The notes beneath the pieces are model-generated. The model was not told the origin of the DNA, made no database searches, and was given only the letters and a program-made list of their open reading frames with translations. This document shows, one piece after another, positions 1 to 44,330 of a stretch of 44,330 nucleotides of DNA. Every line of letters starts with the position of its first letter. Positions within the stretch are counted from its first letter, which is position 1. This DNA is from Methanothermococcus sp. (lineage in GTDB: Archaea > AGJL01 > Methanococci > Methanococcales > Methanococcaceae). Location of the stretch: assembly GCF_015523155.1 (NCBI RefSeq), contig NZ_WAKW01000072.1, positions 1-44,330 on the forward strand, given 5' to 3'. The translations under genes were made by a program, and so were the position numbers.

Positions 1-59
1 ACCATGCAAAGCATAGCCACAGCAGCGAAACCTTTAAGTAAGTTTTTTGACATATTCAT
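1..59 (-). CDS. N-terminus of an unidentified protein, probably exported or membrane-bound (cut by window edge)
   Basis: Only the first 19 codons are inside the window. The ATG at 59-57 follows GAGGTG (complement of 65-71) with a 6-nt spacer; a second in-frame ATG at 53 lies too far from that site. The peptide begins MNMSKNLLKGFAAVAMLCM: a short basic start and then a hydrophobic stretch, as in a signal peptide or first membrane helix. The family cannot be named from so little sequence. Its long structured leader is described separately. Confidence 0.55.
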   Translation of the reverse strand, partial: MNMSKNLLKGFAAVAMLCM

Positions 60-98
60 ATTTTGCACCTCTTATGGTGTGAATTGAGATAAGCATTA

Positions 99-175
99 GG
101 CTCAGAACCCATAAAGGTTCATCACAGCCAAAGGGTTGGCTCCGAACATCTGGCACATGTTCATCATCGCCAACC
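99..175 (-). promoter_or_regulatory. Structured leader RNA: two tandem kink-turn hairpins upstream of the partial gene
   Basis: On the minus strand, hairpin 1 (175-134) has a 7-bp stem GGTTGGC/GCCAACC, an asymmetric loop GATGAT/GGA, and an inner stem GAACAT/ATGTTC closed by a 7-nt loop. Hairpin 2 (129-99) has GGC/GCC, the loop TGTGAT/TGA, and an inner stem GAACC/GGTTC. Hairpin 2 contains GTGATGA opposite CTGA, the C/D-type kink-turn bound by L7Ae; hairpin 1 has ATGATGA opposite CGGA. The pair ends about 28 nt before the ribosome binding site of the gene. It could be a cis-regulatory L7Ae target or riboswitch-like leader. The same boxes also allow a C/D box guide RNA, although hairpins in both guide regions argue against that. 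I do not recognise a named class. Confidence 0.6.
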
Positions 176-277
176 TTTTTTCATTTTTCCTAAATACTTT
201 TAAAGAGTGTTTTAATATTTTCTTTATTCCATATATAATTTTTCATTTTTTTCATGTTATTAATAAATGAAAACACC

Positions 278-296
278 TATATATATATATATATAT
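278..296. repeat. TA dinucleotide run
   Basis: An unbroken alternating TA tract of about 19 bp. Read on the minus strand it lies about 100 bp upstream of the kink-turn leader and could supply a TATA box for it. The rest of 180-458 shows no gene, only AT-rich sequence and the repeat at 363-434. Confidence 0.5.
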
Positions 297-362
297 CGAT
301 TTGAATTGAATAGTAAAGTATTTATACGGCAATAGGTTTCCTAATTCCTTATTTATTTAATG

Positions 363-434
363 GATAACCATCCATCATCTGAATGAAATGAAGGTGAGCT
401 CTAAAATTCGAAGAGTTTTATAATCTTTGGAATA
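363..434 (+). repeat. 70-bp direct repeat, copy A (downstream of the toxin gene)
   Basis: Starts GATAACCATCCATCA, continues ATGAAATGAAGGTGAGC, and contains an inverted repeat AAAATTC-GAA-GAGTTTT (7 bp with a GAA loop). It aligns with 971-1042 at roughly 80 percent identity by eye. The stem differs in sequence between the copies but pairing is largely kept, apart from one bulge. It lies just past the 3' end of the toxin gene. Confidence 0.65.
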
Positions 435-458
435 ATTTAATGTTAAACTTAATAAAAA

Positions 459-725
459 TCATGGAAATCTTTTGTAAATCTGGTTTCTGTGTAGAGCTCT
501 ATAAAAAATAATTTTCCCATTTTCATATTTAAAACCAATTCTGTAATCTCCCATTCTAATTCGATAGTAATACTCTGCCCCTTTTAACTTTTTTACTTCT
601 GAAATTTCAGATAAACTATTTTTATTTGGAATTTCATCAAAAACTAATTTTTTAATTTTTCTTTGAATGTTTTTAGGCAAATCTTTTAAATCTTTAATAA
701 AAGATTTTTTAAAATATACTTCCAT
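459..725 (-). CDS. relE: RelE/ParE-family mRNA interferase toxin
   Basis: A protein of 88 residues with the RelE fold signature: N-terminal basic helices ([21 protein letters not shown]), then a beta-rich half with [22 protein letters not shown] and a C-terminal [12 protein letters not shown]. The arginines of [12 protein letters not shown] and the HR near the C-terminus are typical of the family. RelE toxins cleave mRNA in the ribosome A site and are neutralised by the partner antitoxin. The start follows GTGGGATA and lies 7 nt after the stop of the upstream antitoxin gene, so the two form one operon. Length is normal for an intact RelE. That the toxin is active is inferred from its completeness. 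Confidence 0.88.
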
Positions 726-732
726 TATCCCA

Positions 733-915
733 CTACTCTAATAACTTTTTAGCCGTCTCTAAATCAATTTCCTCTTCATCTTCTACCTCTTCCATTGCCT
801 TCAAAAGTCCATAATCTAATATTAATTCTTCAATTTTTTTAAATACTTTATAATCTAAAATGACTCCTTTAATGTTCCCTTTTTCATCAGCAATATACGA
901 TTGAACAATATTCAT
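733..915 (-). CDS. relB: RelB-like antitoxin of the RelE pair
   Basis: A small acidic protein of 60 residues, first gene of the toxin-antitoxin operon. The N-terminus reads [25 protein letters not shown], a pattern seen in archaeal antitoxins that precede relE genes (Phd/RelB-like dimerisation part). The C-terminus is very acidic ([19 protein letters not shown]), as expected for the segment that wraps around the basic toxin. The start ATG follows GGTGGTAAA. The product probably represses its own operon, but no clear operator is seen apart from the 70-bp repeat just upstream at 971-1042. Confidence 0.82.
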
Positions 916-970
916 TTTACCACCAAATAACTATTAATTGGTTATTTTATTTAAATATTTATGTTATATA

Positions 971-1042
971 GATAACCATCCATCACCTGATGAAATGAAT
1001 GTGAGCCATAAAATCCTATGGAATTTTATAATTTTTGAAGTA
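971..1042 (+). repeat. 70-bp direct repeat, copy B (upstream of the antitoxin gene)
   Basis: Second copy of the element at 363-434: GATAACCATCCATCACCTG, then ATGAAATGAATGTGAGC, then an inverted repeat around AAAATCC-TAT-GGAATTTT with one bulged A. The two copies have the same orientation and lie about 608 bp apart, with the relBE pair exactly between them. Confidence 0.65.
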
Positions 1043-1127
1043 ATAAACCATTATCTAATTACTATAATAATAATTAAAAATAGATGCACCTGTTAATTTT
1101 AAAATAAAAAAATAATAATGCTTTTTC

Positions 1128-2099
1128 TTATAATCTACTTTTTAATTTTCTCATGTAAAATATATTGTCATCATATTCTAATTTTATCAATTTATTCTCT
1201 TTTATCAATTTATCCACAATATCCCAGCCAGCACCGGCTTTTTTTAATAATTCTTCAACACCTTCCTTCCTCATAGGATGAACAGAAGTAATGGACAGCA
1301 AATCCTCCTCAATATTTCCAGAATATGCGAATTCGTTGCCCTCATAACCTATTAGATACTCAACTTTATCCAATCCTATGATTTTGGAGAATATTTGAAA
1401 TACTCTGTTTATAGTTTCCTCATTTGCAGGTTTGATTTTTTCAGCGGGGGGCCTTATAGGGATGCTTATATAACATTTATTTGGGGATAATTTCTTTAAA
1501 AATTTTGCAGTATCCATTATTACTTCATCAGTGTAGTTGATTTCATCCAATAGCATGGTTTCGGTTATTATTTTTCCCTTAAACTCTTTTTTAAACTTCA
1601 AAATCCCATTTAAAATGTCTTTTAAGTTTAGCTCATCATGAGGTCTATCAATGATTTTCCAGAGCTCTCCATCAACAGCATTTATTTTTAAAGAAACTAA
1701 ATCAAAATCCATTAAATCCTCTCTGACATCTTCCCTATACATTAAGGAGGTATTTGTGATTATGGCAATGGGAATATTTAATTTTTTTAACTCCTCAACT
1801 TCTTTTTTTAGATTAATATCAAGGGTAGGTTCTCCGTCTGGGACATATGTAATATAATCAATTTTCTCATTTCTATTTTTTAGATTGATTATTCTTTTTT
1901 CAACGGATTGAATTATATCCTCTACCTTATAAAAGGCCTGTCTTTCTATGGTTTTATTTAGCGTTCTTCCCACTTGGCAGTATACGCAGTCATAACTACA
2001 AAATTTATTTGGGATGTTGTTTATTCCCAAACTTTTTCCAAGTCTTCTTGATGGAACAGGTCCAAATACTATTTCCTTATCATCTTTGAAATATTCCAT
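1128..2099 (-). CDS. Radical SAM protein, COG0731-like
   Basis: A protein of 323 residues. Near the N-terminus it has FGPVPSRRLGKSLGINN and then FCSYDCVYCQVG, a CxxxCxxC motif that binds the [4Fe-4S] cluster of radical SAM enzymes. DGEPTLD around residue 90 is the usual glycine-rich SAM-contacting strand. The last 60 residues (SVHPMRKEGVEELLKKAG onwards) resemble a small winged-helix or helical tail. The GPVPSRRLG type of COG0731 protein is widespread in archaea and anaerobic bacteria and its substrate is unknown to me; it is related to, but distinct from, the wybutosine enzyme Taw1. The start follows GAAGGAAAAAAT. Confidence 0.85.
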   Translation of the reverse strand: MEYFKDDKEIVFGPVPSRRLGKSLGINNIPNKFCSYDCVYCQVGRTLNKTIERQAFYKVEDIIQSVEKRIINLKNRNEKIDYITYVPDGEPTLDINLKKEVEELKKLNIPIAIITNTSLMYREDVREDLMDFDLVSLKINAVDGELWKIIDRPHDELNLKDILNGILKFKKEFKGKIITETMLLDEINYTDEVIMDTAKFLKKLSPNKCYISIPIRPPAEKIKPANEETINRVFQIFSKIIGLDKVEYLIGYEGNEFAYSGNIEEDLLSITSVHPMRKEGVEELLKKAGAGWDIVDKLIKENKLIKLEYDDNIFYMRKLKSRL

Positions 2100-2200
2100 A
2101 TTTTTTCCTTCTTTTATTTTTTATTTCTTATTTTTATTTATTTTATTTTTTATTTTATGTTAATTTTATTATTTTATTTTATATTTATTTCATTTATTTA

Positions 2201-3421
2201 CTATTTTATTTTGTTAATCTCACTAACAACCTTTAAAACACTTAAAGCTACGCCTTCAACTTCAATTCCTCCCTTCCCTTTAACCCCATCTCCAACAAGA
2301 TATAGTTTATCATTGACAATAGGATTTAAATCTGTTCCATTTGAAGCATGATTCACAGGTATTTCATCTCTGTATGTTTGAATATGGAGGATTTCATAAT
2401 TACTTATATTATTTTCGCTGAATAACCGTTCTATATCATTTAAAACAATATCTATTTCATTTTTAACATTATCTTTAATCTGTGTCGCATGAGCCATTAT
2501 TAAATTATATCCTTTTTTCGCAAGGTTTTTATCAACATTTGATGGACAGTTTAAACCGTTTATTCTCTCACACTCCGGGGTAAATAAAACACCATTATGC
2601 TCTATAAATTTTTCTTTACATCCTATGGATACCTTTATACCTTTTGATGGAATAGGTTCTTTTTCTTTTATTATTTTTACATTGGATATATTTTCTGTTA
2701 ATTTTGGAGATAAATTGCTTATTACTATGTCGAATTCTTCTTCATTTTCTCCATCATTTTCCCCTGGGTTAATATAACATTTATCATCAATTTCTATCTT
2801 TTTAACAGCATGATTTGTAATTATCTTTCCATTGTTGTTTTTTATTACACATATTAGTTCATCTATTACGCCCTTACATCCACCAATTGGTATTCCGGGA
2901 CCTCCAAATTTATGATAATTTTTAGTTATTTCGAGTATTTCTTCCATTGGAGTATCGTAGGCGTTTAAACTTAAAGCCCAGCCTGTAAATGAGTTCCCTA
3001 TATCCAATGCCAGAGGGATGTCTTCCAAAAATTCTCCAAATGATATATCTTTATCCACCTTCCCAATTTTCAAGTTGGCGGCCATTTTTAGACCTTTTAT
3101 CTTATCCTTCAATCCTACGAGATTAAATATATTCTTATATGGATGATTCTTTTTATTTACTCTAAAAAGCCCATCAGGATTGGAATTAACTATATTAACA
3201 TTGCATCCTGCTTTTTTAAGTAGTTGTGCCAAATATCCATCGGCTCCATGTGGTATCATATGTAGAGCTCCTGTGGTAAGATTATATCCTTTATATTCAA
3301 TATTTGTAAATCTTCCACCAACAATGGGCAATTTTTCATAAATAACCACTTCGTTTTCTTTTGAAAGTAATGCTCCTGCCAATAAACCGCCTAATCCTGC
3401 TCCAACTATTCCTATTTTCAT
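2201..3421 (-). CDS. FAD-dependent oxidoreductase of the phytoene desaturase-like family
   Basis: A protein of 406 residues beginning MKIGIVGAGLGGLLAGALLS, a GxGxxG dinucleotide-binding motif, followed by the acidic end of strand 2 (VVIYEK) and GGRFTNIEYKGYNLTTGALHM, typical of the COG1233 carotenoid desaturase/amine oxidase superfamily. The C-terminus has NDKLYLVGDGVKGKGGIEVEGVALS, the second FAD-contacting motif. In archaea this family includes many enzymes of unknown substrate; a role in isoprenoid lipid or quinone-like metabolism is possible but not shown. Start with AGGAGATAGT six nt upstream. It is followed by the radical SAM gene on the same strand. Confidence 0.8.
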   Translation of the reverse strand: MKIGIVGAGLGGLLAGALLSKENEVVIYEKLPIVGGRFTNIEYKGYNLTTGALHMIPHGADGYLAQLLKKAGCNVNIVNSNPDGLFRVNKKNHPYKNIFNLVGLKDKIKGLKMAANLKIGKVDKDISFGEFLEDIPLALDIGNSFTGWALSLNAYDTPMEEILEITKNYHKFGGPGIPIGGCKGVIDELICVIKNNNGKIITNHAVKKIEIDDKCYINPGENDGENEEEFDIVISNLSPKLTENISNVKIIKEKEPIPSKGIKVSIGCKEKFIEHNGVLFTPECERINGLNCPSNVDKNLAKKGYNLIMAHATQIKDNVKNEIDIVLNDIERLFSENNISNYEILHIQTYRDEIPVNHASNGTDLNPIVNDKLYLVGDGVKGKGGIEVEGVALSVLKVVSEINKIK

Positions 3422-3546
3422 ACTATCTCCTATGTTTTAAAAAATAAAAAACATAATAAAAAATATCAATGCCAAAAATAATATTAAATAAAAGAATAAA
3501 TAGAAAAGTTAAGTATTAGAACCTTTTATTTTATTAATTTGCATAT

Positions 3547-4767
3547 TTAAGCATACATCACATGCAATGTTGTGTTTGTTTTATCTCTCTTTTTAGCCCA
3601 TACTTTTTCAATGGCAGTTAGGAAGTCGTCCATCGTTACATATTCTCTTCCGTCCCTTATAGCAAACATACCCGCTTCTGTGCATATTGCTTTTAAATCT
3701 GCACCAACACAACCTTCTGTCATTTCTGCTACCTTTTTTAAATCCACATGCTTTAAATTCATGTTTTTTGTATGGATTTTTAAGATATCTAATCTTCCAT
3801 CTTCGCTTGGTGCAGGAACCTCGATTATTCTATCGAATCTACCTGGTCTCAATATAGCTGGATCCAGTATATCGGGTCTGTTTGTAGCAGCTATAATCTT
3901 TACATCGCCTTTTGATTCAAATCCATCCATTTCAGCAAGAAGTTGCATGAGTGTCCTCTGAACTTCCCTATCCCCACCAGTTAATGACTCTGTTCTTCTG
4001 CTTGCTACTGCATCTATTTCATCAATAAATATGATACATGGTGCCTTTTCCTTGGCTAACTTGAATACATCCCTTACAAGTTTTGCCCCCTCTCCTATGA
4101 ATTTTTTGACGAGCTCTGAACCAACAATTTTTATGAATGATGCATTAGTTTCATGCGCAACTGCCTTTGCAAGAAGGGTTTTACCTGTTCCCGGAGGTCC
4201 ATATAATAAAACCCCCTTAGGAGGTTCAATGCCCACTTTTTCGAATAATTCGGGGTGTGTTAATGGAAGTTCTACAACTTCCTTAACTTCTTTTATCTGT
4301 TCTTCCAATCCCCCTATGTCGCTAAATGATACATCTGGCCTCTCATCAACTTCCATTGCCATTGCCCTATAATCTTTTTCCTTAGGCAAAACATCCACAA
4401 CAGCCAGAGTTTGCTGATTTAAACAGACCCTTGCACCTGGAACAATCTCATCTTTATTTACGAACTGTGAGATGCTTACAAGGAAACTTGGACCTGTTGA
4501 GCTCTTTACAACTACCTTTCTATCATTTACTTTGTCAATTACTGTTCCAAGTATTAATGGTGGAATTCTGAGTTTATCTAATTCTCTTTTAAGAATTTCG
4601 TTTTCTTTTTTTAGCTGTGCATTTTCCCTATTTAAATCTTTATTTTCTAATTCCATCCTTAATACTTTACTCTCTAACTCAGCAATATATGTCTTTTCCT
4701 TAAATTCTTCAATATTTATTTCATTTTTCTCTTCAACATCGTCGTTCTCGTAGCTTGGAAATACCAT
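3547..4767 (-). CDS. pan: Proteasome-activating nucleotidase PAN
   Basis: A 406-residue AAA+ ATPase that unfolds proteins and feeds them to the 20S proteasome. Order of parts: N-terminal coiled coil (about 20-70), an OB domain ([22 protein letters not shown]), Walker A GPPGTGKT, Walker [10 protein letters not shown], and the second region of homology [20 protein letters not shown]. The C-terminus ends MYA, a hydrophobic-Tyr-X tail that docks in the proteasome alpha ring and opens its gate. The ATG at 4767 is preferred over two upstream in-frame ATGs because GGAGGT lies 7 nt before it. The gene is divergent from mbf1 across a 217-bp region. Confidence 0.95.
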
Positions 4768-4984
4768 AAGATATACCTCCATGTAAATTATAATCATAAT
4801 GTAATTTAAATTAATATGATGAATAGATAATAATTATAATTATTAATAAATCAATGAAGATATATATATGTAATGGTTTATAAATACCAATTGTTATTTT
4901 AAACTTTAATATTTTAAAAATTTTAATATATATAATTATTATATTTAGTAGATTTATATTATTATTTGATTAGGTGAGTATATT

Positions 4985-5467
4985 ATGCAGTGTGAATTAT
5001 GTGGAAAAGAAGTTAATAAACTCAGAACTGTAAAAATAGAAGGTGTAGAAATGCAGGTATGTGATGAATGTGCTAAATTTGGAGTATCTCCAAAGAGTTA
5101 TTCAAGAAAACCTAAAAAATTTCTTGGAAGAGGAGCCCCTCAGACAAAAAAGACCATTAGGCGACCTAAAAGAGATTTATTTGATAGCTTAAAAATGATA
5201 GTAGAAGATTATGGAGATGTTATAAAAGAGGCTAGGATGAAAAAAGGCATGGATTTAAAAGAACTGGCAAAAAGAGTAGGTATTAAGGAATCAACACTTC
5301 ACAAAATTGAAAGAAACGAACTGGAACCAGAGGAAAAGTATGTGAAGAGATTGGAAAAAGAGTTAAATATTACCTTATATGAAGAGGGCGAACAGGAATA
5401 CAATACTTGCTCTTCAAGGAATGAATTCACATTAGGGGACTTTGTAAAGATTAAAAAAAGGAAATAA
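4985..5467 (+). CDS. Archaeal MBF1 homologue (zinc ribbon plus Cro/C1-type HTH)
   Basis: A protein of 160 residues. The N-terminus carries two CxxC pairs (CELCGKE and CDECAKFG), a small zinc ribbon found in archaeal but not eukaryotic MBF1. After a basic linker (RKPKKFLGRG, RRPKRDL) comes a helix-turn-helix at about 75-130: IKEARMKKGMDLKELAKRVGIKESTLHKIERNELEP. MBF1 links regulators to TBP in eukaryotes; in archaea it associates with the ribosome and its transcriptional role is less clear. The start follows GGTGAGTATATT. Monocistronic, with a T-rich stretch after the stop at 5467. Confidence 0.9.
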   Translation: MQCELCGKEVNKLRTVKIEGVEMQVCDECAKFGVSPKSYSRKPKKFLGRGAPQTKKTIRRPKRDLFDSLKMIVEDYGDVIKEARMKKGMDLKELAKRVGIKESTLHKIERNELEPEEKYVKRLEKELNITLYEEGEQEYNTCSSRNEFTLGDFVKIKKRK

Positions 5468-5574
5468 CTTTTAATTCTTATTTTTATTTATTAAATTCTT
5501 CTTATTTTATTTTTTTTATATTTTTTTATTTTTATATTATTTTTAATTATATATCGTTTTTATTTACTTTTCTA

Positions 5575-6360
5575 TCAATTAATTTCCGTTCCCTTTACAT
5601 CCCCAGTTAATGCACTATATATATTCCCTTTTTTATTTCCATTGAAGATTATTGTTTTAATGCCTGAGTTATAAGATTCCATGACTTTTAAATACATTCC
5701 ACCTGTAATATCGTTTTTATCAGATGGTTTTAAATATTTTAAAATATCGTTAATATTTTCTGAATTGATTTTTTCAATTACGTTTTTGTTGGAATCAAGA
5801 ACTCCATCTACATCGGAGGCATGAAGGCTTAGATTTGGTTTTAATTTTTTTGTCAAATAAGGCAGTGCGTGGTCTCCTGAAAATATTTTATAATTACTCT
5901 CACCATCTAATACTATATCGCCGTGAATTACAGGAATTAAACCTCTTTTAATCATGCCTTCTATGACATAAGTGTCAAAATGGATTTCTCCTTTATCAAA
6001 TGCTATAAATGAAGAAGGCTGTATTGAAACTGCTGGAATATCGTAATCATGTAGGCTGTCAATTACTATATTGTTAAACTTTCTCATGGCTTTTTGAATA
6101 TCCCAAAATCCCTTTTCCATGTTGTAAAATTCTTTTTTATTATTATTTTTATCTTTATTTAGATATTTCTTTGCGACAGGATGACCAAAAGAACCTCCAC
6201 CGTGTATGATGATTAAATTCAATTTATCATTGTTATTGTTATAGCTATCAATAGCATTTCTTATTTCCATAGAAATTCTATCTAAATTATCCCATTTAAT
6301 AGAAAAAGGAATGTTCTTATCGCACAAAATACTTCCGCCAAGTTTAAGAATCGCAAGCAT
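5575..6360 (-). CDS. ipk: Isopentenyl phosphate kinase
   Basis: An amino acid kinase-fold protein of 261 residues that phosphorylates isopentenyl phosphate to isopentenyl diphosphate in the archaeal mevalonate pathway, needed for ether lipids. The N-terminal LAILKLGGSIL is the phosphate-binding lysine/glycine segment; IIIHGGGSFGHPVAKKYL contains the histidine characteristic of this enzyme, distinguishing it from acetylglutamate and uridylate kinases. FSGDHALPYLTKKLKPN and NDITGGMYLKV are the nucleotide-binding part. Start codon preceded by GTGATACC. Divergent from cofA across about 200 bp of AT-rich DNA. Confidence 0.9.
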   Translation of the reverse strand: MLAILKLGGSILCDKNIPFSIKWDNLDRISMEIRNAIDSYNNNNDKLNLIIIHGGGSFGHPVAKKYLNKDKNNNKKEFYNMEKGFWDIQKAMRKFNNIVIDSLHDYDIPAVSIQPSSFIAFDKGEIHFDTYVIEGMIKRGLIPVIHGDIVLDGESNYKIFSGDHALPYLTKKLKPNLSLHASDVDGVLDSNKNVIEKINSENINDILKYLKPSDKNDITGGMYLKVMESYNSGIKTIIFNGNKKGNIYSALTGDVKGTEIN

Positions 6361-6561
6361 GGTATCACATTTTATTTTGATAGTAAGTTGATTAGTTTTA
6401 TATTAGTATAGTCACAGTAAATATATAATTAATATTACTTTAATAAAAATAAAATTATAATATAATAAAATGAGTGTATAAAAATAAAATAAAAAATAAA
6501 ATAAAAAAGTATGGGATAAAAAAATTTAAAATAATATAAAAAATGAAATGGTGGTGAAAAT

Positions 6562-7968
6562 ATGTTCATAAACGGAGAATGGATTTTAAGGGAGGATTTA
6601 GAAGTAATAAATCCATACACTCTTGAAACCATTGGGAGTATCACTTCATTAAGCAGAGAAGAGACAAAAGAAGCTATTAAAATAGCGGAGGAGCATAAGC
6701 CAGTTATGAAAAATCTGCCCCCATCAACCAGATACAGCATTTTGATGAATATAGCATCAGAAATACAGAAAAATAAGGAAAAATTAGCAAAAATTATATC
6801 CGTAGATGCTGGAAAACCGATAAGGCAGTCCATAATTGAAGTAGATAGAACTATCGGCACATTTAAATTTGCAGCATTTTATGCAAAGGAGCTCAGGGGG
6901 GAAACAATACCATTGGAAAACGGCATCATATTAACAAAAAGGGAGCCGGTGGGACTTATTGGAGCAATTGCTCCATTCAATTTTCCATTGAATTTAATAG
7001 CCCATAAGGTAGCTCCTGCAATAGCTACGGGAAATAGCTTAGTTCTTCATCCATCAGCAAAGGCTCCAATGGCAGCAATTGAATTAACAAAGATTATTGA
7101 AAAGGTTTTAAAGAATAAAAATATTCCTTTGGGAGTATTCAACCTTTTAACTGGAATGGGGGATGTTGTAGGGGATGAAATAGTAAAAAACGATAAGATA
7201 AACATGGTTTCATTTACTGGAAGTGTGGAAGTGGGGGAATCCATTACAAAAAATGCAGGATTCAAAAAGATAACCTTAGAGCTCGGGGGCAATAATCCCA
7301 TGATTGTTTTAAAGGATGGAGATATAAAAAAAGCAATTAAGTCATGCGTTAAAGGGAAATTCCTAAATTCCGGGCAGGTCTGCATATCTGTTGGAAGGGT
7401 GCTTGTTGAGGATGAAGTTGCAGATGAGTTTATAAAGGGAGTAATTGAAGAAACAAAAAAATTAAAGGTTGGCAATCCGTTGGATAGGGAAACAGATATT
7501 GGGGCACTAATAACTCCTGAAAGTGCTGAAAGAGTGGAAAATTTAATAAACCAGTCCGTTGAGGAAGGAGGAAAAATACTGTATGGTGGAAAAAGGGAAA
7601 AATCCGTCATTCATCCAACAATTATGGAGGTAAATCACGATAACATATTATCAAAAATAGAGATTTTTGCACCAGTTTTACCTATAATTAGAATTAAAGA
7701 TATGGATGAGGCATTACGCTATGTAAATAATACAAAATACGGTCTTCACGCAGGAGTATTTACCAATGACATAAATAAGGCATTTAAACTTGCAGATGAG
7801 CTTGAATACGGCGGAGTTCTTATAAACAACAGCCCAACGTTTAGAAGGGACAATATGCCATTTGGAGGAATCAAAAGAAGCGGAATGGGTAGAGAGGGCA
7901 TAAAATATGCCGTTGAAGAGATGAGCGAGATAAAAACAGTTATTATAAAACATGCAATAAATAAGTAG
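6562..7968 (+). CDS. cofA: Lactaldehyde dehydrogenase CofA-like aldehyde dehydrogenase
   Basis: A 468-residue member of the NAD(P)-dependent aldehyde dehydrogenase superfamily. It has the FNFPLNL cofactor segment, SFTGSVEVG, the catalytic glutamate in LELGGNN and the nucleophilic cysteine in GQVCISVGR. In Methanocaldococcus jannaschii the close relative MJ1411 oxidises lactaldehyde to lactate, the precursor of the 2-phospholactate moiety of coenzyme F420. cofC, which uses 2-phospholactate, lies 1.6 kb downstream on the same strand and supports this reading. GGTGGTG precedes the ATG. A non-F420 aldehyde role cannot be excluded from sequence alone. Confidence 0.8.
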   Translation: MFINGEWILREDLEVINPYTLETIGSITSLSREETKEAIKIAEEHKPVMKNLPPSTRYSILMNIASEIQKNKEKLAKIISVDAGKPIRQSIIEVDRTIGTFKFAAFYAKELRGETIPLENGIILTKREPVGLIGAIAPFNFPLNLIAHKVAPAIATGNSLVLHPSAKAPMAAIELTKIIEKVLKNKNIPLGVFNLLTGMGDVVGDEIVKNDKINMVSFTGSVEVGESITKNAGFKKITLELGGNNPMIVLKDGDIKKAIKSCVKGKFLNSGQVCISVGRVLVEDEVADEFIKGVIEETKKLKVGNPLDRETDIGALITPESAERVENLINQSVEEGGKILYGGKREKSVIHPTIMEVNHDNILSKIEIFAPVLPIIRIKDMDEALRYVNNTKYGLHAGVFTNDINKAFKLADELEYGGVLINNSPTFRRDNMPFGGIKRSGMGREGIKYAVEEMSEIKTVIIKHAINK

Positions 7969-8036
7969 CAAAATAATAATGACATGCAACAATAATATAC
8001 ATTAACTTATTTTAAACTATTTTATAGGGATAGTAT

Positions 8037-8774
8037 ATGATGGAGTGGCACATAATTCACTTAAAAGAAATTGATTCTACAAATAAATACTGCTACAAAT
8101 TAGGAAAAGAGGGAAAAAGAAACTTAATTGTTGTTTCGGATGTTCAGACAGGAGGGGTCGGGCGACTTGAAAGAGAATGGTATTCTGATTTTGGAGGACT
8201 TTATTTTTCCATACTTTTGGATTTAAAAGAATTTAAAAAGAAATGTAAAAACGAGAACATTGGTAAATTAAACTTTTTAGGCTCATTATCCACTCTTGAA
8301 ACATTAATATATTATTCAAAAAATAATTATAAGAACTTAGGCATAAAATTTCCAAATGATGTAATTGTCAATGTAGATAATAAAGATAAGAAAGTATCAG
8401 GAGTATTGAGCGAAATAAATATAAATTATGGATTTTTAGTTTTAGGGGTTGGCATAAATGTTAATAACAAAATACATGATGAAATAAAAGATACTGCCAC
8501 ATCATTAAAGGTATTGGAAGGAAAAGAATTTGACAGGTTTGAAATCCTTGATAGATTTGTTGATAATTTTAGAAATAACTATTTCTTAGATGATGATGAA
8601 GTTTTAAAAAAATATAAAAAACATTCAAAAACCATTGGTAGATATGTTAAGATAATTACTCCAAAAGAAGAGATTAAGGGAAAAGTCCTTGATATTGATT
8701 ATAATGGCGTTTATTTAGCAATTGACAATGAAATTAAGCATATAGCTGTTGGAGACTGCTTTCATTTGAGATAA
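8037..8774 (+). CDS. birA: Biotin--[protein] ligase
   Basis: A 245-residue enzyme with the biotin ligase motifs ID-STNKYCYKLG near the N-terminus, VVSDVQTGGVGRLEREW (the RxG biotinyl-AMP binding loop, here GGVGRLER) and LGIKFPNDVIVN, the family's KWPND segment. The C-terminal 50 residues (KTIGRYVKIITPKEEIKGKVLDID) form the SH3-like cap. There is no N-terminal DNA-binding domain, so it is a ligase without repressor function. In methanogens the likely acceptor is the biotinylated subunit of pyruvate carboxylase. Two adjacent ATGs could each be the start. Confidence 0.88.
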   Translation: MMEWHIIHLKEIDSTNKYCYKLGKEGKRNLIVVSDVQTGGVGRLEREWYSDFGGLYFSILLDLKEFKKKCKNENIGKLNFLGSLSTLETLIYYSKNNYKNLGIKFPNDVIVNVDNKDKKVSGVLSEININYGFLVLGVGINVNNKIHDEIKDTATSLKVLEGKEFDRFEILDRFVDNFRNNYFLDDDEVLKKYKKHSKTIGRYVKIITPKEEIKGKVLDIDYNGVYLAIDNEIKHIAVGDCFHLR

Positions 8775-8860
8775 TGATAAAATGATAATAAAATTTGTAG
8801 ATATAAATGAAAAATAAAATATATAAGTAAATAAAATATAGTTAAAATTAGGTGAGCTCT

Positions 8861-9478
8861 ATGATTTACAAACTAAATGGTATAGGGTATGATTCAAATA
8901 CTTATTTAATAGTTGGAAAAAAGAACATATTGATAGACCCGGGAACTCCAAATACCTTTAATATGTTAAAGGATGAAATTAAAAACACTGCAAAAGATAT
9001 AGATTATATAATAAACACACACTGCCATTATGACCATGCTGGAAGCGATTATCTTTATGAAGAATATTTTAATGCACCAGTAATAATTCATGATTTAGAA
9101 GTGAATGATTTAAAGAACAATACAAATACCACAGTATCTGCCTTATTTAGTAGAGAATTGACACCACCAAAGGAAATAATACCAATAAATGAGGTTTTGG
9201 AGGAACTAAAAAAATGGGATATAGAAGTTGTAGAGACTCCTGGACATACAAAGGGAAGTATAAGCATAGCATATAAGGATAATATTATTACAGGGGATAC
9301 ATTATTTGCCTATGGCGTAGGTAGGTGGGACTTTCCAACTGGAAATTTAATCGATTTACGGAGCTCTATATCAAAACTTGAAAGAATTGCCTATGAAAGA
9401 AATATTATGAATATACTGCCAGGACATGGAGAAAAAGGAAATTTAAGTGCATTTTCAAATGCAAAATTGTTTTTATAA
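8861..9478 (+). CDS. Metallo-beta-lactamase-fold hydrolase
   Basis: A 205-residue MBL-fold protein with IDPGTPN, the metal-binding motif THCHYDHAG (HxHxDH), GHTKGSIS, TGDTLF and a final PGHGEKG. This set of ligands fits a binuclear zinc or iron hydrolase like glyoxalase II or related small MBL proteins; the substrate is unknown. The ATG at 8861 is chosen because GGTGA lies directly upstream at 8851-8855; the in-frame GTG at 8852 is part of that ribosome binding site. Located between the biotin ligase and cofC genes with the same orientation, but with gaps of about 80 bp that leave room for separate promoters. Confidence 0.85.
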   Translation: MIYKLNGIGYDSNTYLIVGKKNILIDPGTPNTFNMLKDEIKNTAKDIDYIINTHCHYDHAGSDYLYEEYFNAPVIIHDLEVNDLKNNTNTTVSALFSRELTPPKEIIPINEVLEELKKWDIEVVETPGHTKGSISIAYKDNIITGDTLFAYGVGRWDFPTGNLIDLRSSISKLERIAYERNIMNILPGHGEKGNLSAFSNAKLFL

Positions 9479-9563
9479 GTCATACACATAATAAAATAAA
9501 AAACAGCTAAAAATAAAAATAAAATAATAAATAACATACTAACTATATAATAAAAGTGATATA

Positions 9564-10229
9564 ATGTTCTCAGCACTGATACCAGTTTCACCACTAAATA
9601 CCGTAAAATCACGCCTAAAAAACTTCTTAACACCGGAAGAAAGGGTGGATTTAATAAAAAACATGCTTTTAGATGTACATAATGGTGTTAAATCAGTATG
9701 TGATAAAATATATGTTGTAAGTAAGGATGAGAAAATACTAAAATTCTCAAAAAAACATGGGATGATAGCCATACCTGAAAGAGAAGATATTAAAGGACTT
9801 AATGAAGCAATATCATACGCTTTTGAACACATAAAAGAAGATGCCGTGATGATAGTTCCCGCCGACATTCCCCTAATTAAAGAGAATGATTTAAGGGAGA
9901 TGATAGACAAATTGAATGGGAGCTCCGTGGTAATATGTCCATCAAGGGGAGGTGGAACAAATTTGCTCCTTTTAAATCCAAAGGATGTTATTAAAACACG
10001 GTATGAAGGATTCAGTTTTTTAAAACATATTGAGGAGTGTAAAAAAAATAATTTAAAGACAATTATTTATCCATCCTTTTATATTTCAATAGATATAAAC
10101 ACTATTGAAGATTTGGGAGAAATTCTTATTCACGGAAAAGATACAAATACCTATAAGTATTTAAAGAGTTTGGGAATATCCATTCTTCCAAAGCATTCAT
10201 CTGCTGGAAGATTTGAAGTTATACGATAA
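9564..10229 (+). CDS. cofC: 2-phospho-L-lactate guanylyltransferase CofC
   Basis: A 221-residue nucleotidyltransferase of F420 biosynthesis, making the activated lactyl-2-diphospho-guanosine (or its phosphoenolpyruvyl equivalent) for CofD. The sequence opens [19 protein letters not shown], the family N-terminus with its NTP-binding lysines, has [12 protein letters not shown] (metal-binding aspartate) and [13 protein letters not shown], both diagnostic. Length matches M. jannaschii CofC. A GTGAT site lies 5 nt before the ATG. It lies 1.6 kb after cofA on the same strand. Confidence 0.92.
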
Positions 10230-10279
10230 ATTATTAATTACCATTTATTTAACTATTAATTGCTATTGGAGGCGATAAT

Positions 10280-10405
10280 ATGGTAGTTGCAGAAGTGAGT
10301 ATAATGCCATTGGGCGAAGGTCCAATCGTCTCAAAGCAACCTTTAAAAAAGGTTGCTATCCAAAGTCCAAAACTCGCTTCGCTCGTTTTGGAACCTATAT
10401 ATTAA
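10280..10405 (+). pseudogene. Partial duplicate of the 5' end of the downstream thiamine-binding-like gene
   Basis: From 10280 the sequence matches 10418 onward exactly for about 46 bp and stays similar for 15 more (ribosome binding site included: GGAGGCGATAAT against GGAGGAGATAGC). The reading frame then departs, passes through two palindromic segments and stops at TAA 10403-10405, giving a 41-codon open frame starting MVVAEVSIMPLGEGP. The core of the family is missing, so it is read as a truncated duplicate and not a gene. It could still be translated, and then would place a short reading frame immediately upstream of the real gene. Confidence 0.7.
10335..10392 (+). repeat. Palindromic insert between the duplicate and the intact gene
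   Basis: Contains a perfect 10-bp hairpin AGCAACCTTT-AAA-AAAGGTTGCT (10335-10357) and then CCAAAAC ... GTTTTGG (10367-10391) around CTCGCTTCGCTC. These do not belong to the thiamine-binding-like family and look like a small inserted palindromic element or terminator-like remnant. Confidence 0.5.
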
Positions 10406-10417
10406 GGAGGAGATAGC

Positions 10418-10699
10418 ATGGTAGTTGCAGAAGTGAGTATAATGCCATTGGGCGAAGGTCCAAGCGTATCCAAATATGTTAAAAAAGCATTGGGAGTTTT
10501 TAAGAAGTATAATTTAAAAATAGATCCTTGTGCAATGGGTACAATATTGGAAGGGGATTTAGATGAGGTATTAAAAGCATTTAAGGAAGCTCATGAGGAA
10601 GTTTTAAAGGACACAACAAGAGTGGTGAGCTCACTAAAAATTGATGAAAGAAAGGATAAGGAAAATACAATAGAAAGAAAATTAAATGCCATTAAATAA
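10418..10699 (+). CDS. MTH1187/YkoF-type thiamine-binding family protein (DUF77)
   Basis: A 93-residue ferredoxin-like fold protein starting MVVAEVSIMPLGEGPSVSKYV, with KIDPCAMGTILEGDLDEVLKAFKEAHEEVL, the family signature. Homologues such as MTH1187 and yeast YBL001c are small oligomers thought to bind thiamine or a related ligand; the physiological role is unresolved. The ATG has a very strong site GGAGGAGATAGC. A truncated copy of its own first 45 bp lies 138 bp upstream. A T-rich stretch at 10710-10724 probably ends transcription. Confidence 0.88.
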   Translation: MVVAEVSIMPLGEGPSVSKYVKKALGVFKKYNLKIDPCAMGTILEGDLDEVLKAFKEAHEEVLKDTTRVVSSLKIDERKDKENTIERKLNAIK

Positions 10700-10709
10700 G
10701 ATAATATCA

Positions 10710-10724
10710 TTTTTTTATTTTTTC
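10710..10724 (+). terminator. Oligo-T transcription terminator
   Basis: Two runs of six or more T residues 10-25 bp after the stop of the DUF77 gene, the usual archaeal intrinsic termination signal. No stable hairpin is needed for termination in archaea. Confidence 0.4.
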
Positions 10725-10852
10725 TATTTATTTATATCTTTTTAGTTCCTATTTTGATATTTTATGTGTATTTAATATATCTAATATCCATAAAATAAAT
10801 TCATGGTAATTATATATTATTAACAAAAATTATATATAGTATATATATTTAA

Positions 10853-11968
<1,116 letters not shown>

Positions 11969-12014
11969 TTAAAATTTAATTTTTTTATTTTATTATTCTC
12001 ATTTTTTAATTTTT

Positions 12015-12953
12015 TTAATCGTTTAAAACTACATATTTTTTAAAAGAAATTAAAACTTTATCCCCAATATTCAAATCGTCCCCGTAATAAATGGATTTGA
12101 TGGTGGAATCATTTAATGATATGATTAATTTTTTATAATGCCCAAAATCATACATTCCCGTGATTTCACCAGCGAGCTCATCCTTAATATTGGAGTTATA
12201 TTTTTTAACAATTATGTTATGGGGTTCCACTCCGTATAATTTACCATTGTATTTTATTATATTATATCCAAAGAATTTTGCAATTTTTTCATTTTTTGGA
12301 TTGTTAAATATCTCCTCCTTATCTCCATAATCTACGATTTCCCCATTACTCACAAATACAATATTTTTCCCAAGCATCTTAGCCTCTAAAAAATCATGGG
12401 TAATATGGATTATAGGTAGGAGCTCCCCTATTTTTTTTAATTCATTTATAATAGTTTCCTTATTATGAATATCAAGGGCAGAGGTAGGTTCATCTAAAAG
12501 CAATATTTTAGGGTGTAATACCAATGCCCGAGCAATAGCTACCCTTTGCTGTTCCCCTCCACTTAATGTAGTGGGATTACGAGACAATAATTTATCAATG
12601 TTTAAAAATTCAGATATTTCTTTAATTCTTTTTTCACGTTCTAATTTTCCAAATTTTTTTAATTTTAATCCGTAATCTATATTTTTATAAACTGTCATGT
12701 GAGGGAATAAACCATAATTTTGAGGAACATATCCGAAATTCCTTTTTTCAGGAGGTATATCTGTAATATCCTCTCCATTATAATATATTCTTCCAGAATT
12801 CGGCTTTAAAATCCCTGCAATGCACTTGATAATTATAGATTTCCCTGCACCACTTGGACCAAGTAATATTGTGTAATCCTCACTTAATTTAAGATTTACA
12901 TTTTTTAATTGAAATTCCTTCCAAATTTTGCTGATATTTTTTAATTCAATCAT
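12015..12953 (-). CDS. wtpC: Tungstate/molybdate ABC transporter ATP-binding protein WtpC
   Basis: A 312-residue ABC ATPase: Walker A LLGPSGAGKS, Q-loop YVPQNYGLFPHM, signature LSGGEQQRVAIARAL, Walker B ILLLDEPTSALD and the H-loop IIHITHD. The C-terminal 60 residues (ELAGEITGMYDFGHYKKLI to the end) form a TOBE-type oxyanion-binding regulatory domain, as in ModC/WtpC, through which high internal tungstate can inhibit transport. I chose the ATG at 12953 (MIELKNIS) over an in-frame GTG three codons upstream because the family starts there. It follows wtpB by about 50 bp on the same strand. Confidence 0.9.
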   Translation of the reverse strand: MIELKNISKIWKEFQLKNVNLKLSEDYTILLGPSGAGKSIIIKCIAGILKPNSGRIYYNGEDITDIPPEKRNFGYVPQNYGLFPHMTVYKNIDYGLKLKKFGKLEREKRIKEISEFLNIDKLLSRNPTTLSGGEQQRVAIARALVLHPKILLLDEPTSALDIHNKETIINELKKIGELLPIIHITHDFLEAKMLGKNIVFVSNGEIVDYGDKEEIFNNPKNEKIAKFFGYNIIKYNGKLYGVEPHNIIVKKYNSNIKDELAGEITGMYDFGHYKKLIISLNDSTIKSIYYGDDLNIGDKVLISFKKYVVLND

Positions 12954-13004
12954 GCAGACCACATTACAAGATTAATTAGTTTTTATATAATATAAGGTAT
13001 TTTT

Positions 13005-13811
13005 TTATGAATCCCTATTATTTTTATACTGGAATATTCTCAGTGTAGCAAATAATAGTATGCTCACAACTATCATAATCACAGCAATAGGTTTTGATGC
13101 ACTGAGCCCATATTCATTAAATCTATCCAATATAAGCACAGGTGCAGTTTTTGGGAAATATGCTACAATCAAAATTGCCCCAACTTCACTAATCCCCCTA
13201 GCAAATGTAAGAATACTCCCAGAAATCAGATTATTTTTTATTAGGGGTAATGAAATATTAAAAAATGTTTTTATTTGCGAAGCTCCCAAGGTTCGGGAAA
13301 CATTTTCGAGCTCCTCATCAATCATAGAAAACCCATTTTTAGCAGTATTTATCATAAATGGAATACCAACATATAGCATTACAACAACTATTCCCCAAAA
13401 ATTATCTACAATCATAACCCCGTAGTTTTTTAATACTGTTCCAATGGGTGTCCCATAAATTACCGTTAATATCATAATTCCCGTTACTGAGTGAGGTATT
13501 GCCATAGGTATATCAATTATGGCCTCGACGATATTTTTACCTAAAAATTCATATCTTGAAAGGATATAAGACAGTGGCACTCCAAATATTAGGGCTATCA
13601 CTGTTGCCGTAAATGCTGCCTTTAAACTAACCAATAAGGAGTTTATAACCTCTTTATCCGCAATGGCAGTTGAAATATCGCCCGGATTTAATAACATGGT
13701 AATTATAGGAATAAATATAAACAAAAATATCATTACAGATATTATTAAAAAAGATGCCATAAACCAATAATTGACCATATTTTTGTTAAATGTATCCTTG
13801 AACATAATCAT
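13005..13811 (-). CDS. wtpB: Tungstate/molybdate ABC transporter permease WtpB
   Basis: A 268-residue membrane protein with about six transmembrane helices. The cytoplasmic EAA loop reads ENVSRTLGASQIKTFFNISL, which docks onto the ATPase. It has the ModB/WtpB pattern VPLSYILSRYEFLG and IPHSVTGIM. First gene of a two-gene wtpBC unit; a TATA-like ATTTATATA sits on the minus strand at 13848-13856. Either of two ATGs (13811 or 13805) could be the start; the Shine-Dalgarno is weak. Confidence 0.9.
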   Translation of the reverse strand: MIMFKDTFNKNMVNYWFMASFLIISVMIFLFIFIPIITMLLNPGDISTAIADKEVINSLLVSLKAAFTATVIALIFGVPLSYILSRYEFLGKNIVEAIIDIPMAIPHSVTGIMILTVIYGTPIGTVLKNYGVMIVDNFWGIVVVMLYVGIPFMINTAKNGFSMIDEELENVSRTLGASQIKTFFNISLPLIKNNLISGSILTFARGISEVGAILIVAYFPKTAPVLILDRFNEYGLSASKPIAVIMIVVSILLFATLRIFQYKNNRDS

Positions 13812-13847
13812 CAATATAATTTTTGGTAGTTTATATTGTATATTACT

Positions 13848-13856
13848 ATATAAATA
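13848..13856 (-). promoter_or_regulatory. TATA-box candidate for wtpBC
   Basis: ATTTATATA on the minus strand, about 37 bp upstream of the wtpB start, a normal distance for an archaeal promoter with a short leader. A metal-responsive operator could not be identified. Confidence 0.35.
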
Positions 13857-13964
13857 TTATGTTAATTATAATGCATTAATATAGCGATAAGATAAAAATA
13901 TTAAAAATTATCTATAAGATTTATAGAAAATATTTACATTAGAATTTAGGAGGTGAATTCAACA

Positions 13965-15296
13965 ATGTTAAGAAAATGTCTTATTATCCTATTAGCCATT
14001 CTTCTTTTAGCGTCCCCAGTTAGTGCATTCTTTTCTTTCGATTTTTCAATGTCTCAAAGTAGGGCAGTTGCAGGAGCAACAATTGCAGCTAAAACGATAG
14101 CGGATGCAATGGTTAGCAACTACATAGATGAAAACCACCCAGAATATTCAGATGCTTATACTGTTGTTTCTTTGATATTTGACCCGACTGGGAAGGTTAT
14201 TGCCAAATTATCTTCAAAAGGAGTGAAATATGCTAATGAACTCTACAAATATCTAAAGAAAGCAGATAATGGTAAAGGAATTGTAAATCCGGATGTCGCT
14301 AATAAAATATTTGATAAAGATTTGATTGAAGAATTGGCAGAGAAAGAGAGTAAAGGCTACAGCCCAAAGACAGTTGCAAAAAATACGGTTAAATTGTTGG
14401 ATGAAGGAGTTGAGCCAGAGAATATAAATAAGTTGTTTAAAGATGCAGTTAAAAATGATAAAAAACTCGGTTGGATAGATAATAGAATAGAAACCCTTGA
14501 GGAAAATGGAGTAGATATAGATACAATAAACAATATCATCAAAAACAGTGATAAACCAAATGATGCTCTTAAAAAGGCAGTAGATGAAACTAATAAGTTA
14601 TCTAAAATGGGTATTAGTAAGAATAACATAAATAAATTAACTAAAAATATCAACAATGTAGATGATTTAACTAAAATAAGAAAAACTATTGGAAAACTAA
14701 AACAAATGCTAAAAAATAAAAATAAAATATCAAAAAAGGAAATTCCTCAAGAAGAAGTTATAAATGAACTTATAGAAAAAGGCTATGATATAAATCAGAT
14801 TGTTAATGATTTAAAATTATTCAATAAATTAGAAATTATAAGGGCCAATAAATACAAAGTCAAATTATTTGCTGGAAATGTTAATGAAGGATTAGACCAT
14901 GTATGGCTAAGACATGTTATAGGATATAACCTAGAAAACGAAAAAGCTACAACGATTTTTCCAATTGGACAGAAAATAAAATATTTCAAAAATGACAGAT
15001 TAGAAGTAGAAAATATCCAACAGATTATAAATGGCCCTGAAGAATTAAAAGAAATTATTATAAAGGCAGTTGAAGACAATAAGAATAAATTTAATGGAGA
15101 GACTAAAGTAGAGTTCTCATACTATATTAAAGATAAGAATATTAGAATAAATTTGGTTTTCTTAAGGGGTAGTGATGGTAGTTATTACTTACAAACCGCT
15201 TATCCAATTAATGGAAAAGGTGTTGAAAAGTATATCCCAAATGTAGGATGGTTTAAATATAATGAAAAATCTGGCAAATGGGAAAGAATAAGGTGA
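13965..15296 (+). CDS. Secreted polymorphic toxin candidate with C-terminal nuclease-like domain (full-length locus head)
   Basis: A 443-residue protein. The start is ATG 13965, 8 nt after a perfect AGGAGGTGA; the in-frame GTG at 13953 is inside that site. Residues 1-21 are a Sec signal peptide ending VSA. A short Ala-rich part (about 30-55) is followed by an alpha-helical region (about 80-290) built of degenerate units such as EGVEPENINKLFKDA, NGVDIDTINNIIK, MGISKNNINKLTKN and KGYDINQIVNDLK. From about 297 comes a compact domain with DHVWLRH (His312, Arg316, His317), ATTIFPIGQKI, and QTAYP at 410-414. The same domain recurs at 17548-18213. HxxxRH with a terminal AYP strand resembles bacterial BECR-fold (EndoU/barnase-like) RNase toxins; this is inference. 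The next gene, 7 nt on, is the immunity candidate; its ribosome binding site overlaps the toxin stop. Confidence 0.75.
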   Translation: MLRKCLIILLAILLLASPVSAFFSFDFSMSQSRAVAGATIAAKTIADAMVSNYIDENHPEYSDAYTVVSLIFDPTGKVIAKLSSKGVKYANELYKYLKKADNGKGIVNPDVANKIFDKDLIEELAEKESKGYSPKTVAKNTVKLLDEGVEPENINKLFKDAVKNDKKLGWIDNRIETLEENGVDIDTINNIIKNSDKPNDALKKAVDETNKLSKMGISKNNINKLTKNINNVDDLTKIRKTIGKLKQMLKNKNKISKKEIPQEEVINELIEKGYDINQIVNDLKLFNKLEIIRANKYKVKLFAGNVNEGLDHVWLRHVIGYNLENEKATTIFPIGQKIKYFKNDRLEVENIQQIINGPEELKEIIIKAVEDNKNKFNGETKVEFSYYIKDKNIRINLVFLRGSDGSYYLQTAYPINGKGVEKYIPNVGWFKYNEKSGKWERIR

Positions 15297-15303
15297 ATTA
15301 TCT

Positions 15304-15894
15304 ATGAAAATCGAATTAATATATAATAAAGAAAAATATCTAAAAAATCCTGACAAAATTGATACATTATTTAAAATTGACAATAATATACTTGGTGGTA
15401 TTGTAAAGGTTGAAGAAGGTAAAATCGAAGGTGATGACTGTAATTTATATGGGTTTTTCCAAGATATTTTAATTGGTATAGCATATTTACTTAGTTTTGG
15501 GAAAAGTGATAAATATATGTCTATATCTAAAGAAGAAATAAAAGAAATTGCGAAAATATATGGATTTCCTATAAAAAATATTGATATGGCATATACTTCT
15601 TCTTTATCTTTTCCTTTTAATAAATATATTTTTGAATTTAATAAAAATAGTGATGAGATGATAATTTATTATTATAATGATATGTATATATATGATAACC
15701 ATTTGGGAAAAAAAGGAATTATCAAAATTCCTATGAAGGAGTTCGTGAAAAATATAATTAAATTAGCTGAAGATTATATAAATTTTATTAAAAAACATAA
15801 TAATATATGGAAAGAATATGAAATTAATTTTCTTGAGGATAGATTAAGAGATGTCAAAAAATATTATAAAGAGCGTTACGGTGAAGAACTGTAA
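15304..15894 (+). CDS. Immunity protein candidate, family A, cognate to the full-length toxin
   Basis: A 196-residue soluble acidic protein with no signal peptide, as expected for a cytoplasmic immunity protein. It starts 7 nt after the toxin stop, and AAGGTGA, which includes the toxin stop codon, serves as its ribosome binding site, so translation is coupled. It is clearly homologous to the protein at 18224-18844: both have a start like IELIYDKEKY, then GDDC-LYGFFQDIL-G-A-LL, YIFE, and the identical end DVKKYYKERYGEEL. That each copy follows the same kind of toxin domain (HVWLRH or HIWLRH) is the main evidence for the immunity role. I do not recognise a named immunity family. Confidence 0.7.
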   Translation: MKIELIYNKEKYLKNPDKIDTLFKIDNNILGGIVKVEEGKIEGDDCNLYGFFQDILIGIAYLLSFGKSDKYMSISKEEIKEIAKIYGFPIKNIDMAYTSSLSFPFNKYIFEFNKNSDEMIIYYYNDMYIYDNHLGKKGIIKIPMKEFVKNIIKLAEDYINFIKKHNNIWKEYEINFLEDRLRDVKKYYKERYGEEL

Positions 15895-15898
15895 ATAG

Positions 15899-16013
15899 AT
15901 TTTTCTTTTTTATTTTTAATTAGAATATTAATTTATATGTTTAAATAAATAACCTAAATAACTATGATTTAGAAAAAACAAAAGAGATTGTTAAAGAGTT
16001 AAGAGATAAAGGA
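15899..16013 (+). repeat. Cassette boundary repeat, copy 1
   Basis: Two parts. The first 46 bp (TTTTCTTTTTTATTTTTAAT, then GAATATTAATTTATATG, then TTTAAATAAA) is shared with 17501-17547 and 18851-18900; it holds an oligo-T terminator followed by a TATA-like TTTATATG. From 15948 to 16013 a 66-bp stretch is identical to 17548-17613 and encodes NNLNNYDLEKTKEIVKELRD, the start of the orphan toxin frames. Such exact identity between cassettes whose other parts differ points to recombination. Confidence 0.85.
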
Positions 16014-16547
16014 ATAAAAACTAAGACAATAAATAAACTGATAGAAAATGGATATGATATAACAAAATTCTATGAAGAATATAAAGCTGTAACGGACTCG
16101 GATCCGGTATTAATGAAAAAATTAGCAAAATATATTAATAGTTGGGATTTGGATAGAAGTAATCCATTAGACGAATCAGAAGAAGCTCAGAAATTGATTA
16201 AAGTATTTAACGCTAAGGGAATAAAAACTAAAGTGGGTTATACTGAGATAAGTGATTTCGCCGTACTTAAAGAAGGTAATAATGCATGGGGTTGGAAACA
16301 TATTATTAAGCAGAATCACCATAACCATATTAAAGACGCATTTAAACTACAAAATAACAATAAAGCAGTAATAGAATTAATCGGAGAAGCCCTACAAAAG
16401 GGTATAAAGGGTACAGATAGTAAAGGAGCAACAGTAGTTTTTTATAAACCTGCTGGTGCAAGATATTATTTAAGAGTGGTTCTAAGTAAAAATAGTCCTG
16501 GTAGTATTCAAGATGCATATCCACAAAAAAACTTTGATTTTAAATAA
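15945..16547 (+). CDS. Orphan toxin cassette B (C-terminal toxin module lacking a start codon)
   Basis: The frame is open from just after TAA 15942-15944 to the stop at 16547 but has no start codon at its head; the first ATG, at 16113, lacks a good ribosome binding site. The N-terminal part (INNLNNYDLEKTKEIVKEL, then KTINKLIENGYDITKFYEEY) is like the helical stalk of the full-length toxin. The C-terminal part has a second type of toxin domain: WGWKHIIKQNHHNHIKDAF, YYLRVVLSKNSPGS, and IQDAYP close to the end. The KHIxxNHH and AYP pattern again suggests a BECR-type nuclease. It is best read as a silent donor that could replace the toxin tip of the full-length gene, though weak translation from 16113 is possible. 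Confidence 0.65.
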   Translation: MNNLNNYDLEKTKEIVKELRDKGIKTKTINKLIENGYDITKFYEEYKAVTDSDPVLMKKLAKYINSWDLDRSNPLDESEEAQKLIKVFNAKGIKTKVGYTEISDFAVLKEGNNAWGWKHIIKQNHHNHIKDAFKLQNNNKAVIELIGEALQKGIKGTDSKGATVVFYKPAGARYYLRVVLSKNSPGSIQDAYPQKNFDFK

Positions 16548-16560
16548 TAGGGGTGAAAAA

Positions 16561-17013
16561 TTGGGAAAATATATTTATAAAGCTGAAGTGTTAAAAATTG
16601 AGCCATTATGTATAGATGAAAACTGGACTAAAGAAAAGCCAATAGATGAATACACTTACAACTACCTCGTTACTTTAAAAATTGATAATATAATCGTTCA
16701 TGCATTTACACCAACAACTTATGGGTGGCATACATCTCTGGAAGGTAAAAGTGTATATGTGTATTTTTATTTAAATAATTTTAAAGGAGAGATAATTAAA
16801 TATGATAAACATGATAAAATTATACAATTGGATCAAAATAGATTCATGTACTCAATTATTGGTAAAATCATGGAAATTTCTAAGGATACTGAAACAATCT
16901 ATGTTGATTGTGGTATTATTATAGAAACTGATTATAATTCAGAAAATGAAGAATTTAAGGAAGGAGATTTTATTTTAATTCCTGAAGGGCGATTAGATGT
17001 ATTTAGAAAATAA
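16561..17013 (+). CDS. Immunity protein candidate, family B, first paralogue
   Basis: A 150-residue protein, predicted all-beta, with no signal peptide. The start is TTG at 16561, with AGGGGTGA 6 nt upstream; an in-frame ATG at 16513 lies inside the toxin frame and has no such site. It begins LGKYIYKAEVLKIEPL and its C-terminal half has GKIMEISKDTETIYVDCGIII and FKEGDFILIPEG. The same half recurs in the next gene (GEVLDIDRKNKRLIFDCGV, LKEGDWVFIMG), so the two are paralogues. Position directly behind cassette B is the evidence for immunity. Confidence 0.65.
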   Translation: MGKYIYKAEVLKIEPLCIDENWTKEKPIDEYTYNYLVTLKIDNIIVHAFTPTTYGWHTSLEGKSVYVYFYLNNFKGEIIKYDKHDKIIQLDQNRFMYSIIGKIMEISKDTETIYVDCGIIIETDYNSENEEFKEGDFILIPEGRLDVFRK

Positions 17014-17043
17014 CTAGTCCTAAAAGAGTTTAAGGAGATATAA

Positions 17044-17487
17044 ATGGTTAAGCACACAGGTAGAGTTACTGATGTTAAAATTACTCATGGAGAGTATGAA
17101 GACATAATTTCCGAAATTTGGATGACTTTTGATATAAATGGATATGAAATAGAAGCGTTTATAGGAGAACTTCCTTCAAAAGTACCAGAAATTGGTGAAA
17201 CATGCATAGTAGATTTAGATATAATGACATTCGACTTACAAAAAGTTAATGTTCCTAAAAAACAAAAACTAATATATCAACTCACTACAAAAGATTATAT
17301 ACCTGATTATATATTAGTTGGTGAAGTATTAGATATAGATAGGAAAAATAAAAGATTAATTTTTGATTGTGGTGTTAAATTAGAATGTGATATTAAAGGA
17401 ATAAATATAGAGTCTAAAGCTAAGAAATTAAAAGAAGGGGACTGGGTATTTATAATGGGTAAGATGTATGGATACATTGAGGAATAA
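17044..17487 (+). CDS. Immunity protein candidate, family B, second paralogue
   Basis: A 147-residue all-beta protein starting MVKHTGRVTDVKITHGEYED, with AAGGAGATATAA directly upstream of its ATG. Its C-terminal half pairs with the previous gene (DCGV, KEGDW). Tandem duplication with strong divergence would give protection against two variants of toxin B, including perhaps the decayed copy at 18894-19190; this is inference. A T-rich terminator and the second boundary repeat follow. Confidence 0.6.
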   Translation: MVKHTGRVTDVKITHGEYEDIISEIWMTFDINGYEIEAFIGELPSKVPEIGETCIVDLDIMTFDLQKVNVPKKQKLIYQLTTKDYIPDYILVGEVLDIDRKNKRLIFDCGVKLECDIKGINIESKAKKLKEGDWVFIMGKMYGYIEE

Positions 17488-17500
17488 ATATTCTTATTAT

Positions 17501-17613
17501 TTTTCTTTTTATTTTTAATTGGAATAATAATTTATATATTTGAATAAAATAACCTAAATAACTATGATTTAGAAAAAACAAAAGAGATTGTTAAAGAGTT
17601 AAGAGATAAAGGA
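17501..17613 (+). repeat. Cassette boundary repeat, copy 2
   Basis: Same two-part layout as copy 1: oligo-T tract, TATA-like TTTATATA, then the 66-bp coding segment identical to 15948-16013, again right after an in-frame stop (TAA 17545-17547). After this segment the two cassettes diverge, one to toxin B and this one to toxin A. Confidence 0.85.
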
Positions 17614-18213
17614 GTTCCAGCGAAAGTAATAGATGATTTGATTAAAAAGGGAGCTTCATTAGATGACTTAGAAAAGATATCCAAAATCAATATAAAAAAT
17701 CCTAAGAAGTATTTCAAAGAGTTAGAAAAATTCTCTAAACCAGAACCAATACCAATAGATGATAAAATAACCATTAATCTAATAGCAGGAGATACCGAAA
17801 AAGGTTTAACACACATATGGTTAAGGCACATTATGGGATACGAATCTAATGAAAAAGCTACATCATTCTTCCCTATGGGTCAGACTGTAAATGGAAAGAA
17901 ATTACCTAAGATTATAGATGATGCTAATGAGTTGAAAGAGATTATTAAAAAAGCGATAGATGAAAATAAAAAGGAATTCTTTAAAGATAAAAATGACAAT
18001 CCAAAAATTAGGTATAATTACACAAAAAATGGTAAAATAATTGAAATCGTATTAATGTTCAAAAAAGATAAGACTGGAGCATATAATCTAATGACCATGT
18101 ATCCGGAAAAAGGGGAAGGAGTGTATATGTATGCTCCAAAAAAGCCAAATGAAAAATGGAAAACATGGAAAAGAAATGATAATGGGGAATTAGTTGAAAC
18201 ATGGACTAATTAA
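17548..18213 (+). CDS. Orphan toxin cassette A (second copy of the toxin domain of the full-length gene, no start codon)
   Basis: Open from TAA 17545-17547 to the stop at 18211-18213, with no ATG at its head; a TTG at 17638 has no convincing ribosome binding site. It begins with NNLNNYDLEKTKEIVKELRD, then a helical linker (KVIDDLIKKGASLDDLEKIS), and then a domain homologous to residues 297-443 of the full-length toxin: ITINLIAGDTEKGLTHIWLRH, ATSFFPMGQTV, MTMYPEKGEGVYMY. The catalytic-looking HIWLRH is intact. The immunity gene starts 10 nt after the stop. Exchange into the full-length gene by recombination in the stalk would create a new chimera with a functional tip. Confidence 0.7.
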   Translation, partial: NNLNNYDLEKTKEIVKELRDKGVPAKVIDDLIKKGASLDDLEKISKINIKNPKKYFKELEKFSKPEPIPIDDKITINLIAGDTEKGLTHIWLRHIMGYESNEKATSFFPMGQTVNGKKLPKIIDDANELKEIIKKAIDENKKEFFKDKNDNPKIRYNYTKNGKIIEIVLMFKKDKTGAYNLMTMYPEKGEGVYMYAPKKPNEKWKTWKRNDNGELVETWTN

Positions 18214-18223
18214 AGGTGGTAGT

Positions 18224-18844
18224 ATGAAATTAATAGAGTTAATCTACGATAAAGAGAAATATAGGGAAAAAATAAAAGAGAATATAGTTTCAGAAATCGA
18301 AACAATATTTAAAGTTAATGGAATGTTGTTGGGAGGAGGCTGTCTAAAATCTGAAGGAGGGATTTATGGAGATGATTGTGATTTATATGGATTCTTTCAA
18401 GATATCCTAGAGGGTTTAGCATTCTTATTAGATGAAGGAAAACATACTAGAGAACTATATTATAGGAAAAATGTTGAACATATTGTAGGATGGAATAGAT
18501 TTAAGGTGAAAAATTTTGACTTGGCTTACGGTACTAGTTTATTTTTTCGATACAATGATTATATCTTCGAACTCGATAAAGATAAAGATGAATTAATAAT
18601 CCATTACCGTAACGACCCCTTGTCATATACTGACTGTGAGAAGTATAAAGGTAAAGAAAGAGGTATCGTTAGAGTTCCTTTAAAAGATTTCACTAAAGAA
18701 ATCGTTAAGTTAGCAGAAGAATATCTTGAGTTATTGAGAAACTCAGAGATTCCAGAGGGGTATGATTTTTACATAGACGATTTACAAGAATATTTAAATG
18801 ATGTTAAAAAATACTACAAAGAAAGATATGGAGAAGAGCTATAA
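18224..18844 (+). CDS. Immunity protein candidate, family A, second copy
   Basis: A 206-residue homologue of the protein at 15304-15894, with the same end DVKKYYKERYGEEL and the shared core GDDCDLYGFFQDILEG. The ATG at 18224 follows AGGTGGTAGT; an in-frame ATG at 18194 lies within the toxin frame and is not used in my reading. Protein identity is moderate, with more divergence at the DNA level than in the boundary repeats, so the pair is old and each copy is probably specific for its own toxin variant. Confidence 0.7.
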   Translation: MKLIELIYDKEKYREKIKENIVSEIETIFKVNGMLLGGGCLKSEGGIYGDDCDLYGFFQDILEGLAFLLDEGKHTRELYYRKNVEHIVGWNRFKVKNFDLAYGTSLFFRYNDYIFELDKDKDELIIHYRNDPLSYTDCEKYKGKERGIVRVPLKDFTKEIVKLAEEYLELLRNSEIPEGYDFYIDDLQEYLNDVKKYYKERYGEEL

Positions 18845-18850
18845 ATGCAA

Positions 18851-18900
18851 TTTTCTTTTTTATTTTTAATGAGAATATTAATTTATATGTTTAAATAAAC
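18851..18900 (+). repeat. Cassette boundary repeat, copy 3 (shortened)
   Basis: The terminator/TATA half matches copy 1 almost base for base up to TTTAAATAAA; the 66-bp coding half is missing. Sequence jumps at AAATAAA straight to CTGATAGAAAA, which in cassette B follows the same heptamer AAATAAA at 16031-16037. A deletion between two AAATAAA copies explains this. Confidence 0.75.
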
Positions 18901-19190
18901 TGATAGAAAAAGGTTATGATATAACAAAATTCGATAAAGAATTTAAAACTATAACTAACTCAGATCCTAAACTAATAAAAAAATTATCAAAATACATCAA
19001 TAATTGGGACTTAGATAGAAGTAATCCGTTAGATGACTCAGCAGGAGCTCAGAGATTGATTAAGGTATTTAACGCTAAGGGAATAAAAACTAAAGTTGGT
19101 AACACTAAGATAAGTAATTTTGCTATACTTAAAGAAGGAAATGATAAATTTGGCTTAGAACAGCGAGCTAAAATCCGAAGGATTTTTTAA
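18894..19190 (+). pseudogene. Remnant of a second toxin B cassette
   Basis: Encodes NKLIEKGYDITKFDKEFK, then INNWDLDRSNPLDDSAGAQ and NAKGIKTKVGNTKISNFAILKEGN, closely matching cassette B. It loses the match just where cassette B has its WGWKHII motif and runs into a palindromic stretch and a stop. The catalytic half and any immunity gene are gone. It shows that cassettes arrive or duplicate in series and then decay at the end of the array. Confidence 0.75.
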
Positions 19191-19275
19191 TCCCTTATCT
19201 TCTAGAAGCGAGGAGATTTTACAATCAAACGAAGTTAAAATCCGAAGGATTTATAACGGAAGGGGTGTCTCGCGG
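19164..19275. repeat. Palindromic scar at the island end
   Basis: Holds two copies of TAAAATCCGAAGGATTT (19169-19185 and 19235-19251), each a hairpin AAATCC-GAA-GGATTT, plus two AGCGAG words. It is neither toxin sequence nor part of the next gene and may mark the edge of a deletion or a small inserted element. Confidence 0.5.
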
Positions 19276-19301
19276 AATAAGTTAAATAATATATAAAAAA
19301 T

Positions 19302-21239
19302 TTATTCTTTTAACCTCCAATCAATATTTAACAGTTTATTATATTCATTTGAAACTCTTTTTATATATTCTCTGAGCTTTTCTTCACCACATTCTTTAAA
19401 TACCTTAGACCATTTGTCATTTCCAAACTCCTCTGCACCAGCCATTATTAAATCCTTAACCCGTTGGCTTTCTATATAATTTGGGTATCCTATTTTTTTA
19501 TCGTATTCACAGATATCTTTAATTAGTTCTTCAATTGTGGAATTTAAATTCACATCCGTTATTTCTTTTAAAAGTGATTCAATTACTGGATAAATCCATT
19601 TTCTATGGAATCTACAAATGCCTAAATTTTCTATCGTTATCTCCTCAATAACTCTTTCAACACTAAGTTTTGCCAATTTTTCTGGTTCTAAAAATTCTCC
19701 ACACTGATAATATGTTAAATATTTTCCTTGAATTAAATAGGGCATAAAATTTCCAATAGACCAATAAAGTGTTGGTGATATCTCTCCATTATCCCCAAAA
19801 GGTATATATACAGCATAATCTTCAAATTTTTTATACTTTAAATCTTCGTTATTATTGGAGTTATGTTTAAATAATCTATCTTTATATTTTACATTCAATA
19901 TTTTAGAAGCCTTTCGCTTTCCAAGTGCGAATATCTTTCCAATTTCATTTTCATTAAATGCCACAATATTTGCAAGTTTCACTGCGAGCTCTGCGTTATA
20001 GTTAGAATTTTTTAATATATCTTCATCTGTTTGATAATCATTTATATCAAATGCTGGTTTGGCTATTCCAACTTCTTCTGGTTTTAAAAGACCAACATGG
20101 AGTAATTCAAATACCCAGGATGCCAAATTTCCAAATTCTATGGCATCAAAACCAAGAGCATCCACAGTATGGACTACCCTATCTGCTGCATGTATATCAA
20201 ATATTCCCAATAAGGGACCATTTGATTCATAAGGTTCATAATCCACCTTTAAACCATTTCTATACTTTTTACATAAAACTGGACAGGGTTCCCCGCAATT
20301 AGTCCATTTTTTTGGTTCTATGGACTCTTTATTGAACTGTTCCACAAAATATTTCATTATTTTTTTATGGAGAGCTATTCTAATGTTTTTATGTATATAG
20401 GGCATTCTCCAATTAAATATTGGTGTAATATCAAGGGTATAATGATAGTCATTTCCAAATGTACCCCCTGTTTGTGTTTCTTCGTTATATCGATATTTTT
20501 TAGTATGTTCCAATATCACAGTCATATATGGTTTATTGTAATGCTTTTCTACAACCTCCCTCATTCTTTTTTCTAAATCCTTCTGTTCATTTAATTCTTT
20601 TTCTGTTTTATCTTTGCCATAATACACAACTCCTAAGATATTGTGAGCCCTATATAGCACTGAACCTCCTCCACCTCTTGCAGCCCAGTCTTCAGAACCC
20701 TCAATGAATTTTCCATTTTTTACAGTTTGGGAGAATATTCCCCCCATATTTGTATTTAATGAGGCAGGGCCTACAATAAATGCTCTATAATTTTTTTCAT
20801 TGAATTTTTTTAAAATATAGTTGTTTAAATCATATACATTTTTATAATTTTTTATATCGTAATCTTTAAGTTCCATAAAATCTATTTTTAAGTCTTCATT
20901 TTCCCTATCCAATATTAACAAACTTGGTTTTTCACATCTCCCAATTATAGCTACATTGTTTAATCCAGTATTTTTAAATACATAGCCTGCACCACCCATT
21001 GCTGAGAAGTGAAATCCATCCCACAGCGGAGATTTAAATGAAAATATGAGCCTATGTCCGCCTATTATTGGTAAAATCCCTCTTCCGAAACAGAATATAT
21101 TATTTTTATCATATACATTATATTTCCATGTTTCATACTTTTTATGTAAATATATGCCCCAATTTATTGGAAAAAATTCCCCCTCTACAATATTATATTT
21201 TTTGTTTGAGGCATCTATTATTATATTTTTAGTAGCCAT
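19302..21239 (-). CDS. gor: Tungsten-containing aldehyde:ferredoxin oxidoreductase family, probable glyceraldehyde-3-phosphate:ferredoxin oxidoreductase
   Basis: A 645-residue enzyme of the AOR family, which uses a tungsto- or molybdopterin cofactor and a [4Fe-4S] cluster. GGAGYVFKNTGLNNVAI and WAARGGGGSVL belong to the N-terminal cofactor domain; NCGEPCPVLCKKY gives cluster cysteines; DALGFDAIEFGNLASW is the pterin-binding DxxGxD segment; NLGICRFHRK supplies a late cysteine. The best-matching type is the methanococcal glyceraldehyde-3-phosphate:ferredoxin oxidoreductase (M. jannaschii MJ1185), which oxidises the sugar phosphate to 3-phosphoglycerate and reduces ferredoxin. MJ1185 lies next to the wtpA homologue MJ1186, while here the toxin island separates them. 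Start follows AGGTGAGAAA. Confidence 0.85.
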   Translation of the reverse strand: MATKNIIIDASNKKYNIVEGEFFPINWGIYLHKKYETWKYNVYDKNNIFCFGRGILPIIGGHRLIFSFKSPLWDGFHFSAMGGAGYVFKNTGLNNVAIIGRCEKPSLLILDRENEDLKIDFMELKDYDIKNYKNVYDLNNYILKKFNEKNYRAFIVGPASLNTNMGGIFSQTVKNGKFIEGSEDWAARGGGGSVLYRAHNILGVVYYGKDKTEKELNEQKDLEKRMREVVEKHYNKPYMTVILEHTKKYRYNEETQTGGTFGNDYHYTLDITPIFNWRMPYIHKNIRIALHKKIMKYFVEQFNKESIEPKKWTNCGEPCPVLCKKYRNGLKVDYEPYESNGPLLGIFDIHAADRVVHTVDALGFDAIEFGNLASWVFELLHVGLLKPEEVGIAKPAFDINDYQTDEDILKNSNYNAELAVKLANIVAFNENEIGKIFALGKRKASKILNVKYKDRLFKHNSNNNEDLKYKKFEDYAVYIPFGDNGEISPTLYWSIGNFMPYLIQGKYLTYYQCGEFLEPEKLAKLSVERVIEEITIENLGICRFHRKWIYPVIESLLKEITDVNLNSTIEELIKDICEYDKKIGYPNYIESQRVKDLIMAGAEEFGNDKWSKVFKECGEEKLREYIKRVSNEYNKLLNIDWRLKE

Positions 21240-21460
21240 TTTCTCACCTACTACTTGATGTTTTATATTATTATTATTTTATAATAGTCTATTTAGAAGT
21301 ATCTTTAATAAGAGTCATATTTAAACTTTTCGATATATTAATTAATTTTAATATATTTTAAATAATTCCATATATATAACTATATAATAATATATTTTTA
21401 TATATCTATAATAATACATAAGATTATTACAGATTATTATTTAAATTAAAAGGGTAAATT

Positions 21461-22495
21461 ATGAATGATAGAGAGTATAGATTGTTAATAAAGATATTTG
21501 TTTTGGCGGTGTTTTTATCTATTGCGTGGATGACATATGGTTTTTTGGATACGCTGGCTCTTTCATGTGCCTTTGCATATATGGGAAAACCGATATATGA
21601 TAAAATTAAACCTTATACTGGTAATTCCATTGCTGCACTAATATGTTTGTTAATATTTATTATTCCAACGGTTATTGTAGGTTATATTATATTAAAAGAG
21701 TTTTTAGTATTTGTTCAACAATCCAATATCTCTATGAATATACAGGATATCGATGTGGTAAATAAATTAAACGAGGTGCTATATAGATTATCCAGTATTT
21801 TTGGTTATCCCATGCATATAAATGAAAAAATACTATATAGTTATTTATCTCAAATTTGGCTATATATAGAACCCTATATAAAACATTCATTATCTCAAAT
21901 TATGGTATTACCAGAACTTACCATAAAAACAATGATTGTTTTATTTATGACCTATTATTTTTTAAAGGATGGTTATAAAGTTAAAAAGGCTTTGTTATCT
22001 CAGGTGCCAGATAGATATTATAAAAAAACAGAGATATTTTTAAACGATTTAAATGAATCTTATAAAAATCTATTTATTGGAAATGCCTTAACATCCATTG
22101 CCATAGGTATAATTTCTGGAATAGGTTATTATCTTATTGGGATACCCAATGCTTTTATTTTAGCAGTAATAACCTGTGTTTTTGCACTTTTACCAGTAAT
22201 AGGGGGGTGGACTGTTTATATTCCTATTTCGATATATTATATAATAATGGGTGAGGTATTAAAAGGTATTGAATTGTTATTATTCGGTGCAATATTCTTA
22301 TCCACTTTACCTGATTTTGTTATAAGGCCTTTAATAGTAAAAAAAGAAAGTGATGTTCATCCTTCATTAATTTTAATAGCCTTTTTGATAGGACCTCTTG
22401 CATTTGGTCTTGGAGGATTTGCAATAGGACCTTTAATCGTGGGGGCATTTGATGCCATATGGAAGGTAAAATTAAAAAATTATGATAAGAATTAA
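21461..22495 (+). CDS. AI-2E family (UPF0118/PerM) membrane protein
   Basis: A 344-residue polytopic membrane protein. Two N-terminal helices, then a long soluble loop (about 85-150), a helix near 165-180, and four or five C-terminal helices with SIAIGIISGIGYYLIGIPNAFILA, FALLPVIGGWTVYIP and IGPLAFGLGGFAIGPLIVG. The family contains exporters and sodium/proton antiporters; the substrate here is not predictable. M. jannaschii has a UPF0118 gene close to the FAD synthetase gene, so the neighbourhood is conserved. AGGGTAAATT precedes the ATG. Confidence 0.85.
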   Translation: MNDREYRLLIKIFVLAVFLSIAWMTYGFLDTLALSCAFAYMGKPIYDKIKPYTGNSIAALICLLIFIIPTVIVGYIILKEFLVFVQQSNISMNIQDIDVVNKLNEVLYRLSSIFGYPMHINEKILYSYLSQIWLYIEPYIKHSLSQIMVLPELTIKTMIVLFMTYYFLKDGYKVKKALLSQVPDRYYKKTEIFLNDLNESYKNLFIGNALTSIAIGIISGIGYYLIGIPNAFILAVITCVFALLPVIGGWTVYIPISIYYIIMGEVLKGIELLLFGAIFLSTLPDFVIRPLIVKKESDVHPSLILIAFLIGPLAFGLGGFAIGPLIVGAFDAIWKVKLKNYDKN

Positions 22496-22558
22496 ATATT
22501 GTAATTACATTATATAGAATTATAAAAATATTATAGAGGATAATAAAGATGATATATC

Positions 22559-23008
22559 ATGGGGAAAAAGAAAATAGTAATAACTGCTGGAACTTTTGAT
22601 TTATTACACCCTGGACACTACAATACATTAAATTACGCAAAAAGTTTAGGCGATGAGTTAATTGTTATTATAGCAAGGGACGAAACTGTAAAAAAAATAA
22701 AAGGAAGAAAACCAATAATTCCAGAAGAACAGAGACGTATGATGGTTGAAGCAATTAAACCAGTAGATAAAGCAATATTAGGAAGTTTAACTGACAAATT
22801 AGAACCAATATTAAAAATAAAGCCCGATATTATAGTTTTAGGTCCTGACCAAACTACATTTAAAACCCAAGAGTTAAGGGATGAATTGAAAAAACATAAT
22901 TTAAAAACAGAAGTTGTAAAGGTTGAAAATTATACAAAATGTCCATTTCATAGCTCATATGACATAGTTAAAGAGATAGTTAAAAGATGGTGTAATAAAG
23001 AATTGTAG
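22559..23008 (+). CDS. ribL: FAD synthetase RibL
   Basis: A 149-residue cytidylyltransferase-fold protein that transfers AMP from ATP to FMN. It has [16 protein letters not shown] (HxGH nucleotide-binding motif), [14 protein letters not shown] and GPDQTTF. M. jannaschii MJ1179 (RibL) is the characterised relative and has cysteines important for activity near the C-terminus; the cysteines in KCPFHSSYD and RWCNKEL fit. Transcribed in the same direction as the membrane protein gene 63 bp upstream. Confidence 0.9.
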
Positions 23009-23030
23009 TTTTAATATTATTTAAATACTG

Positions 23031-23660
23031 CTACCTTCTTTTAGCGATTTTTCTAGCAATGGCGATTTCTCCAATTTTTATCAAACCTGCAAAGAATTTT
23101 TCCAAACCTCCACAAGCCCATAAAGCTTGACCAAAGGTTGTATTCTCTATTCTTTTTTCATACTCTTTTGGAGATATTTCCTCTCCAGTGGTATGTTTTG
23201 TTACAACTGCTGCGGCTTCCATGAGTTCATTCCAAGTTATTCCCTTTATCTCTTTTTCAAAGGTTTTAAATAGGTTATATACTGGAATATCATATAATTT
23301 CGCAAGGGTCTTTGTAATATCACAATTTCTAACCATACCTACAACTTTTCCTTCATTATTTAGAACTGGTATGCTTGTTACCTTATATTCCACGATTTTT
23401 ACAACTGCATCCCTTGCAGGGTCATTTTCATTCAATGTGATTACATCCTCAGTCGGATGCATAATTTCCTTTATTTTTTTATTTTTATCGTCAATTAATG
23501 CCAAATCTATTGACATTACCCATCCAATTAATTTATCCTCATCATCAAGAACCGCTGTGCTATATCTTTTTTTTCTATACATAAGCTCGATAGTTTTTTT
23601 GGCAGTATATTCTGGATATACTCTTAAAAATTTAGTATCCATTAATTCCTTTACTCTCAT
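23031..23660 (-). CDS. CBS-domain pair protein at the end of the eha gene run
   Basis: A 209-residue protein. Two CBS motifs fill about 1-120 (MRVKELMDTKFLRVYP ... KRYSTAVLDDEDKLIGWV, and IKEIMHPTEDVITLNENDPA ... VTSIPVLNNEGKVVGMV). The C-terminal 80 residues are helical and end in a basic KIGEIAIARKIAKRR. CBS pairs bind adenosyl nucleotides and could sense energy state. The ATG at 23660 follows AGGAGAGATATT; the in-frame ATG at 23684 is weaker. It lies 30 bp after a polyferredoxin gene of the eha run, so co-transcription is likely; its relation to the named Eha subunits is uncertain. Confidence 0.8.
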   Translation of the reverse strand: MRVKELMDTKFLRVYPEYTAKKTIELMYRKKRYSTAVLDDEDKLIGWVMSIDLALIDDKNKKIKEIMHPTEDVITLNENDPARDAVVKIVEYKVTSIPVLNNEGKVVGMVRNCDITKTLAKLYDIPVYNLFKTFEKEIKGITWNELMEAAAVVTKHTTGEEISPKEYEKRIENTTFGQALWACGGLEKFFAGLIKIGEIAIARKIAKRR

Positions 23661-23690
23661 AATATCTCTCCTATTTATATTCATAATTTT

Positions 23691-24446
23691 TTATTTAAGT
23701 TCTTTAATCTCAATGGCATGCACGGGACAGACTTTTTCGCATCTACCACAATATATACAGGATGATTTATTTATTTCCACCCCTTCATTAATTTCAGATA
23801 TAGCATTTACAGGACATTCATCTATACATGAGAGACATTTTATACAGATGTCGTTATCTACATTTATCTCTTTATTGAATGGTATGTCCCCCAACTCTGT
23901 ATGTACTTTTATTACCTTTTTTGGACAGACATTTTCACAGGCTTTGCATCCAACACATAGTTTTAAATTCACATCAAAACTTTTTCTTTTCTCCACATGG
24001 ATTGCTTTTGTTGGGCAGTATCTCTCGCAGATACCACATTTTATACAATTTTCTAAGTCTATATCATATTTTATCAATCTAACTGTCCTATGTTGGACCT
24101 CTCTCTCCTTTAATTTATACACTATACTATCTCCATTTAAATATGCTCTTCCCTCTAAAACTTCGATAGCATCTACTGGACAGGTTTTGGCACATATTTC
24201 ACATTTTACACATTTTTCAGATATTATTTCAGCAGGTTTTCTTAAAGTGGGTTTTGTTATTGCATCAATAGGGCATTCCTCATAGCATAATCCACATCTT
24301 ATGCATTTTCTTGGAAATACATAGATGTATTTTTCAGAGAGCTCCGTTATTTCTTTAAGTATGTTTTGGATTTCATTGCTATCAATACATAATTCCTCTG
24401 AAATGTTGGATATTATATTTTCAATAGGTTTTTTTATGGTTATCAT
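23691..24446 (-). CDS. Polyferredoxin with six 4Fe-4S motifs
   Basis: A 251-residue protein with six CxxCxxCxxxCP motifs: CIRCGLCYEECP, CVKCEICAKTCP, CIKCGICERYCP, CVGCKACENVCP, CIKCLSCIDECP and CIYCGRCEKVCP. A helical segment of about 50 residues precedes them. It would form an electron wire between hydrogenase and acceptor proteins. The eha operon of Methanothermobacter encodes a 6x and a 10x polyferredoxin; this one matches the 6x type in cluster number. The ATG at 24446 follows GGTGGTTTTT. Confidence 0.88.
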   Translation of the reverse strand: MITIKKPIENIISNISEELCIDSNEIQNILKEITELSEKYIYVFPRKCIRCGLCYEECPIDAITKPTLRKPAEIISEKCVKCEICAKTCPVDAIEVLEGRAYLNGDSIVYKLKEREVQHRTVRLIKYDIDLENCIKCGICERYCPTKAIHVEKRKSFDVNLKLCVGCKACENVCPKKVIKVHTELGDIPFNKEINVDNDICIKCLSCIDECPVNAISEINEGVEINKSSCIYCGRCEKVCPVHAIEIKELK

Positions 24447-24478
24447 AAAAACCACCATCATTTAAATTTTAATTAAAT

Positions 24479-24991
24479 TTAGATTCCTTCAAAATCAATT
24501 GCATTGGATGGACAAAGATATCCACAATACCCACATAAACGACATTTTTCCATATCAAATTCAATAACTTCTTTTGATTTATTTATGGCACAAAATGGGC
24601 AGTTTTTCATGCACACAAGGCATGAAACACATTTTGAACGATTGTATATAAGTTTCTCATTTCTGTTCCATCTCTCAATGATTACATTACCTTTAAAAAC
24701 CCTGCCCACTATATGAAAAATTTCTATGGCATTTACAGGACAGGCATTTACACAGGTTGAACAATATACACAATCTTCCTTGCTTATTTTTGGATGGTAT
24801 GGAGTATTTGATTTAATAATGTTAATAGGGCAGACCTCAACGCATATATTGCATGATAAACATTTTTTACTATCGATATCAATCCGCTTTTTTACAATTT
24901 TATCATCTAAACTTAACTCGACATCTAAATCTCCAAAATGCCTCTTTATTACTTTTTTAGCAGATATAGTTTTTGATAACATAGGCATCAT
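24479..24991 (-). CDS. Polyferredoxin with four 4Fe-4S motifs
   Basis: A 170-residue protein with CLSCNICVEVCP, CVYCSTCVNACP, CVSCLVCMKNCP and CRLCGYCGYLCP. The N-terminal 30 residues (SAKKVIKRHFGDLDVELS) lack cysteines. Lies between the other two polyferredoxin genes with gaps of 15-32 bp. Several adjacent ATGs (24991, 24988, 24982) could be the start; the Shine-Dalgarno is weak. Confidence 0.85.
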   Translation of the reverse strand: MMPMLSKTISAKKVIKRHFGDLDVELSLDDKIVKKRIDIDSKKCLSCNICVEVCPINIIKSNTPYHPKISKEDCVYCSTCVNACPVNAIEIFHIVGRVFKGNVIIERWNRNEKLIYNRSKCVSCLVCMKNCPFCAINKSKEVIEFDMEKCRLCGYCGYLCPSNAIDFEGI

Positions 24992-25006
24992 TTTTATCTT
25001 TATTTA

Positions 25007-26230
25007 TTAATCATCATACTTTATAAATTTATTAACTTCCTTATTTACTTTAATTTTTGCAAATTCCACTATGTCATTTTTTGACATGACATAATTCTTA
25101 GAGAGCTCTTCTAAATCAGACTTTATTATGGCATCAAATTTGTCTTTTATTCTTCTTATTTTGTATATCTCTAAAACTTTCTCTGTGTTGGTTAGACTTA
25201 TAGCATCTACGGGACATTCTCTATAACACAATCCACATCTAACACAGAGTTCTGGATTTATATAGGGTAATCGGGTTTCAGTTGATATAAATATAGCGTT
25301 ATCGACATTGCATGATTTATAACAAATTCTACATCCAATACAAGATTTTTCGTCAATGATATAACATTTATCTTTTAATTTGATACCTTTTACAACCTCT
25401 CCAATTCTCATTGCCGTGGTTGGACATACCTCTATACAATCTCCACATTTTACACATTCGACTACTTTGTAGTTTTTTAAGTCGATATTTCCAGGACAAA
25501 CATCTACACAGTTTTCACATGATATACAGAGACTTTTTACTATTCTTGGAATCTCTGAAATTTTTTCATATACGTTTCCTTTTTCTTTTTTTATATCTAA
25601 ATTTCTATCATTACTATTACTACTATCTTTATCACAACTTAATAGTTTTTCAAATTTTAGATATTGGCATTTATCGATTTTTTCTTTTAATATCTTTTCA
25701 TCATAGGTTTTTATCGTATCAATCACAGGACAGGCTTCAATACATCGCTTACAACCAATACATCCATTTTCATCAATAACGTGAGTAATTCCATTATATT
25801 CAATTACATCAACAGGACATACCAATTTACAGGAACCACAATTTACACAGAGCTCTTCATCAATTATAACATGGCTATATTTTGGAATATTCCATGGAAG
25901 CCCCCTGGTTTCTTCCATTATTACCCCAATTTCTAAAACCTTGGTAGGACAGGACTCCACACAATTTCCACAACTTATACAAGAACCCACATCTATTTTA
26001 GGAATTTTTTTGTTATATTTCTTATTATCTATCAATTTAATGGCAAATGATGGACACGAACCTTCACAGGCTCCACAACTTATACATCTTTCAGGATATA
26101 GAATTTTTGGAGGAACTTTTCTATATCTTTTTGGAGCTATAACTATCTCTTTTTCGGTTTTAGCGTCTAAAAACTTTTTAATCCATTTTTTTCTTACAAA
26201 TTCGTAAAGGTACCACATCGATGATGACAT
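25007..26230 (-). CDS. Polyferredoxin with eight 4Fe-4S motifs, eha-linked
   Basis: A 407-residue protein with eight motifs: CISCGACEGSCP, CISCGNCVESCP, CVNCGSCKLVCP, CIGCKRCIEACP, CISCENCVDVCP, CVKCGDCIEVCP, CIGCRICYKSCN and CVRCGLCYRECP. A charged linker between the fourth and fifth splits it into two halves of four. The seventh motif ends in CN, not CP. The N-terminal segment (LYEFVRKKWIKKFL) is amphipathic and basic and may dock on the hydrogenase. GGAGTGGG precedes the ATG. It follows ehaO by about 50 bp and probably corresponds to EhaP or EhaQ. Confidence 0.88.
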   Translation of the reverse strand: MSSSMWYLYEFVRKKWIKKFLDAKTEKEIVIAPKRYRKVPPKILYPERCISCGACEGSCPSFAIKLIDNKKYNKKIPKIDVGSCISCGNCVESCPTKVLEIGVIMEETRGLPWNIPKYSHVIIDEELCVNCGSCKLVCPVDVIEYNGITHVIDENGCIGCKRCIEACPVIDTIKTYDEKILKEKIDKCQYLKFEKLLSCDKDSSNSNDRNLDIKKEKGNVYEKISEIPRIVKSLCISCENCVDVCPGNIDLKNYKVVECVKCGDCIEVCPTTAMRIGEVVKGIKLKDKCYIIDEKSCIGCRICYKSCNVDNAIFISTETRLPYINPELCVRCGLCYRECPVDAISLTNTEKVLEIYKIRRIKDKFDAIIKSDLEELSKNYVMSKNDIVEFAKIKVNKEVNKFIKYDD

Positions 26231-26281
26231 AAAAACCCACTCCTTAACTTATATATTAATAATTAAATAATATATATTAAT

Positions 26282-27412
26282 TTATTTGAATGAATATGGT
26301 TTGATTTTTCCAGTTTTTTTATCTTTCAATACGATAGTTCTTTCAGTGCAGGATACACAGGGGTCAATTGAAGTATAGGTGGTAACTGCATCTGAAACCG
26401 TTGGACAGGTTTTTAGCATATATTTATAAGCTTCAAGATTCATAACTGTTGGAGTTCTAATCATTATTCTTTTAATCAATCCTCCGTCTGTAAGAGACAT
26501 TTTATAATAAACTTCACCTCTAGGAGCCTCATTTTTCCACTCACCAGAACCACCCTTTATATCTACCTTAACCCTTACACCACCTGAGCTCTCCTCATAC
26601 AATTCCAGAGCTTTTCTGATAAGATTTATACTTGTCATAACCTCTTCATGTCTGACTATCATTCTTGCAGAGTTATCTCCTTCGTCCCTCCATACTGGTT
26701 TAAATTTGAGTTCCTTATATGTAGGATGTCTCAATCTCCAATCGGATTCTGGCATTGCAGAAGCTCTGGCTACTGGTCCCACCGCTCTAGTTTTCATTAT
26801 CTCCCTGTATCCAATAACACCTATGCCCTCACCCCTTAAATTTATCAATGGTCCTGTTTCAAATACTTCCAGTATATTTTTCATATCATCTTCAAGTTCA
26901 TTTATTTTTTTATAAATTTTATCTATTATTTCCTTATTAATGTCCAATCTAACTCCACCAACTACATTAAAACCCATATTAACTCTATTTCCAGTTATCA
27001 GCTCCATTAAATCCATTACGTGCTCCCTTGCATTTAAACACCACATCGCTAGTGTTTCGTGTTCAATAGATAGGTCATATACTGCGGCGGCTATTAAATG
27101 ACTGTGTATCCTCTCTAACTCTGCTGTAACTACTCTTAAATATCTTGCCTTATCTGGAACCTCTATTTTAGACATGTGTTCAATACACTCTGCAAAGGTT
27201 TGAGTATGAATATATGAACATATACCACATACCCTCTCGGATAGATATATTCCTTTTAAATAATGCTTTCCTTCCATTATCTTCTCAATACCTCTATGAA
27301 CATACCCCATTTCTAACTCTGAACCCACTACATTTTCTCCTTCAACTATGAGTTTTATACGTATAGGTTCCTTTAATACTGGATGTATAGGTCCTATTGG
27401 CACTACATTCAT
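26282..27412 (-). CDS. ehaO: Energy-converting [NiFe] hydrogenase Eha, large subunit
   Basis: A 376-residue catalytic subunit. The two nickel-binding cysteine pairs are present: [15 protein letters not shown] near residue 65 and [11 protein letters not shown] near 355. About 20 residues follow the second pair. [15 protein letters not shown] at the N-terminus and ELERIHSHL are usual for group 4 enzymes. Eha couples ion flow across the membrane to hydrogen-driven ferredoxin reduction, replenishing reduced ferredoxin for the first step of methanogenesis. Small subunit gene directly upstream. GTGAT precedes the ATG. Confidence 0.92.
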
Positions 27413-27481
27413 TGTATCACTTTTTTTACTTTTCTTTTTCTATTTTTTATTTATTTTATTAAAGTAGGTTCTTTTAATCGT

Positions 27482-27946
27482 TTAAACCGTTGATTTAACT
27501 CCTTCTTTTCTTTTTTTAAGAATTTTTTCTTTTGAAGCTATGGCATCAGGTGCTATTTTCAATATTGCATCAAGTATCTCAGCAGGTCTTGGTGGACATC
27601 CTGGAACCTTTGCATCAACAGGTATAATTTTATCCACTGGACCGCAAACATGACCTTCTTTAAATATGCCACAGCTTAAAGCACAGGCTCCAACAGCTAC
27701 TACTATTTTTGGTTCAGGTGTTTTTTCATATATCTCTTTAAGTCTATTTTTCCATGGAAGCGTTACAGGTCCTGTAACAACTAAAACATCAGCTTCTCTT
27801 GGATTGTTATGCACATGTATTCCATATTGCTCAATATCGTATCTTGGAGCCAAGCACGACACTATTTCTATATCACAACCGTTGCATCCTCCGGTATTTA
27901 CCACACATACATTTATATCCCTTTTCCTGAAAAATTCTTTTATCAT
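27482..27946 (-). CDS. ehaN: Energy-converting [NiFe] hydrogenase Eha, small subunit
   Basis: A 154-residue subunit related to NuoB. The proximal cluster ligands are seen in [22 protein letters not shown] and VPGCPPRP. It lacks extra ferredoxin domains, as is normal for group 4 hydrogenases. A strong GGAGG site precedes the ATG. Next to ehaM upstream and ehaO downstream. Confidence 0.92.
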
Positions 27947-28015
27947 CCTATTTCCTCCAATTTTATGTATTGTTTTTTAATGATTATCTAAAACGCTAAA
28001 CTCCACTAAACACCC

Positions 28016-28435
28016 TCATTTTTTCAATAGGTTTATAACTAACTTCCTACCAATTTTCAATGCTTCCCTATAAGGCTTATGATGCATTAATGTGTCTTCA
28101 ACGACTTTTTTTCTTATTAAATCAGCTTCTTCTCTTGGAATTAACTCAAAAAAATCAGAAATCCAGCAAAGTCCCAAATCTATATCCACTTTTCTTCCTA
28201 AACATGCCATTCTTGCCTGTTCAGCAAAGGCATGGGTTTCATAAAGTGCTGTACCATCGTATTTTTTTATAAATATTTCAATAACCTCCTCCAATGGAAG
28301 TTTTAAGGCTTTTGAAATTGGAACTATAACTTCCTCCATAATGTATCTGTTGTCCTTTATGATATTGTATTTCTGCTCCAAAGTTCCCTTACACTGGATT
28401 TCATCTATTTTTTTTAAATCAGTTAAATCCTTCAT
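28016..28435 (-). CDS. ehaM: Eha hydrogenase subunit EhaM (DUF1959)
   Basis: A 139-residue soluble helical protein with [30 protein letters not shown], the signature of DUF1959, known only from Eha-type operons. Function within the complex is unknown. The ATG is preceded by GAGGTGATATT, and the gene starts 10 bp after ehaL. Its presence separates this operon from the second methanogen hydrogenase Ehb. Confidence 0.88.
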
Positions 28436-28445
28436 AATATCACCT

Positions 28446-28757
28446 CTATAAGTTAGCCTTAATTAAATAACCTACAAATGCTATAATAAGCCCAATATAT
28501 AGCTCTACATTTCCATAACCTGGCCTCATTCCAAAGGGAAAGCCAATTAAAAGACAGGCAATTGGGTAATTTATATGATAAGGTAAATCAATTGAAAATA
28601 TCAATCCACCAATTATGGAACAAATCAATGCATATTTATCCCTAACTTTTTCCACATAGGGTGTGTTGTATTTTTTATAACTATATGATAGTCCCACAAA
28701 TCCCCCAATTACAAGGCAAATTGCACTGTAAAGTATATTGTAGGGTACTTCATTCAT
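28446..28757 (-). CDS. ehaL: Eha hydrogenase membrane subunit EhaL (DUF2104)
   Basis: A 103-residue membrane protein with three or four helices: [56 protein letters not shown], and [12 protein letters not shown]. The [11 protein letters not shown] segment is typical of the family. Start follows AAGGTGATTCT. Confidence 0.85.
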
Positions 28758-28771
28758 AGAATCACCTTATA

Positions 28772-29041
28772 TTACAATAATGAATTGGTATTTATATACA
28801 TTGAATAACCTAAATATAATAATCCTACAAATACCAAAAACATGAATAATATCTCTAAATTATCCATGATATGAGCAGCAGTATTGGTTTTTGATTTAAA
28901 GGCAAGGGCAATTATTACAAGAAATATTATAACAAAAAGCCCAATTACAGGAGTAATATTATTTTGAAATATATTTATTGAAATCAGGACAGCCAATATC
29001 GTTAAGCATGATATTGCCAAGAGATAGATATAATTTTTCAT
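28772..29041 (-). CDS. ehaK: Eha hydrogenase membrane subunit EhaK
   Basis: An 89-residue protein with three predicted membrane helices (YIYLLAISCLTILAVLISI, VIGLFVIIFLVIIALAF, ILFMFLVFVGLLYLGYSMY). The assignment rests on size, topology and position between ehaJ and ehaL. TAGGTGATATT precedes the ATG. Confidence 0.75.
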   Translation of the reverse strand: MKNYIYLLAISCLTILAVLISINIFQNNITPVIGLFVIIFLVIIALAFKSKTNTAAHIMDNLEILFMFLVFVGLLYLGYSMYINTNSLL

Positions 29042-29049
29042 AATATCAC

Positions 29050-29937
29050 CTAATGAATAACCCTATATAACAAGTCTATTACAGTTAGGGATGCAATCAA
29101 TATTTGAAGCATGACAGAGTGGTTTGGTGTCAACAATGGAGTTATAGCACAAATCATTGATATTATAAAGGTTAATACCACCATGCCAATTAAAGTTAGT
29201 ATTGGACTGGATATCAATACTGGGCCAATAAATAATGCTATGAACAGCCAAAGAAGAACGAACCATGCCACTGCCTCCGAGATTAATACAATAGATTCGA
29301 GAGTTCCAAAATGTTCCGTTAAATATCCACTAACTATACATTTGTCCTTAACTATGCCAAATGGACTTTTTGGTGCTTTGGAAACAAGTAGTATGAAGAA
29401 TGCAAATGCTGCAAAAGGAAGTTTAAACAATATTGGTCCATTTATTGCTTGATAGTTTATTATATCTCCTATCATAAGTGAATGAGTTATCACATAGATT
29501 ATACCAACTACTGCAAATAAAGGAACCTCAGCAGCAGCTGAGAACACACTTCTGACCCCTCCGAGTTTTCCATAGGGCGAGCCACTACTGAGACCACATC
29601 CATGTTCAACAATCTTTTGAAGAACATACAATCCAATTAATATCAACAACGAAGATTCAAATACAACCCCTACAAATAACGCAGACATCCACACCATAAT
29701 ATCCATCAATGCCACAAATAGATAAAGAGGATTTCCCGCAGTAATTGGGAATGTAATCTCTTTGATATAAAATTTAAATGTATGTATCAAATATTGGATT
29801 ATTGGTGGTCCAGGCCTACTCTGTACCCTTGCCACTATTTTTCTATGAAATCCCAACAGTAATCCACCAATTATGAAAGCATACAAGGTGTAGGATAGAG
29901 CACCTATTATATATTTTATTGATAATATTGCATCCAT
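29050..29937 (-). CDS. ehaJ: Eha hydrogenase membrane subunit EhaJ (NuoH/HycD-like)
   Basis: A 295-residue membrane protein homologous to the NuoH subunit of complex I, which connects the hydrogenase arm to the ion-translocating membrane part. Diagnostic segments: GLLLGFHRKIVARVQSRPGP near the N-terminus, KEITFPITAGNPLYLF, and SGYLTEHFGTLESIVLISEA. About eight helices. GGGTGGTAAT precedes the ATG. Starts 1 bp after the ehaI stop, indicating translational coupling. Confidence 0.92.
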   Translation of the reverse strand: MDAILSIKYIIGALSYTLYAFIIGGLLLGFHRKIVARVQSRPGPPIIQYLIHTFKFYIKEITFPITAGNPLYLFVALMDIMVWMSALFVGVVFESSLLILIGLYVLQKIVEHGCGLSSGSPYGKLGGVRSVFSAAAEVPLFAVVGIIYVITHSLMIGDIINYQAINGPILFKLPFAAFAFFILLVSKAPKSPFGIVKDKCIVSGYLTEHFGTLESIVLISEAVAWFVLLWLFIALFIGPVLISSPILTLIGMVVLTFIISMICAITPLLTPNHSVMLQILIASLTVIDLLYRVIH

Positions 29938-29938
29938 A

Positions 29939-30145
29939 TTACCACCCTCTAAATGGGATTTGCCCTTCGTCTTTTCTTCTAGTATTAGGATTTAGCAATA
30001 TTCCAAATCCATAAACTATAAATGGAGTAAATAGTGCAGTGCCCATATAGATTAAAAATGCACTTTTTAAATATAATATAATCCATACAAATCCCAATAA
30101 TCCTATAATTAATGAAATAATTCCACTCTTTTTTTCTGGCGTCAT
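29939..30145 (-). CDS. ehaI: Eha hydrogenase small membrane subunit EhaI
   Basis: A 68-residue protein with two helices (GIISLIIGLLGFVWIILYL and LIYMGTALFTPFIVYGFGILL) and a polar tail NPNTRRKDEGQIPFRGW. Assigned by position between ehaH and ehaJ and by size. It starts after GCGTGATATA. Confidence 0.75.
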   Translation of the reverse strand: MTPEKKSGIISLIIGLLGFVWIILYLKSAFLIYMGTALFTPFIVYGFGILLNPNTRRKDEGQIPFRGW

Positions 30146-30212
30146 TATATCACGCTTTTTTTATTTTAAGGACACTTTTATTATATTAATATAAGATTTA
30201 AGCATAATTAAA

Positions 30213-30872
30213 CTAATGAATAGATAGTAAGATTTCAGCTGTTCTTATGATTATAAGCAATGATGAAAGGTGTATCATTAAAATATATGGTGCTCCCGGA
30301 GCTTTGAACATCTCCGCCTTTGCCGCATAAAATGGAGCTATACCAGTTTCACCAACCATCCCTACGGCATAAATTATTTTTTGGTAGAATATATCATGGG
30401 CTGTTTTTGATAATTCCAATATGGACAATGTTCCGGTTTTTGCCAATATCAATCCTGCAGCTCCAAATAATGGCAGTGAAGAAATCATGGCTATTATACC
30501 ATATTGATATGCAGCATTTAGAACCCATTCTTTTTTAACAGCTGATACAATGCCTATGTTGGATATACCTATTACTGCAAGAAATAGTGCATAATCAAAT
30601 AAATCCCCAGTTAGCATGGCAAATGCTGTGCTTATTCCACAAATAATTGCCATTAACCTCCTTATCTTTAATTCTTTTAATGATACAATATTGAATTTAT
30701 CGAAATCATTTATCTGAGCCTCCAACTGTTTTTCAGGTTTTGTAAGATATACCACCAATGTAAAGAATAGTGCAACAAGAAAGGCTATCACTGAAAAATC
30801 TGTTAAATAGAATACAATATCCCCGAAAGGAATATACCCATAAAAATTCCCTGTTATTGGGTCTATAAACAT
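30213..30872 (-). CDS. ehaH: Eha hydrogenase membrane subunit EhaH (short antiporter-like, NuoL/M-related)
   Basis: A 219-residue membrane protein with about six helices. GDLFDYALFLAVIGISNIGIVSAV, QYGIIAMISSLPLFGAAGLIL and VGETGIAPFYAAKAEMFKAPG resemble a shortened Mrp/NuoL-type antiporter core, with lysine and glutamate in helices that could form an ion path. GGTGATGTT precedes the ATG. Confidence 0.83.
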   Translation of the reverse strand: MFIDPITGNFYGYIPFGDIVFYLTDFSVIAFLVALFFTLVVYLTKPEKQLEAQINDFDKFNIVSLKELKIRRLMAIICGISTAFAMLTGDLFDYALFLAVIGISNIGIVSAVKKEWVLNAAYQYGIIAMISSLPLFGAAGLILAKTGTLSILELSKTAHDIFYQKIIYAVGMVGETGIAPFYAAKAEMFKAPGAPYILMIHLSSLLIIIRTAEILLSIH

Positions 30873-30917
30873 AACATCACCATATTTTACTCCTATTCAC
30901 CTAATTTTATATTAAGT

Positions 30918-31613
30918 TCATTTTAGAATGTTTCCAATCAACCCAAGTTTTGAGCCAACTTTTAATGCCAATGCACAACCTGCTATTAATAGGAAATATA
31001 GGTATTTTTGAGGGTATAGAAAGAAGCCTATAAATCCAAATAATATCCAAAATGCCCACATTATACCTGAAAATCCAGAAATTGATTCCCATATATTTTT
31101 TAACCTATTTAATGAAATTCCATTTCCAGTAGCCCCCAGTGATAAGAGGTAGAATAACAAACCACTTGCCATTACAGCACCACCTGTAAATCCAGTCAAT
31201 AATGCACCATACACTACCAATATAAAGGCTACAAATTTTGGAGAACTGTACAACACCTCCATTTTACCAAATTTTATATTAATATTGGGGGGAGTTTCCT
31301 TTGCTATGAACTCTTCAAGAAGTTTTGACTTTTCATTTGATTTTTTTTTGTATTTTATTTCATTTCTAAGCACAAGCACCTCGGAAACTGCCAAAAGTTC
31401 TGCCATTCCAACAACCAATCCTGGTAGTATAAGTGCCTCTGCAAGGTCTGTTCCAACAGCGGCTATTACTACCAACATGGCACATTCTACAAGGTCAGAT
31501 AATAGAAGCATGTGTAGATCGGATTTTTGGCGTGATATTGCATACAATGATAATATACCAATTATAAATCCAACAATAACAGTCTTATTAAATAAATAAC
31601 TTACAATATTCAT
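30918..31613 (-). CDS. ehaG: Eha hydrogenase membrane subunit EhaG (DUF2105)
   Basis: A 231-residue membrane protein. The first third ([35 protein letters not shown]) resembles NuoK-like segments with an in-membrane glutamate. A charged loop ([19 protein letters not shown]) sits in the middle and further helices follow. Its ATG overlaps the ehaF stop (TAATG), so translation is coupled. GAGGTGGAATA is the ribosome binding site. Confidence 0.82.
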
Positions 31614-32083
31614 TATTCCACCTCATCTCTATTGAGGTATATCCAGCTAAATATTATAAATGAAATCAATAATGTGGTGGATTCAAGCACTGTATCAAAT
31701 CCTCGCGTATAATATAATATCTCGTCCAAGATACCCCCTGGAGTGGATACAATACTCGTTCCAAAGTAGGGGGTTTTTTCACTAATCCAGATAGATATTG
31801 GCGTTAAGTATGCAGTTATTTTTCCCCTTATAGGTTCAAATTGTGGATATTGTGTTTTAATGTCAGCGGCTTTTTTAAGGGGAATACCTCCTCTATCATA
31901 AGGGGCTAGAGGAGTTTTAAAAACTTGAGCTTGTGGAACATCCTTTGGATATAGTTGGTGTGTATTATATGATGTAGGAGCAAAAAATTCAATAAATAAC
32001 ACCAAACATAAAAATCCTGCAAATAGTCTTGGAACTACCTCGGGTTTTGACATATAGTTCCATATTCTGCTGAGTTTTCTCAT
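31613..32083 (-). CDS. ehaF: Eha hydrogenase membrane subunit EhaF (DUF2106)
   Basis: A 156-residue protein with one helix near the N-terminus ([17 protein letters not shown]), an extended loop with [22 protein letters not shown], and a C-terminal helix [20 protein letters not shown], similar to MrpB/MbhE-like subunits. The start is ATG 32083, because TTGGAGGCATAGT lies just upstream; an in-frame ATG at 32125 would overlap ehaE by 41 bp and lacks such a site. Confidence 0.8.
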
Positions 32084-32084
32084 A

Positions 32085-32348
32085 CTATGCCTCCAATTCC
32101 TCATTTTTGATAATAGCTCTAACAAACACCAGCATAAGCACGGAATTCACTGCGATATAGGTCATAAGTGCAAGTGTTTCATTGTATGCTAAAAAGATTA
32201 ACGCTACGCCCATAGAGGGAACTTCTATATTTAAGAGTCTTTTAAGTGGGTCATTAGTCATAGGACCAAATATTGCACCTATTACTCCTATTATTAATAG
32301 GAAATAACCAATGTATGTTGTTAATACAACTAAATTCATAGTATTCAT
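32085..32348 (-). CDS. ehaE: Eha hydrogenase membrane subunit EhaE (DUF2107)
   Basis: An 87-residue membrane protein with three helices ([60 protein letters not shown]). The ATG at 32348 is preferred since GGTGGTGAATATT directly precedes it; the GTG at 32360 belongs to that site, which starts right after the ehaD stop. Confidence 0.8.
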
Positions 32349-32360
32349 AATATTCACCAC

Positions 32361-32639
32361 CTATCTTGCAAGTATTGGAACTTCTGAACTGTATTTTTTC
32401 TTAGTTCTTTTTAGATGGGCATATTTTAAAGCACCCAACAACAATATTACTGTGCCTATGGGTTCCAATATCGATGAAATTATTGACACATCTAAATAAT
32501 AAAATGAAGTAATTAATCCTATCAATCCAGCTTCTAAGAACGCAAACATAATAATTTTATTTATATAATCGGTATGTAGAATTACCCCAATTCCACCAAG
32601 AATACACGATAATATAGATATTAAGGGTAAAACATCCAT
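32361..32639 (-). CDS. ehaD: Eha hydrogenase membrane subunit EhaD (DUF2108)
   Basis: A 92-residue NuoK-like membrane protein with three helices (PLISILSCILGGIGVILH, IIMFAFLEAGLIGLITSFYYL, IISSILEPIGTVILLLGALKY), two of them with a buried glutamate. It ends in a basic HLKRTKKKYSSEVPILAR tail. Start after GAGGTGATAAA. Confidence 0.82.
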   Translation of the reverse strand: MDVLPLISILSCILGGIGVILHTDYINKIIMFAFLEAGLIGLITSFYYLDVSIISSILEPIGTVILLLGALKYAHLKRTKKKYSSEVPILAR

Positions 32640-32671
32640 TTTATCACCTCATAATAATAAATTATTTTTAA

Positions 32672-32929
32672 TTACTTCATAGTTTTTTCAATTTTCTTCA
32701 TTTCCCCTATGGTATGTGCTATGGCATTGCTTGATATAGTTGAAGATATAAAATATACCACTGCTGTTAAGGCACCCATTGGACTTTTTATATATAGAAC
32801 AATTAAGGCAGCCATGCAAAAGTTTAAACAACACACATAAGGTAATTTTAGAGCTCTACTTCTTGTAAGGAATATTCTTAACCCTACAATAACCATTATT
32901 GTGCCTATTGTTAATATTACGATATCCAT
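32672..32929 (-). CDS. ehaC: Eha hydrogenase membrane subunit EhaC (DUF2109)
   Basis: An 85-residue protein with helices VILTIGTIMVIVGLRIFLT, LPYVCCLNFCMAALIVLYI and GALTAVVYFISSTISSNAIAH, comparable to MrpF/MrpG-type small subunits. Its ribosome binding site GGGGAGGATATAA includes the ehaB stop codon, so the genes touch. Confidence 0.8.
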   Translation of the reverse strand: MDIVILTIGTIMVIVGLRIFLTRSRALKLPYVCCLNFCMAALIVLYIKSPMGALTAVVYFISSTISSNAIAHTIGEMKKIEKTMK

Positions 32930-33418
32930 TTATATCCTCCCCATCTTTTTTGCTATACTGCCCAATAATTTAGAGGCGTATGCATGATGGAATCCTTGAA
33001 TTGTGAATATTGCAATTACCATTCCAGCAATAAAATACTGAGGTTCTATAAATCCACTGCATAAATATATCAAGATTGTTGCAGTTATAGTTCCAATGGT
33101 CCCAGCATAACCTGGATCATTACACAATCTATTGCCTATAAATATCAAAAGTGCAGCAATAAGGCCGCCTTCAAAACCCATTGCATAGTAGAATATGGCT
33201 GCCATTAATGTCCCAGCTGATGCATCAGGGGAACATACGATATTTCCCATGAAATATCCCCCATTAATATTGCCTCCAATTTTTTCTATTTTCTTTCCAA
33301 TTACCTCAGCACCAGATACTCCGGGTTTTTTTGGCAATCCAAAGTATGTATCTACCACTACAAAGTTTATCCAACATATGATGGATGCTATAATTAATTT
33401 TATAACTTCAATTTCCAT
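32930..33418 (-). CDS. ehaB: Eha hydrogenase membrane subunit EhaB
   Basis: A 162-residue membrane protein with about four helices and a polar loop containing [22 protein letters not shown] and [20 protein letters not shown]. The ATG at 33418 overlaps the end of ehaA by 11 bp, with GGTGTTGATT upstream; the GTG at 33427 is less likely. Assigned by position and size. Confidence 0.78.
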
Positions 33419-33683
33419 AATCAACACCTGGAAATATCCTATTTATGTATTTTGAAAACAATGCAGAAAATACGCCTATAATAACACATAAAATGATATC
33501 TAAACCAAATAAAAATTCAGCAATTGCAGTTAATCCCAATGCAACAAATACCGTGGGAAATAAAATATTGCCTTCAAAAGAATTAGTATTTGGTTTTAAA
33601 GGCATTTTTAACAATATTCCAATAATTATTGAAGAAATTATTGAAATACCATAGAAGTAAATTAAAGTATATGGTACATTCAT
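33408..33683 (-). CDS. ehaA: Eha hydrogenase membrane subunit EhaA
   Basis: A 91-residue membrane protein with three helices ([57 protein letters not shown]). First of the Eha structural genes and only 22 bp after the stop of a regulator gene on the same strand. Start after TTGGTGATATT. Confidence 0.8.
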
Positions 33684-33705
33684 AATATCACCAATTAATA
33701 TTTAT

Positions 33706-34341
33706 TTACCAACAATGTATTACAATACCGTCCTTTTTAATGGAATAAATAGGAGGCATTTCTTCTTTTGGAAATATTTGAATAGTTGTTTTTTTTTCAA
33801 GAACATTGGATATTTTATTTTCTAATCGCCTAATATCCGAACAATCCAAATATATATGAACATCTCGGTTATCTGAATATATGGCTTTAACATTTAATCT
33901 TCCTCTGAAAAACTCTACTTTCTCAATATTAACTACTTTAAGATTTTTTTTTATGTATTCAGTAAATGAATCTTTGTCAACAATAAAAACTGGATATCCT
34001 TCAATGTATTTTTTATGTAATGTATCATTTTCAACGAGCTCCTTAACAAATTTCACTATTGTGGATTCAAGTTTTGTTAGAGATAACACATCGAGTAGGT
34101 ATAATATAGGATTCTCTTTATCCCAGATATTACTGCATTTTAATAACCCAAGGGTTATTGCTGCGGCATGAGATTTTGTGGCTTTTCTTTTTCCCTTTTC
34201 AAGCATACTCAAATGAGATTGACTAACTCCACTTTCCTCAGCAAGTTTTGACTGAGTTATTTTCAATTTATTACGAAATATTTTTATATACTTAGGATTC
34301 AATAAAATGGCATGCTCTATAATATCAAGTTTCTTATACAT
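33706..34341 (-). CDS. XRE-type helix-turn-helix regulator heading the eha operon
   Basis: A 211-residue protein. The HTH is at about 22-58: KLKITQSKLAEESGVSQSHLSMLEKGKRKATKSHA, close to the Cro/C1 consensus. The remaining 150 residues are a sensor or oligomerisation part with a predicted alpha/beta fold (VEFFRGRLNVKAIYSDNRDVHIYLDCSD) and few recognisable ligands; two Cys are present (LDCSD, and the penultimate HCW). It lies 22 bp upstream of ehaA on the same strand, so probably the first gene of the operon and a candidate eha regulator. Inverted repeats at 34358-34371 and 34406-34423 in its promoter suggest autoregulation. Confidence 0.82.
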   Translation of the reverse strand: MYKKLDIIEHAILLNPKYIKIFRNKLKITQSKLAEESGVSQSHLSMLEKGKRKATKSHAAAITLGLLKCSNIWDKENPILYLLDVLSLTKLESTIVKFVKELVENDTLHKKYIEGYPVFIVDKDSFTEYIKKNLKVVNIEKVEFFRGRLNVKAIYSDNRDVHIYLDCSDIRRLENKISNVLEKKTTIQIFPKEEMPPIYSIKKDGIVIHCW

Positions 34342-34357
34342 AATATCCCATTATATA

Positions 34358-34371
34358 GGAAGTATATTTCC
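34358..34371 (-). promoter_or_regulatory. Operator candidate overlapping the eha regulator promoter
   Basis: GGAAATATACTTCC on the minus strand, an inverted repeat GGAA-N6-TTCC with near-symmetric centre, placed between a TATA-like GATATATAT (34372-34380) and the ATG at 34341. Binding there would block transcription start, fitting autorepression by the XRE protein. The rest of 34342-34653 holds AT-rich DNA and the palindrome below, no gene. Confidence 0.45.
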
Positions 34372-34405
34372 GATATATATCATATTCAATAATTATCTAT
34401 TTTGT

Positions 34406-34423
34406 AAGAATAATATTATTCTT
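34406..34423. promoter_or_regulatory. Perfect 18-bp palindrome upstream of the eha regulator
   Basis: AAGAATAATATTATTCTT reads identically on both strands. It sits about 65-80 bp before the regulator start, just upstream of the TATA-like element. A dimeric DNA-binding protein is the likely user; palindromes of only A and T in the middle can arise by chance in AT-rich DNA, but 9 matched pairs are notable. Confidence 0.5.
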
Positions 34424-34653
34424 GACGGATGCCATATATATAATTTTTCCCTACAATTAAACCAAAAATTATTTATATTATTATAATAATTCGACAAAGA
34501 CCCCTAAGTTTTATAAGCTATCAATTCCCTAAATTCACTTCTAAATCCAAATGGTGTTGTAATAAGGTAAAAAATAAAAAAAGGAATAATAAAATATACG
34601 TATGATATAAAATATACTTATAATACATAATAATCTAAAAATTTGGTGAGAAC

Positions 34654-35232
34654 ATGGAAACTAAATCGGTAAATATTATAGATTGTCCAATATGCGGTGC
34701 TAAAAATGCACTGAAAATCATGACAAATGAATTGGATATCCCATATCTTGGAAAGGTAATTGAAACCACTATGATATGTGATAAATGCAAATATAGAAAG
34801 AGCGATATACTCCCTGTGGAAGTTAAAGAACCAAAAAGATTTATTTTAAAAATATGTGGGGAAGAAGACCTGAATAAAAGGGTTATAAAAAGTTCCACAG
34901 GTTATATAAAAATACCTGAATTAGGTTTCGAAGTTAAACCAGGTCCAGCTTCACAGGGGTATATTTCAAATGTTGAAGGCGTGTTAAACCGTCTTGAAGA
35001 TTCATTAAAAACATTGATGAACTGGGTAGAAACCGACGAAGAGAAGAAAAAAGCAGAAGAAATATTAAAAAGAATTGAAAATATCAAAAATGGAGAAGAA
35101 ACTGCAACACTTATAATTGAAGACCCCCTTGGACACAGTGCCATAATTGGAGATGGAGTTAAGGAGGAAAAACTTACAGAGGAGGAAATAAAACTGTTAA
35201 ACAGTGGCAGTGTTTTTATTATGGAAAAATAA
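34654..35232 (+). CDS. ZPR1 zinc-finger domain protein
   Basis: A 192-residue protein with an N-terminal zinc finger made of CPICGAKNALKI and MICDKCKYRKSDI (CxxC plus CxxC), followed by the ZPR1 homology part IKSSTGYIKIPELGFEVKPGPASQGYISNVEGVL and EDPLGHSAI. The eukaryotic protein binds elongation factor 1A and growth-factor receptors; archaea encode this single-module form, whose role is unproved. GGTGAGAAC precedes the ATG. Confidence 0.9.
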   Translation: METKSVNIIDCPICGAKNALKIMTNELDIPYLGKVIETTMICDKCKYRKSDILPVEVKEPKRFILKICGEEDLNKRVIKSSTGYIKIPELGFEVKPGPASQGYISNVEGVLNRLEDSLKTLMNWVETDEEKKKAEEILKRIENIKNGEETATLIIEDPLGHSAIIGDGVKEEKLTEEEIKLLNSGSVFIMEK

Positions 35233-35279
35233 AATTAAGAAAAAATATAAAAAATAAATAAATAGAAGAAAAATAAAAA

Positions 35280-36695
35280 TTAAATCCAAAGTTTCAATAA
35301 TAATTTTCCAAAATCTGTTATCTTTATAAGTGCATGTTCTTTTTCAATAAATCCATATTGAAGGAGGGGCTCTATCCTATCATAAGTTGTTCTCCTATGA
35401 ATACCAAGTGCTTTTGCGAGTTCCTCTATCTTTACTACACCACCCATTTCATTTATTTTTAATATGGTTTCTTTTGTAGCAGGATATTTTGTAACCATAT
35501 GGATTCCGTCTTTTGCACTAATGGAAGCTAAATCAGGAACTATGGAACACATTGATATAGTATAATTCATATATTCCCTTAAAACCACTTCTCCATAGGA
35601 TGTAAATCCAAAAATATTTAAAGGACTAGATTCTAAACTATTTTTTACAGATTCTTCCGATATTTCGGGTAAATATATGGATGAACAGCAGAATGTTAAT
35701 GGAGAATCATACTTTGGTGCAGTATTAATCAGTAATTCTGTGGAGTTCTCAAATAATTGCTTAATTTTTTCATCGGTTATATTTACCATTTTCAATTCGT
35801 TTCCTTCAACAATATTCGAACCACATATTAAAACTCCGTTTTTTATGGATATAGGGCCTTTTAAAAGAATCTCGCCATTGGTATTTAACAATCCAAATGT
35901 ATGAGATAGATAAAATTGCCTATCTTTTTGGAGCTCATCATAGGTGCCTTTGAATTTTGAAATATTTTTATAATAATCAAGTGCATTTATGCTGTTTAGC
36001 TTGTAAATATATCGTTTATTTGTTTCTGTTATGACCGTTTTATTTTTGGTTTCTACTGTATTGGATGATTTATCAGTTTCTGAGTAATTTCCATAAGCCA
36101 TTTTTGGTAAAATATCTCCGCCAAATGCTACGCAAACTACGCTATCAAAATAAACATCGTTGCAGTATTGGTATGTTTTTTTAAATTCAAAGTCATCAGT
36201 ATTAGTTCCCCCAAATATGGGAATTGTAATACCCAATACATCAATTATGCCTTTTAAAACCTCTTCTTCAAATTTACAGAAGTCCATAAATACCATGACG
36301 AATTTTGGAATCATGCCAAGATTTTTCATTGCATCCTGAATGGCTTTTTTCCCAGACTCCCTAGGGTTTATGGACACTCCCAAACCTACTCCAACACCTA
36401 TATTGATATACTTTGAATAGAGGATTCCAATCCCCACTCCTTTTTTTAGTAGTTTATTATTTACAATTTGAAATTTGGAGCTCCCCCCCACAACTGGTGT
36501 TTTAGTATTCATTATAAGCTTTACTCCGTTTAATATTTCCTCTGGGTCATAATCAGGAGAGGAAAATAAAAAAACGATGTTTGGGTGTTTTGAATATTTA
36601 TTTAATTGTTTCAATGCATTTGATGTGGCATGAGCTCCTGCTTTTAGTGGGTTGTCGTCGTCTGAAAATCCCTGTCCGAACTCTATGAATCTCAC
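35280..36695 (-). CDS. FIST sensory domain protein with C-terminal winged helix
   Basis: A 471-residue protein. FIST_N fills about 25-210 (NIVFLFSSPDYDPEEILNG, TKTPVVGGSSKFQI, GVGLGVSINPRESGKKAI, IPIFGGTNTDDFEF), FIST_C about 225-395 (INALDYYKNISKFKGTYDEL, FCCSSIYLPE, FGFTSYGEV). The last 70 residues are a winged helix: TKETILKINEMGGVVKIEEL, ALGIHRRTTYDRIEPLLQYGFI. FIST domains are thought to bind small ligands such as amino acids and usually occur alone or with kinase or methyl-accepting modules. GTG start at 36695 with GGTGTTAAT upstream. Divergent from a two-component system about 530 bp away; a one-component regulator of that locus is a reasonable guess. Confidence 0.85.
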   Translation of the reverse strand: MRFIEFGQGFSDDDNPLKAGAHATSNALKQLNKYSKHPNIVFLFSSPDYDPEEILNGVKLIMNTKTPVVGGSSKFQIVNNKLLKKGVGIGILYSKYINIGVGVGLGVSINPRESGKKAIQDAMKNLGMIPKFVMVFMDFCKFEEEVLKGIIDVLGITIPIFGGTNTDDFEFKKTYQYCNDVYFDSVVCVAFGGDILPKMAYGNYSETDKSSNTVETKNKTVITETNKRYIYKLNSINALDYYKNISKFKGTYDELQKDRQFYLSHTFGLLNTNGEILLKGPISIKNGVLICGSNIVEGNELKMVNITDEKIKQLFENSTELLINTAPKYDSPLTFCCSSIYLPEISEESVKNSLESSPLNIFGFTSYGEVVLREYMNYTISMCSIVPDLASISAKDGIHMVTKYPATKETILKINEMGGVVKIEELAKALGIHRRTTYDRIEPLLQYGFIEKEHALIKITDFGKLLLKLWI

Positions 36696-36914
36696 ATTAA
36701 CACCGCCATATTATGCTTTTGATAAAATAAACAACATATAATAAAACTATAATAACTGTAATTAATAAATTATATTATTAATTAAATATGGTCAATCTAT
36801 TAATGTTATACTTATAAATTTTGAATTTTTCAATAATAAATATATTTATTTAAATTTTCATAAACATAAATATTAAGGTAAATAAACTATAGAAAATATT
36901 ATTTTATAAATTTT

Positions 36915-36934
36915 GGAGGATAATAACTATGTAA
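36915..36934 (+). promoter_or_regulatory. Ribosome binding site followed by a start-stop pair (ATG TAA)
   Basis: GGAGG at 36915-36919 stands 9 nt before an ATG at 36929 that is followed at once by TAA. The remainder of 36696-37070 shows no coding frame. It may be a dead gene start or a minimal regulatory frame upstream of the two-component genes. Confidence 0.3.
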
Positions 36935-37070
36935 AAATTCATTTATATATTCGGTGAAACATTTTCTAATAATTTTATTAAAATGATTGCTATTTAATCA
37001 ATGCAACTATAATAATTTCTTACCATATAATTAAATCAAGGAGATAGCATAGGCGAAATAAAAAATTTCC

Positions 37071-37231
37071 TCCTACTGTTATCACTAAAAAAACAAAAAT
37101 CGTGATAACATCTTGGGGAAACCTTCGGTTTCCTACTGTTATCACTAAAAAAAGAAAAATCGTGATAACATCTTGGGGAAACCTTCGGTTTCCTACTGTT
37201 ATCACTAAAAAAAGAAAAATCGTGATAACAT
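37071..37231 (+). repeat. Tandem 60-bp repeats ending on the response regulator start codon
   Basis: Copies at 37071-37130 and 37131-37190 differ in one base; a third, cut at 41 bp, runs 37191-37231 and supplies the ribosome binding site and the start codon. Each unit contains TGTTATCAC ... GTGATAACA (9-bp arms, 16-nt A-rich loop); the two full units also contain GGAAACC-TTC-GGTTTCC, completed by the first bases of the following copy. In the full units the sequence after GTGATAAC is ATCTTGG; in the last it is ATGG. The region 36696-37070 before it contains only AT-rich DNA and the start-stop element. Confidence 0.92.
37197..37230 (+). promoter_or_regulatory. Hairpin that would sequester the response regulator ribosome binding site
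   Basis: TGTTATCAC (37197-37205) can pair with GTGATAACA (37222-37230). The second arm contains the Shine-Dalgarno GTGAT and the first base of the ATG at 37230. Folding of the mRNA would hide the translation start. Upstream copies offer alternative partners for the same arm. A DNA operator role for the dyad is equally possible. Confidence 0.55.
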
Positions 37232-37607
37232 GGCTAAAATTCTTGTGGTTGAAGATAACAAAGACATATTGAATCTTGTGAAAATAATACTTGAAGTAAA
37301 TAATTATGAGGTTTTAACAGCACATGATGGTTATGAGGCCATAAAATTAATGGAATGTATGCCAGATTTGGTGTTGTTGGATATAATGATGCCGGGAATG
37401 AGTGGATGGGAAGTTTTAGACATTATAAGGTCAAAAAAAGAGTGGAAAAATACTCCTGTGATAGCCTTAACAGCCCTTGCTCAGGAGAAAGACATTAAAG
37501 CAGGTGTTAAAAAGCACTTAGATAATTATATCATAAAACCGTTTGAAAAAAAGGAATTGCTTGATAAAATAAACCGTGTTTTAGAAGAATATAAATTAAA
37601 TAAATAA
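37230..37607 (+). CDS. Single-domain response regulator (CheY-like receiver)
   Basis: A 125-residue receiver domain: acidic pair Glu8/Asp9 (VVEDN), phosphoacceptor Asp51 in LVLLDIMMPGMSG, Thr in ALTALAQ and Lys in YIIKPFEKKEL. No output domain follows, so it acts by protein contact or as a phosphate relay. The histidine kinase gene begins 31 bp downstream and is the likely partner. The start lies in the last copy of the 60-bp repeat. Two-component proteins are scarce in Methanococcales, so acquisition from another lineage is plausible. Confidence 0.92.
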   Translation: MAKILVVEDNKDILNLVKIILEVNNYEVLTAHDGYEAIKLMECMPDLVLLDIMMPGMSGWEVLDIIRSKKEWKNTPVIALTALAQEKDIKAGVKKHLDNYIIKPFEKKELLDKINRVLEEYKLNK

Positions 37608-37638
37608 TAGATGAAATAAGATATATATAGGTGTAAAT

Positions 37639-39573
37639 ATGGGCAAATTACCCACCATAAAAAAATTTGGAACAAAATTAACAATTTATTCAATAGTTAT
37701 TGCATTAATACCCATATTGATTTTAGGGACGACATCAACGGATATTATAACAAAAACCATGAATGAACAGGCCCAGGGAAAAATAAACACTGATTTACAC
37801 ACCGCTGAAGGTTTCATGGCAGATCAAATTGATAAATTATCTACGGTATGTCAGTATTCTGCCAATTCAAAAGATACAATAACTGCACTTAAAAATAACA
37901 ATATTTCAGAATTAAAAAAAATCACCATACTGGCAAAAAAATCAGGGGGTGCTGATTTTGCAACAATATTTAACAGTGGTGGATATGTTGTGGCAAGGTC
38001 AAACAGTAATTTAACAAATGATACTGAACTCTTACCTCTTGTAAAAAAAGCACTTAATGGAAGGGGTATATCATCTATCGAAATATTGGATGAAGATACT
38101 GTAAAAAAGGAAAATCTTGAAAATAAAACCAAAATAAATATTATCAAAACAGAGGATTATGAATCAATTTCAGGAGATTCAATAATAAATAAATCCGTAG
38201 AAAAAAGAGCTCTCGCACTGGTATCCATTAAACCTATTAAGGATGATAATGGAAGTATTATTGGAGCAATAATGATATCAAAAATATTGAATAAAGACAA
38301 TTCCCTTGTGGATAAGATAAAGAAAGCTACAAATGATACTGCAACGATATTTCTTGATGGTCTTAGAATATCCACAAATGTTCAGGAGGATAATAAAAGA
38401 GCTATTGGAACCTTTGTTTCAAAGGAAGTTTATGATAAAGTTATAAAAAATGGAAAAATTTATTATGGAGGGGCTTTTGTTGTTAATGAATGGTATTTAA
38501 CTGCATATGAACCTATAAAAAATAGCAACAATGAAATTATAGGAATGTTGTATGTGGGAATGCCTAAAAAACCATTTATAGTTCTTCAAAACAGTATAAA
38601 AAACCTTATACTTGAGGTTGGAATACTGGGGCTCCTCATAGCTCTAATGGTGTCTTTTGTAATGAATAGGAAAATTACAAAACCTCTTAAAGAGTTGAAA
38701 AAAGGAGCAGAGATGATTAGTAAAGGAAATTATGATTTCAGAGTTTATGTAAATACAAACGATGAATTTGGAGAACTTGCCAAGGTATTTAATAAAATGG
38801 CTGATGAGATAAAAAAATCAAATGAGAAACTCAAAAAACAAGCGAGAGAATTGGAAAAATCTTACAATGAATTGAAAGAATTGGATAAATTAAAATCAGA
38901 CATTGTGGCAATAGTATCTCATGAATTAAGAACACCTCTAACATCAATAAAAGGATATGTAGAGCTCGTGTTGGATGGAACGATGGGGGCAATTACTGAA
39001 ACTCAGAGAAAGTGCCTTAAAATTGCAAATGAAAATATCGATAGATTAAAAAGATTAATAGATAACATGCTTGATTTATCCAAAATAGAGCGTGGAGAAT
39101 TGGAAATGCAAATGGAAAAGATAAATTTAAAAGAAATCGTAGAAAATGTTATTAGTACTTTAAAACCAATTGCAGACGAAAAAAATATTAAAATAATATG
39201 TAAAATAAATGATGTGATTATAAATGGAGATAAGGACAGAATAACTCAGGTTTTAACCAATTTAATTGAAAATGCCATAAAATTCTCACCTGTTAATGAG
39301 AAGGTAGAAATTCAGGCATTAAGAGAGGGCAACTCTATTCATATAAAAGTTATAGACAATGGTCCAGGCATACCTAAGAAAGATTTAGATAAAATATTTG
39401 ATAGATTTTATCAAGTAGATTCTCCTGCAAAACGGATAAAAGGAGGCTCTGGATTGGGTTTGGCAGTGTGTAAAAGTATTGTAGAAGCCCATGGTGGAAC
39501 TATTTGGGTAGAGAGTAGCTTGGGCAGTGGAAGTATATTCCATATAATTATTCCAGTAAAAAATTTTTATTAA
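37639..39573 (+). CDS. Membrane sensor histidine kinase (Cache-type sensor, HAMP, HisKA, HATPase_c)
   Basis: A 644-residue kinase. A helix at about 13-33 and another at about 325-345 flank an extracellular Cache-like sensor (with SGGADFATIFNSGGYVVARS and YYGGAFVVNEWYLTAYEPI, GMLYVGMPKKPF). Then come HAMP (MNRKITKPLKELKKGAEMIS), a coiled coil, HisKA with the phosphorylated His428 in IVSHELRTPLTSIKGYV, N box NLIENAIKFSP, G1 DNGPGIP and G2 GGSGLGLAV. All catalytic motifs are intact. AGGTGTAAAT precedes the ATG. It forms an operon with the receiver gene; ligand unknown. Confidence 0.93.
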   Translation: MGKLPTIKKFGTKLTIYSIVIALIPILILGTTSTDIITKTMNEQAQGKINTDLHTAEGFMADQIDKLSTVCQYSANSKDTITALKNNNISELKKITILAKKSGGADFATIFNSGGYVVARSNSNLTNDTELLPLVKKALNGRGISSIEILDEDTVKKENLENKTKINIIKTEDYESISGDSIINKSVEKRALALVSIKPIKDDNGSIIGAIMISKILNKDNSLVDKIKKATNDTATIFLDGLRISTNVQEDNKRAIGTFVSKEVYDKVIKNGKIYYGGAFVVNEWYLTAYEPIKNSNNEIIGMLYVGMPKKPFIVLQNSIKNLILEVGILGLLIALMVSFVMNRKITKPLKELKKGAEMISKGNYDFRVYVNTNDEFGELAKVFNKMADEIKKSNEKLKKQARELEKSYNELKELDKLKSDIVAIVSHELRTPLTSIKGYVELVLDGTMGAITETQRKCLKIANENIDRLKRLIDNMLDLSKIERGELEMQMEKINLKEIVENVISTLKPIADEKNIKIICKINDVIINGDKDRITQVLTNLIENAIKFSPVNEKVEIQALREGNSIHIKVIDNGPGIPKKDLDKIFDRFYQVDSPAKRIKGGSGLGLAVCKSIVEAHGGTIWVESSLGSGSIFHIIIPVKNFY

Positions 39574-39685
39574 TTCTTAAATCTTCATGATTTAAATGTT
39601 TTTTATAACAAAGTTTTAAATATAATAATTTGTTAAATAAATAATCTCAAATATATTAAAATGTTTTCTCATGTTTGGTGATATT

Positions 39686-40603
39686 ATGCATTTATTAACT
39701 TTGGGAGATTTAGAGAGAAATGATGTTGAGAATATTATTAAAGACGCCATTTATTTTAAAGAGAATAGAAAAACCGAGGATATATTAAAAAATAAAAATA
39801 TAGCATTAATATTTGAAAGCCCCTCAACAAGGACAAGAATAAGTTTTGATATTGCAGTAAATGAGTTGGGGGGCCATTCTTTAATGCTCAATACCGGAGA
39901 AACCCACTTGGGAAAAAAAGAGAGTATAAAAGATACTGCAAAGGTAATGAGCAGATATGTGGATGGGATTGTTGCAAGGGTTAAAAATCATAAAACACTT
40001 GAAGAACTGGCAAAATACGGCGATGTTCCTGTAATCAATGCACTGAGTAATTTGGCACACCCGTGTCAGATATTGGCAGACCTATTAACAATAAAAGAGC
40101 ATAAAAACAAATTAAAAGGTCTTAAATTATCCTACTTTGGCGATGGTAATAATGTGTGTAATTCCCTATTGATTGGCGGAGCTCTGCTTGGAATGGATGT
40201 ATATGCTGCCACACCAGAAGGTTATGAACCAAATGCAATGTTTGTAAAAAAGGCATTGGAAATAGTGAATAAATACGGAGAAGGCAGTATAACATTAACA
40301 ACTGACCCAAAAGAAGGGGCAGAAGATGCAGATGTATTATACACAGATGTATGGATAAGCATGAGTGATAAAAACAAAGATTTGGAAGAAGTCAAAAGAA
40401 CATTCCCGCCTTATCAAATAAATGAAAAACTATTAAGTTATGCAAAAAATGATGCTATTGTAATGCACTGCCTTCCTGCAAATAGGGGAATGGAAATAAC
40501 TGATGATGTAATTGATGGAGAACAATCTGTTGTTTATGATGAAGCTGAGAATCGATTACACGCCCAAAAGGCCGTGTTTAAATATATATTTGATAAAAAA
40601 TAA
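39686..40603 (+). CDS. argF: Ornithine carbamoyltransferase
   Basis: A 305-residue enzyme of arginine biosynthesis that makes citrulline from ornithine and carbamoyl phosphate. Motifs: [11 protein letters not shown] (carbamoyl phosphate binding), [23 protein letters not shown] (ornithine site) and [12 protein letters not shown] with its reactive cysteine. The ATG at 39686 follows GGTGATATT; the in-frame ATG at 39671 is upstream of that site and is not used in this reading. Confidence 0.95.
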
Positions 40604-40639
40604 ATTCAATTTAGGTTAATACGACGATAATTTAAAAAG

Positions 40640-41497
40640 CTAAATATGGAAATCGTCTTTAATATCGGGCAGTTCATCGTGGGGTGTAATCAATATTGGC
40701 CTTTCCAATTCCTTCATTCTCTCTAATATTAATTCTTTTCCATCCTGGGTAAGTGCAAATATTGGAACAGATTTTCCCACCTGAACCTTCACGTGCCCTT
40801 TTACTGCCTCCAAAACACCCTTTGAAGCACAGCATGTAATTAAATCAAGATATTTCAAATATTTTTCAACACATGATTTATTATACCCTGTTGTATGAAC
40901 GCCAAATGTTATAATTCTTACGGATTTATCACATGTTTTTAATTCTTTAATTTTTTTAGCATCTTCTAAATTGCCTATACTTACCCCTATTTTTTTATAT
41001 CCTAATTCCAATGCCCTTTTAACTCCCTTATATTGGCTGATTTCTGCACCATCTTTATTTAATACAACACCACCGGCATTTTCTATTTTTTCAATAACTT
41101 TTGGAATTGGCGTAGTTTTTATTATTCCAGATATTCGCCCACACAACCCCTGAACTAAATATGGATTGTTTGTTATTACTGTTCCAGCACAGTCACTAAC
41201 AATTACCACAGCATCAAGTAGTTTATTTTTCAGTGCAGTCATGAATATTTCAGATGTTCCAAATCCAACTATACATTCTCTTGATTCAACGACCCTATTT
41301 TCCGTAAATAGTCCAAAATCCTTTATTCTAAATTCTATATTTTTTTTAATGGTTTCTTTATTTAATTCATCCATACCTCTATGTTTTGCAAATAATGGAC
41401 AATATTTTATTAGGGGCTCTCCAACTTCAACGACTTTTCCATTTTTTACAACCACCTTACATTTTCCAAGGGCCTCCATTATATGAATATCTTCCAT
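40640..41497 (-). CDS. Methanogenesis marker protein 8 (DUF2099)
   Basis: A 285-residue protein of the family found in nearly all methanogens. It contains VIVSDCAGTVITNNPYLVQGLCGRISG, a motif with conserved cysteines, IPKVIEKIENAGGVVL, and TFGVHTTGYNKSCVEKYLKYLDLITCCASKG. Several conserved Cys suggest metal or cluster binding. Its biochemical role is not known; distribution links it to methyl-coenzyme M reductase or its maturation. It lies 9 bp downstream of the sepF gene on the same strand. Confidence 0.85.
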   Translation of the reverse strand: MEDIHIMEALGKCKVVVKNGKVVEVGEPLIKYCPLFAKHRGMDELNKETIKKNIEFRIKDFGLFTENRVVESRECIVGFGTSEIFMTALKNKLLDAVVIVSDCAGTVITNNPYLVQGLCGRISGIIKTTPIPKVIEKIENAGGVVLNKDGAEISQYKGVKRALELGYKKIGVSIGNLEDAKKIKELKTCDKSVRIITFGVHTTGYNKSCVEKYLKYLDLITCCASKGVLEAVKGHVKVQVGKSVPIFALTQDGKELILERMKELERPILITPHDELPDIKDDFHI

Positions 41498-41506
41498 ATT
41501 TTCCCT

Positions 41507-41923
41507 TTATTCTTCTTCATTTTTTATCCCAGCAGCAGATGTTTCCTCAGGTTCTTTAACCAACTTTTCAATTACTACATTGTGAGGAACTGCCATTATC
41601 TTGCTTTCACATACTTTGATTATTGTTCCATTACATTCTGAAATTTTATCCTTCAAATATGCCAACAACTTTGCGTAATCCTCATCTATATCTCTATCCA
41701 AATTTATTGTGTTTGCAATAACAATATATCCAGCTTCAACCATTACAGATATGTCAGTTGCATCCCTGTAATCGTCGAGCTCGCAAACTTTTATTTTTAT
41801 AATATTGCCGTCATCGTGAATCTTAATTGGGACTTCAACATAATCATCAATTGTTACTGGATTAGAGTTTAATGTTTTTCCATCTCTTCCTTTAATTAAC
41901 TCCATTATTGATTTAAATACCAT
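41507..41923 (-). CDS. sepF: Archaeal SepF-like cell division protein
   Basis: A 138-residue protein. After a short N-terminal segment (MVFKSIMELIKG, a possible amphipathic membrane-anchoring helix) comes the SepF core: YVEVPIKIHDDGNIIKIKVCELDDYRDATDISVMVEAGYIVIANT and GTIIKVCESKIMAVPHNVVIEKL. Archaeal SepF anchors FtsZ to the membrane. The acidic tail EPEETSAAGIKNEEE is unstructured. TGGTGAAAAT precedes the ATG. The nearby minD-like gene and GTPase gene on the same strand support a cell-division context. Confidence 0.8.
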   Translation of the reverse strand: MVFKSIMELIKGRDGKTLNSNPVTIDDYVEVPIKIHDDGNIIKIKVCELDDYRDATDISVMVEAGYIVIANTINLDRDIDEDYAKLLAYLKDKISECNGTIIKVCESKIMAVPHNVVIEKLVKEPEETSAAGIKNEEE

Positions 41924-41951
41924 ATTTTCACCATTTATATTTTTATTTAAT

Positions 41952-42521
41952 TCACTTTTTTAGGAATTTTATAATCGTATCAATCAGATTTGTTATACCT
42001 TCGTATGTTATTGTTGATGTAAAAATAACTTTATTTTCCAATCTATCTTCAATATGGTTTTTTAAATAATCTCTTTTATCGTTATCAAGCAAATCACATT
42101 TATTGATAACAACTATAATGGGCTTTTGGTATCGATATTTAAGTAAATGATGAAGTTTTTCAAAGCTTTTTGATAGACCTTTTTCACCATCAACAACATG
42201 GATAATTACATCTGCCTTCTCCATCTCTTTATATGTTTCTTCAAGAATTTTTCCAACCATTATTGGAGATTTTTTCTCACCTACATAGAGCCCACCTAAA
42301 TCTACGAATGATATATTTGCAATTTTCGGCTCTTTTTTTGATTTACCGTATTTTAATTTTCCCCAGAATTTTTTTACCGGTCTCTTCGTAGTCCCTCCAA
42401 CTTCCGAAACATTTGAAATATACCTTCCAAAAATAGCATTCAAGAGTGCCGATTTCCCAGAATTTTCTGGACCTACCAAAACTATTTTAAATTCTTCTTT
42501 ATGTGGAGTATTATCTATCAT
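41952..42521 (-). CDS. Small Ras-like/Era-type GTP-binding protein
   Basis: A 189-residue GTPase: G1 GPENSGKSALLNAIFG, switch region with GGTTKRPVKKFWG, G3 DLGG, G4 NKCDLL and G5 FTSTITYEG. It lacks extra domains. ATG 42521 follows AAGGTGTAGT; the TTG at 42542 belongs to a weaker upstream extension. Between minD and sepF on the same strand. Archaeal one-domain GTPases of this type are often uncharacterised; a division or membrane role is suggested by context only. Confidence 0.85.
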   Translation of the reverse strand: MIDNTPHKEEFKIVLVGPENSGKSALLNAIFGRYISNVSEVGGTTKRPVKKFWGKLKYGKSKKEPKIANISFVDLGGLYVGEKKSPIMVGKILEETYKEMEKADVIIHVVDGEKGLSKSFEKLHHLLKYRYQKPIIVVINKCDLLDNDKRDYLKNHIEDRLENKVIFTSTITYEGITNLIDTIIKFLKK

Positions 42522-42558
42522 ACTACACCTTTTTTTAAACAATAATATATAAATATTT

Positions 42559-43350
42559 TTATTTATTTTTAAATCTTAAAAAAATCCTTTTTACCTTATC
42601 AATAAAACTTTTATTGTAAACTTCTTCTTCAATTTTATTCATATCCACATAAGAGCCAACAATTTTAAGTGCCAGCTCCATATATGCCTTTGATGAAGGG
42701 GATTTTGGAGAATACTCAATTACGCTCATCCTTTTCAATGTGGCATTTCTTATATTCTCATCCTCAGGTATGGTGCTAATTACTTTTTCATGAACAATCA
42801 TTTCAATTTCATCAATCCCCATTTCTCCAAAATCTCTTCCAGTTCTATTTAAAACAGCACCCAATATTGAAGTTCCTGCCATTTCACTACTTTGTTTTAT
42901 TTTAATTCCATCAGCTATTGAAAAGAGCTCAGGTGTTAGAACAATTAAAACCTTATCTGCTATTGCCAAATGGATAGCCATGTCTCTGTTTAACCCGGCT
43001 GGTGCATCTATTATTACATAATCGTAATCATCGGCAACATCGGATATAACTTCGGGAAATAAATCCAAATCAGATCTTTTATATCCTTCTATTGATAAAC
43101 TTGTAGGTAGTATGTGAGCTCCGGTTTTATGTTTATATATTGCATCCTTTACATCACATTCTCCCGAAAGAACATCATGTAATGAAGGTCTATTTTTTTC
43201 AAAATTAAATATTAAACCTAAATTAGCCATTGAAATGTCCCCATCTACAATAAGGGTCTTTTTTCCAATTTTTGATAGTGCAACCCCTAAGTTTGCAGAA
43301 GTTGTAGTTTTTCCTACACCACCCTTTCCAGAGGCTATGGTAATAATCAT
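42559..43350 (-). CDS. minD: MinD/ParA-family ATPase
   Basis: A 263-residue deviant Walker A ATPase: MIITIASGKGGVGKTTTSANLGV, LIVDGDISMANLGLIF, YVIIDAPAGLNRDMA and GAVLNRTGRD. The C-terminus (YNKSFIDKVKRIFLRFKNK) is a basic amphipathic helix like the membrane-targeting sequence of MinD. The ATG at 43350 follows GGTGATTTC; an upstream ATG at 43398 lacks a site and would add an unrelated hydrophobic stretch. Likely works in spatial control of division, motility structures or chromosome positioning. Confidence 0.88.
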   Translation of the reverse strand: MIITIASGKGGVGKTTTSANLGVALSKIGKKTLIVDGDISMANLGLIFNFEKNRPSLHDVLSGECDVKDAIYKHKTGAHILPTSLSIEGYKRSDLDLFPEVISDVADDYDYVIIDAPAGLNRDMAIHLAIADKVLIVLTPELFSIADGIKIKQSSEMAGTSILGAVLNRTGRDFGEMGIDEIEMIVHEKVISTIPEDENIRNATLKRMSVIEYSPKSPSSKAYMELALKIVGSYVDMNKIEEEVYNKSFIDKVKRIFLRFKNK

Positions 43351-43398
43351 GAAATCACCAGTATGTTTAATAATAATTAGTTTTATGATAAATAACAT

Positions 43399-44325
43399 TT
43401 AAATTTTATAATTTATTATTTTCATAATTTTTTCAGAACCTTCTGTTGGCTCGATTAATCCATCATATACATTTGACACTATTCTGTTTATCAATTTTAT
43501 TTTTATATTACTATTTTTTTTGCAGGATTGTATCATTAAAGGGCAGTTTAAGTATCGGTTTCTTAAAGAGTTTCTTTTCAATGGAAATATGTTTAGAAAA
43601 TTTAAAATATATATTCCAGTTGATTCATCTCTTTTATAACTCTCAGATATGTGATTATTTATGATGTATTTTATATTTTTATCCACACATTCCTTTATAA
43701 GATATTTGTTCATATTACCACAGATGATATCACAGGGATAACCATTTAATGCGTCTAGTATGTCTTTTCTACTTAATTTAACAGGTTTTATAAAATTATA
43801 AGGTATGTTGTTGCTTATGAAATAATCTTCAATTATCTTTTTACTCTTTAATGGTAATACCGCAGTTCCAATATCCAAAGATACTGCATATACATTAAAA
43901 TATTTTTTCAAGAAATCTAAAATGGATAAATCATAACTGCACTGAACTAAAACCATTATTTTTTGACCTTTTTTTAATCCTATTCTATTCAAAAATAAAA
44001 TTGCCTTTTCTTTTTTTTCATTTAGTATAACTCTGTCGATATAGTTTTCTACCCTTATTATTAAATTTTTGTCAATTTGGTGTTTTAAATCCTCTCTTAA
44101 TTTTCCAACGACCCACCCTCCAGGTCCTATAATTGTAGATTTATCGGAACGGGTTAAAGCGTAGATTATCAAAAATATAGATTCATTTTCTTTATTTGTA
44201 TTCTTATCTATTAGCTCAATATCCACTATTTCAAAATTCGTATTTTTCAGATTTAAATTTTTTCTTATTTCTTTTATTTTTTTAATTATTTCTTTTAATA
44301 ATTTTTCTTTTTCTTTAAATTGCAT
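43399..44325 (-). CDS. KH-like plus PP-loop-like protein, probably COG1365 type
   Basis: A 308-residue protein. An N-terminal helix is followed by IIGPGGWVVGKLREDL, a KH-domain GxxG-type RNA-binding loop (about 65-85). The second half begins GQKIMVLVQCSYDLSILDFLKKYFNVYAVSLD, which lines up with the start of a PP-loop ATPase domain but has VQCSYDLS where SGGxDS is expected, so the ATP pyrophosphatase site looks altered. CDIICGNMNKYLIKECVDKNIKYIINNHI and NCPLM give further Cys. An RNA-modification or thiolation role is possible. The ATG is 5 bp from the window edge, so the ribosome binding site cannot be judged. Confidence 0.55.
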   Translation of the reverse strand: MQFKEKEKLLKEIIKKIKEIRKNLNLKNTNFEIVDIELIDKNTNKENESIFLIIYALTRSDKSTIIGPGGWVVGKLREDLKHQIDKNLIIRVENYIDRVILNEKKEKAILFLNRIGLKKGQKIMVLVQCSYDLSILDFLKKYFNVYAVSLDIGTAVLPLKSKKIIEDYFISNNIPYNFIKPVKLSRKDILDALNGYPCDIICGNMNKYLIKECVDKNIKYIINNHISESYKRDESTGIYILNFLNIFPLKRNSLRNRYLNCPLMIQSCKKNSNIKIKLINRIVSNVYDGLIEPTEGSEKIMKIINYKI

Positions 44326-44330
44326 ACTAT

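What the first reader, a model, noticed from the sequence alone, without database searches (positions are those of the whole stretch)
13965..19190. A polymorphic toxin-immunity island in a methanogen, with orphan toxin cassettes
Seen: a signal-peptide protein with a helical repeat stalk and a compact C-terminal domain, an adjacent small soluble gene, then a row of modules. Each module starts with stalk-like sequence without a start codon and ends in a toxin-like domain; the intact modules are followed by small soluble genes. Toxin domain A occurs twice, each time with a family A partner; domain B occurs once intact with two paralogous partners and once as a remnant. Known: this layout (full-length toxin plus silent C-terminal modules with immunity genes) defines CdiA, Rhs and related bacterial polymorphic toxins. 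Inference: the island is an archaeal version exported by Sec, without CdiA, Rhs or type VI parts, perhaps used against close relatives.
Basis: partly seen in the sequence, partly recalled or inferred. Interest (0 to 1): 0.95.

Follow-up and report, generated by a model that had tools for sequence, protein, structure and literature searches.

The report
Archaeal toxin–immunity island with tip cassettes
A heat-loving methane-producing archaeon carries a secreted toxin with a swappable tip, the matching antidote genes and spare tip cassettes that move between distant relatives, which suggests that these archaea fight each other with exchangeable protein weapons as bacteria do.

Summary
At 13965-19190 lie a Sec-signal carrier protein ending in tip A1, its soluble partner, and three start-less modules (tip B with two partner-like genes, tip A2 with its partner, a tip B remnant). 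Six carrier genes in five genomes of this archaeal order share residues 1-245 (75-85% identical, dN/dS 0.15-0.19) but end differently: tip A, B, a PD-(D/E)xK-like tip C, or none. Each tip family occurs both fused and as an orphan, with its partner family in the same genomes. Two cassette stretches are 98-99% identical across families whose flanking genes are about 68% identical. One relative has lost the presumed catalytic histidines of both orphan A tips yet keeps both partner genes intact. Tip B also sits on a dockerin carrier, tip A on a haloarchaeal TSP3-repeat carrier. Sequence and predicted structure, each below significance, both point the tips to BECR-fold RNases, chiefly CdiA toxins. 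Best reading: a polymorphic toxin-immunity system on a carrier absent from Pfam and NCBIfam. Toxicity, inhibition and delivery are untested. Archaeal polymorphic toxins are already described (Makarova 2019, which could not be read), so this is a variant of a known kind.

The parts
13965..15296 (+). Full-length secreted toxin (carrier + tip A1), 443 aa
   Evidence: Shine-Dalgarno GGAGGTGA; five other carrier genes in four other genomes
13965..14027 (+). Predicted Sec signal peptide (21 aa, cleavage after VSA inferred by eye)
   Evidence: hydropathy maximum at residues 5-23, no later segment over 1.4
14028..14700 (+). Conserved N-terminal domain and helical-repeat stalk (residues 22-245)
   Evidence: dN/dS 0.15-0.19 against four genomes; no Pfam/NCBIfam/PHROG family
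14853..15293 (+). Toxin tip A1 (residues 297-443); HxWLRH...FPxGQ...TxYP; BECR-like RNase predicted
15304..15894 (+). Predicted immunity protein A1, 196 aa, soluble
   Evidence: 0 synonymous and 2 non-synonymous differences from the copy in another family
15901..15949 (+). Inter-module element, copy 1: T-rich tract (possible terminator) and TATA-like AATTTATATGTTTAAATAAA
15945..16547 (+). Orphan cassette 1: stalk fragment, conserved pre-tip (about 16092-16290), tip B (about 16293-16544); no start site
16561..17013 (+). Predicted immunity protein B-a (TTG start, 150 aa)
   Evidence: inside a 1193-nt stretch 98.0% identical in a Methanocaldococcaceae contig
17044..17487 (+). Predicted immunity protein B-b (147 aa), probably left over from a lost B-type cassette
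   Evidence: 60% identical to the partner of tip B in G034
17500..17548 (+). Inter-module element, copy 2
17548..18213 (+). Orphan cassette 2: stalk fragment and tip A2 (tip about 17767-18210); no start site
18224..18844 (+). Predicted immunity protein A2 (206 aa)
   Evidence: with the end of tip A2, 95.4% identical over 1001 nt in G006
18851..18899 (+). Inter-module element, copy 3
18891..19190 (+). Orphan cassette 3, remnant: stalk and pre-tip B cut off just before the presumed catalytic KHI motif; no partner gene
19163..19290 (.). Copy of a genome-wide interspersed repeat at the point where cassette 3 is truncated
   Evidence: 32 matches in the genome

Best explanation
The island is an archaeal polymorphic toxin-immunity system. 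One active gene makes a carrier exported by Sec (inferred from the signal peptide). Its conserved N-terminal domain and helical stalk present a C-terminal tip that is most likely a BECR-fold (barnase/EndoU/colicin/RelE type) RNase, perhaps a tRNase like its nearest structural matches. The soluble gene directly downstream is the immunity protein that holds the tip inactive in the producer and in kin (inferred). The start-less modules are silent tip-plus-immunity cassettes. Recombination through the shared stalk sequence moves a cassette onto a carrier, replacing tip and immunity together (the fused and the orphan states are shown, the event is inferred). Old immunity genes are kept after their tips decay, which keeps the cell resistant to neighbours that still use those tips. 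Likely targets are related Methanococcales, among which the cassettes move. How the tip enters the target is unknown.
For: Shown: (1) constant carrier with non-homologous tips in six carrier genes of five genomes, under purifying selection. (2) Every tip family seen fused and as an orphan: A fused in the window and (frameshifted) in G034, orphan in the window, G006 and G011; B fused in G023 and G011, orphan in the window and G034; C fused in G006 and G023, orphan in G034. (3) A partner gene directly follows each intact tip; among 36 genomes, partner family A (strong hits) lies in the four genomes with tip A, partner B in the four with tip B. (4) Cross-family exchange: 709 nt at 99.4%, 1193 nt at 98.0%, 1001 nt at 95.4%, against about 68% in flanking genes. 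(5) In G006 both orphan A tips lack the segment with the histidine motif while both partner genes are intact; in G011 one B tip lacks its KHI half and its B-a partner is intact. (6) The same tips on other carriers: tip B on a dockerin/binding-protein carrier, tip A at the end of a 1340-aa haloarchaeal TSP3 carrier followed 3 nt later by a small gene. (7) Fold: tip B's best PDB match is the same CdiA toxin, 7m5f, by sequence profile (E 0.29) and by structure (E 0.014, probability 0.99); tip A's best structural matches are CdiA toxins 6cp8/6cp9/6vek (probability 0.80-0.92 for the best chains); relatives touch PBECR1 (E 2.4e-4) and EndoU (E 8.7e-4). (8) Tips are basic (+5 to +7), partners slightly to clearly acidic (-1 to -11).
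Against: No tip reaches a curated family cut-off and no structure match is below E 0.001; the two models are of modest confidence (pLDDT 65.5 and 63.2). No experiment. Partner families have no recognisable relatives, and the haloarchaeal partners are not detectably related to family A. No delivery machinery or processing protease was found. G034's main toxin is frameshifted and G035's carrier has no tip, so the system is often broken. The G011 contig is a thin metagenome assembly (coverage 1.7).
Confidence: 0.83

Rival explanations
1. A variable surface protein: the carrier is an adhesin or S-layer-associated protein whose end is swapped from silent cassettes to escape viruses or change binding, as in antigenic variation; the small genes are chaperones or co-transferred genes.
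For: Signal peptide, helical stalk, silent cassettes and variable ends are also features of antigenic variation. In Thermococcales a similar variable system with Ig domains (VARTIG) has no recognisable toxins (PMC8416519).
Against: Tips resemble nuclease toxins rather than binding domains; each tip family has its own soluble partner family without signal peptide; partner genes outlive tips that lost their histidine motif; the tips are found on unrelated carriers.
Confidence: 0.08
2. Intracellular toxin-antitoxin modules (addiction modules) of the RelE/BECR type that have picked up stalk fragments by chance; the secreted gene is incidental.
For: The BECR fold includes RelE and HigB toxins, and HigB2 is among tip A's structure matches; tip-partner pairs look like two-gene modules.
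Against: The orphan tips have no start codons with ribosome sites of their own and are otherwise fused to signal-peptide carriers in four intact genes; partners lie downstream of the tip and match no DNA-binding family; the carrier is conserved by selection.
Confidence: 0.04
3. A decaying island with no present function in this organism: a relic of a toxin system or a graveyard of transferred pieces.
For: Module 3 is truncated at an interspersed repeat; G034 is frameshifted and its partner A split by an insertion; G035 has lost its tip.
Against: The window's main toxin and all four partner genes are intact with good start sites; the carrier evolves under purifying selection in all comparisons (dN/dS 0.15-0.19); some cassettes arrived so recently that no synonymous change has accumulated.
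Confidence: 0.05

Closest known systems
Polymorphic toxin systems (Zhang et al. 2012, PMC3482391)
   Same: Constant N-terminal trafficking part, variable C-terminal nuclease-like tip, partner gene directly downstream, orphan tip-immunity cassettes, recombination at the tip
   Different: No RHS, filamentous haemagglutinin, WXG/LXG, MuF, PVC or protease part was recognised in the carrier; stalk and partner families are not in Pfam or NCBIfam. That paper lists archaeal cases as rare: Methanosarcina RHS, simple barnase-barstar in some methanogens, haloarchaeal PVC
Archaeal polymorphic toxins of Makarova et al. 2019 (mBio 10:e00715-19; not held here, known only through citing papers such as PMC8416519 and PMC6869823)
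   Same: Reported in 141 archaeal genomes, most tips DNases or RNases; the haloarchaeal TSP3 loci found here probably belong to this set (inference)
   Different: Could not be checked whether these Methanococcales carriers are among its groups
CDI toxins CdiA-CT of Serratia marcescens BWH57 (7m5f), E. coli 3006 (6cp8), K. pneumoniae 342 (6cp9)
   Same: Best structural matches of tips B and A; toxin plus downstream immunity gene; orphan modules are also known in CDI (background knowledge)
   Different: No CdiB or CdiA N-terminal part found (TPS test inconclusive); sequence similarity below significance
VARTIG modules of Thermococcales (PMC8416519)
   Same: Archaeal secreted protein with a hypervariable C-terminus and downstream genes
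   Different: Ig domains and no toxin-like domain; here a helical stalk and nuclease-like tips

Membership tests
Polymorphic toxin system | Exported full-length protein with conserved N-terminal part | tested here: met
   Signal peptide, and carriers 75-85% identical over residues 1 to 245-281 in five genomes; export itself is inferred
Polymorphic toxin system | Non-homologous C-terminal tips on the same carrier in relatives | tested here: met
   Tips A, B, C fused to the same carrier family
Polymorphic toxin system | Orphan tip-immunity cassettes next to the main gene | tested here: met
Polymorphic toxin system | Tip domains shared between unrelated carriers | tested here: met
   Dockerin/binding-protein carrier, haloarchaeal TSP3 carrier
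Polymorphic toxin system | Partner gene directly downstream of each tip | tested here: met
   Position, and co-occurrence by genome; inhibition itself is the next row
Polymorphic toxin system | Tip is toxic and the partner neutralises it | not testable with these tools
   needs expression experiments
BECR-fold RNase (PBECR1 PF18809 / EndoU PF14436) | Match over the curated family cut-off | tested here: not met
   Best 22.0 bits against cut-off 27.6 (PBECR1) and 20.1 against 25.3 (EndoU), both from relatives, not from the window copies
BECR-fold RNase (PBECR1 PF18809 / EndoU PF14436) | Helical segment followed by a four-stranded meander, upstream His and S/T on the last strand | tested here: inconclusive
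   Tip B model has helices then strands 104-107, 113-117, 125-130, 138-144; conserved RH and T..P in tip A; top structure matches are CdiA toxins but E-values are above 0.001
Rhs toxin | RHS/YD repeats | tested here: not met
   PF05593 absent from all 36 genomes; controls rang
Type VI or extracellular contractile injection system effector | Contractile sheath in the genome | tested here: not met
   PF04984 absent from all 36 genomes; controls rang
CDI (CdiB/CdiA) | TPS secretion domain | tested here: inconclusive
   PF05860 not found, but no control genome rang; no such domain in the toxin itself
Type II toxin-antitoxin | Free-standing intracellular toxin gene with its own start | tested here: not met
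   Orphan frames lack start sites; the main copy has a signal peptide

The most novel reading that the evidence does not exclude
A self-sufficient archaeal weapon: a plain Sec-exported protein whose conserved N-terminal domain itself carries an RNase tip through the S-layer and membrane of neighbouring methanogens, without any injection machine, kept polymorphic by cassette exchange between thermophilic genera and families, with immunity genes retained as an inherited resistance record.
Probability: 0.35. Interest if true: 0.82.

Novelty: new variant of a known kind. Interest (0 to 1): 0.64.

Why it matters
Archaeal polymorphic toxins were described in 2021 as predicted but not experimentally characterised (PMC8416519). 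Here is a compact (5 kb) set of small soluble toxin-immunity pairs in an order that includes genetically tractable species, with natural experiments already made: the same tip fused or silent, partner genes intact behind tips that lost their presumed active site, and 98-99% identical cassettes across families. It makes archaeal kin competition, the unknown route of entry into an archaeal cell, and cassette exchange among thermophilic methanogens directly testable.

Tried and rejected
Pfam, NCBIfam and PHROGs scans of the window proteins gave only chance-level hits. A genome-contig scan with the stalk, and viral-contig scans with the stalk and tips, found no relatives; the tip A scan found only the G011 contig. 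Phages: none. Tip B and partner A: no plasmid matches. Tip C profile against PDB found nothing meaningful, so its PD-(D/E)xK assignment rests on the motif EEID-x8-ECK alone. Partner A profile against PDB: chance-level hits to kinetochore proteins. Homology between partner A and the haloarchaeal partners: not detected. Tip B model against viral structures: nothing convincing. A wider 'phylum' survey covered only the same 36 genomes. A weak partner A hit in G010 is intergenic with five stops and was discarded. Makarova et al. 2019 could not be read.
Full report
What is there. The region 13965-19190 holds, all on the + strand, a 443-aa protein with a clear signal peptide (13965-15296), a soluble 196-aa gene (15304-15894), a start-less open frame (15945-16547), two small genes (16561-17013 and 17044-17487), a second start-less frame (17548-18213), a 206-aa gene (18224-18844) and a truncated third frame (18891-19190). 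The main toxin and the partner genes have ribosome-binding sites; the three orphan frames have no start codon with a convincing site, although the first two run open for about 200 and 222 codons, which has a chance probability below 1e-9 each at this composition. A conserved element of about 50-60 nt (T-rich tract, then AATTTATATRTTTRAATAAA) separates modules at 15901, 17500 and 18851; no strong copy was found elsewhere in the genome, and the same element occurs at six junctions of islands in three other genomes. Its T-tract and TATA-like part could be a terminator and a promoter for the next module (inference).

Relatives. The carrier was searched in all 36 held genomes of the order. Carrier genes 75-85% identical over residues 1 to 245-281 occur in G006 (another family), G023 (two copies), G034 and G035. 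Their ends differ: G006 and one G023 copy end in tip C, whose motif EEIDxLTDKAVYECKN looks like a PD-(D/E)xK nuclease (motif reading, no profile support); the other G023 copy ends in tip B; G034 runs by a frameshift into tip A; G035 stops after the stalk. A sixth genome, G011 (contig JALVUY010000138.1, a Methanocaldococcaceae metagenome assembly), has tip B on a quite different protein: a dockerin domain (Pfam E 5e-5, over cut-off) and a binding-protein-like domain whose relatives are common in the order. That contig has coverage 1.7, so the fusion needs confirmation. The stalk holds repeats of about 33 aa (LVNLGINKENINKIIKNSKNIKEIYNCKEE / LKKMGISKENLNKIVENLKDIKDISKIRKT in G034), and G034 and G035 have one unit more than the others.

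Fused and silent forms. The beginning of the window's orphan module 1 aligns in frame with the stalk and pre-tip of the full-length toxin of G023 (83.5% over 261 nt), and its pre-tip with the dockerin toxin of G011 (91% over 300 nt). So the orphan modules are pieces which in other genomes are part of a carrier. Each tip family A, B and C is seen in both states. Within tip B the pre-tip is 65-76% identical between members while the part after KHI is 26-36% identical, and the partners diverge likewise (28-35%), so the B tips have diversified behind a constant joint. The window's second B partner is 60% identical to the partner of the G034 B tip but only 28% to its neighbour, which marks it as a leftover immunity gene.

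Exchange and decay. Window 15242-15949 is 99.4% identical to G006 and 16367-17551 is 98.0% identical to G011, both in the other family, while genes beside the island are about 68% identical. Partner A1 has no synonymous and two non-synonymous differences from the G006 copy, partner B-a none and four from G011, whereas the carrier has dS 0.40-0.80 and dN/dS 0.15-0.19. Cassettes therefore move faster than the carrier, which is itself kept by selection. In G006 the orphan A2 tip lacks the equivalent of 17731-17847, which holds HIWLRH, and the A1-like tip is reduced to fragments, yet both partner genes are intact; in G011 one B tip lacks its KHI half while partner B-a is intact and B-b is shortened. 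This is what is expected if the small genes protect against tips used by neighbours. Among 36 genomes, family A partners lie in the four genomes with tip A (besides one distant stand-alone relative, also in G034, and a discarded weak hit in G010), and family B partners lie only in the four genomes with tip B.

What the tips are. Tip A occurs at the end of a 1340-aa TSP3-repeat protein on a Halorussus plasmid, followed three bases later by a 173-aa gene, and as an orphan on a Haloprofundus plasmid behind a similar TSP3-type protein. Six tips share RH, T, P, GQ and a late T..P. A relative of tip A scores E 8.7e-4 with EndoU_bacteria and a relative of tip B E 2.4e-4 with PBECR1, both under the curated cut-offs. 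AlphaFold2 models from very shallow alignments have pLDDT 65.5 and 63.2. The best solved structures are CdiA toxins for both: 6cp8/6cp9/6vek for A (E about 0.3-0.5, probability 0.80-0.92 for the best chains) and 7m5f for B (E 0.014, probability 0.99); 7m5f was also the top hit of the B sequence profile (E 0.29). Tips A and B themselves align weakly around G..HI..RH (hhalign E 4.6e-4, probability 33%). The structure and profile matches are each below significance or below curated cut-offs; together they point to one fold, BECR, which PMC3482391 describes as a large source of RNase toxins. Tips are basic and partners slightly to clearly acidic.

Mechanism. Shown: modular carrier, tips and partners; exchange; loss of the tip motif with retention of the partner. 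Inferred: Sec export, RNase activity, inhibition by the partner in the cytoplasm, tip switching by recombination through stalk sequence, use against related methanogens. Unknown: how the tip crosses the S-layer and membrane of the target; no RHS repeats or contractile sheath occur in any of the 36 genomes, and the TPS search was inconclusive because no control rang.

Known or new. Polymorphic toxins in archaea are an established class (PMC3482391; Makarova et al. 2019 as cited in PMC8416519, PMC6869823 and PMC11452385). The 2019 survey could not be read, so prior listing of these very genes is possible. By the features tested here the island works like, and fits the definition of, a polymorphic toxin system; it is not Rhs, not borne by a contractile system, and not shown to be CDI. 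The carrier, the partner families and the window tips have no curated family in the libraries searched. I therefore call it a new variant of a known kind.

Noticed in passing
window 19163-19290: A short interspersed repeat (AAAATCCGAAGGATTT...) with 32 matches in the genome, six others of them at 87-92% over about 110-130 bases; it sits where orphan cassette 3 is cut off.
   Followed up: partly
L022:6072-7145: A 357-aa transposase-like open frame on the opposite strand splits partner gene A in G034; the main toxin of the same island is frameshifted at about 5200.
   Followed up: no
L079:5524-6252 (G034:C1): A stand-alone distant relative of partner A (E 5e-13) next to an oligosaccharyltransferase-like gene, with no tip nearby: a possible orphan immunity gene.
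   Followed up: partly
L025/L024:746-2641: A dockerin plus binding-protein surface protein carrying stalk and tip B; relatives of its carrier part occur in 33 of 36 Methanococcales genomes, so a common surface protein seems to have been recruited as a toxin carrier.
   Followed up: partly
L020:11586-13013: A fourth tip type (D) in G023, with motif YETEIDIETTNKIIECKG suggesting another PD-(D/E)xK nuclease, and its own 219-aa partner.
   Followed up: no
L023:3670-4770: G035 keeps a carrier with signal peptide and stalk but no tip and no partner gene: a landing platform or a decayed gene.
   Followed up: no
L038 and L039: Haloarchaeal plasmids with TSP3-type carriers and tip A, and other small-gene pairs beside them that look like further toxin-immunity cassettes.
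   Followed up: partly

Follow-up and report, generated by a model that had tools for sequence, protein, structure and literature searches.

Tandem hairpins at the start site of a Methanothermococcus response regulator gene and their dispersed relatives: a possible two-state translational leader

Our analysis of a 44,330-nucleotide stretch of Methanothermococcus DNA (the window) indicates that the tandem repeat preceding a response regulator gene consists of three copies of a small leader element, which is also dispersed before unrelated genes in three congeneric methanogens. From its architecture, position, dispersal, species distribution and co-variation, all directly observed, we infer a switching mechanism: the element may be a default-open, two-state translational leader of a Methanothermococcus-type clade. 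Sequence comparison and folding models make this our preferred reading, held with slightly less than even confidence.

Architecture of the array

The 60-bp tandem repeat of the original prediction was confirmed by TRF (37071-37231; period 60, 2.7 copies, 99% matches, score 315) and ranked first of 23 rows in the window; its copies begin at 37071, 37131 and 37191, the first two differing by a single C/G. Also borne out were the 9-bp dyad TGTTATCAC/GTGATAACA with a 16-nt gap, found exactly three times in the window (37077-37110, 37137-37170 and 37197-37230), the overlap of its last arm with GTGATAAC and the A of the ATG, and the GGAAACC/GGTTTCC hairpins at 37117-37133 and 37177-37193. RNA spanning 37046-37260 folds with z = -7.0 relative to shuffles.

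The prediction missed that the GTGATAACA of units 2 and 3 can also pair with the next TGTTATCAC on its 3' side (Table 1), enclosing the GGAAACC/GGTTTCC stem to form one long hairpin, and that a diverged first hairpin starts further upstream, at about 37041 (weak covariance model match at 37040-37086, E 0.32). The predicted repeat unit is misframed: GTGATAAC-ATG comprises the Shine-Dalgarno (SD) site and the start codon, and the natural unit reads, 5' to 3', arm1 GTGATAACATC, inner stem, arm2 TGTTATCAC, A-rich spacer and the next start-site copy, the last of which is the true start. Arm1 is a copy of the SD site but ends in ATC where the start has ATG. Arm2, the complement of the SD-start site, can take as its partner either arm1, in a hairpin of 44-50 nt that leaves the SD open, or the true SD, which is then masked. 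K-turn and bulge-helix-bulge motifs were dropped by eye, because the signatures of these motifs are missing from the internal loop TCTG/AC.

The assignment of GTGATAAC-ATG as SD and start codon follows from the 16S 3' end of the relative G009 (GGATCACCTCC, also given as CTGGATCACCTCC) and from the usual SDs of that genome, where 275 of the 306 counted genes having a GTGA-type SD carry the GGTGAT or GGTGAA form. The response regulator is a single receiver domain, and the Cache/HAMP histidine kinase encoded downstream is its likely partner. An exact TATA consensus occurs just once in the vicinity of the array, as a weak candidate that would place all three units in the mRNA; TATA-box counts in G009 showed no clear positional peak by which transcription starts could be placed. 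The array has been seen in a single draft assembly only. Elsewhere in the window (13953-18844, plus strand) lie paralogous cassettes in which proteins that carry the HIWLRHIMGYE...FFPMGQ motif are accompanied by a partner protein; all four of the cassette proteins tested were without a Pfam match, and by eye the layout is toxin/immunity-like.

Table 1. Features of the response regulator leader and adjoining genes, in window coordinates
Feature	Position	Strand	Basis and remarks
TATA-box candidate TTTATATA	36942-36949	+	Sole exact match to the TATA consensus around the array; weak candidate
Unit 1 hairpin	37041-37085	+	Diverged left arm GAGATAGCA 37041-37049; intact arm2 TGTTATCAC 37077-37085; sequence and weak covariance model match
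Unit 1 A-rich spacer	37086-37101	+	Sequence
Unit 2 hairpin	37102-37145	+	Covariance model R1, 45.5 bits, E 7.8e-12
Unit 2 parts	37102-37110; 37117-37123 / 37127-37133; 37137-37145	+	Arm1 GTGATAACA (ATC for ATG); GGAAACC / GGTTTCC; arm2 TGTTATCAC
Unit 2 A-rich spacer	37146-37161	+	Sequence
Unit 3 hairpin	37162-37205	+	Covariance model R1, 45.5 bits; R2 (with spacer and SD), 61.7 bits
Unit 3 parts	37162-37170; 37177-37183 / 37187-37193; 37197-37205	+	Arm1; inner stem; arm2
A-rich spacer, last arm2 to SD	37206-37221	+	Sequence
SD GTGAT and spacer AAC	37222-37229	+	With 37230 pairable to arm2 37197-37205 (masked state)
Response regulator receiver-domain gene	37230-37607	+	ORF, ATG at 37230; Pfam Response_reg, E 4e-27
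Cache/HAMP histidine kinase gene	37639-39573	+	ORF, Pfam; downstream of the response regulator

Distribution and position of the element

The element occurs at 15 or more loci, before 11 different genes, in the genome of the array (G000) and two congeners (G009 and G011); the counts for G000 and G011 are lower bounds. A single unit precedes the genes for ribosomal proteins S6e (contig C22) and L18a/LX (contig C8) in G000, and the S6e element is also present in G011. Two covariance models, of the hairpin alone (R1) and of the hairpin with spacer and SD (R2), added rubredoxin (G000, G011), mtrB (G011), purB (G000, G009) and a GTPase (G000, G011) whose named relatives are from Methanothermococcus, as well as ehbP, an amidohydrolase (two tandem units), a PK_C protein and a histidine phosphatase in G009. 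Most of these other loci carry a single unit. The purB and GTPase loci mostly use the alternative SD form CGTGAAAAAATG, some with two successive hairpins, and 11 of the 15 loci form the main class used below in the test of own-gene against swapped-gene matching.

Copies have been gained or lost between species, since the element is absent from orthologous leaders: those of the response regulator in G011, G009 and other relatives, of L18a in G011 and G009, and of rubredoxin in G009. Covariance model searches of the 33 other genomes of the order (36 in total) gave no convincing copy among the matches listed, and DNA pattern scans for the element core found none in collections of genome and viral contigs from which records close to the window may be missing. 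Weak model matches in other genomes (L132-L147 except the named members; G024, G012 and G015) were attributed to chance, as they have no arm1-arm2-SD triplet at a start codon.

All elements are oriented with their gene, and in the main class arm2 lies 32-34 nt upstream of the ATG. A search of the complete G009 sequence for SD-complementary 9-mers upstream of ORFs recovered five elements, each in the direction of its gene and with its arm2 at -34, and 12 other, scattered matches without the rest of the element. Exact 9-nt triplets of the form X, revcomp(X), X occur there at three loci, each of them an element, whereas simulated genomes yielded 0-1. Four copies are internal to what appear to be operons (eIF6-L18a, mtrC-mtrB(-mtrA), desulfoferrodoxin-rubredoxin and lactamase-PK_C; co-transcription is presumed from the distances and orientation seen), and any function would therefore reside in the mRNA rather than in a promoter operator.

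Several further observations concern individual copies. Cores at three unrelated G009 loci are 97-98% identical over 44-47 nt, and purB of G000 (L196) shares with the GTPase of G011 (L192) an identical 47-nt stretch, CATAAAATC...TCTCCCGGAGGTCGAAAAAAT, that links two successive hairpins. Two G009 copies (L187, L188) have ATATG instead of ATC after arm1, creating the mini-ORF ATG CTA AAA ATC ACA GAT TTT TAG (MLKITDF). The S6e and L18a elements have inner loops that are reverse complements of each other (CCTTAGTCGG, L012 976-1035, and CCGACTAAGG, L005 4905-4985, respectively), which suggests loop inversion by recombination between palindrome arms. A second set of start-site palindromes was seen in G009 (C1 156119-156220, 209753-209850, 606400-606570 and 1267650-1267760; L208, L211, L231 and L264), with hairpin ends TATTTTC-TCCCAGAGGTC-GAAAATATG and the SD GAGGT in a loop that start-codon letters close; here too, one start copy reads ATC, and the 606 kb copies lie away from any start codon.

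Pairing, conservation and the proposed switching

Both alternative pairings of arm2 co-vary. Among seven sequences, arm1:arm2 with the inner stem had standard pairs in 99.2% of cells and 14 changes on both sides (0 of 500 shuffles; slid controls 41-61%), and the inner stem with arm2:SD had 97.7% and 12 such changes (0 of 500 shuffles), in tests that are inflated by sequence relatedness and draw on few independent events (the AAC and ATT subfamilies, AAT in ehbP and GGTGAAATT in mtrB). Arms also matched better within their own gene than after swapping, at 9.6 vs 8.7 of 10 positions for arm1:arm2 and 9.5 vs 8.7 for SD:arm2; the fractions of permutations reaching the observed values were 0 and 0.00015, respectively, a test likewise inflated by relatedness. 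The S6e hairpin of G011 is kept through G-U pairs (three changes), weak evidence for RNA over a DNA dyad. Comparison of G000 with G011 at S6e gave 86% identity for the element (50% when shuffled) and 95% for the coding start, with the 120 nt upstream of the element at shuffled level (66 vs 68%). At rubredoxin the element is 89% identical, with 78% in both the adjacent coding DNA and the upstream 120 nt, mostly the preceding gene. Such better conservation of the element than of its surroundings favours constraint, or recent exchange.

Equilibrium folding indicates which pairing would prevail. In the last unit of the array, the probability of arm2:arm1 was 0.93-0.97 vs 0.02-0.06 for arm2:SD, and in S6e of G000 upstream pairing reached 0.97-0.99 vs 0.00-0.02. 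The open arrangement won in most models of single units, and removal of arm1 raised the pairing of the SD in most leaders. At 37 C the two states were balanced or masking prevailed in L18a and in some leaders of G009, mostly with a shift to open at 60 C; L18a at 37 C and rubredoxin of G011 were mostly masked even with arm1 at equilibrium. Co-transcriptional folding would favour the local arm1:arm2 hairpins. The original prediction of a start-masking hairpin thus stands in part: arm2 can cover the SD, a potential preserved across genes as the co-variation indicates, but in a single unit this is the minority state, arm2 preferring the upstream arm1. The full three-unit array behaves differently, with the SD predicted to be 0.68-0.73 paired, largely through the first arm2, which has lost a good partner by decay of its own left arm and so reaches the SD.

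These properties suggest the following mechanism. The unit would present, in order, arm1, the short inner stem, arm2, an A-rich spacer of ~13-16 nt and the working SD with its ATG. During transcription arm1 and arm2 would close first, keeping the SD open ~16 nt downstream. Were arm1 unavailable (bound by a 30S subunit or a protein, cleaved off, bypassed by a later transcription start, or decayed), arm2 would be freed and the SD masked. In the response regulator array the decayed first arm would leave one surplus arm2, predicting lowered expression of the gene.

SD-sequestering translational leaders such as attenuators and translational riboswitches use anti-SD and anti-anti-SD strands. The element resembles them in that one strand, directly before the start codon, pairs exclusively with either the SD or an upstream arm; its leader has an SD-complementary strand and a competing upstream strand that would give the open state. 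It differs in having no recognised ligand domain, leader peptide or Rfam family, in that arm1 reproduces the start site literally, and in the dispersal of its copies, sometimes tandem, over unrelated genes. A search of Rfam 15 gave no family above its gathering threshold, the only match being snR33 (18.7 bits, threshold 45, E 0.97), and a literature search within open-access papers found no description of this element.

The two-state leader thus draws on fixed position and orientation across the three genomes, co-variation of both pairings, matching to each gene's own SD, conservation beyond the flanks, copies within apparent operons and the modelled effect of arm1 on SD pairing. Against it stand the leaders that remain mostly masked even with arm1, the S6e leaders of both species, in which the SD has drifted from arm2 and masking is weak, and target genes without a common pathway. 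Arm correction or direct-repeat recombination could likewise keep arms and SD alike, and the inverted inner loops of L18a and S6e indicate that such repeat events occur.

Competing explanations and significance

The main rival, which we consider rather unlikely though still serious, is a small mobile or self-copying palindrome (MITE- or REP-like) that lands at SD-start sites and duplicates the SD, its arms and SD being kept alike by hairpin template switching and direct-repeat recombination, with no regulatory role. Small interspersed palindromic repeats include REP (PMC3733652), pneumococcal BOX and other repeats (PMC3049150) and the BrickBuilt minisatellite-MITE (PMC4596501). The element shares their short, palindromic or repeated, dispersed and non-coding nature near genes, and like a MITE it has dispersed copies with terminal inverted repeats. 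A patchy distribution, near-identical cores at unrelated genes (the three G009 loci and the 47 nt of purB and the GTPase), the inverted inner loop, tandem units whose loss would leave a clean start site, and rubredoxin of G011, where arm1 and SD have changed together with arm2 unchanged, would all be consistent with such mobility. At most loci the core is bracketed by a direct repeat (GGTGATnnnAT or longer), as it would be by a target-site duplication, but the complement of this repeat is arm2, and which SD variant is present goes with the element subfamily. Whereas those families are general intergenic repeats, the 3' part of the element is the gene's working SD-ATG, the main-class copies share a single exact position ahead of the ATG and a single orientation, with arms matching the local SD, and orthologous copies are kept better than their flanks, at rubredoxin better even than coding DNA. 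Neither a parent transposon nor an ectopic copy of the main-class ends was found in the complete sequence of G009, the one genome of the three scanned in full.

It is improbable that the leader hairpin merely stabilises or processes the mRNA or insulates a gene within its operon, the complementarity of arm2 to the SD being a by-product of arm1 copying the SD. The predominance of arm1:arm2 in most single units, the end of the hairpin well upstream of the start codon and an inner stem that varies with compensatory changes would fit this explanation, which leaves unaccounted for why arm1 copies the gene's own SD at independent genes.

The original prediction that the last repeat masks the SD and that copy-number slippage tunes expression appears very improbable. 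Promoter or leader VNTRs can tune expression by copy number, and the array resembles them as a tandem repeat adjoining a start codon whose near-identical units could slip; the preserved arm2:SD pairing and the paired SD of the full array model also point this way. However, in the last unit taken singly arm2 prefers arm1 to the SD, most other loci have one unit only, and the array has been seen at one copy number. Unlike a VNTR unit, that of the element is a balanced hairpin, and because each brings one arm1 and one arm2, gain or loss of units alone leaves the balance unchanged. The predicted alternative, a multi-site DNA operator for a transcription regulator, has its perfect 9-bp dyads, three times over, in its favour and is rejected as the main reading, hardly credible given that the dyad sequence tracks each gene's SD (GTGATAAC, GTGATATT, GTGATAAT, GTGAAATT), the G-U pairs in S6e of G011 and the operon-internal copies.

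A bolder form of the two-state leader, which we offer as speculation, is a mobile translation-initiation module, in which the hairpin spreads and either brings along its own ribosome-binding site or makes a copy of it, arm1 serving as a decoy start (SD plus ATC). By binding this decoy, a free 30S subunit would set arm2 free to cover the real start, giving a ribosome-sensing switch captured by unrelated genes, S6e and L18a among them. If the two-state reading holds, the element would be a dispersed one that spreads in archaea as a translation start site together with its own off-switch. To our knowledge, leader-based translational control in archaea is little described. The element precedes core genes (ribosomal proteins, mtrB, ehbP and purB) of species that appear culturable, and it bears on the question of whether repeats of this small, palindromic kind act as parasites or as portable regulators.
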